A DNA stretch of 64,000 nt, taken from a virus. The stretch is taken from IMG/VR virus record IMGVR_UViG_3300031787_007614, positions 62,001 to 126,000 of that record; one strand, given 5' to 3'. Shown one piece after another: positions 1 through 64,000 of the stretch; the first letter of the stretch is position 1, and each line of letters begins with the position of its first letter. Below the pieces are notes generated by a model, which saw nothing but the letters and a program-made list of their open reading frames with translations, was not told the origin of the DNA and did no database searches. The translations under genes and the position numbers were made by a program.

Positions 1-55
1 AGGATGAAATCCCCCGGGCATGATTACTACAGTGCTCATACACTGTATTTAGTGC

Positions 56-496
56 TTACATGTGTTCCAGCAACCACAGATAAAATGGTGTGGTAAATTC
101 AAGTGTTATTGAGCCGTTACAGCCCATGGCTCCATAGAACTTGTCTTTTATGGGATCTTGTGTGCCATTGAAATCGTGTGCATAATCTGCTGTTTCATTC
201 AACAACTGAGTGATATCAACTCCGTCAATTGACACAGTATCAATGGTCAACATGGCATCAGCAGTGATATTGCCCTGATCATCAACTTGTGTGTGTTCTG
301 TAGTTTTGCCTGACATCACCAGTTGTAGTTTTTGTTCAGTGTCATCTGTATCTGGAATGTCAAATGTTACCTGACAGTTATCAGTCACATGATCTAACTT
401 AAAAACACTTTGGCCATTTAGTAAAGCTTCAAAACTCAGTGGTGCAGCGGACGAGGTGGTGCCTAACGTACACTGAAATTTAACAACTTCTGACAT
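56..496 (-). CDS. Putative small virion protein
   Basis: This 146-residue protein is not recognised. It is rich in Thr, Asp and Asn, has alternating hydrophobic residues typical of beta structure, and has no membrane segment or signal peptide. It lies 8 bases downstream of the next minus-strand gene, in a run of small genes beside the virion and fibre genes, so a structural role is plausible. The reading frame is complete: it starts with ATG and ends in TAA at 56-58. Confidence 0.75.
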   Translation of the reverse strand: MSEVVKFQCTLGTTSSAAPLSFEALLNGQSVFKLDHVTDNCQVTFDIPDTDDTEQKLQLVMSGKTTEHTQVDDQGNITADAMLTIDTVSIDGVDITQLLNETADYAHDFNGTQDPIKDKFYGAMGCNGSITLEFTTPFYLWLLEHM

Positions 497-504
497 GGAT
501 TTCC

Positions 505-867
505 TTAGTAAGTGGCGGTGACAGAATTTATAGTGCCACCAGAAAAGTTTTCAATTCTGCAACGCAGCCACACAAAATTACCAGTTATTGTTGCAGGATG
601 GTAATCAGTTATTGGTATAGTAGACCCATCATCAAAAATAAATGTGTTAAACCAAGTGGCTGATTCTGGTAGTGTATCCAGCGTGGCGTCAAGATAAATG
701 GTACCTTCAAAATTTTCAACACTAAAAGTCACAGTTTGCAAGCCGCCACGGCCGCGATAATAACTGGCTGCTGGCACAGCGTCTGATGCCCAGTCTTGAC
801 TTGACCCGTCGTAGTTGCCCGAAGGTTCTCCGTAAACTGTGGTGCCAAGAATGATTTCAGTGGTCAT
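505..867 (-). CDS. Putative small virion protein
   Basis: This 120-residue protein is not recognised. It is rich in Gly, Ser, Thr and aromatic residues, looks all-beta and has no charged helical stretch, which fits a virion decoration or fibre-associated protein. Its ATG overlaps the stop of the upstream small gene by one base (TAATG), so the two are probably translationally coupled. Confidence 0.75.
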   Translation of the reverse strand: MTTEIILGTTVYGEPSGNYDGSSQDWASDAVPAASYYRGRGGLQTVTFSVENFEGTIYLDATLDTLPESATWFNTFIFDDGSTIPITDYHPATITGNFVWLRCRIENFSGGTINSVTATY

Positions 868-1031
868 TATGCGCGATCAGCTTCCACAACAACACCGCTG
901 CCGGCTAGTTCTTCTGCAACTGATTGCAGGGCTGCCACAATGTCATCAGTGGCAATTGCTTCTGCTGTTGCATCGTCTTTGACCAATTTTGATAGTTTGA
1001 TCACAACTATTTCTTCATGTATTTTTGCCAT
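867..1031 (-). CDS. Small acidic hypothetical protein (54 aa)
   Basis: This short frame starts MAKIHEEIVVIKLSKLVKDD and has an amphipathic helical, acidic C-terminal half. Its stop TAA overlaps the ATG of the next gene (TAATG), which supports it as a real gene. No Shine-Dalgarno sequence precedes the start; a TAAATA hexamer lies 7 bases upstream. Function is unknown. Confidence 0.7.
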   Translation of the reverse strand: MAKIHEEIVVIKLSKLVKDDATAEAIATDDIVAALQSVAEELAGSGVVVEADRA

Positions 1032-1038
1032 AGTGTGT

Positions 1039-1044
1039 TATTTA
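1039..1044 (-). promoter_or_regulatory. Possible late promoter abutting a start codon
   Basis: TAAATA reads on the minus strand 7 bases before the ATG of the 54-aa gene, which has no Shine-Dalgarno sequence. If it is a T4-type late promoter, the transcript would have almost no leader. Confidence 0.35.
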
Positions 1045-1737
1045 TTGTTTTTTCACTATGGGCAGAGTTTTCCTAACCATGCCCGGGCATACCATACTCA
1101 GCATGGTTTCATATTGTAGGCTATTGTGCTCGATGTAGTAATAGCTTTCAGTAACATCATTGCGCCACCAATACACCCGTGTTGGCCTAATTTCAATATC
1201 TAAAAATTCTCGCAAACTCTTGCTGGCTGCAACGTCATTGCCCTGGGTGGTTATCCATGCAGCCAGTCGAGACTTTTGTGTTTTGCCAAGTGATCGCCCA
1301 CGGAAATAAGTGCGGTATTGATACTGTGGATTTTTTAATAAAATTGTATCAGGTGGCAAATTGAGTTCTGCTCGTTTGAGATCTACAGACTCAATCCAAT
1401 CGCATGCCATCAATCGACCATGCAAGCCAAGATTGTTTGTGTACACTGTGAGATAATTGTTGAAAAACACCATTTTCTTTGGGGGAGTTTCTGCTGCCAA
1501 CAGTGCTCGCATGCCTTCTAAATTGTCACAACAGCGTGTGGTAAATTTGCTTATAAATTTTTCGCCATAGCGTTGGTAATGAGAATTTCTACTAGCTTCG
1601 TACTCCATTCTCACGCGAATGTGTGACTGCATTTTCTTTTGATCAAGACTGCGAATACACCCAATTTCGTCCTGCTGCCAGGTCATGGCATATTCATATG
1701 CGTTGTAGTACAACGAACTACGCGATTCACTTCTCAT
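1042..1737 (-). CDS. Hypothetical protein
   Basis: This 231-residue basic protein is rich in Arg, Tyr and Trp and has no signal peptide or membrane segment. I recognise no family. Its start overlaps the end of the ClpA-type gene by 11 bases, so it is the distal gene of the clpA transcript. It contains a Cys-Cys pair and a central basic stretch, but nothing that allows a functional call. Confidence 0.75.
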   Translation of the reverse strand: MRSESRSSLYYNAYEYAMTWQQDEIGCIRSLDQKKMQSHIRVRMEYEASRNSHYQRYGEKFISKFTTRCCDNLEGMRALLAAETPPKKMVFFNNYLTVYTNNLGLHGRLMACDWIESVDLKRAELNLPPDTILLKNPQYQYRTYFRGRSLGKTQKSRLAAWITTQGNDVAASKSLREFLDIEIRPTRVYWWRNDVTESYYYIEHNSLQYETMLSMVCPGMVRKTLPIVKKQ

Positions 1738-4009
1738 TGTCCACCACTATAATTCCATCAACATTTACACTTGCAATCACTTCCACAGGTGCGTCCGCTT
1801 GAACATCAAACACAATTTTGTCCGCCACAACATCCGCAGTGATAGTACAATCACGCAAGCGATCAAACAGGATCTTCTTGCTCAACGGCACACGAATCAG
1901 TTCATCAATCTTCCTCGAGAGTGGTCGCGCACCCAGCTTCGAATCATAGCCCTTGTCAGCAAGCAGGTCAACTGCGCCTTCGGATAAGTTGAGACGTATA
2001 CCTTTTGCAAGCAAACTCGTTTTGAGTTCATCCACAAACTTGACCACAACTTTCTTGATTGCCAAAGTATCCAGCTTGGAGAATTTAACAATTTGGTCGA
2101 TTCTGTTGCGTAGTTCAGGCTTGAAAAACTCTTTGAGAGCTCGGTCGTCCTCACCAGTCTTTTCAAAGCTGCCAAAGCCAATGTTGTTTGCTTCACTGTC
2201 CCGTGCTCCTAAGTTTGAAGTCATGATAATGATGGTATTCTTGCAGTTGGCTTTCTTGCCGTTCGAACTGGTAATAACACCTTCATCCAGCATCTGCAAC
2301 AAGATGTTGGTAACATCAGGGTGCGCCTTTTCAATCTCATCAAACAATATTACTGCGAAGGGATTCTTGCTGATGTCAGAGATCAGTTTGCCGCCACCTA
2401 CATTGCCATCTTCAAATCCCACATAACCCGGAGGCGCACCAATAAGGCTGCTGACTGAATGACGCTCTTGGAATTCACTCATGTCATATTTCAGCAGTTT
2501 CATATCCAAATTGTCACTCAACAGTCGTGCTAGTTCTGTTTTACCTGTGCCTGTTGGGCCCAAGAACAAGAAACTCGCCATGGGCTTTTTGTCATTGGCA
2601 ATGCCAGCAAAGTTGATGTACACACGTTCCAGCACTGAATCAACTGCTGAATCTTGTCCGTACAATTTCTGCTTGATGTTGCCTTCAAGATCCACAATCT
2701 TAGCTGAACGTTCGTTTTGCAGTTTGTCTGTGGGCACACCAGTCACACGAGTCAACTGTTCTTCAATCATGGCCTTGGTAACTACTACTGTGCCCAGATC
2801 TTTCACACGCTCTCTAGCACAGGCTGCATCAATCAAGTCAATTGATTTGTCAGGATTCTTACGATCGTGTATGTAACGATTGGCCAGTTCCACAGCCGCA
2901 GTCATTGCTTCAGTTTCAATCAGCACATTATGAAACGTTTCGAGCCGGGGAGATAGACCAATAAGAATCTGCTCCGTGGTTGCAGTATCTGGTTCATCAA
3001 TTGACAAGCGGTAGAATCTGCGCATGAGTGCGCGATCTTTCTCAAATGATTCATAGTATTCTTCCCAGGTGGTCGACGCCACAACTTTCAAGTTGCCTTT
3101 GGTAATAGCAGGTTTCAGCATGTTAGCAAAGTCAAGTGAACTGTTAGAGCCTGAACCTGCGCCACGCATGGTGTGTGCTTCGTCAATGAACAAGATACAT
3201 TTCTTCTTGGTTTCAAGAGCAGCTATTACTGCTTTGAATTTTTCTTCAAACTCACCGCGATACTTTGATCCTGCCAACAATGACCCAATTTCCAGGCTCC
3301 ACACTTCGTGATCCTTAAGAAACTCTGGCACACGACCAGCCACAATTTCCTGTGCTAGTCCTTCCACAATGTGTGTTTTGCCCACACCAGGATCACCTAC
3401 CATCAGCACGTTGGCTTTGAAACGGCGTGCCAGTGTGGTGACCATTTCTTGAACTTCTGTGGCTCGCCCAATCATGGGCTCCAGACGATTGCCGCGAGCC
3501 GCACCTGTGAGATCTGTACAGTACTCAGTGAGTATTTCTGTGGCCTGTGCTTGACTCAGCTTGGCGTCTGAGTGAGTGTAGGTCTTTTGCCAATGATCCA
3601 CAAACTCCTGTTTCTTCACACCATACTTCAACAAGAAGTAGTGTGCATGACTGTTGGTTTCTGCCATGATTGAAAGATACACATCAATCACAGTGAGTGT
3701 TCTGCGTCCAGTAAACATGACCTGTACATTGGCACGATTGAAAATGCGTTCCAGTGCAGTGGTCTTTCGAGGTTGTATATCTGCGCTTTTACTCACAATA
3801 GAAATCAAGCTGTTGAGGTAGCTGTCTACTTCTTGATCCAGCATGCCAGAGTCGGTGCCAAATTTGTCCAGAGTTTTTCTAAATGGCTGGTGCCGTATCA
3901 GGGCCAACAGCAAATGTTCTGTGGTCACGTATTCGTGACTTTTGGAACGAGCCAATTCAATGGCGTCTTCTACGATACTTTCGAGTTCAGAATGTTGTGA
4001 CATGGGCAT
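1727..4009 (-). CDS. clpA: ClpA-type AAA+ protein unfoldase
   Basis: This is a 760-residue protein, close to the length of bacterial ClpA. It has an N-terminal Clp_N repeat region (about 8-145). The first AAA+ module has Walker A GDPGVGKT (205-212), Walker B near 273-279 and an AGSKYRG pore loop. The second has GPTGTGKT (484-491), Walker B ILFDEIE and pore motif GAPPGYVGF. There is no ClpB-type middle domain. An IGF tripeptide at 610-612 sits where ClpA carries its ClpP-docking IGL/F loop. The family unfolds proteins with ATP and feeds them to ClpP, and a complete clpP lies at 62.9-63.5 kb. A TTGCAT/TACAAT promoter precedes the gene. Confidence 0.93.
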   Translation of the reverse strand: MPMSQHSELESIVEDAIELARSKSHEYVTTEHLLLALIRHQPFRKTLDKFGTDSGMLDQEVDSYLNSLISIVSKSADIQPRKTTALERIFNRANVQVMFTGRRTLTVIDVYLSIMAETNSHAHYFLLKYGVKKQEFVDHWQKTYTHSDAKLSQAQATEILTEYCTDLTGAARGNRLEPMIGRATEVQEMVTTLARRFKANVLMVGDPGVGKTHIVEGLAQEIVAGRVPEFLKDHEVWSLEIGSLLAGSKYRGEFEEKFKAVIAALETKKKCILFIDEAHTMRGAGSGSNSSLDFANMLKPAITKGNLKVVASTTWEEYYESFEKDRALMRRFYRLSIDEPDTATTEQILIGLSPRLETFHNVLIETEAMTAAVELANRYIHDRKNPDKSIDLIDAACARERVKDLGTVVVTKAMIEEQLTRVTGVPTDKLQNERSAKIVDLEGNIKQKLYGQDSAVDSVLERVYINFAGIANDKKPMASFLFLGPTGTGKTELARLLSDNLDMKLLKYDMSEFQERHSVSSLIGAPPGYVGFEDGNVGGGKLISDISKNPFAVILFDEIEKAHPDVTNILLQMLDEGVITSSNGKKANCKNTIIIMTSNLGARDSEANNIGFGSFEKTGEDDRALKEFFKPELRNRIDQIVKFSKLDTLAIKKVVVKFVDELKTSLLAKGIRLNLSEGAVDLLADKGYDSKLGARPLSRKIDELIRVPLSKKILFDRLRDCTITADVVADKIVFDVQADAPVEVIASVNVDGIIVVDNEK

Positions 4010-4031
4010 GAGTTAAGTTGTTACCTTGTGT

Positions 4032-4060
4032 ATTGTAGCACATTGTTGTGAGTAATGCAA
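4032..4060 (-). promoter_or_regulatory. Sigma-70-type promoter for the clpA-type gene
   Basis: On the minus strand a TTGCAT -35 (4055-4060) and a TACAAT -10 (4032-4037) are separated by 17 bases, with a leader of about 20 bases before the clpA start. The same -35 hexamer is used at 58884-58889. Confidence 0.5.
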
Positions 4061-4072
4061 TACTCAAAATAT

Positions 4073-4849
4073 TTATTTGTGATGCTTTTGGATAGCTTCA
4101 CGAATTTCTGGGGCAATGTGTATGGGCAATTCGGTTGATATGCGAACAAACGCATCGCCCTGCTGACCTTGACGATTGGGCAGACCACGACCTTTGAGTC
4201 TTAGCAGTGTGCCCGGTTGAGTGCCCGACGGCACAGTCATAGACAATTCATTGCCTAGCAAATCTCTAACTCGAATGTCCGCACCCAATATCAAATCAAA
4301 CACATTGATTTTGCGATTGGTAATCAAGTTTAGTCCTTGCCGTTCCCAGTTTGGATCTGGTTGCACTCGATACTGCACCACTAGATCTGCGCCACCTGGG
4401 CCCAGGCCTTGGTATTGCACATTGTCTCCGTCGTCAATGCCACGCGGTACTTCAATTTCAACTGCTTGGGCACCTTGCTGTGTACCAATGGTCACTGTGC
4501 GCTGTCCACCAGTTGCAACGTCAGCAAGACTGATCCAGAGACTCATTCTCACATGACCTCTACGAGCTTGCTGTTGCGCAAAGTTCTGTCCAAACATGCT
4601 TGAAAAAATATCATTCATGTTGAAGTGTGTGCCGTTGGGGAATCCCCCAAACTGTGGGCGTGGATTGTTGTACTCAGCTCGTTTGGCTTCGTCGCCTAGA
4701 GTGTCGTAGGCTGCTTGTATCTCTTGGAACTTGGCTGTATCGCCGCCCTTGTCCGGATGATGCTGGCTGGCCAGCCGACGGAAAGCTCGTTTGATTTCGT
4801 CTTGTGTGGCAGTTCGAGCAACACCTAGTGTTGCATAGTGATCGGTCAT
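4073..4849 (-). CDS. J-domain co-chaperone (DnaJ/CbpA type)
   Basis: This 258-residue protein starts with a J domain that carries the HPD tripeptide (31-33), needed to stimulate the DnaK ATPase. A short Gly/Phe/Asn-rich linker follows, then a DnaJ C-terminal substrate-binding domain (about 100-250). The cysteine-rich zinc repeats of classical DnaJ are absent, so it is CbpA-like and shorter than host DnaJ (about 375). It lies just upstream of the clpA-type gene and probably delivers substrates to host DnaK. A strong intrinsic terminator lies directly upstream of its start, so it needs its own promoter or read-through. Confidence 0.9.
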   Translation of the reverse strand: MTDHYATLGVARTATQDEIKRAFRRLASQHHPDKGGDTAKFQEIQAAYDTLGDEAKRAEYNNPRPQFGGFPNGTHFNMNDIFSSMFGQNFAQQQARRGHVRMSLWISLADVATGGQRTVTIGTQQGAQAVEIEVPRGIDDGDNVQYQGLGPGGADLVVQYRVQPDPNWERQGLNLITNRKINVFDLILGADIRVRDLLGNELSMTVPSGTQPGTLLRLKGRGLPNRQGQQGDAFVRISTELPIHIAPEIREAIQKHHK

Positions 4850-4850
4850 G

Positions 4851-4884
4851 AAAAAGGCCCTGTATGTTTAATTATACAGGGCCC
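4851..4884 (-). terminator. Rho-independent terminator
   Basis: A perfect 10-bp stem (GGCCCTGTAT, 4856-4865, with ATACAGGGCC, 4874-4883) and an 8-base loop are followed on the minus strand by five T residues. It ends transcription of the 5-12 kb genes just before the J-domain gene. Confidence 0.85.
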
Positions 4885-4900
4885 GGTACTGGTTGTCAAA

Positions 4901-4978
4901 TTAACGAAACTTATTGTAGTAGTCCCAGCACCACCAGCCAATGCCAGCAGCCACCACAACAAACAATAACCATTCCAT
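4901..4978 (-). CDS. Tiny single-pass membrane protein (25 aa)
   Basis: This frame encodes 25 residues: a hydrophobic helix rich in Val, Ala, Leu and Trp, then a short polar tail ending YYNKFR. Its ATG overlaps the TAA of the upstream gene (TAATG), which argues for translation. It lies just before a terminator at the end of the putative lysis and virion operon. A role in the envelope is likely; more cannot be said. Confidence 0.5.
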   Translation of the reverse strand: MEWLLFVVVAAGIGWWCWDYYNKFR

Positions 4979-5184
4979 TACTTTTTCTCCGGCACTTTGG
5001 TGCCATCTAGTTTTTTGTGCTGTTTGACTTCTTTACAGCTTTGCTTGGTCTTGCCTGTTTTGGGATCTTTTACTTCCTTGCCGTCTTTCTTTACGTCAAC
5101 GCAGACTCGTTTGGTTTCTTTGGCTTCGTCAGCAATTGCTGGCAAACTAAGAATTAATCCTGCTACAAATATAATATTTTTCAT
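4978..5184 (-). CDS. Small secreted lysine-rich protein
   Basis: This 68-residue protein has a signal peptide of about 18 residues with a probable cleavage site after AIA. The mature part is short, very rich in Lys and contains two cysteines (near 28 and 50) that could form a disulfide in the periplasm. The family is not recognised. An AAAGGA ribosome site precedes the ATG. It lies beside the putative holin gene. Confidence 0.7.
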   Translation of the reverse strand: MKNIIFVAGLILSLPAIADEAKETKRVCVDVKKDGKEVKDPKTGKTKQSCKEVKQHKKLDGTKVPEKK

Positions 5185-5205
5185 TTTGATTTTCCTTTTT
5201 AGTTA

Positions 5206-5742
5206 TTATCGTTCTGGATAGTCAGTTATGGCTGGCGGAGCTTTTTTACCACCAAACCCAATGGTTACTTCAGTAAATCCAGCCGCTGGTGCTCCAAAGC
5301 CTGTTGCAGGTGCGCCTCCAAATGCGCTTCCGCCTCCCAGGGGTTGTGAGCCCCAGGTGTTTGTGGTTGGTGCACCAAAACCACCGGGTGCGGCTGGCTG
5401 TTGTACTGATCCCGGAGGCGTATATGTTGTACCGACATTTGATGGTAAGTTGATTCCGCCATTGTTGGCTCCTCCTAGTTTTTCTTGTGTGCGACCATAA
5501 GCCGCAATACCCAGCACAGCACCCATGGCAATGTGATACAGGCCTGCACCTTGCAAGGTGATAGGTTGCCACTGCACGTTGACTTGACCTTTTGAAAGGC
5601 TTTGTAGTATAGACCACAACACTGGAAATATCACAAAATCTGCAATGCAGGTCAGCATGTATGACCAACCCATCATGGGCCGCCATTTTGAGTTCATCCA
5701 GTCTTCTTTTTTCTTTTCTGATTCTGACATTTTTGTTGTCAT
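5206..5742 (-). CDS. Putative holin (3TM type)
   Basis: This is a 178-residue membrane protein. The charged N-terminus leads to a WRP motif (20-22), followed by hydrophobic segments at about 24-48 and 64-82. This resembles the DUF3154/3TM holin family found in gene-transfer agents and marine phages. The C-terminal half (about 95-165) is low-complexity Gly/Ala/Pro/Thr sequence and ends near ITDYPER. Its place near an endolysin and putative spanins supports a lysis role, but the assignment rests on the WRP motif and topology. Confidence 0.55.
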   Translation of the reverse strand: MTTKMSESEKKKEDWMNSKWRPMMGWSYMLTCIADFVIFPVLWSILQSLSKGQVNVQWQPITLQGAGLYHIAMGAVLGIAAYGRTQEKLGGANNGGINLPSNVGTTYTPPGSVQQPAAPGGFGAPTTNTWGSQPLGGGSAFGGAPATGFGAPAAGFTEVTIGFGGKKAPPAITDYPER

Positions 5743-5754
5743 GTTGTTTCCTTA

Positions 5755-6069
5755 TTAAGTTGATAGTGTGATTGGGAATATTGTGCCAACCTTAGGCGTA
5801 TCCCAAAAAATGTCAATGTAAGTAGGACCATAGTCATCCCACTGCGTAATAGTTGCTGTGGTGCTGTCCTGAAAAGTGATTGTACTACCCACTGGATATG
5901 TGGCAATCACTGTGGCACTGTATGGTATTCCTGCGGCTTGAGGATTCCACCCTGTTACCCCACCTGTATCGCTGGTGGGAATGACCAATGGAGGCGGAGG
6001 TGGTGCGGCTCCGCTGGTTAGTTGAAGACCTGTGCCTAAAGTAATACCTGAACCTATTATCATTGCCAT
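5755..6069 (-). CDS. Small virion-type protein with IG-x-GI N-terminal tag
   Basis: This 104-residue protein begins MAMIIGSGITLGTGLQL, a glycine-patterned N-terminus also seen at the start of the two proteins at 6073-6801 and 9108-9269. A proline run (PPPPP) separates this tag from a Thr/Ile-rich, beta-type C-terminal domain. It is probably a virion or fibre-associated protein. The stop codon of the upstream gene lies 3 bases before its start. Confidence 0.7.
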   Translation of the reverse strand: MAMIIGSGITLGTGLQLTSGAAPPPPPLVIPTSDTGGVTGWNPQAAGIPYSATVIATYPVGSTITFQDSTTATITQWDDYGPTYIDIFWDTPKVGTIFPITLST

Positions 6070-6072
6070 ATA

Positions 6073-6801
6073 TTAATATCCAAATCTTGTTTTGTATTGA
6101 GCGTACAAACCTTGTACGTCTCCCAGCGTTAATATTCCGTTGTAGGCCTTGACAAATCCTATGTCGCCAGTTTGCACTTCGGTGCCTGCTGAACGACTGA
6201 ATAATCTTATTTGATTGGGGCCGCCGCCGCTGCCTAGATTAGTGGCTGTAAAAGAAGTGGTAGTTGGTTGAGCACTTGTTGCTGTGTACACTTGGCCTAG
6301 GCCGGTGCTGGCGTTCCAAGTACCCCATATAAAGTTCCACACAGCATTTGTTCCTGAGCTGGGCAAGTTAACTGCATAGTTGGGATAGAATGCATTTACA
6401 AAACCATTGTAGGCACCCATCATCCAGTCTCTAGTGGCTTCACTTTGTGTGTTTAACAATCTACCAGAACTTGTGACCGACAACTTGTAGGTTGCAAACA
6501 CTGAATAACTCTGACCAGTACTCCAGTTGGGACCGCCGCGGATACTGTCAGTTCCAGTGGCGTTAGATTTTCTGAACAACCCACCATTGTCAGCTTGCCA
6601 GCTAATACTGCCGCCTGCATTGGCCACTGTTAGTGTGCGTTCTCCTGTGGTACCTGTTCCTTCTGTGACTGATCCGTTGGTGGGCACAGCTGAGTAATTG
6701 GCTGCATCTAAATCATAAATCAAACTCACTGTTGGCGCAAACCCACCACCAGCAGTGACTCCTGGTCCTATTTCAATTCCGGGTCCTATTACTATTGGCA
6801 T
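6073..6801 (-). CDS. Lectin-like (LamG/concanavalin-type) virion protein
   Basis: This 242-residue protein starts with the shared tag MPIVIGPGIEIGPGV. A domain follows (about 25-240) whose pattern matches concanavalin-A-like lectin/LamG folds in phage adhesins: a YDLDAANY start, alternating beta strands, and a late RLFSRSAGTE-type strand. Such domains bind glycans. It lies between the subtilase gene and another tagged protein in a fibre-rich region. The call rests on pattern and not on catalytic residues. Confidence 0.6.
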   Translation of the reverse strand: MPIVIGPGIEIGPGVTAGGGFAPTVSLIYDLDAANYSAVPTNGSVTEGTGTTGERTLTVANAGGSISWQADNGGLFRKSNATGTDSIRGGPNWSTGQSYSVFATYKLSVTSSGRLLNTQSEATRDWMMGAYNGFVNAFYPNYAVNLPSSGTNAVWNFIWGTWNASTGLGQVYTATSAQPTTTSFTATNLGSGGGPNQIRLFSRSAGTEVQTGDIGFVKAYNGILTLGDVQGLYAQYKTRFGY

Positions 6802-6802
6802 A

Positions 6803-8350
6803 TCATGTCCTCATGCTTGTGTTACTTACTGACACTGGGCCGCTTATGTTGCCGCCGCTGGTTGTGTTAAATGCCTGATAGGCAAATCTATTGGGTCCAC
6901 CGTGCAGAATTTCTTCATTGCTGTAGTCAGTTTGCGATCCTGTGTCATACAGCATGTTGGGAGTGCTCATAGCAATGACCTTGGCTCGTATCTGTGCTGG
7001 GGTAGCTGTGGGGTAAACTTGTAGCAGTTGAGCAGCCAGGCCAGCGACATTGGGACTGGCCATTGACGTGCCTGAAATACTCATTATCAAGTAGCTGGCA
7101 TTGAATGGATATGGTGTGGTAGCACCAAATGCATTGCTGGTACTGGTGGTACTCACAATGTTTGTGCCAGGTGCATAAATATCCACCCTGGGCCCAGATT
7201 CACTAGAGCCACTTTTGTGTTCAGGATTGTCATATCCAGTGCTGACGTTGCCCACACAGATCACTCCATCAGCACTGGCCGGTGATCCGCCGCGCATGTA
7301 ATACCTAGGAGTGCTTGTTTGATAAAAAAAGTTATCGTAATCAGGGCCGCCTGGCACATCTAAAGTTTGATAGTAATTGCCGGCTGCGCCCACTAACACC
7401 ACACCTGCTGCCAGCAATTCGGCCACATCCACATCCACACTGTCTACTCTTACACCAAAGCGATTGGATGCACTGCCAATCATACCAAATGTAGCTTGTT
7501 TGGCAGACCCACTCCAGGGCGTTCCACGATAAATGCCACCATTGATACTGGTGAACGTGTTGATGTAACTCCAGCTCATGTTTACAACTGTGGGTCGTTT
7601 GTATCCTGTGGCGGGGTCCACAGTTTTGTTGTTGTGCCACCCTTTGATGCAGTCAAACACATCTGTGGTTGATATACCATTGGTGGGTGCCACGTTGAGT
7701 CCACTCACAGTCATACAGTAAATTCTAGCATTTTTAGCACGACCGTATGTTTTGCCCGCGGCAATGCCACAACAGTGTGTGCCATGTCCGTCATAGTCGG
7801 TGTAGAAATTAGCAGGCATGGTACCTGCAATACCTGACGCTGTGTACCAGTCAATTTGTTGTACTCTAGTCACGCCAGCTGCATCCGTAAACTCAGGATG
7901 GTCAACTTGCAGTCCTGAGTCTTGTACCACAAAGTCTACTCCAGTGCCGTCCAAGGGATAGTTGTAGGTCAATGTACCTGATGAACCAGGAGTGTTCATT
8001 GTGGTTGAATTCAGTCTAAACAACCCCCAATTGATTCCAAGATTGTTGGCAGGATTGGTGCCGGGACTTTTGTAATACAAGCCAGTTTGTGAGGCATTGT
8101 TGTGGATTTCAATATCTGTTCGTTGCTCAGGCGGTATCTCCACACAATACACTCTGGGGTCTTGACGCAGTTTGTCTGCTTCGTCATCAGTTAACTCATA
8201 CCAACACTGGCGTAGACTGGTGGGACGTTCATTCACAATTGCCACCCCGCGTTGGGGCACGTAGACGCTGCCTGATCCGTCAGTTTCTATTTCCTGCCAG
8301 AAAGCATCATAATCAACACCTTCATTTAATGCTACGTTATATGTGGTCAT
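6803..8350 (-). CDS. Subtilisin-like serine protease (S8 family)
   Basis: This 515-residue protein has a complete subtilase triad: Asp144 (VVQDSG), His189 (DGHGTHC) and Ser429 (SGTSMASPN), with Asn325 as the oxyanion residue. Residues 1-90 look like a short prodomain. There is no signal peptide. Neighbours are a lectin-like protein and a repeat-rich fibre protein, with start-stop gaps of one or two bases, so it is expressed with virion genes. It could be a virion-borne protease that digests host surface protein or matures fibres; a secreted enzyme is less likely without a signal. Confidence 0.9.
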   Translation of the reverse strand: MTTYNVALNEGVDYDAFWQEIETDGSGSVYVPQRGVAIVNERPTSLRQCWYELTDDEADKLRQDPRVYCVEIPPEQRTDIEIHNNASQTGLYYKSPGTNPANNLGINWGLFRLNSTTMNTPGSSGTLTYNYPLDGTGVDFVVQDSGLQVDHPEFTDAAGVTRVQQIDWYTASGIAGTMPANFYTDYDGHGTHCCGIAAGKTYGRAKNARIYCMTVSGLNVAPTNGISTTDVFDCIKGWHNNKTVDPATGYKRPTVVNMSWSYINTFTSINGGIYRGTPWSGSAKQATFGMIGSASNRFGVRVDSVDVDVAELLAAGVVLVGAAGNYYQTLDVPGGPDYDNFFYQTSTPRYYMRGGSPASADGVICVGNVSTGYDNPEHKSGSSESGPRVDIYAPGTNIVSTTSTSNAFGATTPYPFNASYLIMSISGTSMASPNVAGLAAQLLQVYPTATPAQIRAKVIAMSTPNMLYDTGSQTDYSNEEILHGGPNRFAYQAFNTTSGGNISGPVSVSNTSMRT

Positions 8351-8351
8351 A

Positions 8352-9098
8352 TTAAATTAAATTGGCCCAGGCACCATTTTCGTAACCCTGAAACTTGTTA
8401 GTAGATGAGTTGTAAATCATGTCACCATTGGCTGCAATTGTGTTGGCAATTTGTGCTGTGGTTAAACTAGGCAGTCGGAACGTGCCACCGCCAACTACTC
8501 TAACTGCTGACACAGCTGACAGATCCAAGTTTGTGGCTGAACTCAGTGTGGGTGTGCCTGCGCCGCCACCTATAAAGTTTGCGGCTGTTACGTTGCCAGT
8601 AACGCTGACAAAACTAAATGCATCTGCTCCAAATCCATTACCTACTAGGTTGCCGGACAAGTTGCCGCTGAGTGATGCCACTCCACCTGAAATTCCAGTC
8701 AACTGTGATCCATTGCCCACAAAGAAACTACCAATGATATTAGCGCCAGATGTGATGGTTCCTGTAGCAGAAATCAATCCTGTGGTGTTGAGGTTGCCAG
8801 CTTGTACATTACCTGTGGCACTCACTGTGGCGCCTTGTACCAGGGCCACAGACGTTACGTTGCCACCACGCACATTGCCAGTGGCCAACACGCCTGATGC
8901 TGTGTTCACGTTGCCTGTGGCTGTAACCAAGCCGCCTGTGTTCAAGTTGCCGCCTGTGATGTTGCCGGTCACAGAAGAAAAATATGTTTTCAAGTTGCTG
9001 CCTGAAATTTGATAGGTAACTCCACTGCTGACCACTGGCACAATGGCTGCATCAGTCATTGCGGCTAGTGAAGTTAGTTGTGATATTTTAATGGGCAT
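8352..9098 (-). CDS. Repetitive tail-fibre protein
   Basis: This 248-residue protein is built from short repeats around TGNV-x-GGN and ATGNV, about 15-20 residues each. It is the same repeat type as in the much larger proteins at 23139-24635 and 29278-32319. The N-terminus (MPIKISQLTSL) and the C-terminal YNSSTNKFQGYENGAWANL are typical of phage fibre tips that follow a beta-helical shaft. It is probably a trimeric fibre or a fibre tip. Confidence 0.75.
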   Translation of the reverse strand: MPIKISQLTSLAAMTDAAIVPVVSSGVTYQISGSNLKTYFSSVTGNITGGNLNTGGLVTATGNVNTASGVLATGNVRGGNVTSVALVQGATVSATGNVQAGNLNTTGLISATGTITSGANIIGSFFVGNGSQLTGISGGVASLSGNLSGNLVGNGFGADAFSFVSVTGNVTAANFIGGGAGTPTLSSATNLDLSAVSAVRVVGGGTFRLPSLTTAQIANTIAANGDMIYNSSTNKFQGYENGAWANLI

Positions 9099-9107
9099 GT
9101 GCTTTCC

Positions 9108-9269
9108 TTATTCTGTAATAATCTCGTCGCTGGGCGGCGAGTTTGCCAATTCTGTTGTGATGGGATCATCCGACTCTGTGGTAATGGATGTGGCCGAAGG
9201 TGTGGGCGGTGCAACTGCAACACTTATGCCCCCACCAATGGATATGCCCCCACCAATTGCTAATGGCAT
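9108..9269 (-). CDS. Small virion-type protein with IG-x-GI tag (53 aa)
   Basis: This 53-residue frame begins MPLAIGGGISIGGGISV, the third copy of the glycine-patterned N-terminus seen at 5755-6069 and 6073-6801. The remainder is Pro/Ser/Thr/Glu-rich and probably unstructured. It starts immediately after the stop of the endolysin gene (TAA then ATG). It may be a minimal protein carrying little beyond the tag. Confidence 0.65.
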   Translation of the reverse strand: MPLAIGGGISIGGGISVAVAPPTPSATSITTESDDPITTELANSPPSDEIITE

Positions 9270-9884
9270 TTAGGCTCCCAACACATGCAGTGCATGTTCA
9301 GTGTGTTTGATGCGATCCTCAAGACCAATGTAGCCACCGTTGATGGCCCGTGTTAGACCTTTTGCGTCATTGGCATCTGCAAATCTATTTAGATTGTTCT
9401 GTTCCCAGTACCAACAAGCTGACTGTGCGGCACCTTCAAAAGTGGCTAGATATTCTGCGGCTTCGGCTTCAGAAATACTCAGGCTGCCTGCAAAGAATGT
9501 GTAGTTGTCCTTGCCTGTCAACTGTATTAGCCCACGACCACAATAGCGCCAGCCATCGCCTGATGCTTCGTCGCCGTTGCCCATTCTATTGGCATAGACT
9601 CTGTTGGCAATACGTTCAGGCCGGTTGGCATACTGTGCAGCCAATTCAGCTGTGGGGAAATACTTGGGGAAAACTTTTTGTAGGCTTGCGGCTTTGTAGT
9701 TGAGATTTTCTTTGATGAAAATAAAATTTCCTGACTCATGAGCGCATTGTGCAACAAAATGTGCCACACGTAGGGGTGTGTCAATGCCGTAGTCATCTAA
9801 CAGTTGATCTAGGGCTTCGTGCCAGTGATCAATGTGGGGATTCTTTACCATTTGTTTTAGTTGTTGTACGGATAGTATGCTCAT
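9270..9884 (-). CDS. Endolysin, GH19 chitinase-like
   Basis: This 204-residue protein matches the glycoside hydrolase 19 fold common in phage endolysins. The catalytic Glu is in the HESG motif (49-52), a second acidic residue follows near 59, and the GRGLIQLTG motif lies at 116-124. It should cut peptidoglycan glycan strands. There is no signal peptide, so release needs a holin. It overlaps the lipoprotein gene upstream by 4 bases, forming a lysis group. Confidence 0.88.
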   Translation of the reverse strand: MSILSVQQLKQMVKNPHIDHWHEALDQLLDDYGIDTPLRVAHFVAQCAHESGNFIFIKENLNYKAASLQKVFPKYFPTAELAAQYANRPERIANRVYANRMGNGDEASGDGWRYCGRGLIQLTGKDNYTFFAGSLSISEAEAAEYLATFEGAAQSACWYWEQNNLNRFADANDAKGLTRAINGGYIGLEDRIKHTEHALHVLGA

Positions 9885-10189
9885 TTTGCACCTTCAAATA
9901 TTTTTTTCTGTACTGAGTACCACTCAATCCAAGCATCTGCTTTCACAGCACAAGCATAGTAAGTGGTGTAGTTTTGTACCACAGTTCGACCAACGTCACT
10001 GAGTCGAGCTTCACCTGGAATCTGTTCCAGTTGTGGGCACGGCACCATGGCTGATCGTCCGGGTGCATCTGGAAACTTGGCCACAACAGGCACCACAGTG
10101 CTGCACCCAGTGATGGCCAACATCAGCATCACAACAATTGCAAATATAATCAAACTGGAAACAAGTTGTTGATCCTGTTGATTTTTCAT
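9881..10189 (-). CDS. Lipoprotein, putative outer-membrane spanin
   Basis: This 102-residue protein has an N-terminal hydrophobic segment ending in a lipobox (LAITGC, Cys29). Ala/Pro-rich sequence and a polar C-terminal helix follow. Such a lipoprotein directly upstream of an endolysin is typical of Rz1-like outer spanins. It overlaps the endolysin gene by 4 bases. The possible inner partner is encoded at 11569-12039. Confidence 0.6.
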   Translation of the reverse strand: MKNQQDQQLVSSLIIFAIVVMLMLAITGCSTVVPVVAKFPDAPGRSAMVPCPQLEQIPGEARLSDVGRTVVQNYTTYYACAVKADAWIEWYSVQKKIFEGAK

Positions 10190-10190
10190 G

Positions 10191-11582
10191 TCAGCAGTTC
10201 CATTTTCTCAATGCTAGAGCCTTGCGTGTGGGTTTGCCGTTGGGTTTTTTCATTGGGCCTTTAACGCCTGACATTCTGGCGCAGAATGATTTGCGTCTTT
10301 TTGCTGCCTTAGAGCCTTTCTTTAGTTTTGAAGGCTTGGTGGTCACGGCCATTTGCAATTTTGATCCAGGATTTTCTCTACGATATGATGCCACACCTTT
10401 GGCGTTTAATCCGCCTTTTTTGCTCTTGCCTTCTTTACGTCGCCAGGCGGCTGTTTCATACAGCACATTGTCCGGCATGGCTTCAAACTGTTCCCACACT
10501 AGATCTTCGCTCACACGATTTTTCACAGCCATTTCTGCTACCAACTCTTGCATGGCTTCAAACATTTCATCCACTTCGGGATCCACTTCGTCTGACGCTT
10601 CCTCTGAATACATATAGTCCCACACAGCAACCAGCATTGACTTGGCCACAGCAATCTTTTCTTGACACCATTCAGGCAAGTTATCACCTGATTGAATTAG
10701 ATCGTCAATACCTTCTACAGCACGTTGTAGCGTTTCTAAGTTGTTGTCGGCCATGCCTGCTTCGTCGTCATACTCGCCATTGTAGTCTTCCGCTACACCT
10801 TGCTCACTAAATCGCTGACGATAACTGTTGGGATTCATTGACGATCTAGAACCAACTACAGCATTACCTTCGCCACTCAGCAACAAATCATACATGAGTT
10901 TGATTACTTTTAAAGGGCTGTTCATTCTTTCCAGGGCATTTTTAAACCATTCAACTTTTTCTGGTTTCATTGGCTTGGCACTGGGCTTGCTGATCAATGC
11001 CAGTGCCTGTGCTTTCAACGTGGACAAGTCTCTGATTTGTTCAAGACGTTTTAGATCCTCAATATCAAAGTTGTAATCAGCTTTGCCTTCCGCCACACCT
11101 TGCTGATCTTTGGGCTCGTCAAACAAGGAGTCTATGGCTTTTTTGCCGCCATACAACACAGCCAACACAATGCCAGCAGGGATGGCATATTTAAAAGCCA
11201 AAGCAGACAGGTCAAGCAATGTTTTCTCGTCAATGGCCGTGCCCACCTTGGCAGCAATATCTTTGGCAATGTCTGCCACAGAAGATCCAATTTCGTAAGC
11301 ACCAGCACCCATGCCAATTTTTCCAGCATTCTTGGCTGCAATTTCTGTGCCAGCTCGAGCAGCCTGACCTGCACCGCGAGCTCCTGCTTGTCCTGCTTGG
11401 CCAAGAACCTGTGCTATTTTTGGGGCAGCAGCCATGAACAGTCTTGCACCTGCTGCCAACAACGGCGCAAATTCATCAAGCTGTTGTTCTTTGACCATGC
11501 CGGCCTTTTTCTTTTTAGCAATAGCAATGGCTGCCTGTTGAGCAGGCGACGCTGCTTCTAGTATTACGTCATTTAGTTTCAT
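10191..11582 (-). CDS. Large phage protein with DUF6321-like C-terminus
   Basis: The start is set at MKLNDVILEAA because GGAGGC lies 9 bases upstream; a longer frame exists. The protein has about 463 residues. The first part is Ala-rich and helical, with a hydrophobic segment near 130-150 (YAIPAGIVLAVLYGG). The middle is acidic, with two copies of a QGVAE linker. The basic C-terminus (KRRKSFCARMSG to the final WNC) resembles a small domain common in T4-like aquatic phages, which I believe is DUF6321. L-x-E sites resemble prohead-protease cleavage sites, so an internal head protein is possible. Confidence 0.65.
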   Translation of the reverse strand: MKLNDVILEAASPAQQAAIAIAKKKKAGMVKEQQLDEFAPLLAAGARLFMAAAPKIAQVLGQAGQAGARGAGQAARAGTEIAAKNAGKIGMGAGAYEIGSSVADIAKDIAAKVGTAIDEKTLLDLSALAFKYAIPAGIVLAVLYGGKKAIDSLFDEPKDQQGVAEGKADYNFDIEDLKRLEQIRDLSTLKAQALALISKPSAKPMKPEKVEWFKNALERMNSPLKVIKLMYDLLLSGEGNAVVGSRSSMNPNSYRQRFSEQGVAEDYNGEYDDEAGMADNNLETLQRAVEGIDDLIQSGDNLPEWCQEKIAVAKSMLVAVWDYMYSEEASDEVDPEVDEMFEAMQELVAEMAVKNRVSEDLVWEQFEAMPDNVLYETAAWRRKEGKSKKGGLNAKGVASYRRENPGSKLQMAVTTKPSKLKKGSKAAKRRKSFCARMSGVKGPMKKPNGKPTRKALALRKWNC

Positions 11583-12039
11583 TTTTTGGTGCCTCCGCTG
11601 CACGATTTATAGTGGTAATGAATTCTCGAGGAATTTCACACTGTCCACCAGGTGCAAATTTTACATCGTACTTGACTATTTCTCTGTCAATATACTGTAT
11701 GATGTCTTGACCTCTACGAGTGATGTATTCAGTTTTCTTCACAACTCGTTCCACAATCTTTACATTTTCCCGTGCGCTTTCAGCTTCAGCAATCTTTAGT
11801 TTTTGTTCCACTTCAGCCACACGCTCGCGCCATTCTGCTTCCACTGCGTATCCGCCGCGAAAGTAAACTCCTAGCACCAAAAGTGCAATGCCCAGGACTT
11901 TAAAGGGCAACTGATATTGCCACACTAGAGGAATACGATGCGCAAAAAATCCTGCTACAGTAAGCACAAGGCCCGCTAATAACAGGATGTTACAAAACCA
12001 TAAGATCAAGGCATCAGGAAGAAAATGTAAAATCCACAT
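11569..12039 (-). CDS. Membrane/coiled-coil protein, putative inner spanin
   Basis: This 156-residue protein has two or three hydrophobic segments (about 8-32 and 42-62), then a charged coiled coil (about 68-120) and a short tail with a single Cys and the CEIPREFI motif. This layout, a membrane anchor with a long periplasmic helix, fits Rz-like inner spanins, and the lipoprotein and endolysin genes follow downstream. It overlaps the next gene by 14 bases. Confidence 0.5.
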   Translation of the reverse strand: MWILHFLPDALILWFCNILLLAGLVLTVAGFFAHRIPLVWQYQLPFKVLGIALLVLGVYFRGGYAVEAEWRERVAEVEQKLKIAEAESARENVKIVERVVKKTEYITRRGQDIIQYIDREIVKYDVKFAPGGQCEIPREFITTINRAAEAPKNETK

Positions 12040-12044
12040 GCCAT

Positions 12045-12050
12045 TATTTA
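12045..12050 (-). promoter_or_regulatory. Possible late promoter abutting a start codon
   Basis: TAAATA lies 5 bases before the ATG of the putative inner-spanin gene, and there is no Shine-Dalgarno sequence. Part of it is the stop codon of the upstream gene, so it could be coincidental. Confidence 0.3.
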
Positions 12051-12251
12051 GTTGCGCCCCCAGGATACCCGAGCCCAGGCCCGTTCATGCAACCAATACA
12101 GCACAGTATTCACACCCATTTGCACAAATGCAATGACCGAGCTAATTCCAAAACTACCAGTAATTAAATACGCAATGGTAAATGTGCTGGCGCTGCCAGT
12201 AATGCGCCAGGTCAGAGTTTTTACTAGACTACGACCATTGCTGTCGGTCAC
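12048..12251 (-). CDS. DUF2061 membrane protein
   Basis: This 67-residue protein fits DUF2061: the RSLVKTLTWR start, two membrane helices (about 16-33 and 36-52) and the C-terminal LHERAWARVSWGR motif. Bacterial members are often found near sulfate-assimilation genes. Here the gene overlaps a protein with an APS-kinase-like domain by 4 bases, which repeats that association. The biochemical role of the family is unknown to me. Confidence 0.85.
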   Translation of the reverse strand: MTDSNGRSLVKTLTWRITGSASTFTIAYLITGSFGISSVIAFVQMGVNTVLYWLHERAWARVSWGRN

Positions 12252-13042
12252 TTTAATCCTAATTCTTTGCGAATTTTTGTGGCTGAAATATCTGTGATTG
12301 CTTCGTCAAATGACTCTTCGCCGGCTGAATAGCCCACGCCGCGACCCCAGCCAATATGCACAATGTTGGGCACAACTTGTATTTCATACTGGCCTTGATA
12401 CAGAGGATCTAAGTCACGTCGAATAAATGATTTCACTCGTTCCACTTCAAACGGATTAGAACCCTGCCAGCCCTGTACATCACGCACTTGAATAACAACC
12501 TGCCCTGTGCGTTCTAGCAGGCGTTCAAATAACGCACGATGGCCGTCATGCCAGGGCTGCCAGCGACCCAGCATTTGCACAGTTTCTCGTTTGAAATCAA
12601 ACACAGGACGTCGACGATTGTCGATAATGTGCTCTTTAATGAAGTCCGCCCATTTCTCACAGTTCTGTTCATTTATGCGAAAGTCGTACACTTCGGGTTC
12701 CACAAACATGGCATTGGTATCAGCATATCGACCTTCACGGATGGTGTCTACCCATACAGTCCAATCTGCTTTGAACACATTGCGCATTTCCACCAAGGGT
12801 GCCACAAAGTCTGCTATCATGTAGTCATATGCTGTGAGCTTGTCTGCTAGTTCACGCATTCTTCGTGCTTGACGAATACGCCCGGCTTCTGAAAAGTCCC
12901 AGTCATTGTACTGTTCGCGGATTTCGTCTGCGTTCAGCCAACCCACTTGCTTGCCAGCTGCTTCTAGCTGTGCTTGCAATTCCCGTGCCAGTGTGGTTTT
13001 ACCCGAGCCTGGCAGGCCCATGATTAAGATACGTTGTGGCAT
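12248..13042 (-). CDS. APS-kinase-like / nucleotidyltransferase fusion
   Basis: This 264-residue protein has two domains. Residues 1-145 are a P-loop kinase (GLPGSGKT, 9-16) with the adenylylsulfate-kinase layout, including NADEIR and GRIRQARR. Residues 150-264 are a nucleotidyltransferase with GRWQPWHDGH (159-168) and ISATKIR (252-258), the HxGH and ISxTxxR signatures of NMN or related adenylyltransferases. It may make PAPS or act in NAD salvage; the domain order is the reverse of NadR. The DUF2061 neighbour favours sulfur metabolism. Domain identities are firm, the substrate is not. Confidence 0.8.
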   Translation of the reverse strand: MPQRILIMGLPGSGKTTLARELQAQLEAAGKQVGWLNADEIREQYNDWDFSEAGRIRQARRMRELADKLTAYDYMIADFVAPLVEMRNVFKADWTVWVDTIREGRYADTNAMFVEPEVYDFRINEQNCEKWADFIKEHIIDNRRRPVFDFKRETVQMLGRWQPWHDGHRALFERLLERTGQVVIQVRDVQGWQGSNPFEVERVKSFIRRDLDPLYQGQYEIQVVPNIVHIGWGRGVGYSAGEESFDEAITDISATKIRKELGLK

Positions 13043-13938
13043 AGTGTGTCCTTTGAATTATTTAATGATGAAACTTTGACCTTTAAAATATCTGCAACCC
13101 AACCATTTTGCACCATTTCAATGGGGTGGCATTCACCGTAGTATTCATTGCTGACCCAGGCCTCGTGTTCTGCGTCATAATCAAACCAAGGGCTAAATCC
13201 CAGCACTAGATTGGTTCTGTCTGCGCTATCCACACCATGCACTCGATGGGACTGATTGGTGTCCCAGGTGTAGGCCCGGCCCAATTGTAAATTGATATCC
13301 TCACCGCGGTACTGCAAATAATGATCAGGCGATTGAGTTAAAGGTATGTTTATTCTGACATTTTCATACACAGGCTCGTCTTTGTGCAGTAGATATTCAG
13401 GATTTGTACTGTCTTGTGCATGAGCACGAATCACACTCAGTCGCGATCTTATTAGAGTTCTTGGAAAATGACTCAACAAATCACCAAATTGTTCACGTGC
13501 CACTGTGTTGGGCTGATTGAATGCATAGCTGTCATAGTATGAATTTTTTAAACGACCACGCAAGGCCAACCAAGTGCGCACGTTGCCATAAAAAAATGAT
13601 TGATTGTTAATAAAACTTGAACCCAGGGTGGAATTGAATTCTGTCACAGCAGGATCACGTATGTGGGGATTGTGTGTCAAACTCAGTGACTGATATGAAC
13701 TGCGTGATCGTCCTTGCCTGCTCAACCAGCCGTAGCTGCCATACAGTGCAAGAGCCTGTTCAGCTGCCTGTTGCAGTGCGCCAACAGGATAATTCAACTC
13801 ACACTCATGCACTTGATTTGCTGGTTGGGGCAGGCGTCGAAACAGTCGTTCAATGTTGGTGCGTAATTTTATGTATGAAAACACTGACAGAAAAGGCGGC
13901 ACATCAGCTGTACGAATCACAATCTTTTTTGTGGACAT
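13024..13938 (-). CDS. Asp/Asn-hydroxylase-like Fe(II)/2OG protein
   Basis: Starting at MSTKK this protein has 304 residues; a start 18 bases further upstream is possible and neither has a clear ribosome site. The C-terminal half has a cupin pattern with HKD (H185, D187), a distal His in SHRVHG (231-234) and Arg in DRTNLVLGF. This matches metal and 2-oxoglutarate binding in aspartyl/asparaginyl hydroxylase-like proteins. The N-terminal half is not recognised. It overlaps the kinase/nucleotidyltransferase gene by 19 bases. The hydroxylated substrate is unknown. Confidence 0.7.
   Translation of the reverse strand: MSTKKIVIRTADVPPFLSVFSYIKLRTNIERLFRRLPQPANQVHECELNYPVGALQQAAEQALALYGSYGWLSRQGRSRSSYQSLSLTHNPHIRDPAVTEFNSTLGSSFINNQSFFYGNVRTWLALRGRLKNSYYDSYAFNQPNTVAREQFGDLLSHFPRTLIRSRLSVIRAHAQDSTNPEYLLHKDEPVYENVRINIPLTQSPDHYLQYRGEDINLQLGRAYTWDTNQSHRVHGVDSADRTNLVLGFSPWFDYDAEHEAWVSNEYYGECHPIEMVQNGWVADILKVKVSSLNNSKDTLCHNVS
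13059..13064 (-). promoter_or_regulatory. T4-type late promoter element
   Basis: TAAATA lies 16 bases before the start of the kinase/nucleotidyltransferase gene, with AAAGGA between them as ribosome site. Confidence 0.5.
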
Positions 13939-14054
13939 TTGAAATAGTAAATGCATTTGCTGAACGCTACAATTTGCGATTGGAAACGTTCAAAAAAGAG
14001 CCCGCTGAATTGGGGCGTCTTTATTTTGTTTACAGCAAACCAGCAGCGGCTTGA
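13929..14054 (+). pseudogene. Possible gene remnant
   Basis: On the plus strand about 41 codons have a natural protein-like composition (for example FKKEPAELGRLYFVYSK) and end in TGA. There is no ATG or GTG at a suitable place, only a TTG at 13929 or starts far upstream inside the antisense gene. It lies antisense to the ends of two minus-strand genes. It could be the C-terminal end of a displaced gene. Confidence 0.3.
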
Positions 14055-14587
14055 AGTTCGCGCAGATCACGCTTGACTGCGTGAATTTGTTTTTCAGGCA
14101 GGCCAGCGGCTGCTCGCCATTCATTTAGATCCTGATCTGTGCTTTTTCTATAAGCGTCTGGCGTGAGTGGCACAGTGTCAGCAAACACCTGTTCGTCCCA
14201 GGAAAATTTGCCATTGTTGTAGTGTACCATCCAGTCGTCGGGTTCATACTCTGTGAGCGTGGAAAGATCATCCAGCAGTGTTTGCACATGCTGTGGGGCT
14301 GAACTGCGTCTGCGTATTTCCAGATAAACCAAGTATCTGTTGGGTTTGATTTCGCCGGGTGAACGGTCAGCGTCCAGCACAAAATCATAGCCTTTTTCAA
14401 ACCACGCCACAAGATCCTTGGCAGCGGCTTTGTCACGCACAAAAAAGCTCAGCACAATGATGTCTTCGTCGTCGCCCATTTTTGAGCTGAATTCATCCAC
14501 GTGAATAGTGGGCTTCATTATGCCGTCGAGGTCACGATACTGTAGACCTTCAAGCAGAGGGTTGTGAGAGTTGTTGTTGTGCATCAT
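14030..14587 (-). CDS. Conserved phage protein of unknown function
   Basis: From the ATG at 14587 this protein has 185 residues. The part from KPTIHVDEF on (about residue 25) is the conserved-looking core, and an ATG at 14518 would also fit. It is an alpha/beta protein with a VLSFFVRD strand, a basic RYLVYLEIRRR strand and a C-terminal helix-rich segment rich in Ala, Glu and Arg. It overlaps the end of the neighbouring gene. I believe it is widespread in T4-like aquatic phages, without known function. Confidence 0.75.
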   Translation of the reverse strand: MMHNNNSHNPLLEGLQYRDLDGIMKPTIHVDEFSSKMGDDEDIIVLSFFVRDKAAAKDLVAWFEKGYDFVLDADRSPGEIKPNRYLVYLEIRRRSSAPQHVQTLLDDLSTLTEYEPDDWMVHYNNGKFSWDEQVFADTVPLTPDAYRKSTDQDLNEWRAAAGLPEKQIHAVKRDLRELQAAAGLL

Positions 14588-15146
14588 TTGCTTGTGAATC
14601 ACTTTGATTGGCTTCTTGATCTAGATCCTGCTCGTAGGCATCATCTAAATCTCCGAGGTCAATGTCCTCGTCTTCCATTTCAATGGAACCTGTACGTATT
14701 TCACTCATTAAGGCCTTGGGCATGACTATTTCTACCAGCCATACATCACGTTCCATGATCTTGGCTTTTTTGGTACCCGGGCGGTAGTCTGATGGGTCTG
14801 TAATTTTGATGGGAATCTTGATCTTTTGCTTTTTGTACTTTATTTCGCAGTCAAATGGCAACAAGCGTCGACCACCACGTGGGTCGGGCATGAGCTTTTC
14901 AGGCCACATGAAAATACAGCCCACTGTGTACTTGCCAATATCCGGGCCTTGTACCAGTTCGCCAATGGCCCAGTTGCGAAATGCATAGATATCTAATTCG
15001 TCCAGCACACGCTCAAAGTCCAACAGCGTGGTAAGACTGCCGTCGCTCATGTAGATGTTGCGAATATTGTCGGCTACCTGCCAATAATCTTCGTGATTTT
15101 TGAACAGTTCTTTGTCGTTGATGCCGTGTGCGTTCTTGGTTTGCAT
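14550..15146 (-). CDS. Conserved phage protein of unknown function
   Basis: This 198-residue protein has a mixed alpha/beta body (1-150), a Lys-rich central strand pair and a very acidic, Gln/Asp/Ser-rich disordered tail (about 155-198). No enzyme motif is visible. It is translated just before the 14030-14587 gene, with overlap. There is no Shine-Dalgarno sequence; a TAAATA hexamer lies 5 bases before the ATG. Confidence 0.75.
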   Translation of the reverse strand: MQTKNAHGINDKELFKNHEDYWQVADNIRNIYMSDGSLTTLLDFERVLDELDIYAFRNWAIGELVQGPDIGKYTVGCIFMWPEKLMPDPRGGRRLLPFDCEIKYKKQKIKIPIKITDPSDYRPGTKKAKIMERDVWLVEIVMPKALMSEIRTGSIEMEDEDIDLGDLDDAYEQDLDQEANQSDSQANDAQQQLSQPSA

Positions 15147-15151
15147 GTGAT

Positions 15152-15157
15152 TATTTA
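15152..15157 (-). promoter_or_regulatory. Possible late promoter abutting a start codon
   Basis: CATAAATA is followed by five bases and then the ATG of the 198-residue protein, with no ribosome site. In T4, initiation lies about five bases beyond TATAAATA, so a leaderless transcript is predicted. Confidence 0.4.
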
Positions 15158-15188
15158 TGGCAAAAACACTGTGTTGTGGTTTTTGGTT

Positions 15189-16103
15189 TTATGATGCATT
15201 GCGGCCTTTGACCGTGGGGTAAATTGTGATGTTTTGTTTGGTAATAGTAGGGCAAAATTTGCACTGTGCAATAGGGTCATCTAATCGTGCCAGCCAGTCC
15301 ACAGCAGGACCTGGCCAGTCATTCACTGTCAGCGGTTGATAGCTGTTTAATAACAGTCGATCTTGGTCGCTGATTGCTAGATTGTGCTGTTGGTCAAATT
15401 CAGGCATCAGGGCCACTGGCCCGCATTTGTACAGTTGGCCACGAATGAAATGATAGCATTTGTACTGAGCAAACCCGCAGGCTTGATGTGCAAAAAAAGG
15501 GTCTGAATCATGCAGTGCAAATTGTCCTTGATTGTTTCTGTACACTGCTGCATCGTGAAAACTGTTGGCCAAATGCATTCTGACCAGCACATTGTTCACA
15601 TCTCGTGCTGAATAGAAAGCATGATTGTCTGAGTTGTATTTGTCAACCACATCAATTGCTGTGCCATATTCTTCATTGATTGGCTGTAAAAAACTTTTTA
15701 TATTGCTTCGTATTTGATCAAAATGGTCCAAGTTGTGCAGGCTTATTTCAATATTGCCGCAGGCCAGGCCGTTGTCGGCTTTTATATTGGCAAGAGCATT
15801 GTACAAATCAGGATTGGATTTTAACTGCAATCCATTTGAAAGAATCTGTATGTTGCATTTAAAAATATCATTTAATCCCACAACCCATTCTGACAGTGTG
15901 GGGTTTAGGGTGGGTTCGCCACCCAGGATCACAATGTTTTTTAATTCAATATATTCGCCCCAGCGTCGATAGGTGTCAGCATAGTCACTCCAGCGTTGCC
16001 AACCAGTGAATCGATGATTGTTAAAACGATTGCAATTTTCACATGTCAAATTGCATACGTTGGTGATGTAGAATTCTACTTTGTTTTCAAATGTGTATTT
16101 CAA
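15189..16103 (-). CDS. Radical SAM protein with cysteine-rich C-terminus
   Basis: This 304-residue protein carries the CxxxCxxC iron-sulfur motif (CNLTCENC, Cys17, 21, 24) and the GGEP SAM-binding motif (61-64). A C-terminal set of cysteines (CGFAQYKC, KCGP, CKFC) suggests a SPASM-like second cluster. The frame starts with TTG, as no ATG fits; GGCGGAA lies 6 bases upstream. A TAAATA element lies 19 bases before the start. The substrate is unknown; SPASM members often modify peptides or sugars. Confidence 0.8.
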   Translation of the reverse strand: MKYTFENKVEFYITNVCNLTCENCNRFNNHRFTGWQRWSDYADTYRRWGEYIELKNIVILGGEPTLNPTLSEWVVGLNDIFKCNIQILSNGLQLKSNPDLYNALANIKADNGLACGNIEISLHNLDHFDQIRSNIKSFLQPINEEYGTAIDVVDKYNSDNHAFYSARDVNNVLVRMHLANSFHDAAVYRNNQGQFALHDSDPFFAHQACGFAQYKCYHFIRGQLYKCGPVALMPEFDQQHNLAISDQDRLLLNSYQPLTVNDWPGPAVDWLARLDDPIAQCKFCPTITKQNITIYPTVKGRNAS

Positions 16104-16122
16104 TGCAATTCCGCCTGGTCAG

Positions 16123-16128
16123 TATTTA
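16123..16128 (-). promoter_or_regulatory. T4-type late promoter element
   Basis: CTAAATAC on the minus strand lies 19 bases before the start of the radical SAM gene at 16103. The spacing matches the elements at 32338 and 32363. Confidence 0.5.
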
Positions 16129-16179
16129 GTGATTGAATCCATCCAGATCAGTCCACATATCTTGAAGTTGTGCTGGCCG

Positions 16180-16185
16180 TAAATA
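16180..16185 (+). promoter_or_regulatory. Possible late promoter abutting phoH
   Basis: TAAATA on the plus strand ends 3 bases before the phoH ATG, which lacks a Shine-Dalgarno sequence. The distance is short for a T4-type start site, so confidence is low. Confidence 0.25.
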
Positions 16186-16188
16186 TCC

Positions 16189-16959
16189 ATGTCCATCAAG
16201 GACAAAAGGAGTATAGAAACTTTGAGCAGAAATCGAGCAGCAAAAGCACAAGCAAAACGTATGAATCAGGCGGTAGAAAACACCATCAGCTTTTCACAAG
16301 CACCCAAAGCGGCCCAACGCAGAGTAGAATTGATCCCTCGAACACGAAATCAAGAAGCTCTTGTGTTGGCTCTCATGGATCCTGATCAACATATTGTTGT
16401 CACTGCTGGACCAGCTGGTACAGGTAAAACTTACCTAGCCATGTTGGCCGCAGTAAAAGCACTTAAAGAAGGAGTATGCGATCGCATAGTACTAACACGA
16501 CCTGCCGTTGAGGTAGAAGGTGAAAAAATAGGATTCTTACCTGGCACTCTTGAAAAGAAAATGGAGCCATGGACAAGACCTTTGTTTGACGTCATGCGGG
16601 AATTTTACCGCCCAGCAGACATTACGGCCATGATAGAAGAAGGTACTATCGAAATCTCGCCACTGGCATTCATGCGAGGTCGAACCTTTAAAAACAGTTA
16701 TATAATCGCGGACGAAATGCAAAATGCAACTCCCGCACAGGCCAAAATGCTGATGACTAGAATAGGGCAAAACAGCAAGATTGTGATCACAGGTGATGTG
16801 GAGCAAGCTGATCGTAGCACTGTCAATAATGGACTATTGGATCTGTGCAATCGCTTGCAGAATCGTGATGTGAATGGTATTGCTGTGTGTAAGATGGAAA
16901 CACGGGACGTTCAACGTCACCGGATAATTGGGTCAGTGTTGAAGTTGTACGCAGATTAG
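16189..16959 (+). CDS. phoH: PhoH-like ATPase
   Basis: This 256-residue protein is a phage-type PhoH. A basic N-terminus (1-45) leads to the P-loop GPAGTGKT (74-81), then a Walker B segment in YIIADEMQN and the motif TGDVEQAD, as in the PhoH/RecD-like NTPase core. PhoH is common in aquatic myoviruses; it is thought to act on RNA or in phosphate stress, but its role in phages is unproven. It is the only plus-strand gene in this half and converges by 4 bases on the HAD gene. Confidence 0.92.
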   Translation: MSIKDKRSIETLSRNRAAKAQAKRMNQAVENTISFSQAPKAAQRRVELIPRTRNQEALVLALMDPDQHIVVTAGPAGTGKTYLAMLAAVKALKEGVCDRIVLTRPAVEVEGEKIGFLPGTLEKKMEPWTRPLFDVMREFYRPADITAMIEEGTIEISPLAFMRGRTFKNSYIIADEMQNATPAQAKMLMTRIGQNSKIVITGDVEQADRSTVNNGLLDLCNRLQNRDVNGIAVCKMETRDVQRHRIIGSVLKLYAD

Positions 16960-17552
16960 GAGGTGATTATCGCGTAAATTTCCCGCCAATTTTTGACGAC
17001 CGGAATTTGTTCGTTGACATGATTCATATTATGCCCGTGCTCCACCAGGATGCTACGTAACCCTAATTTGTGTCCAACTTCAGCATTTTCCGGTTTGTCT
17101 TCTATCCACCAACAGCCGGAATCTCTGTAGGGCTCCAGTGCTTCATTCTTATCTGCACCAGTTTCCAAACAAACAATCTGTTCAAACGCTGTTTTTCCAA
17201 ACAGTTTGGCAAGATTCATTTCTCTCAGTCGCTGTGCATTTACATCTGAGCTTAGACTTGTGATGCAGTGAAATCGATAGCCATGTTCTTCATGCAGGCG
17301 TTTCACATAGTACATGGCATCTCTCAAGGGTGGCAAGAACCCAATGGCAGCTGACTCGTTAAACAGTTTGATCAGCTTGCGGCCTTGGTCTTTTGAGATG
17401 CCATAGCGGTCACCAATATCGTACACAAATTCGCCGCCGGCCTGTTGTTCGTGCCCGTGCTGTTCCATCCAGATGGCAAATGCATACTCCCAGTTAAGGA
17501 GCACGCCATCTGCGTCAACTAGGATCAATTGTTTAGGGTTGTATTTTTTCAT
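16956..17552 (-). CDS. HAD-superfamily hydrolase (5'-nucleotidase-like)
   Basis: This 198-residue protein has HAD motif I at the N-terminus (LVDADGVL, D13 and D15), motif II near CITSLSS and the late acidic motif in WWIEDKPENA. The size and cap resemble phage and bacterial 5'-nucleotidase-like HAD proteins. It probably removes phosphate from a nucleotide or small metabolite. It overlaps the end of the SDR gene by 20 bases, so the two are co-expressed. Confidence 0.8.
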   Translation of the reverse strand: MKKYNPKQLILVDADGVLLNWEYAFAIWMEQHGHEQQAGGEFVYDIGDRYGISKDQGRKLIKLFNESAAIGFLPPLRDAMYYVKRLHEEHGYRFHCITSLSSDVNAQRLREMNLAKLFGKTAFEQIVCLETGADKNEALEPYRDSGCWWIEDKPENAEVGHKLGLRSILVEHGHNMNHVNEQIPVVKNWREIYAIITS

Positions 17553-18195
17553 AGAGTCTGAGTATTTCGCCTTGTGTGGAAAAAATATTTCCGTTTAGTT
17601 CTGTGGTTGATTTTGTGTTAATCAAGTGTACTATATCTCGGGCTTTGTTGTCAAGTTGATTTGATAACCCACCGTCAGGATGCACACCAAAAAAACAAGC
17701 AGGAAAGTTCATTGCAAACGACTTCATGATACAAGCATTGGTAAACTTGTTGCCAATGTAATCTGCGTAACCAACATGATTGAGTTTTGGTTGCACAATT
17801 AACTCACTCAACATCCAACCAATTTTGGTACTATGATCAATCCGATTGCCCAACGCATGCACAAGATAAAATGGAAATTGACAAGATACAAAATAACTCT
17901 GTTGCCAATCTCTAGGATTTTGCACAGTAGATTTTTTAAATTTTGATTCGCTCAACGCTGATGCATTGTGATTGAAAAATACCAAGTCAATATGCTGTAA
18001 ATTTGGAATGCATTGTCGAATGTTTGCCAATTGCATTTTTTTCCATTCAACTGGTATCACAGTCACGTTGGGGGTGTGGACCCAAGCGTTAGCATTGCTG
18101 GTCACAAGATACACATGATAGTCGTGTGCCACAAGTTGTTCAGTCAATTTGGCGCCAAATTTTGATCCGCCGCCCATGATCAAACAAGTTTTCAT
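17533..18195 (-). CDS. Short-chain dehydrogenase-like protein
   Basis: The start at MKTCLIMGGG is supported by GGAG about 10 bases upstream. The protein has 220 residues, a nucleotide-binding GGGSKFG (8-14), a degenerate NHNAS in place of NNAG (75-79) and a YxxxK pair (Y146, K150). This is the classical SDR plan, slightly short. It overlaps the radical SAM gene start-stop by 4 bases and the HAD gene by 20, so all three probably act together. Substrate unknown. Confidence 0.7.
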   Translation of the reverse strand: MKTCLIMGGGSKFGAKLTEQLVAHDYHVYLVTSNANAWVHTPNVTVIPVEWKKMQLANIRQCIPNLQHIDLVFFNHNASALSESKFKKSTVQNPRDWQQSYFVSCQFPFYLVHALGNRIDHSTKIGWMLSELIVQPKLNHVGYADYIGNKFTNACIMKSFAMNFPACFFGVHPDGGLSNQLDNKARDIVHLINTKSTTELNGNIFSTQGEILRLYEKIQP

Positions 18196-19343
18196 ACTAC
18201 CAGCTCCGGAAACACCCGGCGCCAATTGGTGCCCCGCAGCTGGTCCAAATGATCAAAATATTTGACATATCCCGAAGGATCAGACTCTACTGTTTCTAAT
18301 TCTTGTGTACATCTTGCAATATTGAACCAGGAGTTTGATTTGTTTTCAATCAGTCCAGATGTCAACAATTGATTTATCTGTGTGCAAGCAAGTTGCTTGA
18401 TTGCAGTGGGTGCATGCCTGGCACGTAGATATTGATGTTTGTACAGTTGATTGATTGTGATGTCTGTAATTCCGTGCTCTTGCACAAAATATTTGATAGT
18501 ATCAGTCAAGTCAGATACACTGCCCACAAACCATACTAGATTTAATCGTATGTCATGACCAAGTGTTTTGATAGTTTTGAGATTGTTAAGAAACTGATTC
18601 CAGTTGCCGCCTTGTCTTACATAATTGAATTTATCTTCTATACAGTCTGCACTCACAGTCCAAAGAACATTTTTAAATCGTTTGAGTTCGACAAACACTG
18701 AATTAGAGTCAGTGGCTTGACTGATGTTTGAATTGATTCTTATTGGAAGTTCTGTATTGACAAGTTTTTTGAGTAATTTAACATTGTGTTTGATCAACAA
18801 CGGTTCGCCACCAGAAAGATATATCTCTTTCATGACATACTGATTTTGTTCAATCCTAGCAATAATGTCATCAATATTCTTGTTGTCACTTCGATTGGTT
18901 GTTATGCCTTGTTCTTGTGCAATCAAACTGCTTTGAGCCGGATTGCAATACACACATTTAAAATTGCAGGTATTGTCCCAATGTAAATCAACGCCATTAA
19001 GTTCAAATGCAGTGATATCTTCATAGTTGATATCAAAGTTTTTAAACATGGGATTATAATGATTGCGTAAATCAAAGTGCTCAGTACCAGTGGTCAGGCG
19101 ATGACAAGCTGTGCAGTTTTGATTGAAAGTATCTTGTAATAAATCTTGTTTGATTGCCTGTATATCTGCTGACTGTAAGATTTGATCCAGCGGTTGATCA
19201 TTTATATTGCCAAACGGAATTCCTTTGCTGCAAGTGCGAACAGCACCATCAGAAAAAATTTGAAAATGGTTCCATGGTACTGCACAAAAATGTTTTGACT
19301 CTTTGAATAAGAAAAACTTTTTCTTATGGCTCAACAATTTCAT
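18192..19343 (-). CDS. Radical SAM protein, twitch-domain type
   Basis: From the ATG at 19343 this protein has 383 residues. The N-terminal part has a cysteine set (Cys20, Cys38, Cys77, Cys80) as in the twitch or auxiliary cluster domain. The radical SAM core follows, with CNFKCVYC (126-133) and a later SGGEP motif. Placing the auxiliary cluster domain before the core is unusual but is known in phage and bacterial 'twitch domain' proteins. It heads a tight group with SDR and HAD genes, suggesting modification of a sugar or nucleotide; this is inference. Confidence 0.8.
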   Translation of the reverse strand: MKLLSHKKKFFLFKESKHFCAVPWNHFQIFSDGAVRTCSKGIPFGNINDQPLDQILQSADIQAIKQDLLQDTFNQNCTACHRLTTGTEHFDLRNHYNPMFKNFDINYEDITAFELNGVDLHWDNTCNFKCVYCNPAQSSLIAQEQGITTNRSDNKNIDDIIARIEQNQYVMKEIYLSGGEPLLIKHNVKLLKKLVNTELPIRINSNISQATDSNSVFVELKRFKNVLWTVSADCIEDKFNYVRQGGNWNQFLNNLKTIKTLGHDIRLNLVWFVGSVSDLTDTIKYFVQEHGITDITINQLYKHQYLRARHAPTAIKQLACTQINQLLTSGLIENKSNSWFNIARCTQELETVESDPSGYVKYFDHLDQLRGTNWRRVFPELVV

Positions 19344-19590
19344 ATCCATTCTCGTTGAACAACCGTGTTATGGTTGATTCATAGTGTTTCATGTAGTATT
19401 CTACAATTTTGTTAAAGTCTCTAGGAACTTGCACTCCGCCCATACTGCACTTCACTACCTCTAGCTTTTTAAAATCAAGAATAACATTGGCAGTGGCATG
19501 ATCTCTTGTTTTGAGATTTTTGGCCACAGCCATAACTTCATCAATTTGGCCAGTAGGCTTCTTATAGTAGGTCAGGATTAGGTATCTCAT
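19324..19590 (-). CDS. Conserved phage protein next to the clamp loader
   Basis: This 88-residue alpha/beta protein begins MRYLILTYYKK. It has the look of a conserved T4-like protein: a hydrophobic strand, the VAKNLKTRD stretch and a C-terminal helix (YYMKHYESTITRLFNENGY). Its ATG overlaps the end of the gp44-like gene by 4 bases, so it may serve replication. No known domain is recognised. Confidence 0.75.
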   Translation of the reverse strand: MRYLILTYYKKPTGQIDEVMAVAKNLKTRDHATANVILDFKKLEVVKCSMGGVQVPRDFNKIVEYYMKHYESTITRLFNENGYEIVEP

Positions 19591-20510
19591 TCAATATTAC
19601 TCAGTTCAATTAAAGTGGCACTCAAGTTGATTTCCTGATCTGCACTCAATGGAATATTCACCATGCCGTTGCGTATGATCACAATGGCTTGATCCTGACG
19701 TTCAGGTGTGTCGCCCCACAGATCCAAGTTGTTGTACATCCAAGTAAACACTTCGTCTGCATCGTCCGGGCTGGTGCTTTGTGCAATCAGTGTGCGAGCC
19801 TGGCGCACCTGTCCTGCTTTAAACAGTTCAACTGATTTCAGTCTCCAGTCTTGTGTGCCAACATCTGCTCGACCTGGTGGCAACAACGTGCCACTTTGAC
19901 TGTTGGGCTGTACCAAATTCAAACACTTGCGCAGATCAGGGTATGTTGCTTTGATATACGTGTCCAAGGTGTCCAAATCAAACTCCACACCTTCGGTGAC
20001 CAACACCGTGGCCACTCGAGCAGTGAACTCTGTGTGATCAGTTTTGATGATATGAAAACTCTGGCATCGACTGTGGATGGGTTTCATGATCTTGCTGGGA
20101 CTGTTGCAAGTTAATATAAATCTCACAGTTTGTGAGTAGTCTTCCATGAGGTTACGTAGTGCAGGCTGAACTGAGTTCACGTTCATGTAGTCAGCTTCGT
20201 CAATCAGCACAACTTTGAAAGTTCCAAATGGCATGGTCTGACAAAAAGAGATCAGCTTGTCTACCCACTCAACCTTGCGAGCTTCCTTGGATCCGTTTGC
20301 GTACATCACATCAAATTGATCCACGCCCAGTTCATTGATCAGCAGTTTGGCCAGTGTGGTTTTACCTGTGCCCGGCGACCCCGACAGCATCAAATGTGGA
20401 ATGCTTTTGTCTCGTATCCATTGTTGTACTTGCTCACGTTGTGCATCATCCACAAACACATAGCCATCGACTGTGCTAGGACGATATTTTTCTACCCATA
20501 GTTCTTTCAT
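19587..20510 (-). CDS. 44: Sliding-clamp loader ATPase, gp44-like
   Basis: This 307-residue AAA+ protein carries Walker A GSPGTGKT (44-51), Walker B with DEAD (104-107), the sensor-1 region LTCNSPSKI and the SRC arginine-finger motif (HSRCQSF). This is the RFC/gp44 clamp-loader plan. It should load the phage sliding clamp onto primer-template junctions for the replicative polymerase. No gp62-like small subunit or clamp gene is visible in the window. The upstream zinc-finger gene overlaps its start by one base. Confidence 0.92.
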   Translation of the reverse strand: MKELWVEKYRPSTVDGYVFVDDAQREQVQQWIRDKSIPHLMLSGSPGTGKTTLAKLLINELGVDQFDVMYANGSKEARKVEWVDKLISFCQTMPFGTFKVVLIDEADYMNVNSVQPALRNLMEDYSQTVRFILTCNSPSKIMKPIHSRCQSFHIIKTDHTEFTARVATVLVTEGVEFDLDTLDTYIKATYPDLRKCLNLVQPNSQSGTLLPPGRADVGTQDWRLKSVELFKAGQVRQARTLIAQSTSPDDADEVFTWMYNNLDLWGDTPERQDQAIVIIRNGMVNIPLSADQEINLSATLIELSNIE

Positions 20511-20716
20511 TAGTATCTGCTTCCTGGTTGTCCGGGTTCATTTGATCCGGTGCATTGTAAGTGGTGATCTGTGGAGTGCGGGCACCGTTTGTTGCCACAC
20601 GTGGGACAAACAATCATTCTGGTTAGCACCCAGGACCAACCTGATTCTGTTTCTCTGTCCTTGTTGCAATTATAGCAGAAACACTGATAGTTTGCATCCG
20701 GATCGGTAAACATCAT
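20510..20716 (-). CDS. Small zinc-finger protein
   Basis: This 68-residue protein has cysteines at 12, 14, 17, 37, 40, 45 and 55, with CxC-x2-C and CPTC pairs spaced like a zinc ribbon. It overlaps both neighbours by a few bases in the replication block, so it is probably a nucleic-acid-binding accessory protein. No specific family is recognised. Confidence 0.7.
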   Translation of the reverse strand: MMFTDPDANYQCFCYNCNKDRETESGWSWVLTRMIVCPTCGNKRCPHSTDHHLQCTGSNEPGQPGSRY

Positions 20717-20904
20717 GTGCGTCCTGGCGGTAGTTTGTTGGTACCCAATTGCCGCTCAAATGAACTTTGTGTTTGTAGTTCATCAGGTAAAGGTGGCGGA
20801 ACCCAACGCGGCTTGGGTTCTTTTTTGCCAAAAATCTCAGTATGTCTGGCCGCTAGTTCTTCTTGACTGACAGTTGATTGTCGTGGTCTTGATCCTTTGC
20901 TCAT
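20713..20904 (-). CDS. Small hypothetical protein
   Basis: The start is set at MSKGSRPRQS because its ATG overlaps the upstream TGA (ATGA). The protein has 63 residues, is Pro/Arg/Lys-rich with a WVPPPLPDEL segment, and is probably disordered. It lies between two replication-block genes; function unknown. Confidence 0.65.
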   Translation of the reverse strand: MSKGSRPRQSTVSQEELAARHTEIFGKKEPKPRWVPPPLPDELQTQSSFERQLGTNKLPPGRT

Positions 20905-21131
20905 TTCTTCAGAGCCTTCCACATTTTTTCTTTTTCCAATTGTTCCAGCCACTCTTGTTCACCAGTAAAGGTAGCAGTGTCTTTGAGCATTTCTTCCACA
21001 GCAAATTTCACACGATACAAGTCTTGTTTACAAGGCCAATTGTTCCAACCAGTTTCATAATTGTCGTTTGCACCATAGTACATTTTTTGACAGTCAGCAA
21101 TGACCTTGTCCACGTCCCAGTTGATTATCAT
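20901..21131 (-). CDS. Small hypothetical protein, Trp-rich
   Basis: The start at MIINWDVDKVI follows the GroES-like stop by one base; a longer frame overlaps that gene and is less likely. The 76-residue protein has many aromatic residues (YETGWNNWP) and a Lys/Glu-rich C-terminal helix. It is not recognised. Confidence 0.7.
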   Translation of the reverse strand: MIINWDVDKVIADCQKMYYGANDNYETGWNNWPCKQDLYRVKFAVEEMLKDTATFTGEQEWLEQLEKEKMWKALKK

Positions 21132-21132
21132 G

Positions 21133-21531
21133 TCAGTTGTGTTGCATATGACTAGGTTTGGCTTCCACGTGAATGGCACCCGAAAATGTTTCATCTTGCG
21201 GCTGTTCGTCACTCACCAGCATGATGTCTTTTGGATCTACTCTGCGTAGGGTTTGCTTGCCAGTTTCATCTTCTACTTCAATGCCCCTGGTCCAACGACC
21301 ATGTGCCACACACACCCATTGTCCCACAGTGACTTCATGTTGTTCTGGACCCACAGCATACACTTGTCCCCAGCGTGGACGGATACCGGTGCTTTTGCCG
21401 TTGTCGTTCAGCAACACAATACCACCTGTGGTAAAACGTTCGTCAAAGGTCATGTCAGTCACAATCACTGAATCATTCAGTGGATGGATTTGATTCTTGT
21501 TTAATTGATGTGCGGAATATGCTAGTTTCAT
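21133..21531 (-). CDS. GroES-like co-chaperonin (gp31 type)
   Basis: This 132-residue protein resembles the GroES/gp31 beta-barrel: IHPLNDSVIVTDM at 16-28, a mobile-loop region (FTTGGIVLL), then GQVYAVGPEQ and a late DIMLV strand. T4 gp31 replaces GroES so that GroEL can fold the capsid protein. The segment from about 110 on (QDETFSGAIHVEAK) is an extension. It sits in the replication block, overlapping the next small gene by 4 bases. Confidence 0.78.
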   Translation of the reverse strand: MKLAYSAHQLNKNQIHPLNDSVIVTDMTFDERFTTGGIVLLNDNGKSTGIRPRWGQVYAVGPEQHEVTVGQWVCVAHGRWTRGIEVEDETGKQTLRRVDPKDIMLVSDEQPQDETFSGAIHVEAKPSHMQHN

Positions 21532-21731
21532 GGTGATTTCTTGTGTGTCCGGTTGTACTGTCGATTGACTTGTGCTGTCTTGCTGTTAACCACACCGCCG
21601 CGATCGTCAACTACATCGCCTCTTGCGTTGACTTTCATATTGCCCACTGCACGAACTTTTTCGTTTTGCAGACGCAATGCGCCCATGTCAATTGATTTTC
21701 CTTGAGCTGTTTTATATAAACTTTTTGTCAT
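21528..21731 (-). CDS. Conserved small basic phage protein
   Basis: This 67-residue basic protein has a central NMKVNARGDVVD motif and a C-terminal Arg/Lys/His-rich end. I believe similar proteins occur in T4-like aquatic phages next to gp31-like genes. An AGGAGAT ribosome site precedes the ATG, and a TAAATA element lies 18 bases upstream. Function unknown. Confidence 0.75.
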   Translation of the reverse strand: MTKSLYKTAQGKSIDMGALRLQNEKVRAVGNMKVNARGDVVDDRGGVVNSKTAQVNRQYNRTHKKSP

Positions 21732-21749
21732 GATTATCTCCTAAAACAA

Positions 21750-21755
21750 TATTTA
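21750..21755 (-). promoter_or_regulatory. T4-type late promoter element
   Basis: TTAAATA on the minus strand lies 18 bases before the start of the 67-residue protein, with AGGAGAT in between. It would drive this gene and the GroES-like gene late. Confidence 0.5.
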
Positions 21756-22271
21756 ACGCAAAAACTCCGCAGGATCTAATTCATAGTATAAACTGTTGAT
21801 TTGATGCACACCCAATTTGTACAGCACAAAACTGGCTGTACTAGATCCCCGGCCCACGCCCCAAATCAAATTGTTTTGTGTCATTACATCCACAAGGTAT
21901 TTGAGATAACGCAAGAGATTAAACAAGTCGCGTTCTTGAAACAACAACAGTTCTTCACCACATCGTTGTAGTTCAGCATCTGTAGTGCATAGACTCAGCA
22001 CATGTTCTGCTATGTCCATTTGCTGATATTGATCACTCATGTACCACCGGCTTTGGCACTCTCGGTCATATTCCTCTGTGGGCATGATGTCCATCAAGTC
22101 ATTGTAGGCAATTAACTTGGGCACATTGTCCAACATGAGTGCGGCTGTTTCCAGGTCCACTGACGAGTCCACTATCATGCCGTCAAAGCCCGACGGGTCA
22201 AACCCACGCATGACTAGGTCAACTAGGTCTGCTTCGTTGAATATCAGTTCACCGTGATTATTTTGCTTCAT
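21753..22271 (-). CDS. DnaE-like fragment protein (Pol III alpha segment)
   Basis: This 172-residue protein ends with a segment matching bacterial DNA polymerase III alpha: WGVGRGSSTASFVLYKLGV (138-156), then LYYELDPAEFLR at the stop. In DnaE the GRGS motif is part of the nucleotide-binding palm and lies just before the catalytic PDFDxDF motif. The ORF stops exactly there, so the acidic catalytic residues are missing. The N-terminal 130 residues are helical. It is probably not a polymerase but a repurposed module. Confidence 0.75.
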   Translation of the reverse strand: MKQNNHGELIFNEADLVDLVMRGFDPSGFDGMIVDSSVDLETAALMLDNVPKLIAYNDLMDIMPTEEYDRECQSRWYMSDQYQQMDIAEHVLSLCTTDAELQRCGEELLLFQERDLFNLLRYLKYLVDVMTQNNLIWGVGRGSSTASFVLYKLGVHQINSLYYELDPAEFLR

Positions 22272-22875
22272 GCTTGCGAAAGTTGGGATAGATTACAGTA
22301 TTACCAGTGGGTTCAATGCGATCTTCTGGCCACATGAGGCCATATTCGTGCCAAACATTTGGTGTGACTTTGACCACATTGTCGGGCGTTGATTCTGTTT
22401 CCAAGGTATGGTGTTGAACAGAAGGATTGTGCCACCAAGCATCTTCTGCCACTGGCCAGTGTGCAAACACACCAAGATTGTCTTCGTCGTCATGCGAGTA
22501 CCAAACAGAATCACCCAGCACACTAGAGATATCCAAACTGGTCACAGTCATTCGGCCTTCCATGATAGCATTGAGTTTGCAGTATAACATCATGCCAACA
22601 ATCTGGTCAACTGGTGCTTCAGGCAGGGTGGTGACATTGGTACCTAGCATTTGAAACATTTCTGCTTTGTCATGATCTGACGGACCAAAGAACACAGTAT
22701 TGGCCAAGTCGTGATACACAAAGCATTTGAGTCTTTCTAATGCAATGTTACTGCTGGCAGCATCTTCAGTTTGAGTTAGCAAACTCACACTAACTGAATA
22801 ACTGTTAAGTTGCAACTGGTCTTCGTAGTAGATGCCTGCCAAGAACTCTAGATCATATTGTAGTCGTACATTCAT
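22258..22875 (-). CDS. Conserved phage protein of unknown function
   Basis: This 205-residue acidic protein has many Trp, His and Asp residues in its C-terminal half (AHWPVAEDAWWHNP, then a Pro/Asn-rich end). No family is recognised with confidence. It overlaps the DnaE-like gene by 14 bases and the next upstream gene by 4, within the replication block. Confidence 0.75.
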   Translation of the reverse strand: MNVRLQYDLEFLAGIYYEDQLQLNSYSVSVSLLTQTEDAASSNIALERLKCFVYHDLANTVFFGPSDHDKAEMFQMLGTNVTTLPEAPVDQIVGMMLYCKLNAIMEGRMTVTSLDISSVLGDSVWYSHDDEDNLGVFAHWPVAEDAWWHNPSVQHHTLETESTPDNVVKVTPNVWHEYGLMWPEDRIEPTGNTVIYPNFRKHEAK

Positions 22876-23108
22876 CCGATATTAATTTTGTCTGAAAAGT
22901 CGTTATCGCCGGCTGCTTTTTTATAGCTTTCTGCCAGGCGGGCCTGATATGCATTGTAGTATGTTTCAAGGGCCATGCGTATCTGATCGGCAACATGCCC
23001 GTTACCAGTTCTTTGTGCCATGCCCAATTTTTTTTGTAAATCGCTCACGGTTTGACTCAGTTGTTCTTGAGTCAAATGTGATATGTCACCGATTAGTGGA
23101 TGTTCCAT
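22872..23108 (-). CDS. Small helical phage protein
   Basis: This 78-residue protein is a predicted helical hairpin (LTQEQLSQTVSDLQKKLGM, then IRMALETYYNAYQARL). It heads the replication block, which runs leftward to 19.3 kb with overlapping genes. A strong sigma-70-type promoter lies so close that its -10 box ends 5 bases before the ATG, and there is no ribosome site; a leaderless message is predicted. Confidence 0.75.
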   Translation of the reverse strand: MEHPLIGDISHLTQEQLSQTVSDLQKKLGMAQRTGNGHVADQIRMALETYYNAYQARLAESYKKAAGDNDFSDKINIG

Positions 23109-23113
23109 AATGC

Positions 23114-23142
23114 ATTATAACATGCATTACCATCAAGGTCAA
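23114..23142 (-). promoter_or_regulatory. Strong sigma-70-type promoter for the replication block
   Basis: TTGACC (23137-23142) and TATAAT (23114-23119) are 17 bases apart on the minus strand. The -10 box ends 5 bases before the ATG at 23108. It also overlaps the end of the virion gene at 23139. Confidence 0.75.
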
Positions 23143-24635
23143 GCCCAGTTGCCCACAGATATCATCGAACTATTGCCTAATGGAATCAATTTGATGTAAC
23201 TGTTTGGCAACACAGTTGGTGCGCCGCCGGGTGCCGCCGAATATAGGAACTGTGGTGTGATTGCTGTGGCAGCATTGGTTTTCATAATGCCTTTGAGAGT
23301 GATCACAAGGTTCTCAGTGGCCGACGTTGATGCTCCAGTTACCACCAATGCTGTGGTTGATGTGCCGTAGATTCTGCTGACAGCAGTCAATGCAACACCT
23401 GTGGATGTGGTAACATCTGCAGTGTATGTAATACTGGTCAACGCACTGGATGCATTGAACAACACGGATGTGGTATGACTGGTAGTACCAGCTGCTCGAG
23501 TGATATAATACACCGCTTCAAATTCGTATGTGGTTGACGCAGCAAGACTCACTGCACTTGGAGATGAAAATACTGCTTGTGCTGATGTGGTGTCAGTCAA
23601 CGTGTTGTTGGACACTTGCACTCGTAAAAATTGACTTTGCAACTGCCCGCGCTGGCTGGCTACTGGTGTTGCGTAAAACACTGTGCCGTCATATTCAAAT
23701 GCACCGGCTATTGGAGTGGTCAGCAATGATCCAGCTGTAAAATCCAATGCTGCCGCTGATGTTGTGCCGGCGCTGGGATACATGTAACCGTTGATGTTTA
23801 GGCCACTGATATTGCCTGTGGCAGTGATCAATCCACCAGTGGTCAAGTTGCCACCAACTACGTTGCCAGTAGAAACTACTCGGCCGCCTGTGATCAAGTT
23901 GCCACCTGCTGTGTTGCCAGTAGCAGTGATATTACCAGTAGAAGTTACTGTGGTAAAAGCAGCAACTTTGCCTGCGCCAGTTGCGGTAATATTACCTGTA
24001 GCAGTAATGTCATCAGTGTTGATGTCAGCACTGGTAAAGTTGGTCAGCGCACGGTTCAAGTCAAACAGTGTGATGGTACTGCCGCCATCAGATGTGCTAA
24101 ATGCAAACTCATAATAACCTGTGGCACCAAATGTAATGGTATTGCTCACTCCAGATGTGCCAGGGCTGATGCCTTGAATACCACTCAGCCCCAAACTCAC
24201 CGCAGCCGGCAGTGTGAGAGTGTGTGCAATGTTGGTGATATTAAACTGTATACGCATGTATCCATACTCGCCCGATATTGGAAAATTTTGGAATGATAAA
24301 CTGATGCTGCCAGTGGTAGATATAGTTTGATAATGTCCTGTTGCGTAATTAACAGTGAGAGCACCCGAAGTACCAGTTATAGCTACTTTAGTGGCTGCAA
24401 AGTCTTTTATCAGGGCAGCATACAACAGATTGCCACCCATATTGTTGTCCAGGGTTTGTCCAGTTAAGGCTGCTTTAAGAATTGCTTTGGCTTGGAGATC
24501 GTTAAGTTCGTCTTCAGCATACTGGAAATTCTGCTTGGTGTTGGTAAAGTTATCGCGGAATCCTTGACTGTTGTTGTCTTGTCCAGCTACAGGATATGAT
24601 CCGTCAATGTTGTTTGGGTTAATATTACTTGCCAT
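23139..24635 (-). CDS. Virion structural / fibre protein
   Basis: This 498-residue protein has an N-terminal region (MASNINPNNIDGSYPVAGQD, 1-60) of a type conserved in T4-like aquatic phage virion proteins. The middle (about 200-285) contains TGNITATG and TGNVVGGNLTTGG repeats, shared with the fibre genes at 8352 and 29278. The C-terminal domain is Thr/Ser-rich beta sequence. AAGGA precedes the ATG. It is probably a fibre or baseplate-attached protein. Confidence 0.78.
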   Translation of the reverse strand: MASNINPNNIDGSYPVAGQDNNSQGFRDNFTNTKQNFQYAEDELNDLQAKAILKAALTGQTLDNNMGGNLLYAALIKDFAATKVAITGTSGALTVNYATGHYQTISTTGSISLSFQNFPISGEYGYMRIQFNITNIAHTLTLPAAVSLGLSGIQGISPGTSGVSNTITFGATGYYEFAFSTSDGGSTITLFDLNRALTNFTSADINTDDITATGNITATGAGKVAAFTTVTSTGNITATGNTAGGNLITGGRVVSTGNVVGGNLTTGGLITATGNISGLNINGYMYPSAGTTSAAALDFTAGSLLTTPIAGAFEYDGTVFYATPVASQRGQLQSQFLRVQVSNNTLTDTTSAQAVFSSPSAVSLAASTTYEFEAVYYITRAAGTTSHTTSVLFNASSALTSITYTADVTTSTGVALTAVSRIYGTSTTALVVTGASTSATENLVITLKGIMKTNAATAITPQFLYSAAPGGAPTVLPNSYIKLIPLGNSSMISVGNWA

Positions 24636-24647
24636 TTTTTGTCCTTG

Positions 24648-27600
24648 TTAAGCCAAAATATTGGCTTTGGGAAATACGAGATATTTATCTGAGCGGTCTG
24701 ACGGATCGTACATATCCACTGGTTCGATAAATTGCAAACTACCTTGATCAAATATTGTTTCTGTGCTAACCACAGTGGTAGCAGTGATCAAAGGCAGCCA
24801 TTTTACATAGATTAGATCCTGCGGTGCATTGCCAGGTCTATAGAGGTATGTGCCACCAGTGTATTTTTGCCCTTGCGTGGTGGTCACATAATCATTGGTC
24901 ACAGTTTGCGTGTATTCTGTTAGGTTTACAATGTAGTTTATGGCTTCGGCATTCATGACTCCGGTAGCAGTAACCAAATTTACTGTGGGCCCACCTTGAA
25001 CATTGCTAATTGCAAATCGATTGTTGCTTGCGTCTATTGACACAATGTAATACAGTTGATCACTGCTGATGCCGCCAATCAACGTTCCGGTAAAATAAAT
25101 TTGATAATTTATACCAAGCAACCCAATGCTACCAGTGGTAATCCAATTTCCAATGCTGGTGGTTGCTGTACAAATTATATCTCCGCCGGTATTTTCAAGA
25201 TTCACAGTGTACATGCTCATACGGTCATTGCCATAATTTGCAGTCATGGTGCCTGCCGCTGTGCTCAACGTCACAGCAGTACTGGATCCTGCTGTGGCTG
25301 TAACTGTAAACGCTCCATAATAAACAGTCATAGATCCCGAAGCTGAACTCAATCCCAATGCTGATCCGCCTAGAGTTTCACTGACTACAATTGTGGTTGC
25401 TGTAGGAACGTCAACCACATAATAGGGTTTGGGCAGTCCAGTGGCGGCGTATCGAGAAATATTTCCAAAAACTGTGCCGCTGAACCAAACTTCATCACCT
25501 ATTGCAAACGGAGTACTGCTAGACACAGTGATTCGATTTGACCCTGTTAAAGTAGCACTAGCGGTAACGTTGCTCACAGTTCTTACATAGTATACCTCTG
25601 TTTGTGCATTGCTATTTTCATTGTCAATGCCACCAAACGTGGTGCCAGTGAACCACACTTTGTCTCCAACTGTCATGCCTAGTGTACTGTCGCAAGTAAT
25701 TACGTTTGTGGAGGCAGTTGTGGCTGTGCAGGTTTGTGCATATCCTTCATTTACCAATGGACCATAGTCATAAGTTCCTGGAATGGCCACAGCTGAGCTT
25801 GCGGCGCTGTCAAACCCTTCTTCGTCAAAACTGTCAATGTTGTTGGACCAAGCCTGGTTGAGATCACTGTAGTTGCTGCCAGGTGATCCACTGTAGCCTT
25901 CTTGTTTGACAAATATTATTATGCTGCCATCTTCCAAATACACCTCAGCATCAGGCGCAGGGAAGCTGCCAATTATGACTTCGGTAGTACCATCTATACC
26001 ACCTAGGGCGTTGATTTCGGCCAAGGTGCGACCGTTAACATCTGCAAATGCCAGTTCAGTTGCGCCGTTCACTAGACCAAGATCAGTAAATCCAGTGGTG
26101 TTCACACGATCAAACGTGGTAAGATTTGGTTGCGGAGTCCAGTCTTGTGTGGTAGTGTCCCAGTTACGGCTTAGTGTTGCATCAAGCTCATATCGATCAA
26201 CTTTGAAATCAATTTTGTTCAGTTGATTGCCAAAGTATTCTTCAAGGTAATATGCAATTTGTTTGCTGCGATTTGGTTTGGCATAACAGATCACCCAGGC
26301 AGGTGTAAATCCCAACACACGACCATTGGATTGTTTGGAAGTCATCCACAGTGGTAGTTTGGTAGAAATTTGCCCCACAACATCAATCACTTGATCTCTC
26401 ATGTTGATCAAACTGTTGGGATACACTGATGTCAATTGTGTGCTGCCATCTAAGGGATCTATAATAGCATACGGCAGTGTTACTATCTTGTTAACACTTT
26501 GTCCACTGGCATTCACTAGATTGTCAATAATTTTGCTGTAAACCACTTCGTATACAACTTCACCAGTGACTGGATCAACTGCTTGTGCAGTAGAAATTTC
26601 ACCAAGCACTAGATTTTTCCAATAGTGATTTAAATACAGACTTTCCACATAAGTTGAAAAACTGTCAGGAGCAAGTCCAAATGCATGTTCGTATTTCACA
26701 CGAGTGCTAAGTCCAAAGTTAGGATCGTCTGGGCGAAATATATAGTCAGGAACAAAAATATCTGTATTGGTCAGCAGTTGTCTGAGTAACGCACGATCAT
26801 TCTGTGGAGGCATAGCCAACACAAAGAGATTTTGGTAGGGTTTGTTGTACTCTCTTATCACTCGAACTGTGAATGTTTTAAACACAGAAATCACGTCTCT
26901 TGTGCCAGTGGGTGCCATGACTACTGAGAGGTTTGCTCCTGATCCTGCACCTGTTATTGTGAATGTTGCTGGGCTAGTATATCCAGCACCTTGTTCAGTA
27001 ATTGTCACAGCAGTAATTGCTCCTGCGCTTGCAGTCAGTGTACCTTCTGCTTGAACCGCAGTGGCACCAATTGGAGTACTAAATTCTATAGTTGGCGAAC
27101 TGTAACCAATGCCGCCGCTGTTGACAATAACTTCACTGACTTTGTATATAATTTGTTCAGTGTCTTCAGCATAGGCATTTACTGTGAATGTAAACGAGCT
27201 GTCCCAAGTGGTTTCTTGAGTGCCTGATATGGTGCTTTGGCTGCGATCAAATGTGGTTTCTCCTAAGTCAATAGCAAACGTATTAAATGTAACACGGCCT
27301 GCTATTTCTCCTGACGGCAGCAATACTAGACCTTGTGGCAACTCATTGAATGCGCCACTCTTGAGTCTGTACAGTAGTTCTACGCCACCACGATTCACAG
27401 CTTCAACTTTGAGCAAGCTGGTTGATCCATTTTCTATTGATCCAAGATCGCTTGGAGTGAGCCAGGTAACTTCGGCATCAACTGCTCCTGAGATAGTGAG
27501 TGTAAATGGATATAACTGACTTTGTGGAATGTCAACTGGCACGCCTTTAAGTTCGCCAGTGGCAGTTGACAGCGTAATGGGCGATCCAACAATGCTGGTA

Positions 27601-29267
27601 GCAATTTGGAAAGTGGTAGTGGTTGGAATGGCCACAACATAATATGTGGTGCCAGCAGTGATTCCGCCAAAACTGGTTCCTTCAAAAACCACTTCGGCAC
27701 CAATATAAAAATCTGCTCTTGCAGTACTGTTGCAAGTTATTATGTTTGTGCCAGCTGTGGTTGCTGTGCAAATTACACTTTTTGCCCGTACCTGAATATT
27801 AAAACTGTAGGTTACTTCTGTAACACCTTGATCAGGAATAAAGCCATAATACCATCCTGAGTTTGGATCCAATGTCAATCCTGGTGGTAGTCCAAACCCT
27901 TGATTGACCGAAATGACGTAGTCAAGTTCGTCTTTGTCGTAGTCTTGTCCAATGAATCTGTATGCATAGTAATTGTCTCCTCGAGCAATGCCAAGATCGC
28001 TAGGATCATAATTCAACAAGAACGGAGCACGTTCGGGAGTTTCATCAGCAGTAACAAACACCGAGTCAGCAGTAATGTATGTGTCATCAGCCACAAGGTC
28101 TTCACGATTGTAAACAAATATAGTGAATGTTCTTATGTTGCTGGTTTTACCATCAGTGATTTCCAATGTAAATTGATAGTTACGACTCACTGCTGCACTG
28201 ATAAAGTCAAAAGGTACTGTGGCTATAGGTGTGAGGTCGTATCCTGGAGTTTCGTCTTCGTTGGGTGCAGGTGCAATATATCCTGAAATCAATCCACTGG
28301 TGCTCAGTCGCAATCCTGGCGGCAACTCACCAGCAATTTTTCTAATTATCACAGCCTCATTGTTATCAGTAGTGGTGTATTCAATTTGCAATTCAACTCT
28401 ATCGCCATCATAGTATTCACCAACCACACCGTTGATTGGAGTGCTGGTCATTGACTGGCTGATACTAACTGCGTAGGTACCAGTTCCGCCCACACCGTTG
28501 ATTAGCCCAATGATAGTGGTACCTACTTCGATGCCAGGCCCTTTGAGACTCATGCCCAGTTGCACAGTTCCAGACACCAATGAAGTAACGTTTAGTGTGG
28601 TTCCTGAAATGCTGCCAATAAAGCTCGCAGTATTATTGTCTGCAAACGCACCAGCAGGAGTCACAAACTCTGGAATATCATTGCCACTCACAGTAATTTC
28701 AAACGTTCGATCTGCAATACGGTCAGGAACTTCGATGCCGTTTACCATTTTTTCTGTATATGCTCTTAGCGTAAATTTACTGGTAACATCCTCGTTGACT
28801 TCTGTAGGAACACCTTGTAAGCTGGCAACAGCCTGCGGAACTCCAGCAATCAATCCAGTGGCACTGCATTGAACACCTGCTGGCAGTGTGCCAGCAATCA
28901 TTCTGTAGTACAATGGTTTGTACAGTCTGGCTACCAGCAAGCCAGTAGCAGTGGTCAATGCTACAGCAGTGGTGGCAGTGGCAGTGGTTGCAACAGAAAA
29001 TTGTGTTGCGCTGTTGATTGTAAAAACATAGTATTGTGCCAGTTGCGTCAACCCACCAAAACTAGTACCATTAAAAACAATAACCTGACCAACTATCATA
29101 CCAGTGGTGCTGTCGCAAGTTATGAGATTGGTAGTAGCTGTGGTAGTAGTACAAGTTATTGGGTCGCCCACTGGTGGTGTGGTTGCCCGCATGGACTGCT
29201 GGTAAAATACACCTTCGGGTATGACCCCTAGGTCGCCTGCTGGAGTGATCCAAGTTGGTTGTGCCAT
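24648..29267 (-). CDS. Giant virion protein with repeated beta modules
   Basis: This 1539-residue protein has a beginning (TWITPAGDLGVIPEGVFY) typical of large baseplate or fibre proteins of aquatic T4-like phages. About five copies of a 75-residue module recur, each starting CTATT and containing ITC(D/N)ST and F(N/E/T)GT(S/T)FGGI with a YYV strand. Copies lie near residues 38-112, 495-570, 1160-1310 (two) and 1370-1440. Cadherin-like PPGL(R/T)L and GxISGY segments are interspersed. It is probably a long fibre or baseplate component. Confidence 0.8.
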   Translation of the reverse strand: MAQPTWITPAGDLGVIPEGVFYQQSMRATTPPVGDPITCTTTTATTNLITCDSTTGMIVGQVIVFNGTSFGGLTQLAQYYVFTINSATQFSVATTATATTAVALTTATGLLVARLYKPLYYRMIAGTLPAGVQCSATGLIAGVPQAVASLQGVPTEVNEDVTSKFTLRAYTEKMVNGIEVPDRIADRTFEITVSGNDIPEFVTPAGAFADNNTASFIGSISGTTLNVTSLVSGTVQLGMSLKGPGIEVGTTIIGLINGVGGTGTYAVSISQSMTSTPINGVVGEYYDGDRVELQIEYTTTDNNEAVIIRKIAGELPPGLRLSTSGLISGYIAPAPNEDETPGYDLTPIATVPFDFISAAVSRNYQFTLEITDGKTSNIRTFTIFVYNREDLVADDTYITADSVFVTADETPERAPFLLNYDPSDLGIARGDNYYAYRFIGQDYDKDELDYVISVNQGFGLPPGLTLDPNSGWYYGFIPDQGVTEVTYSFNIQVRAKSVICTATTAGTNIITCNSTARADFYIGAEVVFEGTSFGGITAGTTYYVVAIPTTTTFQIATSIVGSPITLSTATGELKGVPVDIPQSQLYPFTLTISGAVDAEVTWLTPSDLGSIENGSTSLLKVEAVNRGGVELLYRLKSGAFNELPQGLVLLPSGEIAGRVTFNTFAIDLGETTFDRSQSTISGTQETTWDSSFTFTVNAYAEDTEQIIYKVSEVIVNSGGIGYSSPTIEFSTPIGATAVQAEGTLTASAGAITAVTITEQGAGYTSPATFTITGAGSGANLSVVMAPTGTRDVISVFKTFTVRVIREYNKPYQNLFVLAMPPQNDRALLRQLLTNTDIFVPDYIFRPDDPNFGLSTRVKYEHAFGLAPDSFSTYVESLYLNHYWKNLVLGEISTAQAVDPVTGEVVYEVVYSKIIDNLVNASGQSVNKIVTLPYAIIDPLDGSTQLTSVYPNSLINMRDQVIDVVGQISTKLPLWMTSKQSNGRVLGFTPAWVICYAKPNRSKQIAYYLEEYFGNQLNKIDFKVDRYELDATLSRNWDTTTQDWTPQPNLTTFDRVNTTGFTDLGLVNGATELAFADVNGRTLAEINALGGIDGTTEVIIGSFPAPDAEVYLEDGSIIIFVKQEGYSGSPGSNYSDLNQAWSNNIDSFDEEGFDSAASSAVAIPGTYDYGPLVNEGYAQTCTATTASTNVITCDSTLGMTVGDKVWFTGTTFGGIDNENSNAQTEVYYVRTVSNVTASATLTGSNRITVSSSTPFAIGDEVWFSGTVFGNISRYAATGLPKPYYVVDVPTATTIVVSETLGGSALGLSSASGSMTVYYGAFTVTATAGSSTAVTLSTAAGTMTANYGNDRMSMYTVNLENTGGDIICTATTSIGNWITTGSIGLLGINYQIYFTGTLIGGISSDQLYYIVSIDASNNRFAISNVQGGPTVNLVTATGVMNAEAINYIVNLTEYTQTVTNDYVTTTQGQKYTGGTYLYRPGNAPQDLIYVKWLPLITATTVVSTETIFDQGSLQFIEPVDMYDPSDRSDKYLVFPKANILA

Positions 29268-29277
29268 ATGTTATTTC

Positions 29278-32200
29278 TTAAGCTATTTGGTCCCAAGCAG
29301 ACCCGGTCCATAATCTCAAAGCGCCAAAGCTGGTACTGTAATAAAGTTGGCCTGTAACAGGGCTTGCTGGATCGCTAGACGCAACGGGTATAATCATTCT
29401 GGATGTGGCCTGTACATTTCCACCGGTGACATTCCCAGCACTTGTCTCACCTGTGACACTTAGGCTAGTCAGTGTTCCTACAGAAGTAATATTGGGTTGT
29501 GCCGCAGTGGTCACTGTACCAGCAGTGGTAGCAGAAGTAGCAGAAGTAGCAGTGGTAGCAGATGACGCACTGGCTGCAAAAATAGCATTGGCTACTGATC
29601 CAGTAACATTAGCACCAGGAATGAAAGACAAGCCAGCGCCTGAGCCAATGAATAGAGCTGCCACTACGTTAGCAGAGGCTGAAATAGTAGTACCACTGAT
29701 TACATTGGCGCCGGTGATATTACCAGTAGCGCCTGTGGTAACAAATCCGCCACCAGTGACATTACCAGTAACGGATAAATTGGCCAATGTGCCTAATTGT
29801 GTGATGTTGGTCTGTATTGATGTAGTTAGTAATCCGCTGACCTGGGTTGCTGAAACATTATTGGCAATCACATTTCCTAACGCTGACAAGTTGCCAGATG
29901 CTGAAACACTACCGCCGGTGACAATATTGGCACCATTGATGTTGCCAGTCACTAGCAAATTATTGGTTATTTTATTAAATTGCAATCCAGATGTGGCATT
30001 GGCTGTGTTGTTGTCATTGAACAGCACAAACGTATTACCGCCAGGTGCTGTCAAATTACCTGTGACGGTAGTAGCTATAATATTACCCACAAACAACGGT
30101 GCAATAACATTGGCAGCAGCAGAAATCTGACCAGTAGCGGTGTAATTGCCACCACTGATGTTTGCAGCTGAAGTAATGTTTCCAGTAGCAGTGACCAATC
30201 CCACAGTGGTTACATTACCACCAATCACGTTGCCTGTAGAGCTAAACACGCCAGATGAATACATGCTACCACCTGTAACAATGTTGCCACCAATCACGTT
30301 GCCTGTACTTGATACTACCCCGCCGGTGTTTATGTTGCCGCCGGTGACGTTACCTGTGGATGTGATTAGTCCACCTGTGGTTAAGTTTCCACCAATCACA
30401 TTGGCTGTCACGCTGACAGTTGTGCCAGTGTGATTTGTAGCAGAAATATTTCCGCCAATGATGTTACCGGTAGCCGTGATCAACCCAGCAGTTCGTATGT
30501 TTCCTCCAGTTACGTTGCCTGTGCCAGAAATAGCGCCAGCAGCTTGCACATCACCTGTGGCGCTGACTGTGCCCTGTGCGTCAATGTTGCCCACAACTAA
30601 ATTTCCATAGTTGTTGACAGTAACAACTTCACTGGCAATAGTAACTTGAACTGCGGCAATCAATTTGTCTGCAGAATTGTCGTAACCAATAAATGCTGAT
30701 CTTTCAGCTGTGGTAAAATACCAAAGTTGTTCACCACGGTCCTTACCATCATTGGTTACCAATGGTTGATTGTTTGCAGCTCTACCAATACCAATGATTG
30801 GATCCTCAACTGCTAGAGTGGTAACATTGGTATATTCTGTGTCGCCTGACACAGTTAGGTTACCAGCAATTACTGCGTCACCGCCCACAATAAGACCCGC
30901 CGAAGTCACAACATTGGCACCATTTACATTGCCTGCGGTAGAAATATTGCCGCCAATTATGTTACCACTTATGGTAAACACATTGGAAGTCTTGTCAAAA
31001 GTCATTCCAGCACTGGCGTTGGCCAAACCATTATCATTAAAAAGAACTTGTGTGTTTGATCCAGCAACTGAAAGATTTCCAGATATGTTACCAACCACAT
31101 TGCCAATGAAATTTGGAGCAGTTATGTTACCGCTTGCTGTTACAGTTCCACCAGTAAGCAAGTTGCCACCAGTGATATTGCTCACTGCACTCAACGTGGA
31201 TCCTACCACCACACTGTTCACAATGTTTGCAGATCCCAACCCAATTATGTTGTTACCAGTGACGTCGCCTGTGGCACTAACTTGACCAGCTGTTCTTAAA
31301 TTACCGCCTGTGACGTTGCCACTTGCGGATATAATAGTGCTGGTGATGTTGTTGGTTGAGCTGATGTTGTTGCCAGTTACGTTGGCATTGGCAACTATAT
31401 TGGCGCCAGTTATGTCTCCGCTGGCAGTGATTGTGCCACCAACAGATATCAATCCAACAGTAACAAAGTTGGCGCCAATGATGTTACCTGTTGCTGATAC
31501 AGTTGCACTGGTTGACAAGTTGTTACTGGTAATATTTCCTGATCCACCAAGCGCATTGCTTACCACCAATGAATTTAAATCACCAAGCGTGGTCAAACTT
31601 GAGTTGATCACGTTAGCACTGAGTGTGGTTCCTGTAAGCAACGCAGCATTTGAACTAACGCTGATGCCTGTTAATTGACTGCCGTTACCAATGACGTATG
31701 CACCTGTAACGTTGCCTGCGGCACTGATTGTGCCAGTGGCCAACACACTACCTGACAAAATTGCACTGTCACCTATTAAATTGCCAGATGCATTCACAAT
31801 ACCAGTGTTTATGTTTTGTGAAATAATATTGCCAGATGAAGAAACTACTCCAGCTGTGGTTAGGTTCCCGCCAACCACATTTCCAGTAGCAGTGAGATTG
31901 GCCAGTGTGCCAACTGTGGTAAAACTGGCCGAAGTTACGTTGGCACTGAGTACATTTCCAGTCAATAATGCTGCATTGGCCTGGCTAACCACACCAGTAA
32001 GTTGACTGCCGTTACCAATATAAAATCCGCCGGCGCTGATGTTGCCAGTGGCACTGATTGCTGAGTTTGCTAATAATGTGCCTTTTACTGTGGCACCTGT
32101 GCCCGAAACAACCAGCACGTTTGCAACGTTGGCTGCACTCACACTAACTGTTGAATTTTCAACAATTTGAATGTTTGAAGTACCGTTAGCAATGCCCGAA

Positions 32201-32319
32201 ATACCACCAATATTGTAGAGTTCTGTAAAATTGTCATTGACAATTGTGAACGCTGTTCTCAGTGGTGATCCGGTGCCGTCGTTGGCAGTATTGCCAGTAT
32301 CAATAAATTGTTGTGCCAT
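29278..32319 (-). CDS. Large repetitive tail-fibre protein
   Basis: This 1013-residue protein consists almost wholly of units of about 17 residues around TGNV-x-GGN-x-x-TGG, repeated dozens of times. There is an N-terminal head (FIDTGNTANDGTGSPLRTAF) typical of T4-like fibre proteins, and a C-terminal tip (GQLYYSTSFGALRLWTGSAW). It should form a long beta-helical shaft. It is transcribed away from the next fibre gene from a shared late-promoter region. Confidence 0.82.
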   Translation of the reverse strand: MAQQFIDTGNTANDGTGSPLRTAFTIVNDNFTELYNIGGISGIANGTSNIQIVENSTVSVSAANVANVLVVSGTGATVKGTLLANSAISATGNISAGGFYIGNGSQLTGVVSQANAALLTGNVLSANVTSASFTTVGTLANLTATGNVVGGNLTTAGVVSSSGNIISQNINTGIVNASGNLIGDSAILSGSVLATGTISAAGNVTGAYVIGNGSQLTGISVSSNAALLTGTTLSANVINSSLTTLGDLNSLVVSNALGGSGNITSNNLSTSATVSATGNIIGANFVTVGLISVGGTITASGDITGANIVANANVTGNNISSTNNITSTIISASGNVTGGNLRTAGQVSATGDVTGNNIIGLGSANIVNSVVVGSTLSAVSNITGGNLLTGGTVTASGNITAPNFIGNVVGNISGNLSVAGSNTQVLFNDNGLANASAGMTFDKTSNVFTISGNIIGGNISTAGNVNGANVVTSAGLIVGGDAVIAGNLTVSGDTEYTNVTTLAVEDPIIGIGRAANNQPLVTNDGKDRGEQLWYFTTAERSAFIGYDNSADKLIAAVQVTIASEVVTVNNYGNLVVGNIDAQGTVSATGDVQAAGAISGTGNVTGGNIRTAGLITATGNIIGGNISATNHTGTTVSVTANVIGGNLTTGGLITSTGNVTGGNINTGGVVSSTGNVIGGNIVTGGSMYSSGVFSSTGNVIGGNVTTVGLVTATGNITSAANISGGNYTATGQISAAANVIAPLFVGNIIATTVTGNLTAPGGNTFVLFNDNNTANATSGLQFNKITNNLLVTGNINGANIVTGGSVSASGNLSALGNVIANNVSATQVSGLLTTSIQTNITQLGTLANLSVTGNVTGGGFVTTGATGNITGANVISGTTISASANVVAALFIGSGAGLSFIPGANVTGSVANAIFAASASSATTATSATSATTAGTVTTAAQPNITSVGTLTSLSVTGETSAGNVTGGNVQATSRMIIPVASSDPASPVTGQLYYSTSFGALRLWTGSAWDQIA

Positions 32320-32337
32320 AATCCAGTCCTAGTAAGC

Positions 32338-32343
32338 TATTTA
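32338..32343 (-). promoter_or_regulatory. Late promoter element, minus half of divergent pair
   Basis: GTAAATAG on the minus strand lies 18 bases before the ATG at 32319, with AGGA between. It mirrors the plus-strand element at 32363-32368. Confidence 0.6.
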
Positions 32344-32362
32344 CCAAAACTCTGTGCACCGC

Positions 32363-32368
32363 TAAATA
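32363..32368 (+). promoter_or_regulatory. Late promoter element, plus half of divergent pair
   Basis: CTAAATAC lies 19 bases before the ATG at 32388, with CGGAG as ribosome site. Spacing equals that of its minus-strand partner to within one base. Confidence 0.6.
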
Positions 32369-32387
32369 CACCAGCTCGGAGTAAACA

Positions 32388-34655
32388 ATGTCATATATCA
32401 TCAATAACAGCAGAGGACAAACAATTGCTGTGGTCCCAGACGGCACTATTAACACCACTAGCACTAGTTTGAATCTAGTAGGTCGTGCTGTGTCTAGTTA
32501 TGGCACGGCAGAAAACGAAAACTATGTGTTTTTGTTGGAAAACTTTGCCAATGATACTGGACCATTGCAACCAATTTTAGGACAACTTTGGTACAATTCC
32601 AGTACTGATGTTATTTCTGTATACAGTTCTGGCAATACTTTCACTGCATTGGCCAGCCAAGATTATGTGCAAGCTCAAAAAATCAGTCCTGCTTTTACTG
32701 GAGTTCCCACAGCACCCACAGCCGCTGCCGGCACAGCCAACACACAATTAGCAACCACTGCATTTGTTTCCAACAGTCCACAATTAAGTGGCGTGCCCAC
32801 TGCTCCTACTGCTGCGGCTGGCACAGCAACCACACAGATTGCAACCACAGCATTTGTTTCCAACAGTCCACAATTGAGTGGTGTGCCCACAGCACCCACT
32901 GCCTCATCGGGTACAGCAACCACACAGATTGCAACCACAGCATTTGTAACTGCTGGACCAGCCTTTGCAGGCATACCCACTGCACCAACACCAGCAAATG
33001 TGTCTAACAACACTCAATTGGCTACCACTGAGTTTGTGCAAAATCAAAAAGACAGTCCAGCGTTGGTTGGGATTCCCACTGCGCCTACCGCAGCCGCTGG
33101 AACCAACACTTCGCAGTTGGCCACTACTGCTTTTGTTCAAGGCGAAAAAGTAAGTCCAGCATTTTTGGGAGTGCCCACAGCACCAACCGCAGTGGTAGGC
33201 ACAGCCAACACTCAATTGGCCACCACTGGGTTTGTTTACAGTGTAACTGGTAACTTGGGAACAGCCAGTCAGCAAAATGCCAACGCTATTGCAATCACTG
33301 GTGGAACAATAACAGGTATCACTCCACTGGCTATTATTGATGGCGGCACCGGCGGAAACACTGCTGCCACAGCTAGATCCAGTTTAGGACTTGGATCAGT
33401 ATCACAACAAGATGCCAACGCAGTTGCAATTTCAGGTGGCGAGATAACTGGCATTATTGACTTGGCAGTGGCCGATGGCGGCACTGGGGCAAGTACCGCA
33501 GCTGGCGCCAGAACCAATTTGGGACTAGGAACAATATCCACACAAAATTCCACTGCTGTAAACATCACAGGTGGTACAATTACAGGCATCACTCCATTGG
33601 CCATAAGTGCAGGTGGTACTGGGGGATTCGACGTTGTTTCTGCTAGAGACAATCTTGGACTTGGTACTATTGCTATTCAGCAGTCCAATGCAGTTGCAAT
33701 CACTGGTGGTGCAATTGAAGGTGTAACCATACAAAGTTTAGCAACACCATTGCCTATTGCCAGCGGCGGAACTGGTGCAACCAGTAATGTTAATGCTCGA
33801 ATTAATCTGGGTCTTAACAGCATGGCCACACAGGCTTCTGACAATGTCACTATTACTGGTGGTCAAATAAGCGGTATCAGTGCTATTGCAATTGTATCTG
33901 GCGGAACTGGCGCAACCACTGAGGTGCAAGCCAGAACCAATTTGGGCCTTGGTACCATGGCCACTCAAAATTCGTCAAACATCACCATCACTGGCGGTAC
34001 CATCACAGGCATCACTCCGTTGTCAATTGCACAAGGTGGCACCGGTGCATCAGACTCGGCCGGCGCTAGAAGTAATTTGGGATTGGAAACTGGTGCTACC
34101 ACAAACGTAGGCACCATGGCCACTCAAAATGCCAATGCAGTAACTATTGAAGGCGGTTCTATTACTGGTATCACTCCATTGACAATTCCCAATGGCGGTA
34201 CCGGAGCGTCCACAGCAGGCAATGCTAGAGCAGCTCTTGGCATTCCTGATTTCCCACTGTCTCTTCTAAATGGTGGTACAGGTGCCACCACTGCGGCCGG
34301 TGCAAGAACTGCATTGCAGTTAGAGTCTGGCGCTACTACTACAGTAGGGACAATGGCCACTCAAAATGCCAATAGTGTGGCCATCACTGGCGGCTACATA
34401 ACTACATTGACTGCACCAATACCTATCGAATCTGGTGGAACAAATGGAGCCACAGCAGCAGCCGCAAGAACAAGTCTAGGGGTTCCTCCATTAACTAGAG
34501 CTATCAATACAGGCAATGGGCTGGCTGGAGGCGGCAACTTGGCATCTGATCTCACACTCAGTATTGCAACAAACAGCAATGGCTATGGTGTAAGATACAT
34601 TTCGTTTGATCTTCCAACTGGTGGTAATGACGGCGACGTTTGGTATCAAATTTAA
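32388..34655 (+). CDS. Tail-fibre protein with two repeat types
   Basis: This 755-residue protein has an N-terminal head (1-95). About six 31-residue repeats follow (P-TAPTA-x-x-GT-x-TTQ-ATT-FV, about 100-290). Then come eight or more repeats of about 42 residues, ITGG-x-ITGI-x-x-(L/I)-x-GGTGA(S/T)-x-x-x-ARxxLGL (about 300-700). Both types are known in phage tail fibres. The C-terminus (RYISFDLPTGGNDGDVWYQI) looks like a short tip or joint. It is followed after 3 bases by the Gly-rich adhesin. Confidence 0.85.
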   Translation: MSYIINNSRGQTIAVVPDGTINTTSTSLNLVGRAVSSYGTAENENYVFLLENFANDTGPLQPILGQLWYNSSTDVISVYSSGNTFTALASQDYVQAQKISPAFTGVPTAPTAAAGTANTQLATTAFVSNSPQLSGVPTAPTAAAGTATTQIATTAFVSNSPQLSGVPTAPTASSGTATTQIATTAFVTAGPAFAGIPTAPTPANVSNNTQLATTEFVQNQKDSPALVGIPTAPTAAAGTNTSQLATTAFVQGEKVSPAFLGVPTAPTAVVGTANTQLATTGFVYSVTGNLGTASQQNANAIAITGGTITGITPLAIIDGGTGGNTAATARSSLGLGSVSQQDANAVAISGGEITGIIDLAVADGGTGASTAAGARTNLGLGTISTQNSTAVNITGGTITGITPLAISAGGTGGFDVVSARDNLGLGTIAIQQSNAVAITGGAIEGVTIQSLATPLPIASGGTGATSNVNARINLGLNSMATQASDNVTITGGQISGISAIAIVSGGTGATTEVQARTNLGLGTMATQNSSNITITGGTITGITPLSIAQGGTGASDSAGARSNLGLETGATTNVGTMATQNANAVTIEGGSITGITPLTIPNGGTGASTAGNARAALGIPDFPLSLLNGGTGATTAAGARTALQLESGATTTVGTMATQNANSVAITGGYITTLTAPIPIESGGTNGATAAAARTSLGVPPLTRAINTGNGLAGGGNLASDLTLSIATNSNGYGVRYISFDLPTGGNDGDVWYQI

Positions 34656-34658
34656 TAT

Positions 34659-36866
34659 ATGGCAGAAGTAATAAGAGAAGCAGGGTACACTGGGTTTGTC
34701 CAGAGATTGACCTGGGTGCATGGCAACGCTGTGCCTGTGACTGCATACTTGTGGGGCGGTGGTGGTGCAGGCGGCGCTAGGGCGCCAACTGGGTCATTTA
34801 CAACCAGTTATCAAGGCGATATTCAGCAGGATCCTTGGTTTGGTCCACTGATACCAAATAAATCTGGTTATTATGAACTTGGTTATAACGTTTTTAACGA
34901 AGGACCAGAAACCTATTACCCAATAGCATGGGTTGTGGTAATAAATGGAATTATAGTTTATGGTTCTCCAGTTCCGCCACCGCCACCTGCACCAAATCCA
35001 GCCAGACTTAATAATCCACCACCCACAATCCTGGCTAACCCAACAACGTTTCAAGGCGTAACAATATACACACAAAATGGAGTACAGTCTCCGTATTTTG
35101 TGAAAGTTTACGATTTTGATTATACCACGTACACAAGTGGCGCAGCAGTAGGCGGCACCGGCGGCGGCGGTGCGTATGCACAGGTTAATTTTACCATCAA
35201 CGAAGGTGACATACTTGATGTTGCAGTAGGACAAGGTGGTGGTGCCGGCGGCGTCACTGCATTGGCCTCTGGAATAACACCAGGCGGCGAAGCTGGTGCT
35301 GGTTTACTTACATCGAGTCTTTTTAACACTGTTACTAACACTGCCTCCCCACCTGTTTATCGTGAATTCAGTCCGACCTACTGCACATTTTTAAACAATT
35401 ACGGAGTTTGGGTAGACCCGCCTTCGGCATCAGTGTTTGACAGAACATATACCGTGGCATTTCCGTCGACTGGCAACTATCAATTTACCATATGCTCTAA
35501 TGGACGAGCAGATTTTTATGTAGATGGTGAATTTGCGGCATTCAGTTATGATCCACAAATTCCCTGGACTGTGGGAGTTATTGTTACAGCTGGCAATAGA
35601 ACTATTAGAATAGTGTCAACTGCTGCTACCGGCAAACGAGGCGCCGTTGCATTAGTTATTGGATCTGGTGTTAATTATGCCGGTGCCCGGGGCGGTGATG
35701 GAATAGCAGGTGGTGGCGGAGCCGGGGGTGGCGGCGGCGCTACAATAATTTTAAAGAATGATGTGATAATTGGTGCAGCCGGTGGCGGAGGCGGAGGCGG
35801 AGCTGGTGGTATCACCAGTGCAGGTGCTAGTGCTCCGGGCGCACGCGGTCAGAATGCCGCAGGATTTTTTGCTGGTCAAAATGGCACCAGCAGAGTGTAT
35901 TATAATGGCGGTGGCTGCGGCGGAGGCGGTGGCGGCATCACAGGTGGCCGTGGTGGTGCATCCCCAGGTGCAGGCGGCGACGGCGGCACATCAGGATCAT
36001 TTGGTGGCAGCACTGGAATTGAAGTGCAAAATCCTTCGGGTAGAACTCCTGGTGGCACAACCAACATTTATTATCGAGCAGGTGTTGCATTAGGTGGACA
36101 GTCTCAAGCCGTTGTTGGCAATCTTGAAGGAAATGGCAGAAACGGCTATGCGGTATTTGTGTTTGAAGTGCCGGACATACATGTAAAAACTGCTGGCACA
36201 TGGAATCCAGTGACCAAAACTTTTGTAAAATATACTGGACTATGGCGCTTGGCTAAGAAAAAATTTATAAAAATAAACGGCGAATGGGTACCAACAATTG
36301 CATCAACCAGTCCGGTGTTTGCAAATTATCTTGGCCTTGGAACAAATCCATTGCCAGCAGATTTTGAAGAATTACCACCACCTCCTCCACCAAGTGGCGG
36401 CGGAGATGGGTATGGCGGTTGGGACGGTGGTGGAGGAGGTGGTGGTGGCAAAGTGATCTGTACAGCACTGTACGAACTTGGCTACATGGAAAAAGAAATA
36501 TTTGAATACGACCAAGCCTATGGTTTATGGTTGTATCAAAATGATTTTGTGTCTTATCGTGGCTACAGAGCCTGGGCTGATGTACTTGTACAATATGTCA
36601 AAGGGCAAGGTCGACCCATGTTGCCTAAATTGTTATTCTGGAAAACCGCTGATGAACAACAACGATTGAGTCAGCAGTTGGCCATATCACTAGCACGAGT
36701 CATCGGTGGCGCATTCTCTAAAGAAATTGCTCGACGTGCTGGGCACAACATTCCATTCAGCATTGGAGGATGGGCATGTGTGACTGTGGGTCTTGCAGTT
36801 AACAAAGCCATTGGTTATATTGTAAAGAAAATTAAAAAGACCAGTACTATTGATTACAAGGAATAA
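34659..36866 (+). CDS. Glycine-rich tail adhesin
   Basis: This 735-residue protein has an N-terminal beta part, and a PA14-like stretch is possible (YTVAFPSTGNYQFTI to VIVTAGNRTIR, about 265-325). Polyglycine-rich sheets (about 340-480) resemble the Gly-rich receptor-binding domains of T4-like adhesins. A Pro/Gly hinge lies near 570-590. The C-terminal domain (595-735) begins CTALYELGYMEKEIF, a type I have seen as the end of fibre proteins in aquatic phages. It is a candidate host-recognition tip. Confidence 0.78.
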   Translation: MAEVIREAGYTGFVQRLTWVHGNAVPVTAYLWGGGGAGGARAPTGSFTTSYQGDIQQDPWFGPLIPNKSGYYELGYNVFNEGPETYYPIAWVVVINGIIVYGSPVPPPPPAPNPARLNNPPPTILANPTTFQGVTIYTQNGVQSPYFVKVYDFDYTTYTSGAAVGGTGGGGAYAQVNFTINEGDILDVAVGQGGGAGGVTALASGITPGGEAGAGLLTSSLFNTVTNTASPPVYREFSPTYCTFLNNYGVWVDPPSASVFDRTYTVAFPSTGNYQFTICSNGRADFYVDGEFAAFSYDPQIPWTVGVIVTAGNRTIRIVSTAATGKRGAVALVIGSGVNYAGARGGDGIAGGGGAGGGGGATIILKNDVIIGAAGGGGGGGAGGITSAGASAPGARGQNAAGFFAGQNGTSRVYYNGGGCGGGGGGITGGRGGASPGAGGDGGTSGSFGGSTGIEVQNPSGRTPGGTTNIYYRAGVALGGQSQAVVGNLEGNGRNGYAVFVFEVPDIHVKTAGTWNPVTKTFVKYTGLWRLAKKKFIKINGEWVPTIASTSPVFANYLGLGTNPLPADFEELPPPPPPSGGGDGYGGWDGGGGGGGGKVICTALYELGYMEKEIFEYDQAYGLWLYQNDFVSYRGYRAWADVLVQYVKGQGRPMLPKLLFWKTADEQQRLSQQLAISLARVIGGAFSKEIARRAGHNIPFSIGGWACVTVGLAVNKAIGYIVKKIKKTSTIDYKE

Positions 36867-36867
36867 T

Positions 36868-37113
36868 ATGTTTACCATACAAGAACTTACACAGAAATTT
36901 CATGCGCTTGATGACAGCACAAAAGACAAGGTGTTTGAACAGGTGACCAAGAACGCAGCTCAGTATAATGAAATTATACCCAACGTCCCATTATTTCTTT
37001 ACATACTGCAAGGTGATGGTGGTGTTCCTGTGTGGGCCAAAAACAGTTCAATTCTGTTGCAGTATAAGGCTTGGGCATCAAACCCAAAAAATCGATCTAA
37101 ACTGCAAAGCTAG
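36868..37113 (+). CDS. Small hypothetical protein downstream of the adhesin
   Basis: The ATG at 36868 has AAGGA upstream, and the start overlaps the stop region of the adhesin gene. The 81-residue protein ([14 protein letters not shown]) is helical and not recognised. It could be a fibre-assembly chaperone by position, as in T-even phages, but nothing in the sequence proves this. Its end overlaps the erpA-like gene on the other strand by 17 bases. Confidence 0.65.
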
Positions 37114-37417
37114 ATCCACAACCACAGGTTGAAGAAGCCTGTGGATTGTTGATTACAAAACTGGCACTCATCAAATCTTCTTTGTAGTCAATTGATGCGC
37201 CGTTGAGATATTGCATGCTCATAGCATCCACAACTACCTTGACTTCATCATATGCAAAGTCAAAATCATCTTCGTTTTTGGTTTCTTCAAATGTGAATCC
37301 ATAACTGAATCCTGAACAGCCGCCGCCCTGCACAAACACTCTGAGCATGAGATTAGGGTTATTTTCTTCAGCAATCAGTTCGCGTAATTTTGACACAGCA
37401 CCAGTTTCTAAATTCAT
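37097..37417 (-). CDS. erpA: A-type Fe-S cluster carrier (ErpA/IscA)
   Basis: The ATG overlaps the SOD stop by one base (TAATG); longer frames are unlikely. The 106-residue protein has the three conserved cysteines of the family: Cys34 in GGGCSGF, and Cys98 and Cys100 in STCGCGSSF. The length equals bacterial ErpA/IscA. The family carries Fe-S clusters to target enzymes; the two radical SAM proteins in this window would be natural clients. Translational coupling to a superoxide dismutase is notable. Confidence 0.92.
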
Positions 37418-37965
37418 TATAGTCTTTCGTTGCAAACGTCCCAGTTGATTATCTTCCACACGTTGTTGAGATAACCTTCTTTGTCCGCTTGATAATCTAA
37501 CGCCCATGCATGTTCCCACCAGTCTACCAAACAGCAGATGTCTGTGCGTACAGCATGATTGGCGATGGTCTTGATGTCACCACCAGTACTCAAATACACC
37601 CAACCTGATCCTTGGATCTTCATGGCAGTTTCTTTGAACTGCTCCTTGAAGTCTTCCCAAGTTTTAAATTTTTCTTCTATCAACGCGAGTACTGCGCCGC
37701 GGGGACGGTTGGTAGCTTTAGGAGCCCTAAGCTGAGGGAAGAACTTATTGTGTAAAAAACTGCCAGCACGATTAAAATCCGCATTGCCTTCTCCTGCGTT
37801 GTAACGCTTTGCATAGCCTTTGGCCAAGTGGTCAAAGTGATAGTCTATTGTGGCTCGGCTCATCACAGGCTCAAGATCCTTGATGCCGTAGGGCAAAGGA
37901 GTGGTTTCCAGTTTTGCCGGACGTGTGCTTGCTTCTACAAGATTGATGTGATTGCGAATTTCCAT
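37417..37965 (-). CDS. Fe/Mn superoxide dismutase
   Basis: This 182-residue protein has the four metal ligands of the Fe/Mn family: His43 (DYHFDHL), His72 (FLHNKFF), Asp148 and His152 (DWWEHAW). The usual ALDYQ and NNVWKIINW segments follow. The second ligand lies in LHNKFF where host enzymes have NHxFxW. It is somewhat short at the N-terminal helix hairpin. It should convert superoxide to peroxide and oxygen in the cytoplasm. No ribosome site is seen; TAAATA lies 5 bases upstream. Confidence 0.92.
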
Positions 37966-37970
37966 AAACT

Positions 37971-37976
37971 TATTTA
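37971..37976 (-). promoter_or_regulatory. Possible late promoter abutting the SOD start
   Basis: AATAAATA on the minus strand is followed by five bases and the ATG of the SOD gene, with no ribosome site. This predicts a leaderless late message for SOD and ErpA. Confidence 0.45.
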
Positions 37977-38975
37977 TTTTGCAATGTCGGCAATTTCTGC
38001 AATCTCAGTTATTTCGCCAGTGTAAAAAAACACCAGTTTTTCGTTAGGGGTTTTATAACAACTTTTTTGTGGGTCCACCCAAGGTACTAGTTTTTCTAAA
38101 TCCAGTGGTTCTTCAATGTTGTAGACCCATGCTTGTACAGGTTCGTTTTTCAATCTAACTGAATCTCTGTTCCACTGCCCCAACAACATGCCATAACTAA
38201 AACTCCACTCTTGTGGTTTTCGATGCACAAAATTTACTTTCCAAACTTCTGGATTGTATCTAATCAATGGCACAGTTTCTTCAGTGCAATGCACTTCGAT
38301 GGTGATGGGTGTGGGTTTTTGTTCAGTCCAGTCTTTACAAAAACGACGCCACCAGGTTTGTATTTGCATGCCCGTGGCCAACTGTGTTTGTAAAAACTGA
38401 GGAATGTATTCTGGATCGTATTTGGTATGACGAACAATTGTACGGTCCAGGCGCATTTGTTGAGCCACATCATCAAAATGCATTTCTATTCCATGGTCAA
38501 CATTGTCTAGTCCCAACATCTGTTCAAAATGTTCAGTTGACTCGATCAACGTACCAGGTCCCCATTGCGTAAAATTTGATTTAGGAGTACCGTACACAAT
38601 TACTGGAATATTTTCAGCTGGCAATCCATTCAAGATCAACGCTGCCAGTCGATTGTTGCCCACAGTAACATCGCCGGTGTCACACATCACAAATGGAGGA
38701 AAGAAAAACTTTTCTCGGCGGTACTTGTATGTCATGTCGTTTATTTTGCTAATTTTTCTTGACGCATCAGCATCATCAGACTCTATTGCAGTTTTGACCA
38801 CACTGTTGAAACAAGTTTCTACATATGAATCATAAAACGCCTGGGGAATCCCAGTCAAATAATACATTTTGAGATCAGGCATGGTTTCAAGCCAGCCGGT
38901 TCCATATTTGCGAACTATGTAGCTTGGACCGTTTTTTTGATCGGTAAGATATTGTATGCTTTCTTTTACTGACAT
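37974..38975 (-). CDS. ParB/sulfiredoxin-like protein (putative)
   Basis: The ATG at 38975 overlaps the upstream stop (TAATG) and has GAGGGA before it. The 333-residue protein contains VTVGNNRLAALILNGL followed by IPVIVYG (about 102-128), the GxxR helix-strand motif of ParB/Srx-like folds. The C-terminal part is Trp-rich and unassigned and ends in an IAEIADIAK repeat. Such proteins include nucleases and DNA-binding proteins. A second protein with a related motif is at 51291-52418. Confidence 0.55.
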   Translation of the reverse strand: MSVKESIQYLTDQKNGPSYIVRKYGTGWLETMPDLKMYYLTGIPQAFYDSYVETCFNSVVKTAIESDDADASRKISKINDMTYKYRREKFFFPPFVMCDTGDVTVGNNRLAALILNGLPAENIPVIVYGTPKSNFTQWGPGTLIESTEHFEQMLGLDNVDHGIEMHFDDVAQQMRLDRTIVRHTKYDPEYIPQFLQTQLATGMQIQTWWRRFCKDWTEQKPTPITIEVHCTEETVPLIRYNPEVWKVNFVHRKPQEWSFSYGMLLGQWNRDSVRLKNEPVQAWVYNIEEPLDLEKLVPWVDPQKSCYKTPNEKLVFFYTGEITEIAEIADIAK

Positions 38976-39643
38976 TATTGTTCCCTCTTTGTTGGCATTA
39001 ATCGATAACCTAGACCTTTGACAAATTCCCATGACATTGAGTCTGCTTCAAAGTCTTCTCGCATGGCTGTGCCACCATGCAGTTTGCAAAAACTATATTC
39101 TGTTGCGTAAAAATTCATTCCAGTAAAATAACTTATGTTTGCTAATCTTTCAAGCCCCAGGCCATGATTGTGAGTACACATCTGCCAACTGTGCCCGGCC
39201 ACTATCCAATGTCTACAAGGCTCCGGTAACAAGGAAGTGTGATGTAAAAAATCAACATCATTGTTAAAAAAAATACTTTGTTCGTTGTCTAACAAATATC
39301 GTTGCACAAGATGTGATGTTTGCTCATGTTGTCCTGAACTTTTTAAGATATTTAATGCAACCCAAAGATCTGCGTCTGTTGGTGTTTCTGTTGGATTGTT
39401 TCGTAGATCATTATTGTAAGTCCAACAGTACCGCTGAAAAGTGTTACGCAGACTCCGATCGTTCCAGTCAAATCGATTGTGTGTTAGGCTGTTGACTATA
39501 CATTTGAAATTGTATTCTCGCAACTGATGTATGAGATTTGCATAAAAATAGTCTTTAAAAAATTGCCCGCCTGCAGGCTCCCAACAATCCAACAAGATCA
39601 ATCCATCTACAGTTGGTATTGTGTTGGTTTTTGAAACTATCAT
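38975..39643 (-). CDS. Hypothetical protein
   Basis: This 222-residue protein starts with a polar segment, then a hydrophobic strand and acidic residue (GLILLDCWEP, 14-23) that resembles an alpha/beta hydrolase or isochorismatase-like first strand. It has several His and Trp residues (HLVQRYLLD, HHTSLL). I assign no family. It overlaps the infA gene by 4 bases and the next gene by one. Confidence 0.7.
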   Translation of the reverse strand: MIVSKTNTIPTVDGLILLDCWEPAGGQFFKDYFYANLIHQLREYNFKCIVNSLTHNRFDWNDRSLRNTFQRYCWTYNNDLRNNPTETPTDADLWVALNILKSSGQHEQTSHLVQRYLLDNEQSIFFNNDVDFLHHTSLLPEPCRHWIVAGHSWQMCTHNHGLGLERLANISYFTGMNFYATEYSFCKLHGGTAMREDFEADSMSWEFVKGLGYRLMPTKREQ

Positions 39644-39861
39644 TTGCGTCTTGTGATACGACCTCGTGATAGATCGTATGGGCTGAATACAATTTCTACT
39701 CGATCGCCAAGAAGAACTTTGATGTTGTTGGTCCGCATACGCCCTGACAGGTATCCAATCACCACATTATCTATGCTATCTAATCTGATGCGAAACATAG
39801 CGGCAGGCAAAATCTCCTCTACTGTTCCTTCCATACTGATTGTTTCTTCTTGTTTGGCCAT
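39640..39861 (-). CDS. infA: Translation initiation factor IF-1
   Basis: This 73-residue protein is a full-length IF-1: S1-type OB fold, EETISMEGTVEEILP at 5-19, then MFRIRL, a GYLSGRMRTNNI segment and the closing GDRVEIVFSPYDLSRGRITRR. In bacteria IF-1 sits in the ribosomal A site and works with IF-2 and IF-3 in start-codon selection. Length and motifs are canonical, so it is probably active. It lies between an unknown gene and a WYL_2-like gene. Phage copies are rare as far as I know. Confidence 0.95.
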   Translation of the reverse strand: MAKQEETISMEGTVEEILPAAMFRIRLDSIDNVVIGYLSGRMRTNNIKVLLGDRVEIVFSPYDLSRGRITRRK

Positions 39862-39873
39862 ATAAGTGTTTAC

Positions 39874-40260
39874 TTATTCGAATTTCAATTCCGCAGTGAT
39901 CTTCTTCAGTCGATCAAAACGGAAACTGCGCCATTCTTGTTTTTCTAGGTCAAACACACGAAGGCTATGTGGATCAGGTTCCTTGCGCGGTTTTTTGCTT
40001 TCTTTAACAATACCATCCACTGGTAATACTGGAGTTATTGCAGCTGAGGGAATGAAATCCCAGTTGAGTGTGCAAAGCATTTCGCGATCGGTGCCATCTG
40101 CTTTGACAAAGGTCACTTTGATGGTACTTTTTTGTAGCAGGCTCTTGATCCAATCACGGATGATGGCCTTGTTGACATCATCTGCCTCTTGATATTGTGT
40201 GCCTGGCGCTCCCTTGAGCAGTCGCACCACTTCTTGTTTTTCCCATGTAGCCATATCCAT
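39874..40260 (-). CDS. WYL_2/SH3-like protein (DUF2693 type)
   Basis: The start at MDMATWEK is chosen because AGAGGAG lies 8 bases upstream. The 128-residue protein has an IKSLLQKSTIKVTFVKADG strand-helix start and ends in DLEKQEWRSFRFDRLKKI, matching the small Sm/SH3-like barrel family (DUF2693, WYL_2) common in T4-like phages. It probably binds nucleic acid. It lies between fabF and infA. Confidence 0.75.
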   Translation of the reverse strand: MDMATWEKQEVVRLLKGAPGTQYQEADDVNKAIIRDWIKSLLQKSTIKVTFVKADGTDREMLCTLNWDFIPSAAITPVLPVDGIVKESKKPRKEPDPHSLRVFDLEKQEWRSFRFDRLKKITAELKFE

Positions 40261-40298
40261 TTGGAGTTCTCCTCTATAAGTTAATTGACGTTTTTTCT

Positions 40299-41459
40299 TC
40301 ATGCTAAAAATTTTGTCAATGCCAGCACCACATTGGTACCACCAAATGCAAAGCTGTTGTTCAAACACACATCTTGTTCATGCTCAACAACCTCAGTTGG
40401 TAGGTACACACCTTCAGGAATTGCAGGATCAGGATCAGTTAGATTCCAATTGGGAATAATTTGATTTGTTTTTAGCACAGCCAAACAAGCCAGCAGTTCC
40501 ATGGCTCCAGAGTTGCCCAACAAGTGCCCGTGCAGTGCCTTGGTTGAACTGATGGGAACGCCACTGCCAAATACTTTTTGTATACTACTTAATTCAACCA
40601 AGTCTCCAACAGGTGTGCCTGTGCCATGTGCGTTGATATAGGTCACACGACTTGGATCAATACCATTCAGTGCAGATTGCATGGCAGAGATCTGACCTTG
40701 TTCACTGGGCTTGGTTAGAGTTTCGCTGCCACAACTGATACCATATCCCACAATTTCTGCATGTATCACAGCATTTCGAACCAGCGCATGATCCAAACTT
40801 TCTAGAACATAAACAACACTGCCTTCGCCCAAGATGATGCCATCTCGTGTGGCACTGAATGGTGCAGACTTTGTGCCCATGGCCCGCATGGCCCGCCATT
40901 GGTCCACTAAAATGGGACTGAGGCAAAATTCGGCGCCGCCGGCTGCCATAACGCTGACCTCGCCATGTTTGATGGCTTTGTATGCTTCTCCAATAGACAC
41001 ACTGCTGGAAGCACATGCCGCTGTGTGTGTGAACACAGGACCTGTGATGTTGTCTTTTGACGCAATAAAACTGGCTGCGCCACTGCTCATTGATGATACC
41101 AAACTGTTTGGACGCACTCGACCTTTATCCTGGAATTCAAGAATGGTGTTGTTCACTTCGTAGGCAGCACCTGCGCCTGTACCAATGTAAACACCATCCA
41201 CACTGGTTTTTGCATCTGCTTTTGCTTGTTGGTATGCCAGCATGGTGGCGCGAGCAAACAAACTTGTGGCCGCAGTATCATAACGATCAAATTGATCATT
41301 GATGTTGCTGTGTCCTAATCCAACCTTGGCAGTGTTGGCCTGGAGAGTTTCACTAAAAATGATGCCTGATGTTCCTGCATACATGGCAGCAACAACTTGA
41401 TCATAACTATTGCCCAATGGAGTAATGCAACCCACTCCTGTAATAACTACTCTATTCAT
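40299..41459 (-). CDS. fabF: Beta-ketoacyl-ACP synthase II (KAS II)
   Basis: This 386-residue thiolase-fold enzyme has the complete Cys-His-His triad: Cys149 (TAACASS), His278 (NAHGTGT) and His310 (KALHGH), with Lys307. A C-terminal FAFGGTN loop is also present. It condenses acyl-ACP with malonyl-ACP and elongates fatty acids. It is about 25 residues shorter than host FabF. It overlaps the desaturase gene by 4 bases (ATGA), which overlaps the ACP gene by 4, so the three form one translationally coupled unit. Confidence 0.95.
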   Translation of the reverse strand: MNRVVITGVGCITPLGNSYDQVVAAMYAGTSGIIFSETLQANTAKVGLGHSNINDQFDRYDTAATSLFARATMLAYQQAKADAKTSVDGVYIGTGAGAAYEVNNTILEFQDKGRVRPNSLVSSMSSGAASFIASKDNITGPVFTHTAACASSSVSIGEAYKAIKHGEVSVMAAGGAEFCLSPILVDQWRAMRAMGTKSAPFSATRDGIILGEGSVVYVLESLDHALVRNAVIHAEIVGYGISCGSETLTKPSEQGQISAMQSALNGIDPSRVTYINAHGTGTPVGDLVELSSIQKVFGSGVPISSTKALHGHLLGNSGAMELLACLAVLKTNQIIPNWNLTDPDPAIPEGVYLPTEVVEHEQDVCLNNSFAFGGTNVVLALTKFLA

Positions 41460-42205
41460 GTTTTGATCAGTCGAATAAATTGTGCCGCATAGTCAACTTC
41501 CCACCACTGCTCACGTTGATTCCACCGTTGTGGATTGGCATGATGATTGTTGTGCCATTCTCCAATGACTAGGGCTAGATAGCTATTTGAACTGGTATCC
41601 TTTGTGGCATGATTCTGATAGGTGGTCAAACCGTGAGTGTGACACACGGTGTTCACAAAACCCATGGCCAACAATGCTCCTGCATTAGCAATACTATAGC
41701 ACAAAAACAATACGGGGTCAATGGCCAATAGCACCAATGCAAACGTCAAAACAATCAATGCGTAATAATTGTGAGTGAACTTCATCCAAGGATCTCTTAG
41801 ATCTCTAATGCCATCCCACATGCTGAGATTGGACAAGTTCCAATTGAACAGTATCACATTGAGAATTCCAATGTCTGGAGCATGTGGATCTTGTGCAGTG
41901 TCTGTGTGTACATGATGGGCTCGGTGGATGATGGAATAACCAACTGGTGACCCAAAACAGGCCAAACAAGAACTCACACACAAAAATGCATGCCAAAACG
42001 GAGTGACTGTGTAACTGCGGTGTGAGAAGTATCTATGCAATCCTGCATGGTGTGAGATGAACAACAAAAAACTGTAAAAGAACACAAGGTATATTGCGTA
42101 CCACCAATGCCATTGATATACCAATACTGGTATGCCCAGCATCGCAACAATCAATTGAACTGAGAGAACCTGTTTGGTTCTGTCAGGATCACCTTGCCAA
42201 ATCAT
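41456..42205 (-). CDS. Membrane fatty-acid desaturase (delta-9 type)
   Basis: This 249-residue membrane protein has four hydrophobic helices and three histidine boxes that bind the di-iron centre: HRYFSH (57-62), HRAHH (94-98) and HNNHH (218-222). An extra His pair lies near 189-191. This is the acyl-CoA/acyl-lipid delta-9 desaturase family and not the soluble acyl-ACP type. It introduces a cis double bond using O2. Cyanophages are known to carry related lipid desaturases. The gene lies between an ACP gene and fabF. Confidence 0.92.
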   Translation of the reverse strand: MIWQGDPDRTKQVLSVQLIVAMLGIPVLVYQWHWWYAIYLVFFYSFLLFISHHAGLHRYFSHRSYTVTPFWHAFLCVSSCLACFGSPVGYSIIHRAHHVHTDTAQDPHAPDIGILNVILFNWNLSNLSMWDGIRDLRDPWMKFTHNYYALIVLTFALVLLAIDPVLFLCYSIANAGALLAMGFVNTVCHTHGLTTYQNHATKDTSSNSYLALVIGEWHNNHHANPQRWNQREQWWEVDYAAQFIRLIKT

Positions 42206-42480
42206 TTTTTAACACGATTGACCGGATCGTTCACAGCTTCGGTCAAACTGTCAATGATTTCTGCCAAGTTAGCTGGCTGACTCATGTCAGCAGAGTTTAC
42301 TTTGATGCCAAGTTCATCTTCAACATCAAATATCATTTCAATCACAGACAGTGAATCAATCTTGGGATTGATATTTTGCAAGTCTGCAAGAGGTGCATCC
42401 TCTGCAAAGTTGTCAATGTCTAGATCGTACTGTTTTTTGCAAATCCTCAAAATAACTGTTTTGACTTCGTCGCGTGTCAT
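42202..42480 (-). CDS. acpP: Acyl carrier protein
   Basis: This 92-residue acidic four-helix protein carries the phosphopantetheine attachment motif DSL at 42-44 (Ser43), followed by the usual VIEMIFDVEDELGI helix. A short basic tail (NRVKK) extends the C-terminus. It needs a phosphopantetheinyl transferase, which is not seen here and so would come from the host. It is the first gene of the ACP-desaturase-KAS unit. Confidence 0.93.
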   Translation of the reverse strand: MTRDEVKTVILRICKKQYDLDIDNFAEDAPLADLQNINPKIDSLSVIEMIFDVEDELGIKVNSADMSQPANLAEIIDSLTEAVNDPVNRVKK

Positions 42481-42499
42481 GTTTTACCTTTCTATAATT

Positions 42500-42766
42500 T
42501 CATGCAAATTTTAACAAAAATACAAGATACTTTTTCTCATCCACAATCTCAACTTCTCGACTGTATCCATTCATGTGAGTGTCCGATGGCAACAACCGGA
42601 TGCCGTATGTGTCCCGGAACCATGCTATTGTATCCATATCAGTTTTACAATGCGTTCTGCCTTCTTCTGACTGTCGACACTTTTGCATTCGTACCCAAAA
42701 GCCAGCATCACCTAGAATGGTGTCTAGTCTTTTTTCCGGCGTTGAATACAAGTCGTTGTTAGCCAC
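42500..42766 (-). CDS. Hypothetical protein
   Basis: This 88-residue protein is polar, with two Cys residues and a C-terminal strand (KKYLVFLLKFA). It overlaps the next upstream gene by 8 bases. Family not recognised. It may be the last gene of the 42.5-43.7 kb operon or lead into the ACP unit after a 19-base gap. Confidence 0.7.
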   Translation of the reverse strand: MANNDLYSTPEKRLDTILGDAGFWVRMQKCRQSEEGRTHCKTDMDTIAWFRDTYGIRLLPSDTHMNGYSREVEIVDEKKYLVFLLKFA

Positions 42767-43157
42767 GGCGCATGGTTGCTATATCATGTGCTTCTTCATT
42801 TGAGAAGATGGGCACAGCATTGGACTTGTGCATGGTACCCACACCAATCATCTTGGTGCCAGTGTACTGCGGAATTGCCTTGCTGGACACAGGGCCCAAC
42901 ACAGAGTCAGCACGACTAGGAATGTTGTGTCCTGTGGGACGGCCTATAGGTGTGCTCAATTTGTAGTCCAGTGCAGGTGCTTTCATGGCACGAGTGCGGC
43001 GCTTTTGGTCAGCATCCACTTCCCACTTCTTTTGCAGTTCTTTCCACGAAGCATCAAGCTCGCGGGCTTTTTTTGCTTCCTCGGCGTTGCGAAACTTGAC
43101 TTTGCCTTTGCGCTTGCCGCCAAGACTGAGACTGGGGTGGTGGAGGTGCATGCTCAT
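42759..43157 (-). CDS. Conserved phage hypothetical protein
   Basis: This 132-residue protein is strongly basic in its first half (KRKGKVKFRNAEEAKKAREL, a helical segment) and has a Ser/Pro/Gly-rich C-terminal half (STPIGRPTGHNIPSR). I have seen similar proteins in many phages, always unassigned. Its ATG overlaps the upstream 50-residue gene (ATGA). Confidence 0.75.
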   Translation of the reverse strand: MSMHLHHPSLSLGGKRKGKVKFRNAEEAKKARELDASWKELQKKWEVDADQKRRTRAMKAPALDYKLSTPIGRPTGHNIPSRADSVLGPVSSKAIPQYTGTKMIGVGTMHKSNAVPIFSNEEAHDIATMRRG

Positions 43158-43306
43158 GGTAGGTCTTTCAAAGGTCGCTCAGGGCGGGTGGTACAAAATT
43201 CACAGGTGGGATCGTCACACTTGGAGTCAATCCATTCATTGATCACTGGATTGTAGTAAGCGTCATGCTCCGCAGAATATGCAGTGTCTTTTTCATCATT
43301 GATCAT
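43154..43306 (-). CDS. Small cysteine-containing protein (50 aa)
   Basis: This short frame is flanked on both sides by ATGA overlaps, which strongly supports it. The 50-residue protein is acidic and has Cys30, Cys35 and Cys38 (KCDDPTCEFC), a possible small metal site. Function unknown. Confidence 0.7.
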   Translation of the reverse strand: MINDEKDTAYSAEHDAYYNPVINEWIDSKCDDPTCEFCTTRPERPLKDLP

Positions 43307-43485
43307 TTGCTTCTGGCCTTTCTACATGCTTCGCGCATGGCAGTTGAAAAATCAGGGCTGATTTCGCTCCAAGTGCAGTCAATCCTGCGTTCACTTGATT
43401 GCAAGGAATTACTCCACACAATAAAAACAAACATCAAAATGGCCAGAGCAACCACAGCCAGCATTATCAATGTGTCACGTATCAT
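43303..43485 (-). CDS. Small single-pass membrane protein
   Basis: This 60-residue protein has one membrane helix (5-25) and a soluble tail with CTWSEISPDF and REACRKARSK, which looks conserved in T4-like phages. It overlaps its neighbours by 4 bases on each side. Function unknown. Confidence 0.75.
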   Translation of the reverse strand: MIRDTLIMLAVVALAILMFVFIVWSNSLQSSERRIDCTWSEISPDFSTAMREACRKARSK

Positions 43486-43712
43486 TTGCGTAGGAGTTCC
43501 ATGGTGTACTCAACATCTCGCATGTGAGCAACAGGCTTGAGCCAGCCGTTGTTGATGCATTCTGCAATGACTTGTTTATATTGTGCAGGACAATGATTAC
43601 TAACTTCAAATCCAGCCCTAGGCACTACTCGAATGCCATCGGGCGAGAATGTGAAATCTGAATCATTTTGACGCAGTGTTTTGTGGGGGCGGCTTGCAGA
43701 AATCTTAATCAT
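43482..43712 (-). CDS. Small hypothetical protein
   Basis: This 76-residue protein has an N-terminal basic beta part and a C-terminal helix (YKQVIAECINNGWLKPVAHM). It is the first gene of the 42.5-43.7 kb operon. A promoter -10 box ends 6 bases before the ATG and there is no ribosome site, so the message is probably leaderless. Confidence 0.75.
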   Translation of the reverse strand: MIKISASRPHKTLRQNDSDFTFSPDGIRVVPRAGFEVSNHCPAQYKQVIAECINNGWLKPVAHMRDVEYTMELLRK

Positions 43713-43718
43713 GCATGC

Positions 43719-43747
43719 AGTATAGCATATCCTGATTTATTGGTCAA
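43719..43747 (-). promoter_or_regulatory. Early promoter (TTGACC/TATACT)
   Basis: TTGACC (43742-43747) and TATACT (43719-43724) are 17 bases apart on the minus strand. The sequence belongs to the early-promoter family of 47-62 kb. The -10 box ends 6 bases before the ATG at 43712. Confidence 0.7.
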
Positions 43748-44062
43748 TTACTTAAAAAGTATTAAGGCCATCAAAACCGCTTGCACAATGAATCCTGCAC
43801 CCACTGTGATGATGTTGAGCATGTCTTTGAGCACCACTGCCCGTAAGAACAGCAGGACCAGGCCGGCCCACATAAACAGCACAATGTCCAAACTGGGTGT
43901 GCGATCACTAAGTCCGGTCATCAGCGCCAAAAGTGTGGGAATGGTTGCGGCATGAATCACAATGGCCGCTAGCCAACCTAGTGTTTCTGCGGAGATTTTT
44001 GGCAAGTGATCTTTCAGCCAAAGTTGCAGGATTTCGGCTGTGTGTTGCAAGTCAAATTTCAT
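43748..44062 (-). CDS. Membrane protein, three predicted helices
   Basis: This 104-residue protein has hydrophobic segments at about 28-48, 57-75 and 80-103, after an amphipathic N-terminus. It overlaps the SleB-type hydrolase gene by 4 bases. It could be an accessory lysis protein by neighbourhood, but the family is not recognised. Confidence 0.7.
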   Translation of the reverse strand: MKFDLQHTAEILQLWLKDHLPKISAETLGWLAAIVIHAATIPTLLALMTGLSDRTPSLDIVLFMWAGLVLLFLRAVVLKDMLNIITVGAGFIVQAVLMALILFK

Positions 44063-44634
44063 CGTTTATCTCCGTAAAAAATGTGTCGGCCAATCTTTTC
44101 AATACGCGGTTTGCCCCAGTTGGGATTCACATAGTCTGCATGATAATATAGGGCGTTTTTCAAGCCAGGCAATCGGAAGTTTTCCAACAGCACCTTCTTG
44201 GCCACTTCTTCGCTTTCGCGCCACAGTGGAGTATAAACTGCTCGTGTTTTGTGATTGGTTTCGCAGTACCAGGAGAACTGGCATACTACCTTTTCATAAA
44301 ACACATTTTTTTGATAAACCACGCCACACACGGAATCAGGAAAACGTCCAGATTCCACACGGTTCATTGTGACTTGAGCCACTGCCACTTTGCCTTCAAA
44401 AGGCTCTGAGGCTGCTTCCCAGTAGATGTTACGGGTAAGGCAGTCCAGTTGTCGAGTGCGCTCGGCAGCAGACACATAGCCTGCTGGTAGATTTCCTGTT
44501 TGTTCGCGCAAGGCATCCAGTCGGCTTTGACACACTGCAATCACAGTGGCAACGACCAACCAGAAGCCTAGGGCTTTCAGGATGCGTGAGCTCCATGTGG
44601 CCCACCTGTTGAGAGAGATAGTTTTTTCTTTCAT
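44059..44634 (-). CDS. SleB-type cell-wall hydrolase
   Basis: Starting at MKEKTISLNR this protein has 191 residues. An N-terminal membrane anchor or signal (17-36) is followed by the Hydrolase_2/SleB domain: CLTRNIYWEA with the catalytic Glu at 73, NRVESGRFPDSVC, QFSWYC and the ALYYHADYVNPNW segment. SleB enzymes are lytic transglycosylases. With the GH19 endolysin and the carboxypeptidase it makes three wall-active enzymes in the window. Confidence 0.85.
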   Translation of the reverse strand: MKEKTISLNRWATWSSRILKALGFWLVVATVIAVCQSRLDALREQTGNLPAGYVSAAERTRQLDCLTRNIYWEAASEPFEGKVAVAQVTMNRVESGRFPDSVCGVVYQKNVFYEKVVCQFSWYCETNHKTRAVYTPLWRESEEVAKKVLLENFRLPGLKNALYYHADYVNPNWGKPRIEKIGRHIFYGDKR

Positions 44635-44690
44635 GGTAGTTTTACTTACTGGAATGGTTGCTATCACCGGAATTACCGGGCCAAAATGGT

Positions 44691-44710
44691 GCCGTTTTTA
44701 AACAAACGGC
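44691..44710 (-). terminator. Weak hairpin after nadE
   Basis: GCCGTTT and AAACGGC form a 7-bp stem with a 6-base loop between nadE and the SleB-type gene. The following minus-strand sequence (ACCATTTTGG) has only a short T run, so termination is uncertain. Confidence 0.3.
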
Positions 44711-44721
44711 GCAGTTAACTA

Positions 44722-45534
44722 TCAAAACTTGCAGACCGGTATTGGCAGCATCTTGTGCATGTTTCTAGCACGAATGTCTTGGTACCGCTTGAGTTTTTTT
44801 CTATCATCTGCTGACAATTTGGCGCTGCCAGGCATGTCGGAGTCCACAGCCTTGCATCGTTGCAAAAAGTCCAAGGCCATCATGCGCTCAAGATCTGGGT
44901 AGCTCATGCCCAGTTGACCTTCGTCTGTGCGCCCATCATCCCACAAGCCGTCGGTGGGTGCGGCATCAATGATTTCTTGTGGCAGCCCAAACTCTCTACC
45001 CATATCCCATACTTCTGTTTTCATGCAGTCGCCGATGGGGCTGATATCCACACCACCATCACCATACTTGGTAAAGAAGCCCACACCAAAGTCTTCCACT
45101 CGGTTGCCGGTGCCTACTACAATACCACCATGGCATTGTGCAATTTGGTACAAGGTCATCATACGCAATCTAGCACGTGAGTTGGCAAAAGCCAGTTCAA
45201 CTTGTGATGCATTTTCTGCATCACAAAATGGCACAGTTTTCTTTTCAAACGCAGAGAACACAGACGTCAAATCCATGCTCATGTGTGTGACGTTTTTGTA
45301 GCGTTCCATCAACCAGGTAGCCTGCATTGAACTGCGATTGTCCAGCTTCTTGTTTTGGCGGATGGGCATTTGCACCACAATGGTTGTGAGTCCTGTTTCG
45401 GCGCATAATGCACTCACAACAGATGAGTCAATCCCACCTGAGATCCCTACAACTAGTGTAGAGATCTTGTTTTTTGTTGCGTATTGTCGGATCCATTTTA
45501 CAATGTGCTTGATACGTTGCTTTGGTGTTACCAT
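44722..45534 (-). CDS. nadE: NAD+ synthetase
   Basis: The ATG at 45534 follows GGAGGT directly, and the longer frame is ignored. The 270-residue protein has the PP-loop SGGIDSS (32-38), GTGNRVEDFGVGFFTKYGDG and the late RTDEGQLG segment of ammonia-dependent NadE. It amidates nicotinate adenine dinucleotide to NAD+. No glutaminase domain is present. Together with the nucleotidyltransferase at 12.2 kb it may support NAD supply during infection or under NAD-depleting defence; this is inference. Confidence 0.93.
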   Translation of the reverse strand: MVTPKQRIKHIVKWIRQYATKNKISTLVVGISGGIDSSVVSALCAETGLTTIVVQMPIRQNKKLDNRSSMQATWLMERYKNVTHMSMDLTSVFSAFEKKTVPFCDAENASQVELAFANSRARLRMMTLYQIAQCHGGIVVGTGNRVEDFGVGFFTKYGDGGVDISPIGDCMKTEVWDMGREFGLPQEIIDAAPTDGLWDDGRTDEGQLGMSYPDLERMMALDFLQRCKAVDSDMPGSAKLSADDRKKLKRYQDIRARNMHKMLPIPVCKF

Positions 45535-46064
45535 TTGACCTCCGGCTTGGGCATTGCTTTTAGTTTGTTCCATACTTCTGCTTTTTCCTTGCATTTCTTT
45601 TCCAGCTTGCGATAGCGTTCTCCCAGTCGGCGCAGATCATCCCACTCTCGTTCCAGTTCAGGATTTGGTGTGAGAATGTTCAGGCGTTCTTCAACCTTTT
45701 CCATCCAGTCTTTAAGACTCTTGCCATTGATGTCAAGATCAGCTTTGTCCCCTCTAAGACTCATCTTGCCACCTTGTTCAATCGTAGATCCTACTGCACT
45801 GTAATTTGCACCAATTGTAAAACTGCCTGTGGTTGTGTTGTTTGTGGTCCAAACAGTGTTGGAGCCAGTGGCACCGTTGAGTCCACCAATGGTGTATCCG
45901 CCAGTGATGTTGGTGGTATCACTTATGATTACAGTTGGCATGGTATTTGCATCAAATGCACTTACCAATGGGGGAATAGCACCGTAAGAAGGGTCGGTTG
46001 TTAGGTCGTTATATTCGTATTCTTTGAGGTTGAGGTTTACCCAGTCGTTTTTATAAGTTGCCAT
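45528..46064 (-). CDS. Phage protein with C-terminal coiled coil
   Basis: This 178-residue protein has a Thr/Gly/Asn-rich beta part (about 40-100) and a charged helix with coiled-coil pattern (110-175: LKDWMEKVEERLNIL, ERYRKLEKKCKEKAEVW). A LDINGKSL joint links them. Similar helices occur in T4-like phage proteins of unknown role. It overlaps nadE by 7 bases and the next small gene by 28. Confidence 0.75.
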   Translation of the reverse strand: MATYKNDWVNLNLKEYEYNDLTTDPSYGAIPPLVSAFDANTMPTVIISDTTNITGGYTIGGLNGATGSNTVWTTNNTTTGSFTIGANYSAVGSTIEQGGKMSLRGDKADLDINGKSLKDWMEKVEERLNILTPNPELEREWDDLRRLGERYRKLEKKCKEKAEVWNKLKAMPKPEVKW

Positions 46065-46201
46065 GTTCCGTCTTTGTTGTCAATCCACTGAACGGTGTCG
46101 CCTACGGCCCAGCCTAGTTCGGCGCACAATTCAGTGCCAAGATCCAACAACAGTTCTTCAGGGTTGTTGGGATCCTCAATTACCTGTACAGTCCTAGTCA
46201 T
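46037..46201 (-). CDS. Conserved small phage protein (54 aa)
   Basis: This 54-residue protein reads VQVIEDPNNPEELLLDLG, then WAVGDTVQWIDNKDGTWQL. The GDTVxW strand pair resembles an AbrB/SpoVT-like swapped-hairpin half, though this is a weak resemblance. It overlaps both neighbours. I believe similar small proteins are common in T4-like phages. Confidence 0.7.
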   Translation of the reverse strand: MTRTVQVIEDPNNPEELLLDLGTELCAELGWAVGDTVQWIDNKDGTWQLIKTTG

Positions 46202-46889
46202 CATTTTTGATGCCAAACAGTTGCAGTAGGTTCACAAAAATGTTGATGAAGTCCATGTACAATGTGAGCGCACCTAAGATTTCTGCAGGTGTATCTGCGT
46301 CATCTGTGGATACCATTTCACGGATTTGTTGTGTGTCGTAGGCTGTGAGGCCCAGGAATATAATGATCGCAATGGCAGAGATAACCATGGTCATCACTGA
46401 ACTGCCAATAAAGATGTTCACAATACTTGCAATGATTATGGCAACAAGTCCTATGATCAAAAATTGCCCAAAGCTCTCCAAACTGCGTTTGGTAAAGTAT
46501 CCGTAAAAACTCATGGTAGCAAACAGAATGGCACTTGAAGCAAACGCCATTACCAAACTACCTGTGGTATAAACATGCACAATGGCGCCCATGCTCAGGC
46601 CCATTACACCTGCGAATCCATGCAACAGTCCCACAGCCACTCGGTGTGGTGGGTTGTTGGCCAGTGCATAACTAACTCCAAATACTGCTACCAAGGGCAA
46701 GAACAGCGTGATCCATTTCATCACTCCAGTGAAAAAGAATGCCATTGCGGCTGGACTGGATGCTACTAATCCAGCTACTACGGCACTGGTCACAATGGCC
46801 ATGAGCATATGATTGTACACACGCAACATGGCCGAATTGACTTCACCTGCTGTTCTGTAAGATGTTTCCTGTATGGTTGCTTCGTACAT
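46194..46889 (-). CDS. BAX inhibitor-1 / YccA-like membrane protein
   Basis: The ATG at 46889 has GAGGAG before it. The 231-residue protein has six to seven membrane helices and a short acidic C-terminus, with the GLTAYDTQQIREM motif near 180-192 that marks the BI-1/YccA/YbhL family. Bacterial members interact with the FtsH protease or act as pH-sensitive calcium leak channels. A phage copy could protect FtsH-sensitive proteins or shape membrane stress; this is inference. Confidence 0.9.
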   Translation of the reverse strand: MYEATIQETSYRTAGEVNSAMLRVYNHMLMAIVTSAVVAGLVASSPAAMAFFFTGVMKWITLFLPLVAVFGVSYALANNPPHRVAVGLLHGFAGVMGLSMGAIVHVYTTGSLVMAFASSAILFATMSFYGYFTKRSLESFGQFLIIGLVAIIIASIVNIFIGSSVMTMVISAIAIIIFLGLTAYDTQQIREMVSTDDADTPAEILGALTLYMDFINIFVNLLQLFGIKNDD

Positions 46890-47031
46890 GATGTTCTCCT
46901 CGAAGTTTACTATAATGGTGAGCCCGAGCAAATTTGTTTTGAATCAATTGCTCGCGTTGCTCTCGGGACATAAACATGGGCCAAGATTCCTCATGTGGTT
47001 TATGTAATTGCTGTTCCTTATCCTTGGTCAT
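46843..47031 (-). CDS. Small hypothetical protein
   Basis: This 62-residue polar protein is rich in Gln, His, Arg and Glu. It starts in an ATGA overlap with the upstream gene and ends 47 bases inside the BI-1-like gene. Composition is more plausible in the first 45 residues. It is not recognised. Confidence 0.5.
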   Translation of the reverse strand: MTKDKEQQLHKPHEESWPMFMSREQREQLIQNKFARAHHYSKLRGEHHVRSNHTGNILQNSR

Positions 47032-47213
47032 TTTGCGGCTAGTGCTTCTTTCTCAGCGGTAATTTCTTTACGGCGCTCTTTGATGGCTTTGCTCATCTCT
47101 TGCAAGGCCTTGCGGGCACGAGCGGCAGCGGCTTTCACACCCTTGCCAGTAAATTTTTCGTTCTCTGAAATATAAGTTTCGAAAGCGGTTTTGAGTTGTT
47201 CATGATTGGTCAT
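47028..47213 (-). CDS. Small basic helical protein (histone-like)
   Basis: This 61-residue protein is Lys/Ala/Glu-rich and helical, with FTGKGVKAAAARARKAL at the centre. Similar proteins are widespread in T4-like aquatic phages and resemble histone H1-like tails. DNA binding is plausible but untested. It has a near-consensus promoter and AAAGGA before its ATG. Confidence 0.78.
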   Translation of the reverse strand: MTNHEQLKTAFETYISENEKFTGKGVKAAAARARKALQEMSKAIKERRKEITAEKEALAAK

Positions 47214-47237
47214 AGATGTTTCCTTTGTAAAATACTA

Positions 47238-47266
47238 ATTATACATTGTGCGTCTCACAATGTCAA
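47238..47266 (-). promoter_or_regulatory. Consensus sigma-70-type promoter
   Basis: TTGACA (47261-47266) and TATAAT (47238-47243) are exactly 17 bases apart on the minus strand, a perfect consensus. It drives the small basic protein and probably the BI-1-like operon. Confidence 0.85.
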
Positions 47267-47293
47267 GAAAAACTTGGAGTTTTGGCACTCCAC

Positions 47294-47539
47294 CTAGATG
47301 TAGATGTGGCGCCGGTTCCAAGTGTCCCATACTGTCACTGCGTCCCAATTGTGTGTCCACGAAATTAAAAATCTATCAAACGCTTGTTGATGATGTAGCA
47401 TCATTCGATTGCCTGACACGGTGGCGTGATCAACTCTATGTTCTTTGATCCAAGCCTTGAGCTGGCTTTCTGCTTGATTGTTGTTTCGTACAATCACAAT
47501 GTACAGCGGTTCGGCTGTACGAAACTGAGTTATAGACAT
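47294..47539 (-). CDS. Small hypothetical protein
   Basis: This 81-residue protein starts with a beta strand (PLYIVIVRNN) and has a Trp/His-rich C-terminal half. It directly abuts the next gene. Family not recognised. Confidence 0.7.
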   Translation of the reverse strand: MSITQFRTAEPLYIVIVRNNNQAESQLKAWIKEHRVDHATVSGNRMMLHHQQAFDRFLISWTHNWDAVTVWDTWNRRHIYI

Positions 47540-47797
47540 TTAGTGGATTATGGCACCTTTGGGAATTTGCGGTGCTAGGCGTTCAACAATATTTAATTGC
47601 GCGGCAATCTCACCAAAATTTTCTTCTATTTCGATGCGCTCTGAATCATGTTTGCTGGCAGTTTCATCGTCTACACCCATGAGTCTCATAGCGGCACCCA
47701 CATGCATGGTTCGTCGGCCATTAACATACAGCACTGCCATGATCTCCAACAGCATGTTCTTTGCATAATGGTAGACTTTGTCGTCTTCGTCTTGCAT
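47540..47797 (-). CDS. Hypothetical protein
   Basis: The ATG at 47797 (MQDEDDKVYHYA) is preferred, as the longer frame runs through the terminator upstream. The 85-residue protein is helical and acidic, with a VGAAMRLMGVDDE segment that resembles a short HTH-like helix pair. Not recognised; no ribosome site is obvious. Confidence 0.65.
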   Translation of the reverse strand: MQDEDDKVYHYAKNMLLEIMAVLYVNGRRTMHVGAAMRLMGVDDETASKHDSERIEIEENFGEIAAQLNIVERLAPQIPKGAIIH

Positions 47798-47815
47798 AGT
47801 ATTAATTAGCACAAA

Positions 47816-47845
47816 TAAAAAAAAGCGGCCCAATTCGAGCCGCTG
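47816..47845 (-). terminator. Rho-independent terminator
   Basis: AGCGGC (47824-47829) and GCCGCT (47839-47844) form a 6-bp stem followed by eight T residues on the minus strand. It closes the gene at 47864-48220. A shorter T run on the other side could allow weak action on the plus strand. Confidence 0.8.
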
Positions 47846-47863
47846 TTTTTGTGCTGTGTACTA

Positions 47864-48220
47864 TCAGGCTTTGGCAGCCTCAACCAATTGCTCGGCAGTA
47901 ACAGACTTGGTGGCTTTGGCTTTGACACCTTTAGCAGCCACTTTGACTTCGCCTTTCTTGGCGACTTTGGCACGTTCGGCCAGCTTGTTGGCTACCACGT
48001 AGCCGGCATCACCTTCGGTGATACCCAGGGTCTGCAAGTGTTGCAGAGCTTCTATCTTGGTCATTGCACGGGGCAACTCAACCAAGTTGATCTCAGTGCA
48101 TCCAGCCTTGTTTAGGATCTTGATGCGGGCTACCAGGTCGTTTGCAAAACGAGCCTTAACGGTGCCATCGGCGTTGATTGCGGTACCAGCCACGGTAAAA
48201 GTTTTTTCAGTTGCGGACAT
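47864..48220 (-). CDS. Conserved phage protein of unknown function
   Basis: Starting at MSATEKTFTV this protein has 118 residues. A beta-rich first half (KARFANDLVARIKIL) is followed by an Ala/Lys-rich C-terminal part (AKVAKKGEVKVAAKGVKAKA) that looks DNA-binding. It stands alone between an early promoter with a leader of about 60 bases and a terminator. Confidence 0.75.
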   Translation of the reverse strand: MSATEKTFTVAGTAINADGTVKARFANDLVARIKILNKAGCTEINLVELPRAMTKIEALQHLQTLGITEGDAGYVVANKLAERAKVAKKGEVKVAAKGVKAKATKSVTAEQLVEAAKA

Positions 48221-48288
48221 AATGTTGCCTTTCAAAGTTTACTTACAGAGTTTAAAAAATGTTTTGCATCGCTGCTCAACATATCAAT

Positions 48289-48317
48289 ATTATAGCAAAA
48301 GAGCAGATTCTGGTCAA
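48289..48317 (-). promoter_or_regulatory. Early promoter (TTGACC/TATAAT)
   Basis: TTGACC (48312-48317) and TATAAT (48289-48294), 17 bases apart, minus strand. It drives the single-gene unit 47864-48220. Confidence 0.75.
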
Positions 48318-48353
48318 CCACTTTTGCAATAATTTTGATTTGATTTGCCCAAA

Positions 48354-48482
48354 TCACTGGGCCAGTTCCTTGCTTTGGGTTTGGATGGTTTGCACACCTT
48401 TGTCAAACATTCGAGCAATGCCCGAAAAGCCGACAGCACTGACCACCAAGCCTAAAATGAATCCAATTATGAGTTTGCTCAT
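48354..48482 (-). CDS. Small membrane protein (42 aa)
   Basis: This 42-residue frame has one membrane helix (MSKLIIGFILGLVVSAVGF) and a polar tail (RMFDKGVQTIQTQSKELAQ). AAGGAAAC lies before the ATG. Similar mini-proteins exist in aquatic T4-like phages. Function unknown. Confidence 0.65.
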   Translation of the reverse strand: MSKLIIGFILGLVVSAVGFSGIARMFDKGVQTIQTQSKELAQ

Positions 48483-48491
48483 GATGTTTCC

Positions 48492-49283
48492 TTATACAAT
48501 TTTAACACGGTTCAGTTGAGTTTTACCATCGCGGTAGCCCTTGACAGTACCAGTAATGGTATGACGATCACCGGCCTTGAGTGCGACCTTGTAACTAAAG
48601 AACACCGGCTGATCAGCGTCATTCACAGCATTGACCCAGTAGATGTTGAAGTTCTGGCTGTAACTGGCACTCACCACTTCTACATCCATGCCTACCTTGT
48701 CACCCACGGAGCCAACTGTGCCACCAGTTGCTTTCTTCAAGCGGGCTTGCTGTTCTTGACGAGCCATACTGCGCAGATGGCTTTGGGGCAAGCAGGCAAT
48801 CACTGCCAGTTCATATCGATGTTGTTGCGGAAAGAAGCGATCTGTTACTGCCAGCACCTTCTGAGTGGATTGATCAAAGTCATTCAGCTGACCCTTGAGC
48901 GCACGGAAGGTAAGATCATTGCGCAGGAAATTCTGGCACTCCGCACCTTGTGCAATATCTTCTGGCAACAGGCATTCAGGGTGATGCAGGAATTGCAACA
49001 TGACATCACGGTTACGTGGCGTGGTACTCAGCACTTCGCCTTGCTCACCCATGATGTTGCGACCCTCTTTCAGGTACTCACCATTGATGCGTTGAGCGGC
49101 ACAGGCAGCGGCCCACACATTTTCTACAGCATAGCCAGGATGCCCGCCACCGGGTGTGACTTGCACAGAACGGCGTGCGCCACGACGTGGGCGAAGCTCA
49201 TCAGGGGTGTCATCATCAGCATGACCTAGACGTTGCACTTCTCGAGTGCTCCAGCCAGTGACGTCAATAAAACCTGCCATCAT
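48492..49283 (-). CDS. Phage protein with OB-fold-like C-terminus
   Basis: The start at 49283 (MMAGFIDVTGW) has AAGGAG upstream; the longer frame is discarded. The 263-residue protein has a Gly/Arg/Pro-rich N-terminal third and a helical centre with four Cys. The C-terminal beta-barrel-like segment (about 195-263) contains VGDKVGMDVEVVSASYSQ and DRHTITGTVKGYRDGKTQL. That closing GTVKGxxxxxG-QT pattern recurs in phage nucleic-acid proteins. I infer an OB-type domain that may bind single-stranded nucleic acid. Confidence 0.65.
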   Translation of the reverse strand: MMAGFIDVTGWSTREVQRLGHADDDTPDELRPRRGARRSVQVTPGGGHPGYAVENVWAAACAAQRINGEYLKEGRNIMGEQGEVLSTTPRNRDVMLQFLHHPECLLPEDIAQGAECQNFLRNDLTFRALKGQLNDFDQSTQKVLAVTDRFFPQQHRYELAVIACLPQSHLRSMARQEQQARLKKATGGTVGSVGDKVGMDVEVVSASYSQNFNIYWVNAVNDADQPVFFSYKVALKAGDRHTITGTVKGYRDGKTQLNRVKIV

Positions 49284-49293
49284 GTTCTGCTCC

Positions 49294-49539
49294 TTAGCAA
49301 TAAAAAGGTGTGCGGAAACCCAGGGCGGAGTACACACATTCGCGCACAGCAGTGTCGGTGGCTTCGCCAAATTCTGCCTGCTCACTCAATGCACACAAGG
49401 CACGATAAGTCTGGGGCCAGGTGAGTTTGTTTTCACGAGCCGACACAACCACGGCATGAACTGCGGCGTTGCCAAGTTCGGTGAACATAGCATAGTCTTT
49501 GATGCCGCCTGTCAAGTTGTATTCAATTTCAATTTCCAT
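49294..49539 (-). CDS. Small hypothetical protein
   Basis: The start at MEIEIEYNL is set by AAAAAGGAG 6 bases upstream. The 81-residue protein begins with a strand and continues with helices rich in Ala and Val. Not recognised. It is the first gene after the early promoter at 49570-49598. Confidence 0.7.
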   Translation of the reverse strand: MEIEIEYNLTGGIKDYAMFTELGNAAVHAVVVSARENKLTWPQTYRALCALSEQAEFGEATDTAVRECVYSALGFRTPFYC

Positions 49540-49569
49540 TTTGAACTCCTTTTTGCTTAACATGTCCAT

Positions 49570-49598
49570 ATTATAGCATTTTGGCAATTATTGGTCAA
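49570..49598 (-). promoter_or_regulatory. Early promoter (TTGACC/TATAAT)
   Basis: TTGACC (49593-49598) and TATAAT (49570-49575), 17 bases apart. The leader of about 25 bases carries AAGGAG. Confidence 0.8.
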
Positions 49599-50085
49599 CC
49601 GTTTCTGCCTGCAGAGCCTCGCTCAACAGAGTTAGGCGCTTGCTAAGGGGGTGGGTGTTTTCGTATGTAGTACCAACATACCACACGCCATCTTTCATGA
49701 TGTAGTAGAACTCAGCACCACACCCATCAGCCTGCTCAAGGAACTCTTCAAAGGTGTCGGCTACTTTCCACTCACAGCCAGTCTCGCCGCGATCGCGACC
49801 GTAAAAGGTGCACCAGCCTTCGCTCTTGACCAGTTCCATCAAGGCCAATTTGGCTTCACGCTCAGGGTCATCTTCTTTGATCTCAAACTGGGAGAACGGA
49901 TGTGCTTGACCTATCACTGGGCCCAGGCTTGACATGTCACCCAGAGACACCAAGTGGTTGGCGCGAGCACTATCATAGTGATTTTGTAGGATCTGACCAT
50001 TGTGCTCTAGATAGCCGTCCCAGTGACAGTAAATTGATTTGACTTTGTCACCGTGCATAACACCAATTCTTGAACGTGTACCCAT
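49588..50085 (-). CDS. Conserved hypothetical protein (GTRSRIG family)
   Basis: This 165-residue protein begins MGTRSRIGVMHGDKVKSIYC followed by HWDGYLEHNG. This start is conserved in a family found in phages and bacteria, without known function. The acidic middle and the WYVGTTYEN strand near the C-terminus follow the same pattern. It has its own early promoter; the stop overlaps the next promoter's -35 region. Confidence 0.78.
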   Translation of the reverse strand: MGTRSRIGVMHGDKVKSIYCHWDGYLEHNGQILQNHYDSARANHLVSLGDMSSLGPVIGQAHPFSQFEIKEDDPEREAKLALMELVKSEGWCTFYGRDRGETGCEWKVADTFEEFLEQADGCGAEFYYIMKDGVWYVGTTYENTHPLSKRLTLLSEALQAETVDQ

Positions 50086-50091
50086 TTTGGA

Positions 50092-50148
50092 CTCCTTTGT
50101 GTTAACTAGTCTCTATTATAGCAAATTGGGATTTTTTGGTCAACCAAA
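50092..50148 (-). repeat. Promoter cassette repeat, copy 1
   Basis: This 57-base segment contains an early promoter and part of the ribosome site. It matches 50421-50477 with a single mismatch, in the spacer between -35 and -10. Confidence 0.9.
50115..50143 (-). promoter_or_regulatory. Early promoter (TTGACC/TATAAT)
   Basis: TTGACC (50138-50143) and TATAAT (50115-50120), 17 bases apart. It drives the gene at 49588-50085. Confidence 0.8.
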
Positions 50149-50415
50149 TTCATACATGTGCTGGGCCATGCTGGGATCCAATTGAACCAGGGCAGTTGCG
50201 GCCGCATTAAGCTCGCGATAGCGTCGATTGACTTCTGCACGAGGCAGTTCACCGTCACAGCTGAGATTCTCAGGGCTAAGAGCGCAGTCAATCATTTTGG
50301 CCACTCGCAGGCGGCCTGCCTCAGTTTGAATTTCGTACAAGGGTTCTGTACGCTGACCTCGGAACAAGGCCTGGTATTTGTTCTGACGATCAATGTAGGC
50401 TTGCAGTGCTTTCAT
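50140..50415 (-). CDS. Small hypothetical protein
   Basis: This 91-residue helical protein (MKALQAYIDRQNKYQALF start) contains two Cys residues and a central basic stretch. Not recognised. It stands alone between two copies of the same promoter cassette, and its end overlaps the downstream promoter's -35. Confidence 0.7.
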   Translation of the reverse strand: MKALQAYIDRQNKYQALFRGQRTEPLYEIQTEAGRLRVAKMIDCALSPENLSCDGELPRAEVNRRYRELNAAATALVQLDPSMAQHMYEFG

Positions 50416-50420
50416 CTTGG

Positions 50421-50477
50421 CTCCTTTGTGTTAACTAGTCTCTATTATAGCAAATTGGGATTTATTGGTCAACCAAA
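50421..50477 (-). repeat. Promoter cassette repeat, copy 2
   Basis: This is the second copy of the 57-base cassette at 50092-50148, with one mismatch. Both copies sit at the same place relative to their downstream gene, so it is probably a duplication or gene-insertion scar. Confidence 0.9.
50444..50472 (-). promoter_or_regulatory. Early promoter (TTGACC/TATAAT)
   Basis: TTGACC (50467-50472) and TATAAT (50444-50449), 17 bases apart. It drives the gene at 50140-50415. Confidence 0.8.
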
Positions 50478-50654
50478 ATAGTTGTCAACGGCACCTTCAA
50501 TGCCTTCCTCAAAGGTGTCCGAATAGTAGCCTGGGATGTCTTGCTCAAAGAAGGCTTTTAGTTCTTTCTTGGAGGGAGTCTTGCCTGTGAGTTCTTTGGC
50601 ATACTCTTTGACAGCTTCGATAGCAGACTTAGGTACAGTGATAGTGATTTCCAT
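50469..50654 (-). CDS. Small hypothetical protein
   Basis: The start at MEITITVPKSAIEAV is set by AAAGGAG upstream. The 61-residue acidic protein has one strand, then helices (AVKEYAKELTGK, KKELKAFFEQDI). Not recognised; a small inhibitor-like protein is possible. Confidence 0.7.
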   Translation of the reverse strand: MEITITVPKSAIEAVKEYAKELTGKTPSKKELKAFFEQDIPGYYSDTFEEGIEGAVDNYFG

Positions 50655-50684
50655 TTGCGGCTCCTTTTGCGTTAATATGTCCAT

Positions 50685-50713
50685 AGTATAGCAGATCGGG
50701 AATTATTGGTCAA
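50685..50713 (-). promoter_or_regulatory. Early promoter (TTGACC/TATACT)
   Basis: TTGACC (50708-50713) and TATACT (50685-50690), 17 bases apart, minus strand. It drives the 61-residue protein gene. Confidence 0.75.
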
Positions 50714-50716
50714 CCC

Positions 50717-50747
50717 AAAAAAAAGCCCTACAATCTGTAGGGCTTTT
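50717..50747 (-). terminator. Rho-independent terminator
   Basis: GCCCTACA (50725-50732) and TGTAGGGC (50736-50743) form an 8-bp stem with T runs on both sides (eight T on the minus strand). It ends the operon running from 52.4 kb, just before the next early promoter. Confidence 0.88.
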
Positions 50748-50761
50748 GTAGTACTTGAGTA

Positions 50762-50971
50762 TTACTTTTTGAACTCGCGTTGCACATAGTACTTGACCAA
50801 GGCTCGCTGGCACATGGTGATCAAGTCCCCATGGTCCTCGGGCACAATAAAACGATATGGGCATCGTCCCCAAGACTTGTGCGTGACAAATTGATTGTAC
50901 CAACGTCGATGTTCTCGGTTGGCAGGATCAAACACAGTGTACGGTCGAGAGTTAAATTGTAAAATGCTCAT
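50762..50971 (-). CDS. Small conserved phage protein
   Basis: This 69-residue protein begins MSILQFNSRPYTVFDPANRE and is rich in Arg, Tyr and Trp. It is probably conserved in T4-like aquatic phages. It is the last gene before a strong terminator. Function unknown. Confidence 0.72.
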   Translation of the reverse strand: MSILQFNSRPYTVFDPANREHRRWYNQFVTHKSWGRCPYRFIVPEDHGDLITMCQRALVKYYVQREFKK

Positions 50972-50978
50972 GTTGGTA

Positions 50979-51287
50979 CTATCTAATTTGCGTTACTTTG
51001 AGATGTCGTTCTTGCACAATGTCTTTAACAAAATCTAGCAGTTGCTCGGCACTCCATCCGTTGTCTAACCATTCGGTTTGCCACTCATCAAGTCTCCAAA
51101 GCATATCTCTATGAATAGTTTTAATGACGTTTTCTAAACGCTTAACATGTGCAGTAGGTCCTTCAAACAGATATTTGAATTCTGCTTCACCACCCCACGC
51201 ACCTGTGTAGTCTTTGGCACGGCGCTCATGATTGGATGTAATGCCAAAGCCCAATCTATAAGGTCCTGGTAAAATATAAAAGTACAT
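50979..51287 (-). CDS. GIY-YIG-like nuclease domain protein (putative)
   Basis: This 102-residue protein opens with FYILPGPYRLGFGITSN, spaced like the GIY-YIG motif, followed by R22/R23 and a tyrosine in KDYTG, then an FKYLF strand and an E in RLENVIK. These are the positions expected for the small nuclease fold. The first GIY is degenerate (YIL), so activity is uncertain. It lies between a ParB-like gene and a small protein gene. Confidence 0.55.
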   Translation of the reverse strand: MYFYILPGPYRLGFGITSNHERRAKDYTGAWGGEAEFKYLFEGPTAHVKRLENVIKTIHRDMLWRLDEWQTEWLDNGWSAEQLLDFVKDIVQERHLKVTQIR

Positions 51288-51290
51288 AAT

Positions 51291-52418
51291 TTACTCGTAC
51301 AATGCTTTGATGTCGTCGTCGATAAAATCCATGATCTTTTCAAACCTGTCCAACATGTGTTGTGGCAATTGTTGTGTGCCCCCCATGCGTTGATACATGT
51401 GCAACAACACTACCGCAATGGCGTCATCTTGCCAAGGAAACTTTTCAATATTGTATACTGCCTTGCCCCAACGCTTGTGAGCGGCATGAACTGCTTCGTG
51501 GAATTCTGCCAAACCAGCAAAACACCCTTGCAGTAGACCTGCTAACTCACCTAAGAAATTGTCGGTAATTTTAATATTAGCCGCATCAAACCCAGTTTTA
51601 ATGTCGTCAAACATAAACCACAAAGAACCATTGATAGGATCGTAGTGGAAATATTCATTGTGAAACTTACAAGCCAATTCTAGTGTAGCATCGGGCAAAC
51701 TAAATGCCTTCATGTGGGTGAAAGCGCCAGGAGTAGTACCGGCATGTGGGCTATCCTCGTCCACTGCATAACAATTGTACTTTTCACAAATGGTTTGTTT
51801 ACGCTCTGCATCTACGTCATCTTCATCTTCACTGCCATCGATTCGCACACTCATAACTTTGGTGCGGTGCTCATACCAGGGACTAATTTTCTTTTTGCCT
51901 TTGCCGTTGATCAATGCAAAGGCTTTGCGAGCAAACGCCTTGTTGTCTGTTTCGATGTATAACACCGGAACTTCAACGTTGCGCCAATCTGTTTCACCTT
52001 CAAATACGCCGGCGGCTACCATAGCGGCTACAATTGTGGCAGTATGTTGACCATCTACTGCATGATATTCATCTAGTCCCGGCGCTTTAATACAATACAC
52101 AACTTGGAGAAGTCTAGGATCAAATATACCAATGGTAGAAATCTTGCGACAATGCTTGGGATCCAATGCACGTTGGATGTCTTCATCAATCAACAATAAA
52201 CCAAGTTTAACCATTTTAATCATAGGACGCAGACTTGGGCTAAGTTTAATTCCCGAAGTCTGATATGATTCCATCAGCTTGACCCACTCTTTGTACGACT
52301 GGAGTTCAGTAATTCTGGTCTCAAGGTCTACCACAGTGGCAATGGTATTTTTTAAAGGATTGAGATTTTTCAGTTTATTCGGCTTGCGCACAACTTCTTC
52401 GTAGGCTGGGATCATCAA
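51291..52418 (-). CDS. ParB/DGQHR-like protein
   Basis: This 375-residue protein contains LIDEDIQRALDPKHCRKI (about 77-93), a FDPRLLQVVYCI strand and HAVDGQHTATIVAAM (about 118-132). This resembles the ParB-like nuclease fold with a DGQHR-type motif (here DGQHT). Such domains occur in ParB nucleases and DndB-like proteins. The C-terminal half is acidic, with many His and Trp residues. Expressed from an early promoter, it could act on host DNA or regulate genes; this is inference. Confidence 0.6.
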   Translation of the reverse strand: MMIPAYEEVVRKPNKLKNLNPLKNTIATVVDLETRITELQSYKEWVKLMESYQTSGIKLSPSLRPMIKMVKLGLLLIDEDIQRALDPKHCRKISTIGIFDPRLLQVVYCIKAPGLDEYHAVDGQHTATIVAAMVAAGVFEGETDWRNVEVPVLYIETDNKAFARKAFALINGKGKKKISPWYEHRTKVMSVRIDGSEDEDDVDAERKQTICEKYNCYAVDEDSPHAGTTPGAFTHMKAFSLPDATLELACKFHNEYFHYDPINGSLWFMFDDIKTGFDAANIKITDNFLGELAGLLQGCFAGLAEFHEAVHAAHKRWGKAVYNIEKFPWQDDAIAVVLLHMYQRMGGTQQLPQHMLDRFEKIMDFIDDDIKALYE

Positions 52419-52442
52419 AGGCTCCTTGGTTAAGATGTATGT

Positions 52443-52471
52443 AGTATAGCAAATTGGGAAATATTGGTCAA
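52443..52471 (-). promoter_or_regulatory. Early promoter (TTGACC/TATACT)
   Basis: TTGACC (52466-52471) and TATACT (52443-52448), 17 bases apart. It drives the ParB-like, GIY-YIG-like and 69-residue protein genes to the terminator at 50717. Confidence 0.78.
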
Positions 52472-52472
52472 C

Positions 52473-52799
52473 CTAGACAATGGCCGCTTTTTGCGTTTGG
52501 CGATCACTGTGGAACACCGTGCCAATCTCTCGAATGGTGTCAGCGGCATGCTGTGGCGATGCCTCAAACATTTCGCGAATGTCCTCGGCTGTGATGCCTT
52601 TCACAGTTTCAAACACATAGATTTCATAGTGCCGCTGAGAGTTGTACCGAGCCCGCAGGCGCCAGTGCAAGATGTTGGGAAGTTTAGGCGGTTCTGTACC
52701 TTTGAGCAAGGCAAAGGTGGTTTCAGCAGGATCGGGCAGTTGTTCCACGGCCTCAAGGCCATTGCAGTCCCACATCACAGCAAAGCGATTGTGTTTCAC
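52473..52799 (-). CDS. Conserved phage hypothetical protein
   Basis: This 108-residue alpha/beta protein has a FAVMWDCNGLEAV first strand and a Pro-rich loop (LKGTEPPKLPNILHW), then RLRARYNSQRHYEIYVF. It overlaps the gene upstream by 4 bases. Similar proteins occur in T4-like phages; unassigned. Confidence 0.75.
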   Translation of the reverse strand: MKHNRFAVMWDCNGLEAVEQLPDPAETTFALLKGTEPPKLPNILHWRLRARYNSQRHYEIYVFETVKGITAEDIREMFEASPQHAADTIREIGTVFHSDRQTQKAAIV

Positions 52800-53020
52800 A
52801 GTCGGAACCTTGCCAACACGGCTTGCGCTTCGGTTATGTCTTCCACTGCTTGGTCGTCTACCAGCGCCAGCTCTTGCATGGCCAATTCTGTACGAGCCGC
52901 TTGAAGCAGTTCCAATGCATATTTGTAATCATCTGCATCAGCGTAGAAATGCCATTCTTCTAGCGTTTCTTTGCTGGCGTTCATCAAGAAGTTAAGATTG
53001 TCGCGGTCCCAGTCGTTCAT
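52796..53020 (-). CDS. Small acidic helical protein
   Basis: This 74-residue protein is helical and acidic (ETLEEWHFYADADDYKYALE). A 17-spaced promoter precedes it at 53046-53074. Function unknown. Confidence 0.72.
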   Translation of the reverse strand: MNDWDRDNLNFLMNASKETLEEWHFYADADDYKYALELLQAARTELAMQELALVDDQAVEDITEAQAVLARFRL

Positions 53021-53045
53021 TCAAATCTCCTAAAAACATGCTTTA

Positions 53046-53074
53046 AGTATAGCATGAATGAGATTATTAGTCAA
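53046..53074 (-). promoter_or_regulatory. Early promoter (TTGACT/TATACT)
   Basis: TTGACT (53069-53074) and TATACT (53046-53051), 17 bases apart, minus strand. A more diverged member of the early-promoter family. Confidence 0.7.
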
Positions 53075-53093
53075 GTACTACTGAAGTATTAGT

Positions 53094-53339
53094 TTATGCC
53101 CAGTGTAGCACAAACGCAAAGAAGTCGCGGTCAGAGTCAAAGTAAAAAATGTATCTGCCAGGGCGGTGATCCGAACTGCCATCAATCAGTTGCCAACGCC
53201 ACTCATCTATCAGTTCAGTTTTGCACCAAGCCAGCACACGATCCAGTTCGCCGTAGGGTTTGAGAATTTCACGAGCATAGCGGAAGCTGTCCCCTGGGCG
53301 TATTTCTTGTGAAGAATGATGTCTTAGCAGGTTCATCAA
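53094..53339 (-). CDS. Small paralogue, F-x-LRWA family, copy A
   Basis: This 81-residue protein ends YIFYFDSDRDFFAFVLHWA, matching the ends of two neighbours (54162-54509, 54500-54712) and part of a third (54685-54927). It also has the WCKTEL segment seen as WCNHAF in copy B. It overlaps the carboxypeptidase gene by 4 bases. Function unknown. Confidence 0.72.
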   Translation of the reverse strand: MMNLLRHHSSQEIRPGDSFRYAREILKPYGELDRVLAWCKTELIDEWRWQLIDGSSDHRPGRYIFYFDSDRDFFAFVLHWA

Positions 53340-54154
53340 TAGTATGTATTGGCAAATTCCTGTGGTTGCAAATTTTGATCCAGCACATGATTGTACATGA
53401 TGTTTTTAACTGTGTTCAATCGATCAATTTTTGTTCTACTGCCCAGTACCACAATCACATACTGTTGTCCACGTTGATTGGCAACCAAGCCCACACACCA
53501 CCCAGCAGCCGAAGTCAGTCCAGTTTTGCTTACCACAATGTTGTCGAATGTGAACAAGATGTTGCCCGAAGTGTGGTCTAACCGAATGGTTCGGATTTGT
53601 TTTTTGTGCCGTGTTTCCAAGGCCACTTGTTTTTTAGTACTGGTCTCACGGATAAACCAATAGTTGGAAGCCAAAGTTATCATTGCAGCCACATCATGCA
53701 CTGTGGAGGTGTTGGCAGCACCCAGTCCCGAAGCATCTTCAAACTGTGTGTGTTTGAGATCCCAAGCCTGAGCTTGACTGTTCATTCGTGCAATAAAAGC
53801 AGTTCTGCCGCCAGGATAATCTTCTGCTAGAGTTTCGGCAGCCGCGTTGTCAGATTTTACCAACATGGCTTCCAGCAGTTGTTCTCTAGTGTATTGTTGC
53901 CTGGGCAAATAACTGCCCACACGCTTGGTCAGTGTGAGTCGTCTGCTGAGATCCTTGTCATAGTCCAAGGCAACCATGGCAGTCATGATCTTGGTGATTG
54001 ACGCAATGGCTCGCACACGATCCGCATTGCGAGAGAGTTCAATATGATTGGTACTGGTGTTTAGTAGTAGTACTGATTCTGAATTTGGTGTGGGCCGGAC
54101 AGGCTTGGCCACAGCCACATTTGCCATCATCGCAAGTATCAAAATCCATCGCAT
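53336..54154 (-). CDS. D-alanyl-D-alanine carboxypeptidase/endopeptidase (S11)
   Basis: This 272-residue protein has a signal peptide (cleavage after VAVA, about 16) and the three penicillin-binding-protein motifs: SITK (52-55), SDN (101-103) and KTG (210-212). The size fits PBP7/PbpG-like low-molecular-mass enzymes. It should act in the periplasm on peptidoglycan stem peptides. It sits among early-type small genes and not in the lysis group, which suggests wall remodelling during infection. Confidence 0.9.
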   Translation of the reverse strand: MRWILILAMMANVAVAKPVRPTPNSESVLLLNTSTNHIELSRNADRVRAIASITKIMTAMVALDYDKDLSRRLTLTKRVGSYLPRQQYTREQLLEAMLVKSDNAAAETLAEDYPGGRTAFIARMNSQAQAWDLKHTQFEDASGLGAANTSTVHDVAAMITLASNYWFIRETSTKKQVALETRHKKQIRTIRLDHTSGNILFTFDNIVVSKTGLTSAAGWCVGLVANQRGQQYVIVVLGSRTKIDRLNTVKNIMYNHVLDQNLQPQEFANTYY

Positions 54155-54161
54155 GATTTAC

Positions 54162-54509
54162 TTATGCCCAACGCAACATGAACCAAGCCAGGTCCTTTTC
54201 ATCTCTAAACCAAAATTTAGCATTGTTGGCATACCAACGCCCATTGGGTTCAGTCTGCCAAGGTGAAGATAATTCTCCAAATGCATGATTGCACCACAGC
54301 ATCATATCATCCCACAGTCGGCGACTGTCTTGCCATTCAAGATTGCGTGGTTCCACTGTGTGATATTGAGTGCCAAACACTGTGCCAGTATCACGCACCA
54401 ATTGCACATCTTTGTAGTAGCCCATACTTTTCAATACACTGCGGTCAATCTCGGCGGCAAGTTGTTTGGCGGCTGTTTCAATAATATCTTGTTCTATGTT
54501 CATGCCCAT
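54162..54509 (-). CDS. Small paralogue, F-x-LRWA family, copy B
   Basis: This 115-residue protein ends AKFWFRDEKDLAWFMLRWA. It has the LWCNHAFGE segment seen in copy A as WCKTEL, and an N-terminal helix with DIIETAAKQLAAEID. It overlaps copy C by 10 bases. Function unknown. Confidence 0.75.
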   Translation of the reverse strand: MGMNIEQDIIETAAKQLAAEIDRSVLKSMGYYKDVQLVRDTGTVFGTQYHTVEPRNLEWQDSRRLWDDMMLWCNHAFGELSSPWQTEPNGRWYANNAKFWFRDEKDLAWFMLRWA

Positions 54510-54712
54510 TTCAACTGATAAAATGTTGCCAAGGACGGACTGCGGAAAATAAAAGTCACATGCTTAGAGCGTTCTTGAGTGAAGCCATCCCACATGGGCG
54601 GATGCCATTCCCACTCAAAATCTTCATGCATGACCAAGCCATCACGCACCAGTTGGTCTTTCAACCATAAGGCTTCGATGGGTTCTATGTCTGTAATGAC
54701 AACTCTATGCAT
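54500..54712 (-). CDS. Small paralogue, F-x-LRWA family, copy C
   Basis: This 70-residue protein ends HVTFIFRSPSLATFYQLKWA, and its body is Trp-rich (FEWEWHPPMW). It overlaps copies B and D. Function unknown. Confidence 0.72.
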   Translation of the reverse strand: MHRVVITDIEPIEALWLKDQLVRDGLVMHEDFEWEWHPPMWDGFTQERSKHVTFIFRSPSLATFYQLKWA

Positions 54713-54927
54713 CGGGCCTGTCCATTTCTCAACACAAACAACATGCGGTCCTGTGGATCACGGAACCACCATACCATTTCATTCACATTGATTTCAGTGA
54801 TATAACGATCACCGGGCAGGCCAAACGTTTCAATACCCCATGTGGCCACTTCGTCCCACTTGGTTATGGTGTCGTAGGGTCTGCCCCAGGCCAGGTGTGC
54901 TCCGTGTGAAAAATCAGGGTCTTGCAA
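54685..54927 (-). CDS. Small paralogue, F-x-LRWA family, copy D
   Basis: The frame is open up to 55077, but the part before 54927 overlaps a convincing gene in another frame. A TTG at 54927 gives 80 residues and is the likely start. The protein carries MVWWFRDPQDRMLFVLR near its end, the family motif, then extends about 12 residues beyond the usual LRWA stop. Start uncertain. Confidence 0.6.
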   Translation of the reverse strand: MQDPDFSHGAHLAWGRPYDTITKWDEVATWGIETFGLPGDRYITEINVNEMVWWFRDPQDRMLFVLRNGQARCIELSLQT

Positions 54928-55168
54928 GCCAGTCCGCTCGGATAATGCTATCGCACTTGACCCAATCTCGTTCGTAATACAGTCGATTGTCTTGTATGTT
55001 GAAGTGATTGCAGAAACTTTGTCCATATCTGATATTGACCAATGCGTCCCAAGTGTATTCACGCTGCCATTGTTCATAGAGTTCTATGCTGACACTATTG
55101 TCTTCAGTTGGTAAATGATATTCTGTAGTCATGTCATTGACCATATTTGCAAACACAGTTTCGCCCAT
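54914..55168 (-). CDS. Small hypothetical protein
   Basis: The ATG at 55168 (MGETVFANMV) has AAAGGTG before it. The 84-residue acidic protein has a WQREYTWDALVNIRYGQSF segment and ends DWLARP. Not recognised; it overlaps copy D. Confidence 0.68.
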   Translation of the reverse strand: MGETVFANMVNDMTTEYHLPTEDNSVSIELYEQWQREYTWDALVNIRYGQSFCNHFNIQDNRLYYERDWVKCDSIIRADWLARP

Positions 55169-55190
55169 ACACACCTTTAGAGTTAAAAAA

Positions 55191-55919
55191 TCAATCCCAG
55201 AGATTCTGATAGTACCGACCAAACAAGCGGAAGCCGTTTTGAATACGCTCCTCTACTTTTTTCATACCATCGTAATCGCATTTGTAGGTATCATTAGGAC
55301 CATGTCTCATTTCAGTGTACTTGTGTTCACCTTTGGGCACTTCATTACCGTCTGCATCCACAGGCACCCACAGTATGTCATGCTCACCTTCACGGAACGC
55401 ATCTTGCCATGAGTCATCTACCTTGCATTCAAACGCAAAAATCATTTCATCCATGACCCAGTTCCAGCGAGCAAAGTGGTTGCTATCAGTGTCATACTCG
55501 TTTTCTTTGGGGGCCGCTTCGGTACTGCGTAGGCCAATTCCTTCGGGCACATCTGAATCATCCACAAATCCAGCGCCGTGTTGTTTTTCTTTCAGTTGTT
55601 TCAGCATGGGCAACACAATATCAGCAAGAGTGTGATCCATGCTCCAGGTGTCATAGCGATCAATCTTCACATACTTGATAGCCGGATGCACACGATCCCA
55701 TACCCATTGAATTGCACGACTGACGGGTGTAAGGCGGTCCGCCCACTTTTCCGCCCACTCTGGACGTTCAATGTATTTGTGTTTGCGTTCTTCTTCTAGT
55801 GAACGGATCACAGTTTTATCACGAGCACACTTTGACCAGTCAGTCCAGAAAAACGCATAGTCTAGCATGGTGTAAGGTGAGATCCAATGATCTCTATAAC
55901 CGCTAATGTAAACCTTCAT
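55191..55919 (-). CDS. Conserved phage protein of unknown function
   Basis: This 242-residue protein begins MKVYISGYRDHWISPYTML, a start that I believe is conserved among diverse phages. It is rich in Trp, Asp and Lys, has no membrane segment and no enzyme motif. AAGGAG lies before the ATG, with a TAAATA element 16 bases upstream. Confidence 0.78.
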   Translation of the reverse strand: MKVYISGYRDHWISPYTMLDYAFFWTDWSKCARDKTVIRSLEEERKHKYIERPEWAEKWADRLTPVSRAIQWVWDRVHPAIKYVKIDRYDTWSMDHTLADIVLPMLKQLKEKQHGAGFVDDSDVPEGIGLRSTEAAPKENEYDTDSNHFARWNWVMDEMIFAFECKVDDSWQDAFREGEHDILWVPVDADGNEVPKGEHKYTEMRHGPNDTYKCDYDGMKKVEERIQNGFRLFGRYYQNLWD

Positions 55920-55934
55920 TTGTTAACTCCTTAA

Positions 55935-56036
55935 TTATTTACACTTGTGATTTGAATGCCATGTTCCGTCTCGGAGCGTTTGAGAGAAGCGATCCCAACA
56001 CTTGGGGCAATACATTTTTGCAGTGTGATACTTCAT
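55935..56036 (-). CDS. Mini zinc-knuckle-like protein (33 aa)
   Basis: This 33-residue frame starts in an ATGA overlap with the upstream gene. Cys10, Cys13, His27, His30 and Cys32 (MYCPKCW and WHSNHKC) could bind one zinc. It ends in the late-promoter-like TAAATA of the next gene. Small but well supported by overlap and motif. Confidence 0.6.
   Translation of the reverse strand: MKYHTAKMYCPKCWDRFSQTLRDGTWHSNHKCK
55936..55941 (-). promoter_or_regulatory. T4-type late promoter element
   Basis: GTAAATAA lies 16 bases before the ATG at 55919, with AAGGAG in between. It overlaps the stop of the mini zinc-knuckle gene. Confidence 0.45.
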
Positions 56037-56230
56037 TCTTTTACCTTTTGCGGATAATAATATTGACATTCATGACGATAAGGAAACCAATCTCCTGCCA
56101 TGCCACCCAAGTGTTGTAAAGCACAACGAGCTCGATCTTCTACGTGATTCATCTTGGCAATCCAAGGCGTTGCTGTTTGAGCCACAATATACTGCTTGAG
56201 ATAGCAAAAACTTTGTTCACGAGGCAACAT
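56033..56230 (-). CDS. Small hypothetical protein
   Basis: This 65-residue protein has three Cys and several aromatic residues (WFPYRHECQYYYP). It overlaps the upstream gene by one base and the mini zinc-knuckle gene by 4. Not recognised. Confidence 0.65.
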   Translation of the reverse strand: MLPREQSFCYLKQYIVAQTATPWIAKMNHVEDRARCALQHLGGMAGDWFPYRHECQYYYPQKVKE

Positions 56231-56436
56231 TACCAGCTTCCATCATCTACCCAAAAACGCACAGTCACAAACAACCAACTTGCACGCCAGGTGCGTTCGT
56301 TGGGACTGGGCCAGCCATCATTATATTCACGGCGAGCCCGCGGCATCAAGCTCCAATGCAGTGGGTTCAGTGAAACAATCACTGCGGCACCACTGTATCG
56401 AATCCACTTTAGATATCTACTGTGATCAGTTGCCAT
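56230..56436 (-). CDS. Conserved small phage protein
   Basis: This 68-residue protein contains YSGAAVIVSLNPLHWSLMPRA and ends LFVTVRFWVDDGSW. The pattern looks conserved across T4-like phages. The hydrophobic stretch near 16-24 may contact the membrane. It overlaps the metallophosphoesterase gene by 28 bases. Confidence 0.72.
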   Translation of the reverse strand: MATDHSRYLKWIRYSGAAVIVSLNPLHWSLMPRARREYNDGWPSPNERTWRASWLFVTVRFWVDDGSW

Positions 56437-57296
56437 CTGTCTGCTGATTCCTCATAGTTAATATAGCCTCTGGGATTGCACACCACACGGGTTGACCCAA
56501 TCCGGTAGTCAAAGTCGTGATGTGTGTGCCCATGTGTCCACAGTTTGATCTGTGGATGATCGATGATGTAGTCATCTAGACTGCTGGAGTAGCCACCATT
56601 CATGACGGCATCATCTGCATACCGCGCATGAGTTGACATCCTGCTGGGTGCATGATGTCCTGCCACCACAAACTTTTGATCAAACTTGCCTTCGACAATT
56701 TGCTGAATATAACTGGTAAACTTTTTAAATTCATCCACAGCATCCTCAGGCGAAAACTTGCCCACACGCTCACGGAATACAGGTCGTTCTCTATTGTCCA
56801 CACCGTTGATCTGCTCGTAGGTTTTGTAGTTGACAACTCTGTTGCTGTTGGTTACACAGCGGAAGTCATTCATCATGCTCTTCATGTGATACAGTGTGGT
56901 GGGATCTTCTTTATTCATGTCTGTCCACAAGGTGCCACCAATGAAAGTGACATCATCAATCTGTTTGATTTCATTGTCCAACAGGTAAACATTACTCAGC
57001 ATGTTTGACTCCAACATGCTCTTGATCTTGTTGTAAGTGGTAGCAAAGTCTCCATGGTAGTGTTCGTGGTTGCCCAAGATATAAATCACATGCGGAAACT
57101 GAAACGAACAACGTTTGAAAAAATCCACAATTCTATTGCTTCTAGCACTTTCCAAAATGCCATGCGGGTCCGGGCGGCTAATATCAGCCGCAACACAAAT
57201 GTCGCCTGACAGGATCAACACATCAGCATGGTCCTTGTTGTCAAAATACAAGTCTCCAAATTCAAGATGCAGATCCGACGCTACTGCTATTTTCAT
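56409..57296 (-). CDS. Metallophosphoesterase (calcineurin-like)
   Basis: This 295-residue protein has all five metal motifs: DLH (8-10), GD (31-32), GNHEH (75-79), GHH (213-215) and GHTH (256-259). It is a phosphomonoesterase or diesterase; candidates include cyclic-nucleotide or DNA 3'-end substrates, which the sequence does not decide. Cyclic-nucleotide cleavage against host defence is one idea. It overlaps the next membrane protein gene by 35 bases. Confidence 0.88.
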   Translation of the reverse strand: MKIAVASDLHLEFGDLYFDNKDHADVLILSGDICVAADISRPDPHGILESARSNRIVDFFKRCSFQFPHVIYILGNHEHYHGDFATTYNKIKSMLESNMLSNVYLLDNEIKQIDDVTFIGGTLWTDMNKEDPTTLYHMKSMMNDFRCVTNSNRVVNYKTYEQINGVDNRERPVFRERVGKFSPEDAVDEFKKFTSYIQQIVEGKFDQKFVVAGHHAPSRMSTHARYADDAVMNGGYSSSLDDYIIDHPQIKLWTHGHTHHDFDYRIGSTRVVCNPRGYINYEESADRWQLITVDI

Positions 57297-57669
57297 TCAT
57301 TTCTTTCAATTGCTTTTTGAGCACTGTTAGGGCTGACTCATCACCATTGTAAATTGCGGCACTTTTGCTGGGGAACCGTTCACGGAACCGTTCGCGTATT
57401 TCTTCCAAGTCCCGACCCTGACACACAAACACCATGGTCTGTGCATTGTAGCACAAAAATTGATCTCCGTCAACCTCTACTGTGAGTGCAATTAGCTTTT
57501 CCTCTTCAAGGTCCTGGGCAATGTCACCCAGTTCTTCCGCCATTCGGGCTTCAATTCGAGCCTCAATTCGTCGGGCTATCCAAAACACCAACAAGTTGAA
57601 TGCCATAATGACCAGGGCCGTTACCATTGCCACTTCGCCCAACCACATTAAAAATTCAGCAATTTCCAT
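57262..57669 (-). CDS. Membrane-anchored coiled-coil protein
   Basis: This 135-residue protein has one N-terminal membrane helix (about 10-32), an Arg/Glu-rich coiled coil (33-58) and a beta domain (IALTVEVDGDQFLCYNAQ). Similar proteins occur in T4-like phages. No ribosome site is visible, and TAAATA lies 4 bases before the ATG. Confidence 0.72.
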   Translation of the reverse strand: MEIAEFLMWLGEVAMVTALVIMAFNLLVFWIARRIEARIEARMAEELGDIAQDLEEEKLIALTVEVDGDQFLCYNAQTMVFVCQGRDLEEIRERFRERFPSKSAAIYNGDESALTVLKKQLKEMNENSSSVGSAS

Positions 57670-57673
57670 AGTA

Positions 57674-57679
57674 TATTTA
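57674..57679 (-). promoter_or_regulatory. Possible late promoter abutting a start codon
   Basis: GTAAATA lies 4 bases before the ATG at 57669, and there is no Shine-Dalgarno sequence close by. Confidence 0.35.
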
Positions 57680-57682
57680 CTT

Positions 57683-57997
57683 TCAGCCTCGCATGGATTC
57701 TAGGGTGATCATCTTGCCCAATTCACGCTCAAAGTCCAGTTCGTCGTGAATCACATACAGTCTGTGCGTGTGGCGATCAGTCTTGTGATCATAAGTGCGG
57801 AATGTAATGATCTTGCCGCCCATGGCGTTGCGCACTGTGATGTTGAGTCCTTGCTCACTGTCTATATCATCGGATCCTCTTAGCAGTCGAGATACTTTGC
57901 TTCCACGCACAGTGTCTACTGGCACGTTGCCATCGCGGAGATCACGGTTGAAATCCCAACCCCACTTCATGATAAAACTCCAAATGTACCTAATCAT
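57683..57997 (-). CDS. Hypothetical protein
   Basis: The start at MIRYIWSFIMKWGW overlaps the cupin stop (ATGA). The 104-residue protein has a hydrophobic N-terminus (3-12), basic beta strands and KIITFRTYDHKTDRHTH. Not recognised. Confidence 0.7.
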   Translation of the reverse strand: MIRYIWSFIMKWGWDFNRDLRDGNVPVDTVRGSKVSRLLRGSDDIDSEQGLNITVRNAMGGKIITFRTYDHKTDRHTHRLYVIHDELDFERELGKMITLESMRG

Positions 57998-58449
57998 ACG
58001 CCAGCCTTTCTGTTTGCCAAATATTGTTCCCACTGCACCCATTGATTACGAACCAAGAAGCCCCAGTCTCTTTGCTTGATACCGGGCATGAACAAGGTCC
58101 AACATTCTACCGCCGGATCCAATTCAACTCTGTGATAGGTATTGGCACCTGCACATCTAAAACTGCCCGCACCACACCAACGAGCCACTTCGTTGATCTT
58201 CATACCATTCTCATCAAACTGTGGGCGCCATTCCCAGTATCCACCTTTGAGGATCAAGGTGGCATAGGGCCATGGATGATCATGCACATCGTCTGGATCT
58301 GACTTTAGAAACTTGTGTACAAACACATTGAATGGGAATCGTTTTCGATCCTTGAGAAACACATAGTAGCGTTCCAAATACGGCTCACCATTCACACGGT
58401 CCATGATTATGCGATATCGACCCAAACGCTGGAAGAATTTTTTAAGCAT
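57994..58449 (-). CDS. Cupin-like protein
   Basis: This 151-residue protein has a cupin pattern: VHDHPWPYATLIL (metal-site His pair, about 55-67), GGYWEW, and a second motif ANTYHRVEL (about 103-111) with FMPG. Phages carry similar cupins of unknown function. Its promoter -10 box ends 6 bases before the ATG, with no ribosome site, so the message is probably leaderless. Confidence 0.78.
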   Translation of the reverse strand: MLKKFFQRLGRYRIIMDRVNGEPYLERYYVFLKDRKRFPFNVFVHKFLKSDPDDVHDHPWPYATLILKGGYWEWRPQFDENGMKINEVARWCGAGSFRCAGANTYHRVELDPAVECWTLFMPGIKQRDWGFLVRNQWVQWEQYLANRKAGV

Positions 58450-58455
58450 ACAGCT

Positions 58456-58484
58456 ATTATACAGGAAAAGTCAATTTCAGTCAA
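58456..58484 (-). promoter_or_regulatory. Early promoter (TTGACT/TATAAT)
   Basis: TTGACT (58479-58484) and TATAAT (58456-58461), 17 bases apart. The start codon follows 6 bases after the -10 box. Confidence 0.8.
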
Positions 58485-58485
58485 G

Positions 58486-58513
58486 AAAAAGCCCTACCGT
58501 AAGTAGGGCTTTT
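58486..58513 (-). terminator. Rho-independent terminator
   Basis: GCCCTAC (58491-58497) and GTAGGGC (58503-58509) form a 7-bp stem with T runs on both strands. It ends the HTH gene transcript directly before the cupin promoter. Confidence 0.85.
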
Positions 58514-58551
58514 GTCAGTGTGTCCAGTGGGATTTGGACAGCGAGTTTGGT

Positions 58552-58818
58552 TTAGGCCAAACCAAGAGCCATTGCTTTGTAACCAGCGGCTACCAACTTG
58601 CGTGAAGGCTTGCCAATCACGTACTCGGTAACTTGCAGGCCATTGCCGGCTTTACGGCTGTTGGCATACACGGCAAAGCCGGCTTGACGAACACGGCTGA
58701 CTTCAGCACTCATGTTCTTGATGCCAAATCGCTTTTCAGCGGCAGCAGGGGTAATTGCTTCGCCATTTTGCAAGGCGGTGAACAATTTAAAGGTTTTGGT
58801 GGTTTCACTAATACGCAT
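58552..58818 (-). CDS. Small helix-turn-helix-like phage protein
   Basis: This 88-residue protein contains GEAITPAAAEKRFGIKNMSA (19-38), a helix-turn-helix-like pattern, then SRVRQAGFAVYAN and VTEYVIGKPSRKL, a winged-helix-type wing. Similar proteins are common in aquatic phages. DNA binding is probable. It has its own promoter and terminator, and a palindrome lies just upstream of the promoter, so autoregulation is possible. Confidence 0.75.
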   Translation of the reverse strand: MRISETTKTFKLFTALQNGEAITPAAAEKRFGIKNMSAEVSRVRQAGFAVYANSRKAGNGLQVTEYVIGKPSRKLVAAGYKAMALGLA

Positions 58819-58860
58819 TTTTATCTCCTATAAGTGTAGCTGTTGCGTCAGCATTTCACT

Positions 58861-58889
58861 ATTATATAGGATCCTTGTTGTAAATGCAA
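58861..58889 (-). promoter_or_regulatory. Sigma-70-type promoter for the HTH gene
   Basis: TTGCAT (58884-58889) and TATAAT (58861-58866), 17 bases apart. A leader of about 35 bases carries AGGAG. Confidence 0.75.
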
Positions 58890-58894
58890 CACAG

Positions 58895-58915
58895 TTTGGC
58901 AAGTCATTTGCCAAA
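58895..58915. promoter_or_regulatory. Palindromic operator candidate
   Basis: TTTGGCAA and TTGCCAAA form perfect 8-base inverted arms around a 5-base centre. The palindrome lies between the divergent HTH gene and the secreted-protein gene, 5 bases upstream of the -35 box at 58884. Confidence 0.5.
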
Positions 58916-59029
58916 GTATTTTAGATTGGCAACATGCCCAAACTCAGTAAACCCTTTGCCAGGCTGCCGCGTTATATATGTGTAGCCAGGAAGGTCTTGG
59001 TCTACAAGTTTCTAACTCAAGGAGATACC

Positions 59030-59233
59030 ATGAAACAATTGATCGCTCTCATTGCCGCTGCCGTTGCAGTTACCGCTTTTGCCCAGGCACCTGCTGCCAA
59101 AAAAGAAGAAGCCAAAAAGCCTGCTGACAAGGTTGAAGCCAAGGCACCTGCTGCCGCTCCTGCTGCCGCTCCTGCTGCCGCTCCTGCACCAGCTGCCAAG
59201 AAAGATGAAAAGAAAGCCGACGCCAAGAAGTGA
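59030..59233 (+). CDS. Secreted Ala/Lys/Pro-repeat protein
   Basis: The ATG at 59030 has AAGGAGAT before it; a longer frame is discarded. The 67-residue protein has a signal peptide (cleavage after AFA, about 17) and a mature part of KKEEAKKP and APAAAPAAAP repeats, ending in Lys-rich sequence. It resembles small periplasmic Ala/Lys-rich proteins of proteobacteria. It stops at TGA, but the same frame stays open for 72 more codons. Confidence 0.75.
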   Translation: MKQLIALIAAAVAVTAFAQAPAAKKEEAKKPADKVEAKAPAAAPAAAPAAAPAPAAKKDEKKADAKK

Positions 59234-59452
59234 ATCCTGGTTCGTAGGCCCCACCTAGTTCTCATTGATCCCAATCTGCTAGATGATTCTGAAGTAATTG
59301 ATTATGGCGAATTTGGTCTGCACCGTGGGTATTCAAGACCCAGAATGGTACAAGACTCAGACAACGATGAAGAAGTTTCAGACCATGTGGCAGTTAGACT
59401 GTGGATTGCAAGGCTCAGGGCCATGGAAAAGTTTCGTGAAGTAACTTCATAA
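59234..59452 (+). CDS. Open frame after TGA, start unclear
   Basis: This frame continues directly in phase after the TGA at 59231-59233 and encodes 72 residues with strong protein character (IDPNLLDDSEVIDYGEFGLH, then RGYSRPRMV and RLWIARLRAMEKF). There is no ATG, GTG or TTG before the conserved-looking part. It could be made by TGA read-through, by a CTG/ATC/ATT start, or be a decayed gene. I believe similar sequences exist in other aquatic phages. Confidence 0.5.
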   Translation: MLVRRPHLVLIDPNLLDDSEVIDYGEFGLHRGYSRPRMVQDSDNDEEVSDHVAVRLWIARLRAMEKFREVTS

Positions 59453-59461
59453 GATTTTGCC

Positions 59462-59495
59462 AAAAAGCCCGCTTCGGCGGGCTTTGTCATTTTAG
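59462..59495 (+). terminator. Rho-independent terminator
   Basis: GCCCGC (59467-59472), a TTCG tetraloop and GCGGGC (59477-59482), then TTTGTCATTTT on the plus strand. It ends the transcript with the secreted-protein frame. Confidence 0.85.
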
Positions 59496-59510
59496 TTTAA
59501 CATACAAAGA

Positions 59511-59518
59511 TATAAATA
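59511..59518 (+). promoter_or_regulatory. T4 late promoter (perfect TATAAATA)
   Basis: TATAAATA is the exact T4 late consensus. It lies 26 bases before the ATG at 59545, directly after a terminator, and has GAGAG downstream as ribosome site. Confidence 0.75.
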
Positions 59519-59544
59519 GGCTTATAACATAAGAGAGCGTGACT

Positions 59545-59976
59545 ATGTTGCATACCATAACAACACCCGATGACGGTTTGATCACATTGATCAAAGATGA
59601 CCCAGTGCGTCCTGAAATTCCAGCCAGTGATCGTGTGAATTCAAACTCTAGAATTTACGTTTGGAAACAGGATGACCAACCTGCGGCCGTGGTGTGTGTG
59701 AAGTTTTTGGAAAGCATTCCAGCCGCAGTAGACGACATGGTTGACTTGGTCGGGAGTGCCACAACTGCGGTATTTTACACTATTTGGTCATACACTGCTG
59801 GCGCGGGTCGTACATTGATCTTGGAAGCTACTAAAAGCATTGAATCAGAGTTTCCGGGCATTGAAACTTATGTGACTCTAAGTCCAAAGACCGAAATGGC
59901 TCGAAAATTTCACCTGAAGAATGGTGCTCGAGAACTGCGAGAAAATTCTACCACCGTTAATTACATCTATAAGTAA
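59545..59976 (+). CDS. GNAT-like acetyltransferase fold protein (putative)
   Basis: The ATG at 59545 is preferred to an in-frame GTG at 59539. The 143-residue protein has AVVCVKFLESIP, FYTIWSYTAGAGRTLILEAT (the turn after a strand resembles the acetyl-CoA loop) and a C-terminal TLSPKTEMARKFHLKNGARE. The last motif is typical of a GNAT-like phage family. The Q/RxxGxG/A motif is only partly present, so catalysis is uncertain. Confidence 0.65.
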   Translation: MLHTITTPDDGLITLIKDDPVRPEIPASDRVNSNSRIYVWKQDDQPAAVVCVKFLESIPAAVDDMVDLVGSATTAVFYTIWSYTAGAGRTLILEATKSIESEFPGIETYVTLSPKTEMARKFHLKNGARELRENSTTVNYIYK

Positions 59977-60048
59977 TTTTGCTCGTGTAGCAATCTTGTC
60001 CTGCAAGGGGCGGGGCTTGATCACACACACATTACACAGGAGAAAAAC

Positions 60049-60276
60049 ATGAGCAAAACACCTTACGAGATCCGTCTCGAACTTCTTACCTTGGCCAAGG
60101 AAATCCTCCAGGCGCCAATTTACGAAAAACGCAGTGAACTTACCAATGAATATCATTCCAAGTTGACCGACGCAAACCGTGAACACTTACCGTTCCCAAC
60201 CATGCCAGACTTTCCGTCCACAACGGACATTATCAGCAAGGCAGAAGAACTCAAGAAGTTTATAGACCAAGCGTAA
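60049..60276 (+). CDS. Conserved small phage protein
   Basis: This 75-residue protein begins MSKTPYEIRLELLTLAKEIL and ends IISKAEELKKFIDQ, with a Pro-rich loop between two helices. I believe the family is common in T4-like phages. GGAG lies before the ATG and a strong terminator follows. Function unknown. Confidence 0.78.
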   Translation: MSKTPYEIRLELLTLAKEILQAPIYEKRSELTNEYHSKLTDANREHLPFPTMPDFPSTTDIISKAEELKKFIDQA

Positions 60277-60281
60277 AAAAG

Positions 60282-60304
60282 AAAAGCCCCGCAAGGGGCT
60301 TTTT
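60282..60304. terminator. Bidirectional rho-independent terminator
   Basis: GCCCC (60286-60290), GCAA loop, GGGGC (60295-60299) with T runs on both strands. It serves the plus-strand gene at 60049-60276 and the convergent gene at 60323-60553. Confidence 0.85.
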
Positions 60305-60322
60305 AGTTTGCGCTATCGGAGT

Positions 60323-60553
60323 TTACTTCTTGTTGAAGGACCAATAGATCACTGCCAATGCCACCAAACCAACCAAACCTTGAGAGCCTAAAGCACCCAC
60401 GAATTTGATAAGACTTGCGGTCACATCGATTGCCAAGAACGGAACTGCGGCACCAAAAAGGATTTGCAGAACCACGCCAGCGGCAATCAGCTTGATGCCG
60501 ATATCGATGATACCGACCAATAGGCCATTGGCCTTAGATAACACATTGTCCAT
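60323..60553 (-). CDS. Small membrane protein, two or three helices
   Basis: This 76-residue protein has hydrophobic segments at about 10-30, 34-50 and 56-72 and a short basic end (FNKK). AAGGAG lies before the ATG. It could be a holin-like or envelope protein; the family is not recognised. An unusual hairpin with a T run lies in its leader. Confidence 0.72.
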   Translation of the reverse strand: MDNVLSKANGLLVGIIDIGIKLIAAGVVLQILFGAAVPFLAIDVTASLIKFVGALGSQGLVGLVALAVIYWSFNKK

Positions 60554-60567
60554 AAAATAGACTCCTT

Positions 60568-60592
60568 AAAAAAACAAGCCTCGAAGGCTTGC
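60568..60592 (-). terminator. Leader hairpin, possible attenuator
   Basis: CAAGCC (60575-60580) and GGCTTG (60586-60591) form a stem followed on the minus strand by seven T residues, directly before the ribosome site of the membrane-protein gene. It would terminate transcription from the promoter at 60600 unless suppressed. Confidence 0.55.
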
Positions 60593-60599
60593 GGACAAA

Positions 60600-60605
60600 T
60601 ATTTA
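60600..60605 (-). promoter_or_regulatory. T4-type late promoter element
   Basis: TTAAATA on the minus strand, between the terminator at 60611 and the leader hairpin at 60568. It is the only visible promoter for the membrane-protein gene. Confidence 0.4.
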
Positions 60606-60610
60606 AGGAA

Positions 60611-60641
60611 GCAAAAGAGATCTGGCCCGTTTAGGCCAGAT
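60611..60641 (-). terminator. Rho-independent terminator
   Basis: ATCTGGCC (60620-60627) and GGCCAGAT (60634-60641) form an 8-bp stem, followed on the minus strand by CTCTTTT. It ends the six-gene operon from 61.9 kb. Confidence 0.7.
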
Positions 60642-60659
60642 TATGGTGGGGTTTGGTCA

Positions 60660-61010
60660 TTAACTGCGCAGTTCTTTCACATGTTTACATTCACCACGGA
60701 ATTTGAACCCTGAACATGTGCAAGACCAGTTGCCGTTGATTTCAGTCAATTTGTAAACATCTCCCCGGCTGCCCTGCACTTCAATCACGCGACCTTCGGG
60801 CTCGGGTTCAGCCACTTGGGTTGGAAACTGCACAGGATTCACCATGAACTTGCGCCCACGCATGTCCATGCGGATGGGATTCCGAAACACTTTGATGCTG
60901 TTGGTCACTGGACTGCGGAAAGCATACATCTTGCTCTTGGAGTCATCCAACAGGTAAACGCCGTTCTTGATGGCATCCCGGTAGTCAGTTGTTTCGGCAA
61001 ACCATTTCAT
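60660..61010 (-). CDS. SWIM-type zinc-finger protein
   Basis: This 116-residue protein ends with a SWIM motif: Cys97, Cys99, Cys108 and His110 (CTC then CKH). SWIM fingers bind DNA or proteins. The N-terminal part has a beta-barrel look (SKMYAFRSPVTNSIKVF). It is the last gene of the operon that starts at 61.99 kb and overlaps its upstream gene by 4 bases. Confidence 0.78.
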   Translation of the reverse strand: MKWFAETTDYRDAIKNGVYLLDDSKSKMYAFRSPVTNSIKVFRNPIRMDMRGRKFMVNPVQFPTQVAEPEPEGRVIEVQGSRGDVYKLTEINGNWSCTCSGFKFRGECKHVKELRS

Positions 61011-61240
61011 ACCAATTCTCCTGTTGCATCGTTGACCTTGCCGTAGTAGACAGCCTCGAATCCGTTGCCGTTCTCAAGCCAACCATTTATGTTCCAGTTA
61101 TCACGGTGCTGGTTGTAGAATCCCGCCCACATGAGTGCATCTTCACGGGTGTTAAACTCTTCCTCACGCTTGACCTTGTACAGGTTGGGTTCACCAAGTT
61201 CCACGGGGTGGACATAAACGATGTGTACGTATTTTGTCAT
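61007..61240 (-). CDS. Small hypothetical protein
   Basis: This 77-residue alpha/beta protein has VHIVYVHPVELGEPNLYKV and EFNTREDALMWAGFYNQ, a common strand-strand-helix layout. It overlaps both neighbours (ATGA). Not recognised. Confidence 0.72.
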   Translation of the reverse strand: MTKYVHIVYVHPVELGEPNLYKVKREEEFNTREDALMWAGFYNQHRDNWNINGWLENGNGFEAVYYGKVNDATGELV

Positions 61241-61389
61241 TCTTCAACTCCATACTTGGAAAGTTCTTCAAAGGTATCAATGGTGCCGTCTTCAATCAAT
61301 TCAATCAAGCAATTAAACTCGTCACGCTCACTAGAGCCAAACACTTCATCTTCCTGCTTGTAAGCAAGGGCTAGTAATTGTTCTTTCAT
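61237..61389 (-). CDS. Small acidic protein (50 aa)
   Basis: This short gene has ATGA overlaps on both sides. The protein is acidic and helical (MKEQLLALAYKQEDEVFG, LIELIEDGTIDTFEEL). It may be an inhibitor-like or adapter protein; function unknown. Confidence 0.7.
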   Translation of the reverse strand: MKEQLLALAYKQEDEVFGSSERDEFNCLIELIEDGTIDTFEELSKYGVEE

Positions 61390-61502
61390 TTTGCCATGAT
61401 CCTTGACAACACTTCCTGCGCCGCGCTCAAGTCTGTGATGGCGAACTCCAAGGGTTCCCAGGCAGTGTAGGGCTGTGTCCAGCGGATGGTGTAGAGTGTC
61501 AT
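61386..61502 (-). CDS. Mini protein (38 aa)
   Basis: This 38-residue protein reads MTLYTIRWTQPYTAWEP, then a short helix (ITDLSAAQEVLSRIM). Its stop overlaps the next ATG (ATGA), and it starts 3 bases after the upstream stop. The strand-helix layout resembles half of a small alpha/beta fold. Confidence 0.62.
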   Translation of the reverse strand: MTLYTIRWTQPYTAWEPLEFAITDLSAAQEVLSRIMAK

Positions 61503-61505
61503 TAT

Positions 61506-61649
61506 TTAGAGTCCGGTGTGGAAAGGGTTGCGTTTGCGAAGATGGGCCAGTGCGGCTTCTTTGGTTTCAAATCTACCACTAATGGGTGTTTGGTGTGCGC
61601 CGCGCACAATAAACCAACCTGCCAAAACGCTGTTATAGATAACTTTCAT
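61506..61649 (-). CDS. Small protein, DUF2188-like pattern (47 aa)
   Basis: The ATG at 61649 lies one base after the upstream stop. The 47-residue protein (GWFIVRGAHQTPISGRFETK) has a beta-hairpin followed by a helix (EAALAHLRKR), similar in plan to DUF2188-type mini-proteins. Function unknown. Confidence 0.65.
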   Translation of the reverse strand: MKVIYNSVLAGWFIVRGAHQTPISGRFETKEAALAHLRKRNPFHTGL

Positions 61650-61650
61650 A

Positions 61651-61929
61651 TCACATGCTCCAGTAAGTTTCGCTGGCAGGGTTGCAACACCATGGAGTGT
61701 CTGCGTCAATTTCTACAGGCTTACCTGACATCAAATTGCGAACAGTGATCTTGGGTGCAACATAAGTGTCACGAGCAACAATGCTCAAATCATTCACTGA
61801 CCAACCTGCTTTATTGCAAAGACGAGTGCGAGTGGCATGGGCGGCACCAAAAGTTTTGTATGCACGGTTTTTAATAGGACCGTCTGTAACAATAAGACCT
61901 GTACCTTTTGCGACAATTACGTATGACAT
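61651..61929 (-). CDS. Conserved phage protein of unknown function
   Basis: This 92-residue protein has VIVAKGTGLIV at the start and ends TPWCCNPASETYWSM, an ending I believe is conserved in aquatic T4-like phages. The two adjacent Cys (Cys79, Cys80) may be functional. It is the first gene of a six-gene operon under an early promoter. Confidence 0.76.
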   Translation of the reverse strand: MSYVIVAKGTGLIVTDGPIKNRAYKTFGAAHATRTRLCNKAGWSVNDLSIVARDTYVAPKITVRNLMSGKPVEIDADTPWCCNPASETYWSM

Positions 61930-61959
61930 TTTGGGCTCCTTTTTGTTAAACTATGCTAT

Positions 61960-61988
61960 ATTATAGCAAATCGGGCATTATTGGTCAA
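61960..61988 (-). promoter_or_regulatory. Early promoter (TTGACC/TATAAT)
   Basis: TTGACC (61983-61988) and TATAAT (61960-61965), 17 bases apart. It drives the six-gene operon down to the terminator at 60611. Confidence 0.82.
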
Positions 61989-62218
61989 CCGAATGCTTTC
62001 ACAAGCCCCGTAAGTCCAATTGCTACACTTACAAGATTCACAAACATCTGTGGTTTATTTGCAACACGGATGCACCATATCAGAAACAGTATGGTTCCTA
62101 TAAAAAATGTAAGGATATTGTAGGGATAGGCCGCGGGCCCGATAGCGTTGAGGCTGTGCCCTGCTACAATAAACACGGCACCTGCCCACTGCAAAATTTC
62201 GTTAGTATCTAATTTCAT
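61985..62218 (-). CDS. Small membrane protein, three helices
   Basis: This 77-residue protein has three hydrophobic segments (about 8-27, 32-48, 56-75) and a NIL-type loop. Its ATG lies 6 bases after a -10 box, with only AAGG abutting the start, so it is near-leaderless. Its end overlaps the next promoter's -35 box. Function unknown. Confidence 0.74.
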   Translation of the reverse strand: MKLDTNEILQWAGAVFIVAGHSLNAIGPAAYPYNILTFFIGTILFLIWCIRVANKPQMFVNLVSVAIGLTGLVKAFG

Positions 62219-62224
62219 ACCTTA

Positions 62225-62253
62225 ATTATAGCAGTTTGGGCATTATTGGTCAA
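62225..62253 (-). promoter_or_regulatory. Early promoter (TTGACC/TATAAT)
   Basis: TTGACC (62248-62253) and TATAAT (62225-62230), 17 bases apart. The ATG at 62218 follows 6 bases after the -10 box. Confidence 0.82.
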
Positions 62254-62255
62254 CC

Positions 62256-62286
62256 AAAAAGTAGTACTTTTGTAGTACTACTTTTT
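62256..62286 (-). terminator. Rho-independent terminator
   Basis: A perfect 13-bp stem (AAAAAGTAGTACT, 62256-62268, with its complement at 62274-62286) ends in T residues. It overlaps the stop codon of the gene at 62278 and abuts the next promoter. Confidence 0.8.
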
Positions 62287-62484
62287 GAGGATTTCGTAAA
62301 ATTGCTGGTTGAGCGCATCCATTTCCGCCTGACTCACGTAGAAGTCAGTACGGGGGTCATAGTAGGCACCCTCTTTGTTGTCATAATACAACACTCTGCC
62401 TGAGAAGTTGAACGGGCCTTCTAGCCCGGCACGAGCACTGTATTTTTCGCGCATGTTGTCAACTTCAAAGACTTTGTAACCCAT
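62278..62484 (-). CDS. Small hypothetical protein
   Basis: The start at MGYKVFEVDNM is set by AAAGGAG upstream. The 68-residue protein has a Tyr-rich middle (VLYYDNKEGAYYDPRTDFYV) and a C-terminal helix. Not recognised. Confidence 0.7.
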   Translation of the reverse strand: MGYKVFEVDNMREKYSARAGLEGPFNFSGRVLYYDNKEGAYYDPRTDFYVSQAEMDALNQQFYEILKK

Positions 62485-62514
62485 TGCCAGCTCCTTTTGT
62501 GTCTGTATGCCCAA

Positions 62515-62543
62515 ATTATAGCAAATTGGGAATTATTGGTCAA
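62515..62543 (-). promoter_or_regulatory. Early promoter (TTGACC/TATAAT)
   Basis: TTGACC (62538-62543) and TATAAT (62515-62520), 17 bases apart. It drives the 68-residue protein gene. Confidence 0.82.
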
Positions 62544-62584
62544 CCAGGCCGTTATATATTAGTAGAAACCATTAGTACTAGTGG

Positions 62585-62590
62585 TAAATA
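62585..62590 (+). promoter_or_regulatory. T4-type late promoter element
   Basis: GTAAATAC lies 17 bases before the ATG at 62608 on the plus strand, with AAGGAG between. Confidence 0.5.
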
Positions 62591-62607
62591 CTGAGAAGGA
62601 GAAAACC

Positions 62608-62775
62608 ATGTCAGAACTAATGCAAAAATTAGTAGAACGCTTGGCCGAGATGTTTCCAGGCTCGGGCTACCAATCCCGATTGGAAGCATACATTGCCGGC
62701 AGACGTCCATGTGACGTATTTGATGTTGAACGATTCCAAAAAGAGTTCAGCCAAGAATTTAAAGGATTTTTATGA
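62608..62775 (+). CDS. DUF3563-like small protein
   Basis: The ATG at 62608 has AAGGAG before it. The 55-residue protein (LVERLAEMFPGSGYQSRLEA, then VERFQKEFSQEF) fits the DUF3563 pattern of short helical proteins. It overlaps the next small gene (ATGA). Function unknown. Confidence 0.7.
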   Translation: MSELMQKLVERLAEMFPGSGYQSRLEAYIAGRRPCDVFDVERFQKEFSQEFKGFL

Positions 62776-62876
62776 TTGCTAAATTTTTTAATCGTGTGTT
62801 TGAACTGTTGGTAGCCTGGGGCGACACTGTGCATGAGTACAGAATGAGCCGCGCCAGTCGTACCTGGTACTATTAA
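62772..62876 (+). CDS. Mini protein (34 aa)
   Basis: This 34-residue basic helical protein ([20 protein letters not shown]) starts in an ATGA overlap and ends 4 bases into the convergent clpP gene. The spacing and amphipathic pattern suggest a membrane-associated helix. Confidence 0.6.
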
Positions 62877-63460
62877 TCTCGTTTGATTAATATTTTATCA
62901 GCAAGGCCATATTCAACTGCTTCGCCAGCAGTCATGAAATTGTCACGTTCCATATCAGCTTTGAGTTGTTTGTGGGGTTTGCCAGTGTGTTTGACATAGA
63001 TATCAGTCAACACAGTTTTCCAACGCAATAGTTCTCGAGCTTGAATTTCCACGTCTGTGGCCTGACCCGATGCGCCGCCCAGGGGTTGATGGATCATGTG
63101 GCGTGCATTGGGCAGGATGTAGCGATTGCCCTTGTCGCCAGCAGCGGCCAACAACGAGCCCATGCTGGCAGCCTGCCCCATCACAATAGTGTGAATTTTG
63201 GGCTTGATAAAGTTCATGGTATCGTAAATGGCCATACCTGCTGTGACTGATCCGCCGGGTGAGTTGATGTACAAGCTGATGGCTTTGTCGGGGTTGTCAC
63301 TTTCCAAAAACAATAACTGCGCACAGATCAAGCTGGCTGTGTGTTGGGTGACTTCTCCGTCCAGCATGATCACACGATCTTTGAGCAAGCGGCTGTAAAG
63401 GTCGTAACTGCGTTCGCCTCGGGAAGTGTTTTCGATAACAATTGGCACTAGATTTGACAT
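62873..63460 (-). CDS. clpP: ClpP protease subunit
   Basis: The ATG at 63460 has AGGAGA before it. The 195-residue protein is a complete ClpP: GQAASMGS with Ser99, HMIHQP with His124 and ERDNFM with Asp173, plus the handle region and the YVKHTGK segment. Length equals the bacterial enzyme. A short N-terminal segment may be processed. It should pair with the ClpA-type unfoldase at 1.7-4.0 kb or with host unfoldases. Confidence 0.95.
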
Positions 63461-63483
63461 GGGGTCTCCTGGTTGATTGCATA

Positions 63484-63512
63484 AGTATAGCATTATTCTC
63501 GGAAGAAAACAA
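63484..63512 (-). promoter_or_regulatory. Possible clpP promoter
   Basis: TATACT (63484-63489) with a poor TTGTTT -35 (63507-63512), 17 bases apart, minus strand. Leader about 20 bases with AGGAGA. Confidence 0.4.
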
Positions 63513-64000
63513 TGCGTGATCTACTCAATTTACTCGACAACATACTGACTGAAGAAGTCAACGCTCAATTTGCCCCTGAACTTGAAGGCATGAAAGACGT
63601 GATTTCTAGAAGAATCAAGGATCTTCCAGACGACCCTGCTACTGCAAAAGCTCTTAAAGAAATTGAAGATCTGCTGTCGCATATTTCACATGGTGGAAGA
63701 ATGGGATCAATCAGTAAAGAAATTGAAGCTGTGCAAGATCAAGCTGTGCAAGATGCTAAAAAAGTTCTGGCAAGACTAGCAATGAACATCATGGAAGAAG
63801 TTGGTGCCACGCCGTTGCAACGTGCTGATTTTTTCAATACCTGGAAAAGCGATCGGTTGGTCAACACCCAGGCCCTGCTGAGCAATGAAAAAGTTGACTT
63901 TCCTGTGGTATTCACTGGTTATACTGAAAATCCAGTCACAAAAGAATTTGTTGACGAAGTTATGATGATCCAGGAATTAGGCATGGGACGAGGCGAATTT
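63512..64000 (+). CDS. Partial gene at window edge
   Basis: The frame begins at an ATG with GGAAG before it and is open to the window edge (163 codons so far). The first 90 residues are charged and helical ([20 protein letters not shown] start). Then comes [20 protein letters not shown] and a segment ending ELGMGRGEF. The N-terminus resembles that of the 10191-11582 protein in having a short helix before an acidic turn. Not identified; a large virion or head protein is possible. Confidence 0.7.

Follow-up and report, generated by a model that had tools for sequence, protein, structure and literature searches.

Phage desaturases are usually viewed as lone fluidity genes, and the lipid desaturases of cyanophages are single genes that are not known to be linked to an acyl carrier protein (ACP) or beta-ketoacyl-ACP synthase (KAS). 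Several described systems resemble parts of the locus reported here. The lipid desaturases of cyanophages (Roitman et al., 2018, as cited in PMC8224337) are likewise phage-encoded membrane desaturases. For phages of Lake Baikal Nitrospirota, a single acyl-CoA desaturase whose best matches are in the host has been reported, and neither an ACP nor a KAS (PMC7678222); here the likeness is that of a freshwater phage membrane desaturase. Alteromonas phage R22Y encodes a single ACP, for which a role in fatty-acid metabolism was proposed (PMC11705849), and is similar in having a phage-linked ACP. Prophages of the Rhodobacteraceae carry fabG-acpP-fabF, also with a proposed fatty-acid role, and in them, as in our locus, an ACP and a KAS are both phage-linked (PMC8224337). 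These prophages, however, keep the order of a Fab operon with fabG and have no desaturase, whereas our locus has no fabG, a KAS of a dedicated lineage, and a desaturase in between. Assignment to the prophage type was rejected, as fabG is not found upstream of the ACP gene and the phage has no FabG homologue detectable with the E. coli query.

In the JamB/JamC alkyne pathway, a membrane desaturase works with a dedicated ACP; both the JamABC cassette and the polyyne clusters include a fatty acyl-AMP ligase, and the polyyne clusters also have a thioesterase, a rubredoxin and several desaturases (PMC8406139). The phage cassette shares with these pathways the membrane desaturase and the dedicated ACP, but has a KAS where they have the ligase. 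A JamABC-type cassette was also rejected, as no fatty acyl-AMP ligase was found among the tested neighbours of the desaturase and the ACP, and the one AMP-ligase detected is at 315.7 kb of the record. Finally, dedicated ACP-KAS pairs of the Burkholderiaceae (L289-L293) comprise the same two families, often joined by the same 4-base overlap, and are the nearest relatives of the phage KAS; these pairs, at 38-42% identity, are without a desaturase and have neighbouring genes of alpha/beta-hydrolase-like or type III PKS-like kind. The first-pass annotation knew of no phage unit that joins a carrier, a desaturase and a condensing enzyme, and our literature search found none among open-licence papers, an absence that is uncertain. 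Phage lipid genes are thus already known; the combination of ACP, desaturase and KAS is new as far as the open-licence literature shows.

Layout and identity of the cassette

The window, that is, the whole stretch of 64,000 nucleotides that was analysed, covers positions 62001-126000 of a virus record that is 364,404 bases long. Because the record has matches to terminase (phrog_36964, 6e-118), portal (phrog_213, 9e-110) and tail sheath (phrog_10581, 3e-204) proteins, the source is, by these matches, a contractile-tailed T4-like jumbo phage, in line with the first-pass annotation, which had spoken of a phage; tail genes are also found inside the window itself. On the minus strand, an ACP gene is followed by a gene for a membrane desaturase and then by one for a KAS, with an ATGA overlap at each joint (window positions):

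42202-42480, minus strand: ACP, first cassette gene (92 aa; Ser43 in IDSL; pI 4.3; PF00550, 8.2e-6)
41456-42205, minus strand: membrane fatty-acid desaturase, middle cassette gene (249 aa; three His boxes and N185/H189; SCD1 fold; PF00487, 5e-9)
40299-41459, minus strand: KAS, last cassette gene (386 aa; Cys149-His278-Lys307-His312)
42202-42205, minus strand: ATGA overlap of the ACP and desaturase genes, kept in contigs L025, L026 and L038
41456-41459, minus strand: ATGA overlap of the desaturase and KAS genes, kept in the same three contigs
42487-42493, minus strand: Shine-Dalgarno-like AGAAAGG ahead of the ACP gene (start-region sequence)

All three proteins exceed the curated Pfam cut-offs. 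The ACP, with its PP-binding match, has the features of acyl carrier proteins of type II FAS: the PP-binding fold, small size, acidity, and a serine (Ser43) in a DSL-type motif, the DS of which is invariant among seven phages. It is complete, as first described. When compared with phage isolate records, it gave a single weak match (E 0.07).

The motifs HxxxxH, HxxHH and HxxHH of the desaturase, together with the N185/H189 (NxxxH) pair, are invariant in 43 phage sequences, which bears out the three His boxes noted at the outset. The protein also showed a profile match to SCD1 (1.5e-35), and its AF2 model (pLDDT 89.7) superimposed on the stearoyl-CoA desaturase structures 4ymk/4zyo with TM values of 0.77-0.79. 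With its His boxes, NxxxH pair and SCD1 fold, it is an SCD1-like membrane desaturase of the PF00487 family; the DesA equivalog (NF049918) was rejected, at 59 bits against a cut-off of 400. Among phage isolates, matches to the desaturase came from Pelagibacter phage Mosig (28%) and from two records of Acinetobacter phages (25%), and no cyanophage record matched it at E 1e-3.

The KAS matched both ketoacyl-synt (1.5e-32) and Ketoacyl-synt_C (1.6e-29), and Cys149, His278, Lys307 and His312 are invariant in its phage and bacterial relatives. Its AF2 model (pLDDT 92.4) gave TM values of 0.94-0.95 to FabF/FabB. By its fold and its Cys-His-Lys-His active site the protein is a thiolase-fold beta-ketoacyl-ACP synthase. 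It had been described earlier as a KAS II with an intact active site; the active site is indeed intact, but the protein is not a housekeeping FabF/KAS II (TIGR03150), as it scored 287.8 bits against a cut-off of 493.75 and grouped with dedicated ACP-KAS pairs and not with E. coli FabF. A tblastn search of 50,697 phage records with the KAS returned only matches below 39% identity, which we judged to be mostly bacterial DNA, and among the viral structures of BFVD only two phage KAS-like proteins, at 23% and 15% identity, fitted the KAS model well.

Overlaps of 4 bases are frequent in this phage genome (68 of 327 same-strand neighbours), so that the overlap alone is weak evidence for coupling. 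The real evidence is the conservation of the overlaps together with the missing Shine-Dalgarno sequences: in the start regions inspected, those of the window and of L025, L026 and L038, the desaturase and KAS genes start without one. Since only the ACP gene has such a sequence, translation of the desaturase and the KAS is probably left to the ribosome already engaged on the ACP gene. Near the cassette, the window also encodes translation initiation factor IF-1 (39640-39861, 1.5e-17) and an NAD synthase (44722-45594, 1.4e-49).

Recurrence in other phages and origin of the cassette

The identical three-gene cassette is present in three further IMG/VR records. In addition, diverged ACP-desaturase-KAS cassettes with the same order and overlaps occur in at least three viral contigs, at 65-79% identity to that of the window:

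L025: KAS 76%, desaturase 73%, ACP 79%
L026: KAS 72%, desaturase 65%, ACP 66%
L038: KAS 73%, desaturase 67%, ACP 72%

These relatives were obtained from pattern-seeded scans, the contigs are partial, and the bacterial KAS were first picked by motif. L025 shares broad synteny with the window; around L038, the resemblance to it is limited to the cassette and a few small genes of weak similarity; and in the flanks fetched for L026, no gene besides the cassette matched the window. L026 is also the most distant of the four cassettes for all three genes, which fits a cassette that moves as a unit. Among the four phages, each of the three genes has a dN/dS of about 0.1 (0.08-0.11) in comparisons with unsaturated dS, and the cassette genes are, on this measure, under purifying selection. 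The order and overlaps described in the first-pass annotation thus recur in other viral genomes, while the outcome that would have spoken against it, single-genome origins with broken active sites in relatives, was not seen: the active sites are intact and the cassette is recurrent. As metabolic genes of a phage genome that are conserved and intact, the three qualify as phage-encoded lipid genes.

Other phages have combined similar parts differently. An ACP and a KAS joined by a direct 4-base overlap, without a desaturase, are found in at least three phage contigs (L027, L028 and L030, the last of which encodes a gp32-type single-strand binding protein, phrog_224). In at least nine viral contigs (L268-L276), the gene for a different KAS, of the L044 type, and that for a desaturase are coupled through overlaps of 1-7 bases, and at least three phage contigs (L282, whole; L283:834-11263; L284:5509-18749) have a KAS with 5-8 desaturases. 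These multi-desaturase clusters include Rieske and 2OG-type oxygenases and, as judged by eye, GNAT-like and PP-loop-like genes. No ACP was detected in the KAS-desaturase or multi-desaturase contigs, the records of which are fragments. Judged from these gene contents, the joining of KAS and desaturase is a repeated theme in phages, and the ACP accompanies one KAS clade; the coupling in L268-L276 appears to have arisen independently of the cassette.

In a first tree, the phage KAS formed a clade (100/100) that grouped with dedicated ACP-KAS pairs of the Pseudomonadota (100/97) and not with housekeeping FabF or FabB. In this tree, very long branches led to the short and L044-type KAS, which were excluded from the final one. 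A search across the family of an Oxalobacteraceae genome gave closer ACP-KAS pairs, and in the final tree the phage clade (100/100) is nested (100/96) within the Burkholderiaceae pairs L289-L293, four of the five with the same 4-base overlap as in the phages. The sister pairs L291 and L292 adjoin a gene that, by eye, resembles a type III PKS. The cassette desaturases are monophyletic and fall among mostly phage sequences in the desaturase tree, in which only one bacterial class was densely sampled.

Of 80 bacterial KAS loci, none had a desaturase in the fetched flanks, and neither an ACP nor a KAS was found beside any of 35 bacterial desaturase loci (short flanks). Capture of the whole operon from bacteria was rejected on these two counts, with short flanks for the latter. 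As the phage KAS is nested in the burkholderial pairs and the desaturase is absent from the bacterial KAS loci, the simplest account is that an ACP-KAS pair was captured from a betaproteobacterium and that, in one phage lineage, a desaturase was inserted between the two genes; on the evidence of these trees and loci, this is probably what happened. An alternative order of events is that the desaturase was lost in the other phage lineage.

Other lipid genes of the phage and hints to its host

A profile search found five further membrane desaturases in the record, six in total, with 20-45% mutual identity and complete His boxes. These, a second KAS and a ligase are (record positions):

4549-5313: further desaturase
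134815-135519: further desaturase
162000-162755: further desaturase
348862-349593: further desaturase, overlapping by 4 bases a gene of the PF05118 (Asp/Asn-hydroxylase) family
350333-351115: further desaturase
363305-364276: second, short KAS (323 aa; catalytic residues intact)
315727-316812: AMP-binding ligase without the N-terminal part, about 212 kb from the cassette

One of the further desaturases lies beside a ribonucleotide-reductase-like gene. The PF05118 family includes the lipid hydroxylases LpxO and OlsC. The short KAS has a relative in L280 and would belong to a separate family of short phage KAS. The ligase adjoins, as judged by eye, an SGNH-hydrolase-like gene and glycosyltransferase-like and radical-SAM-like genes; no acyl-AMP ligase was found among the cassette neighbours tested. 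With E. coli queries, we found no homologue of FabD, FabG, FabH or FabZ in the phage, nor was an ACPS or a PlsC-type acyltransferase found in it, so the phage would have to lean on host enzymes for these activities.

The record has about 30 tRNA genes near both its ends and a permuted tmRNA (2616-3134; tag ANDEKFLMAA), with matches from permuted and alpha-type models only. It also encodes an outer-membrane porin of Gram-negative type (1670-2560; Porin_4, 2.8e-25). The plasmid relatives of this porin are all from Burkholderiales, which hints at a betaproteobacterial host. The same record carries, outside the window, curli-type genes at 131057-132944, with CsgF (PF10614, 1e-14) and CsgG (NF011731, 1e-51, under the equivalog cut-off), as well as a curlin-like-repeat protein followed by a FecR-like gene, and a PstS-like phosphate-binding protein at 138084-139109 (PBP_like_2, 1.6e-34).

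Possible functions of the cassette

It seems quite possible, and we adopt it tentatively, that the three proteins form a dedicated phage acyl-ACP line for the elongation and desaturation of acyl chains, aided by enzymes of the host FAS, with an ACP-bound substrate and the final lipid as its putative parts. Host AcpS would add phosphopantetheine to the phage ACP, and the phage KAS, given its intact active site, would lengthen the chain by condensing acyl-ACP with malonyl-ACP. The remaining steps would be supplied by host FabD, FabG, FabZ and an enoyl reductase. The SCD1-type desaturase would then introduce a double bond, most likely into a chain bound to the phage ACP, a reading suggested both by how the genes are arranged and by the JamB/JamC precedent, and host acyltransferases may transfer the longer, unsaturated chain to phospholipid or lipid A in the infected cell. 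The first-pass annotation left open what a membrane desaturase has in common with an ACP; that precedent (PMC8406139) answers the question in principle, but the acyl-AMP ligase of those pathways is missing beside the cassette. The line would have been assembled by placing a desaturase, from a lineage dominated by phages, between the two genes of a dedicated burkholderial ACP-KAS pair, and the other desaturases, together with the PF05118 hydroxylase-family protein, may fit a wider programme of acyl-chain modification.

Counting against an acyl-ACP line, the fold of the desaturase matches acyl-CoA enzymes, and the three parts are separable, as the ACP-KAS contigs without a desaturase and the KAS-desaturase contigs without a detectable ACP indicate. 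The SCD1-type fold and sequence, the ACP-KAS pairs of L027, L028 and L030, and the desaturases without an ACP in many phages would all suit two loosely linked functions: the ACP and KAS would boost fatty-acid synthesis and lengthen the chains, and the desaturase would act separately on finished membrane lipids or acyl-CoA, the role supposed for cyanophage desaturases. The cassette would then be a co-regulated fluidity package, with an ACP that is not the carrier for the desaturase. The position of the desaturase between the other two genes, overlapping both and kept in four phages, would be unnecessary for an enzyme that acts only on lipids, and we consider this explanation somewhat unlikely. 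By analogy with the alkyne and polyyne pathways, in which desaturases act with a dedicated ACP (PMC8406139), the cassette could also serve a specialised, natural-product-like acyl product (a polyunsaturated, acetylenic or hydroxylated chain), made by desaturases, oxygenases and an acyl ligase on an ACP-bound chain. The six desaturases, two KAS, AMP-ligase and Asp/Asn-hydroxylase-family protein of this phage are consistent with such a product, as are the contigs with a KAS, 5-8 desaturases and Rieske and 2OG-type oxygenases and the type III PKS-like gene (by eye) beside L291 and L292. Yet the sole ligase is distant from the cassette and truncated, and the multi-desaturase contigs yielded no ACP, which makes a specialised product decidedly improbable for the cassette. 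That the genes are captured bacterial DNA without a selected function in the phage, either passengers or an assembly chimera, would agree with the bacterial relatives of the ACP-KAS pair, but is very improbable in view of the purifying selection, the presence in four phage lineages with no broken active site found in any relative, the identical cassette in three further records, and the phage structural genes of the record, including the tail genes of the window.

With the acyl-ACP line as the preferred reading, the virus supplies its own acyl carrier and condensing enzyme, overlap-linked to a desaturase, in an arrangement kept in several phage lineages. Having the partner ACP in the same transcript unit makes the substrate question for a phage desaturase directly testable. 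A broader and rather unlikely idea is that large aquatic phages carry natural-product-like acyl pathways, in which a phage ACP or KAS, several desaturases and 2OG/Rieske oxygenases make a chain that the host does not make; if so, such a chain would alter the host envelope or serve as a bioactive compound, and the three-gene cassette would be the simplest, co-translated form of these pathways. Judging from the genes that they carry, these viruses probably alter the fatty-acid make-up of the cells that they infect, and, if the acyl-ACP line is real, some phages have a branch of fatty-acid synthesis of their own at work in the host.
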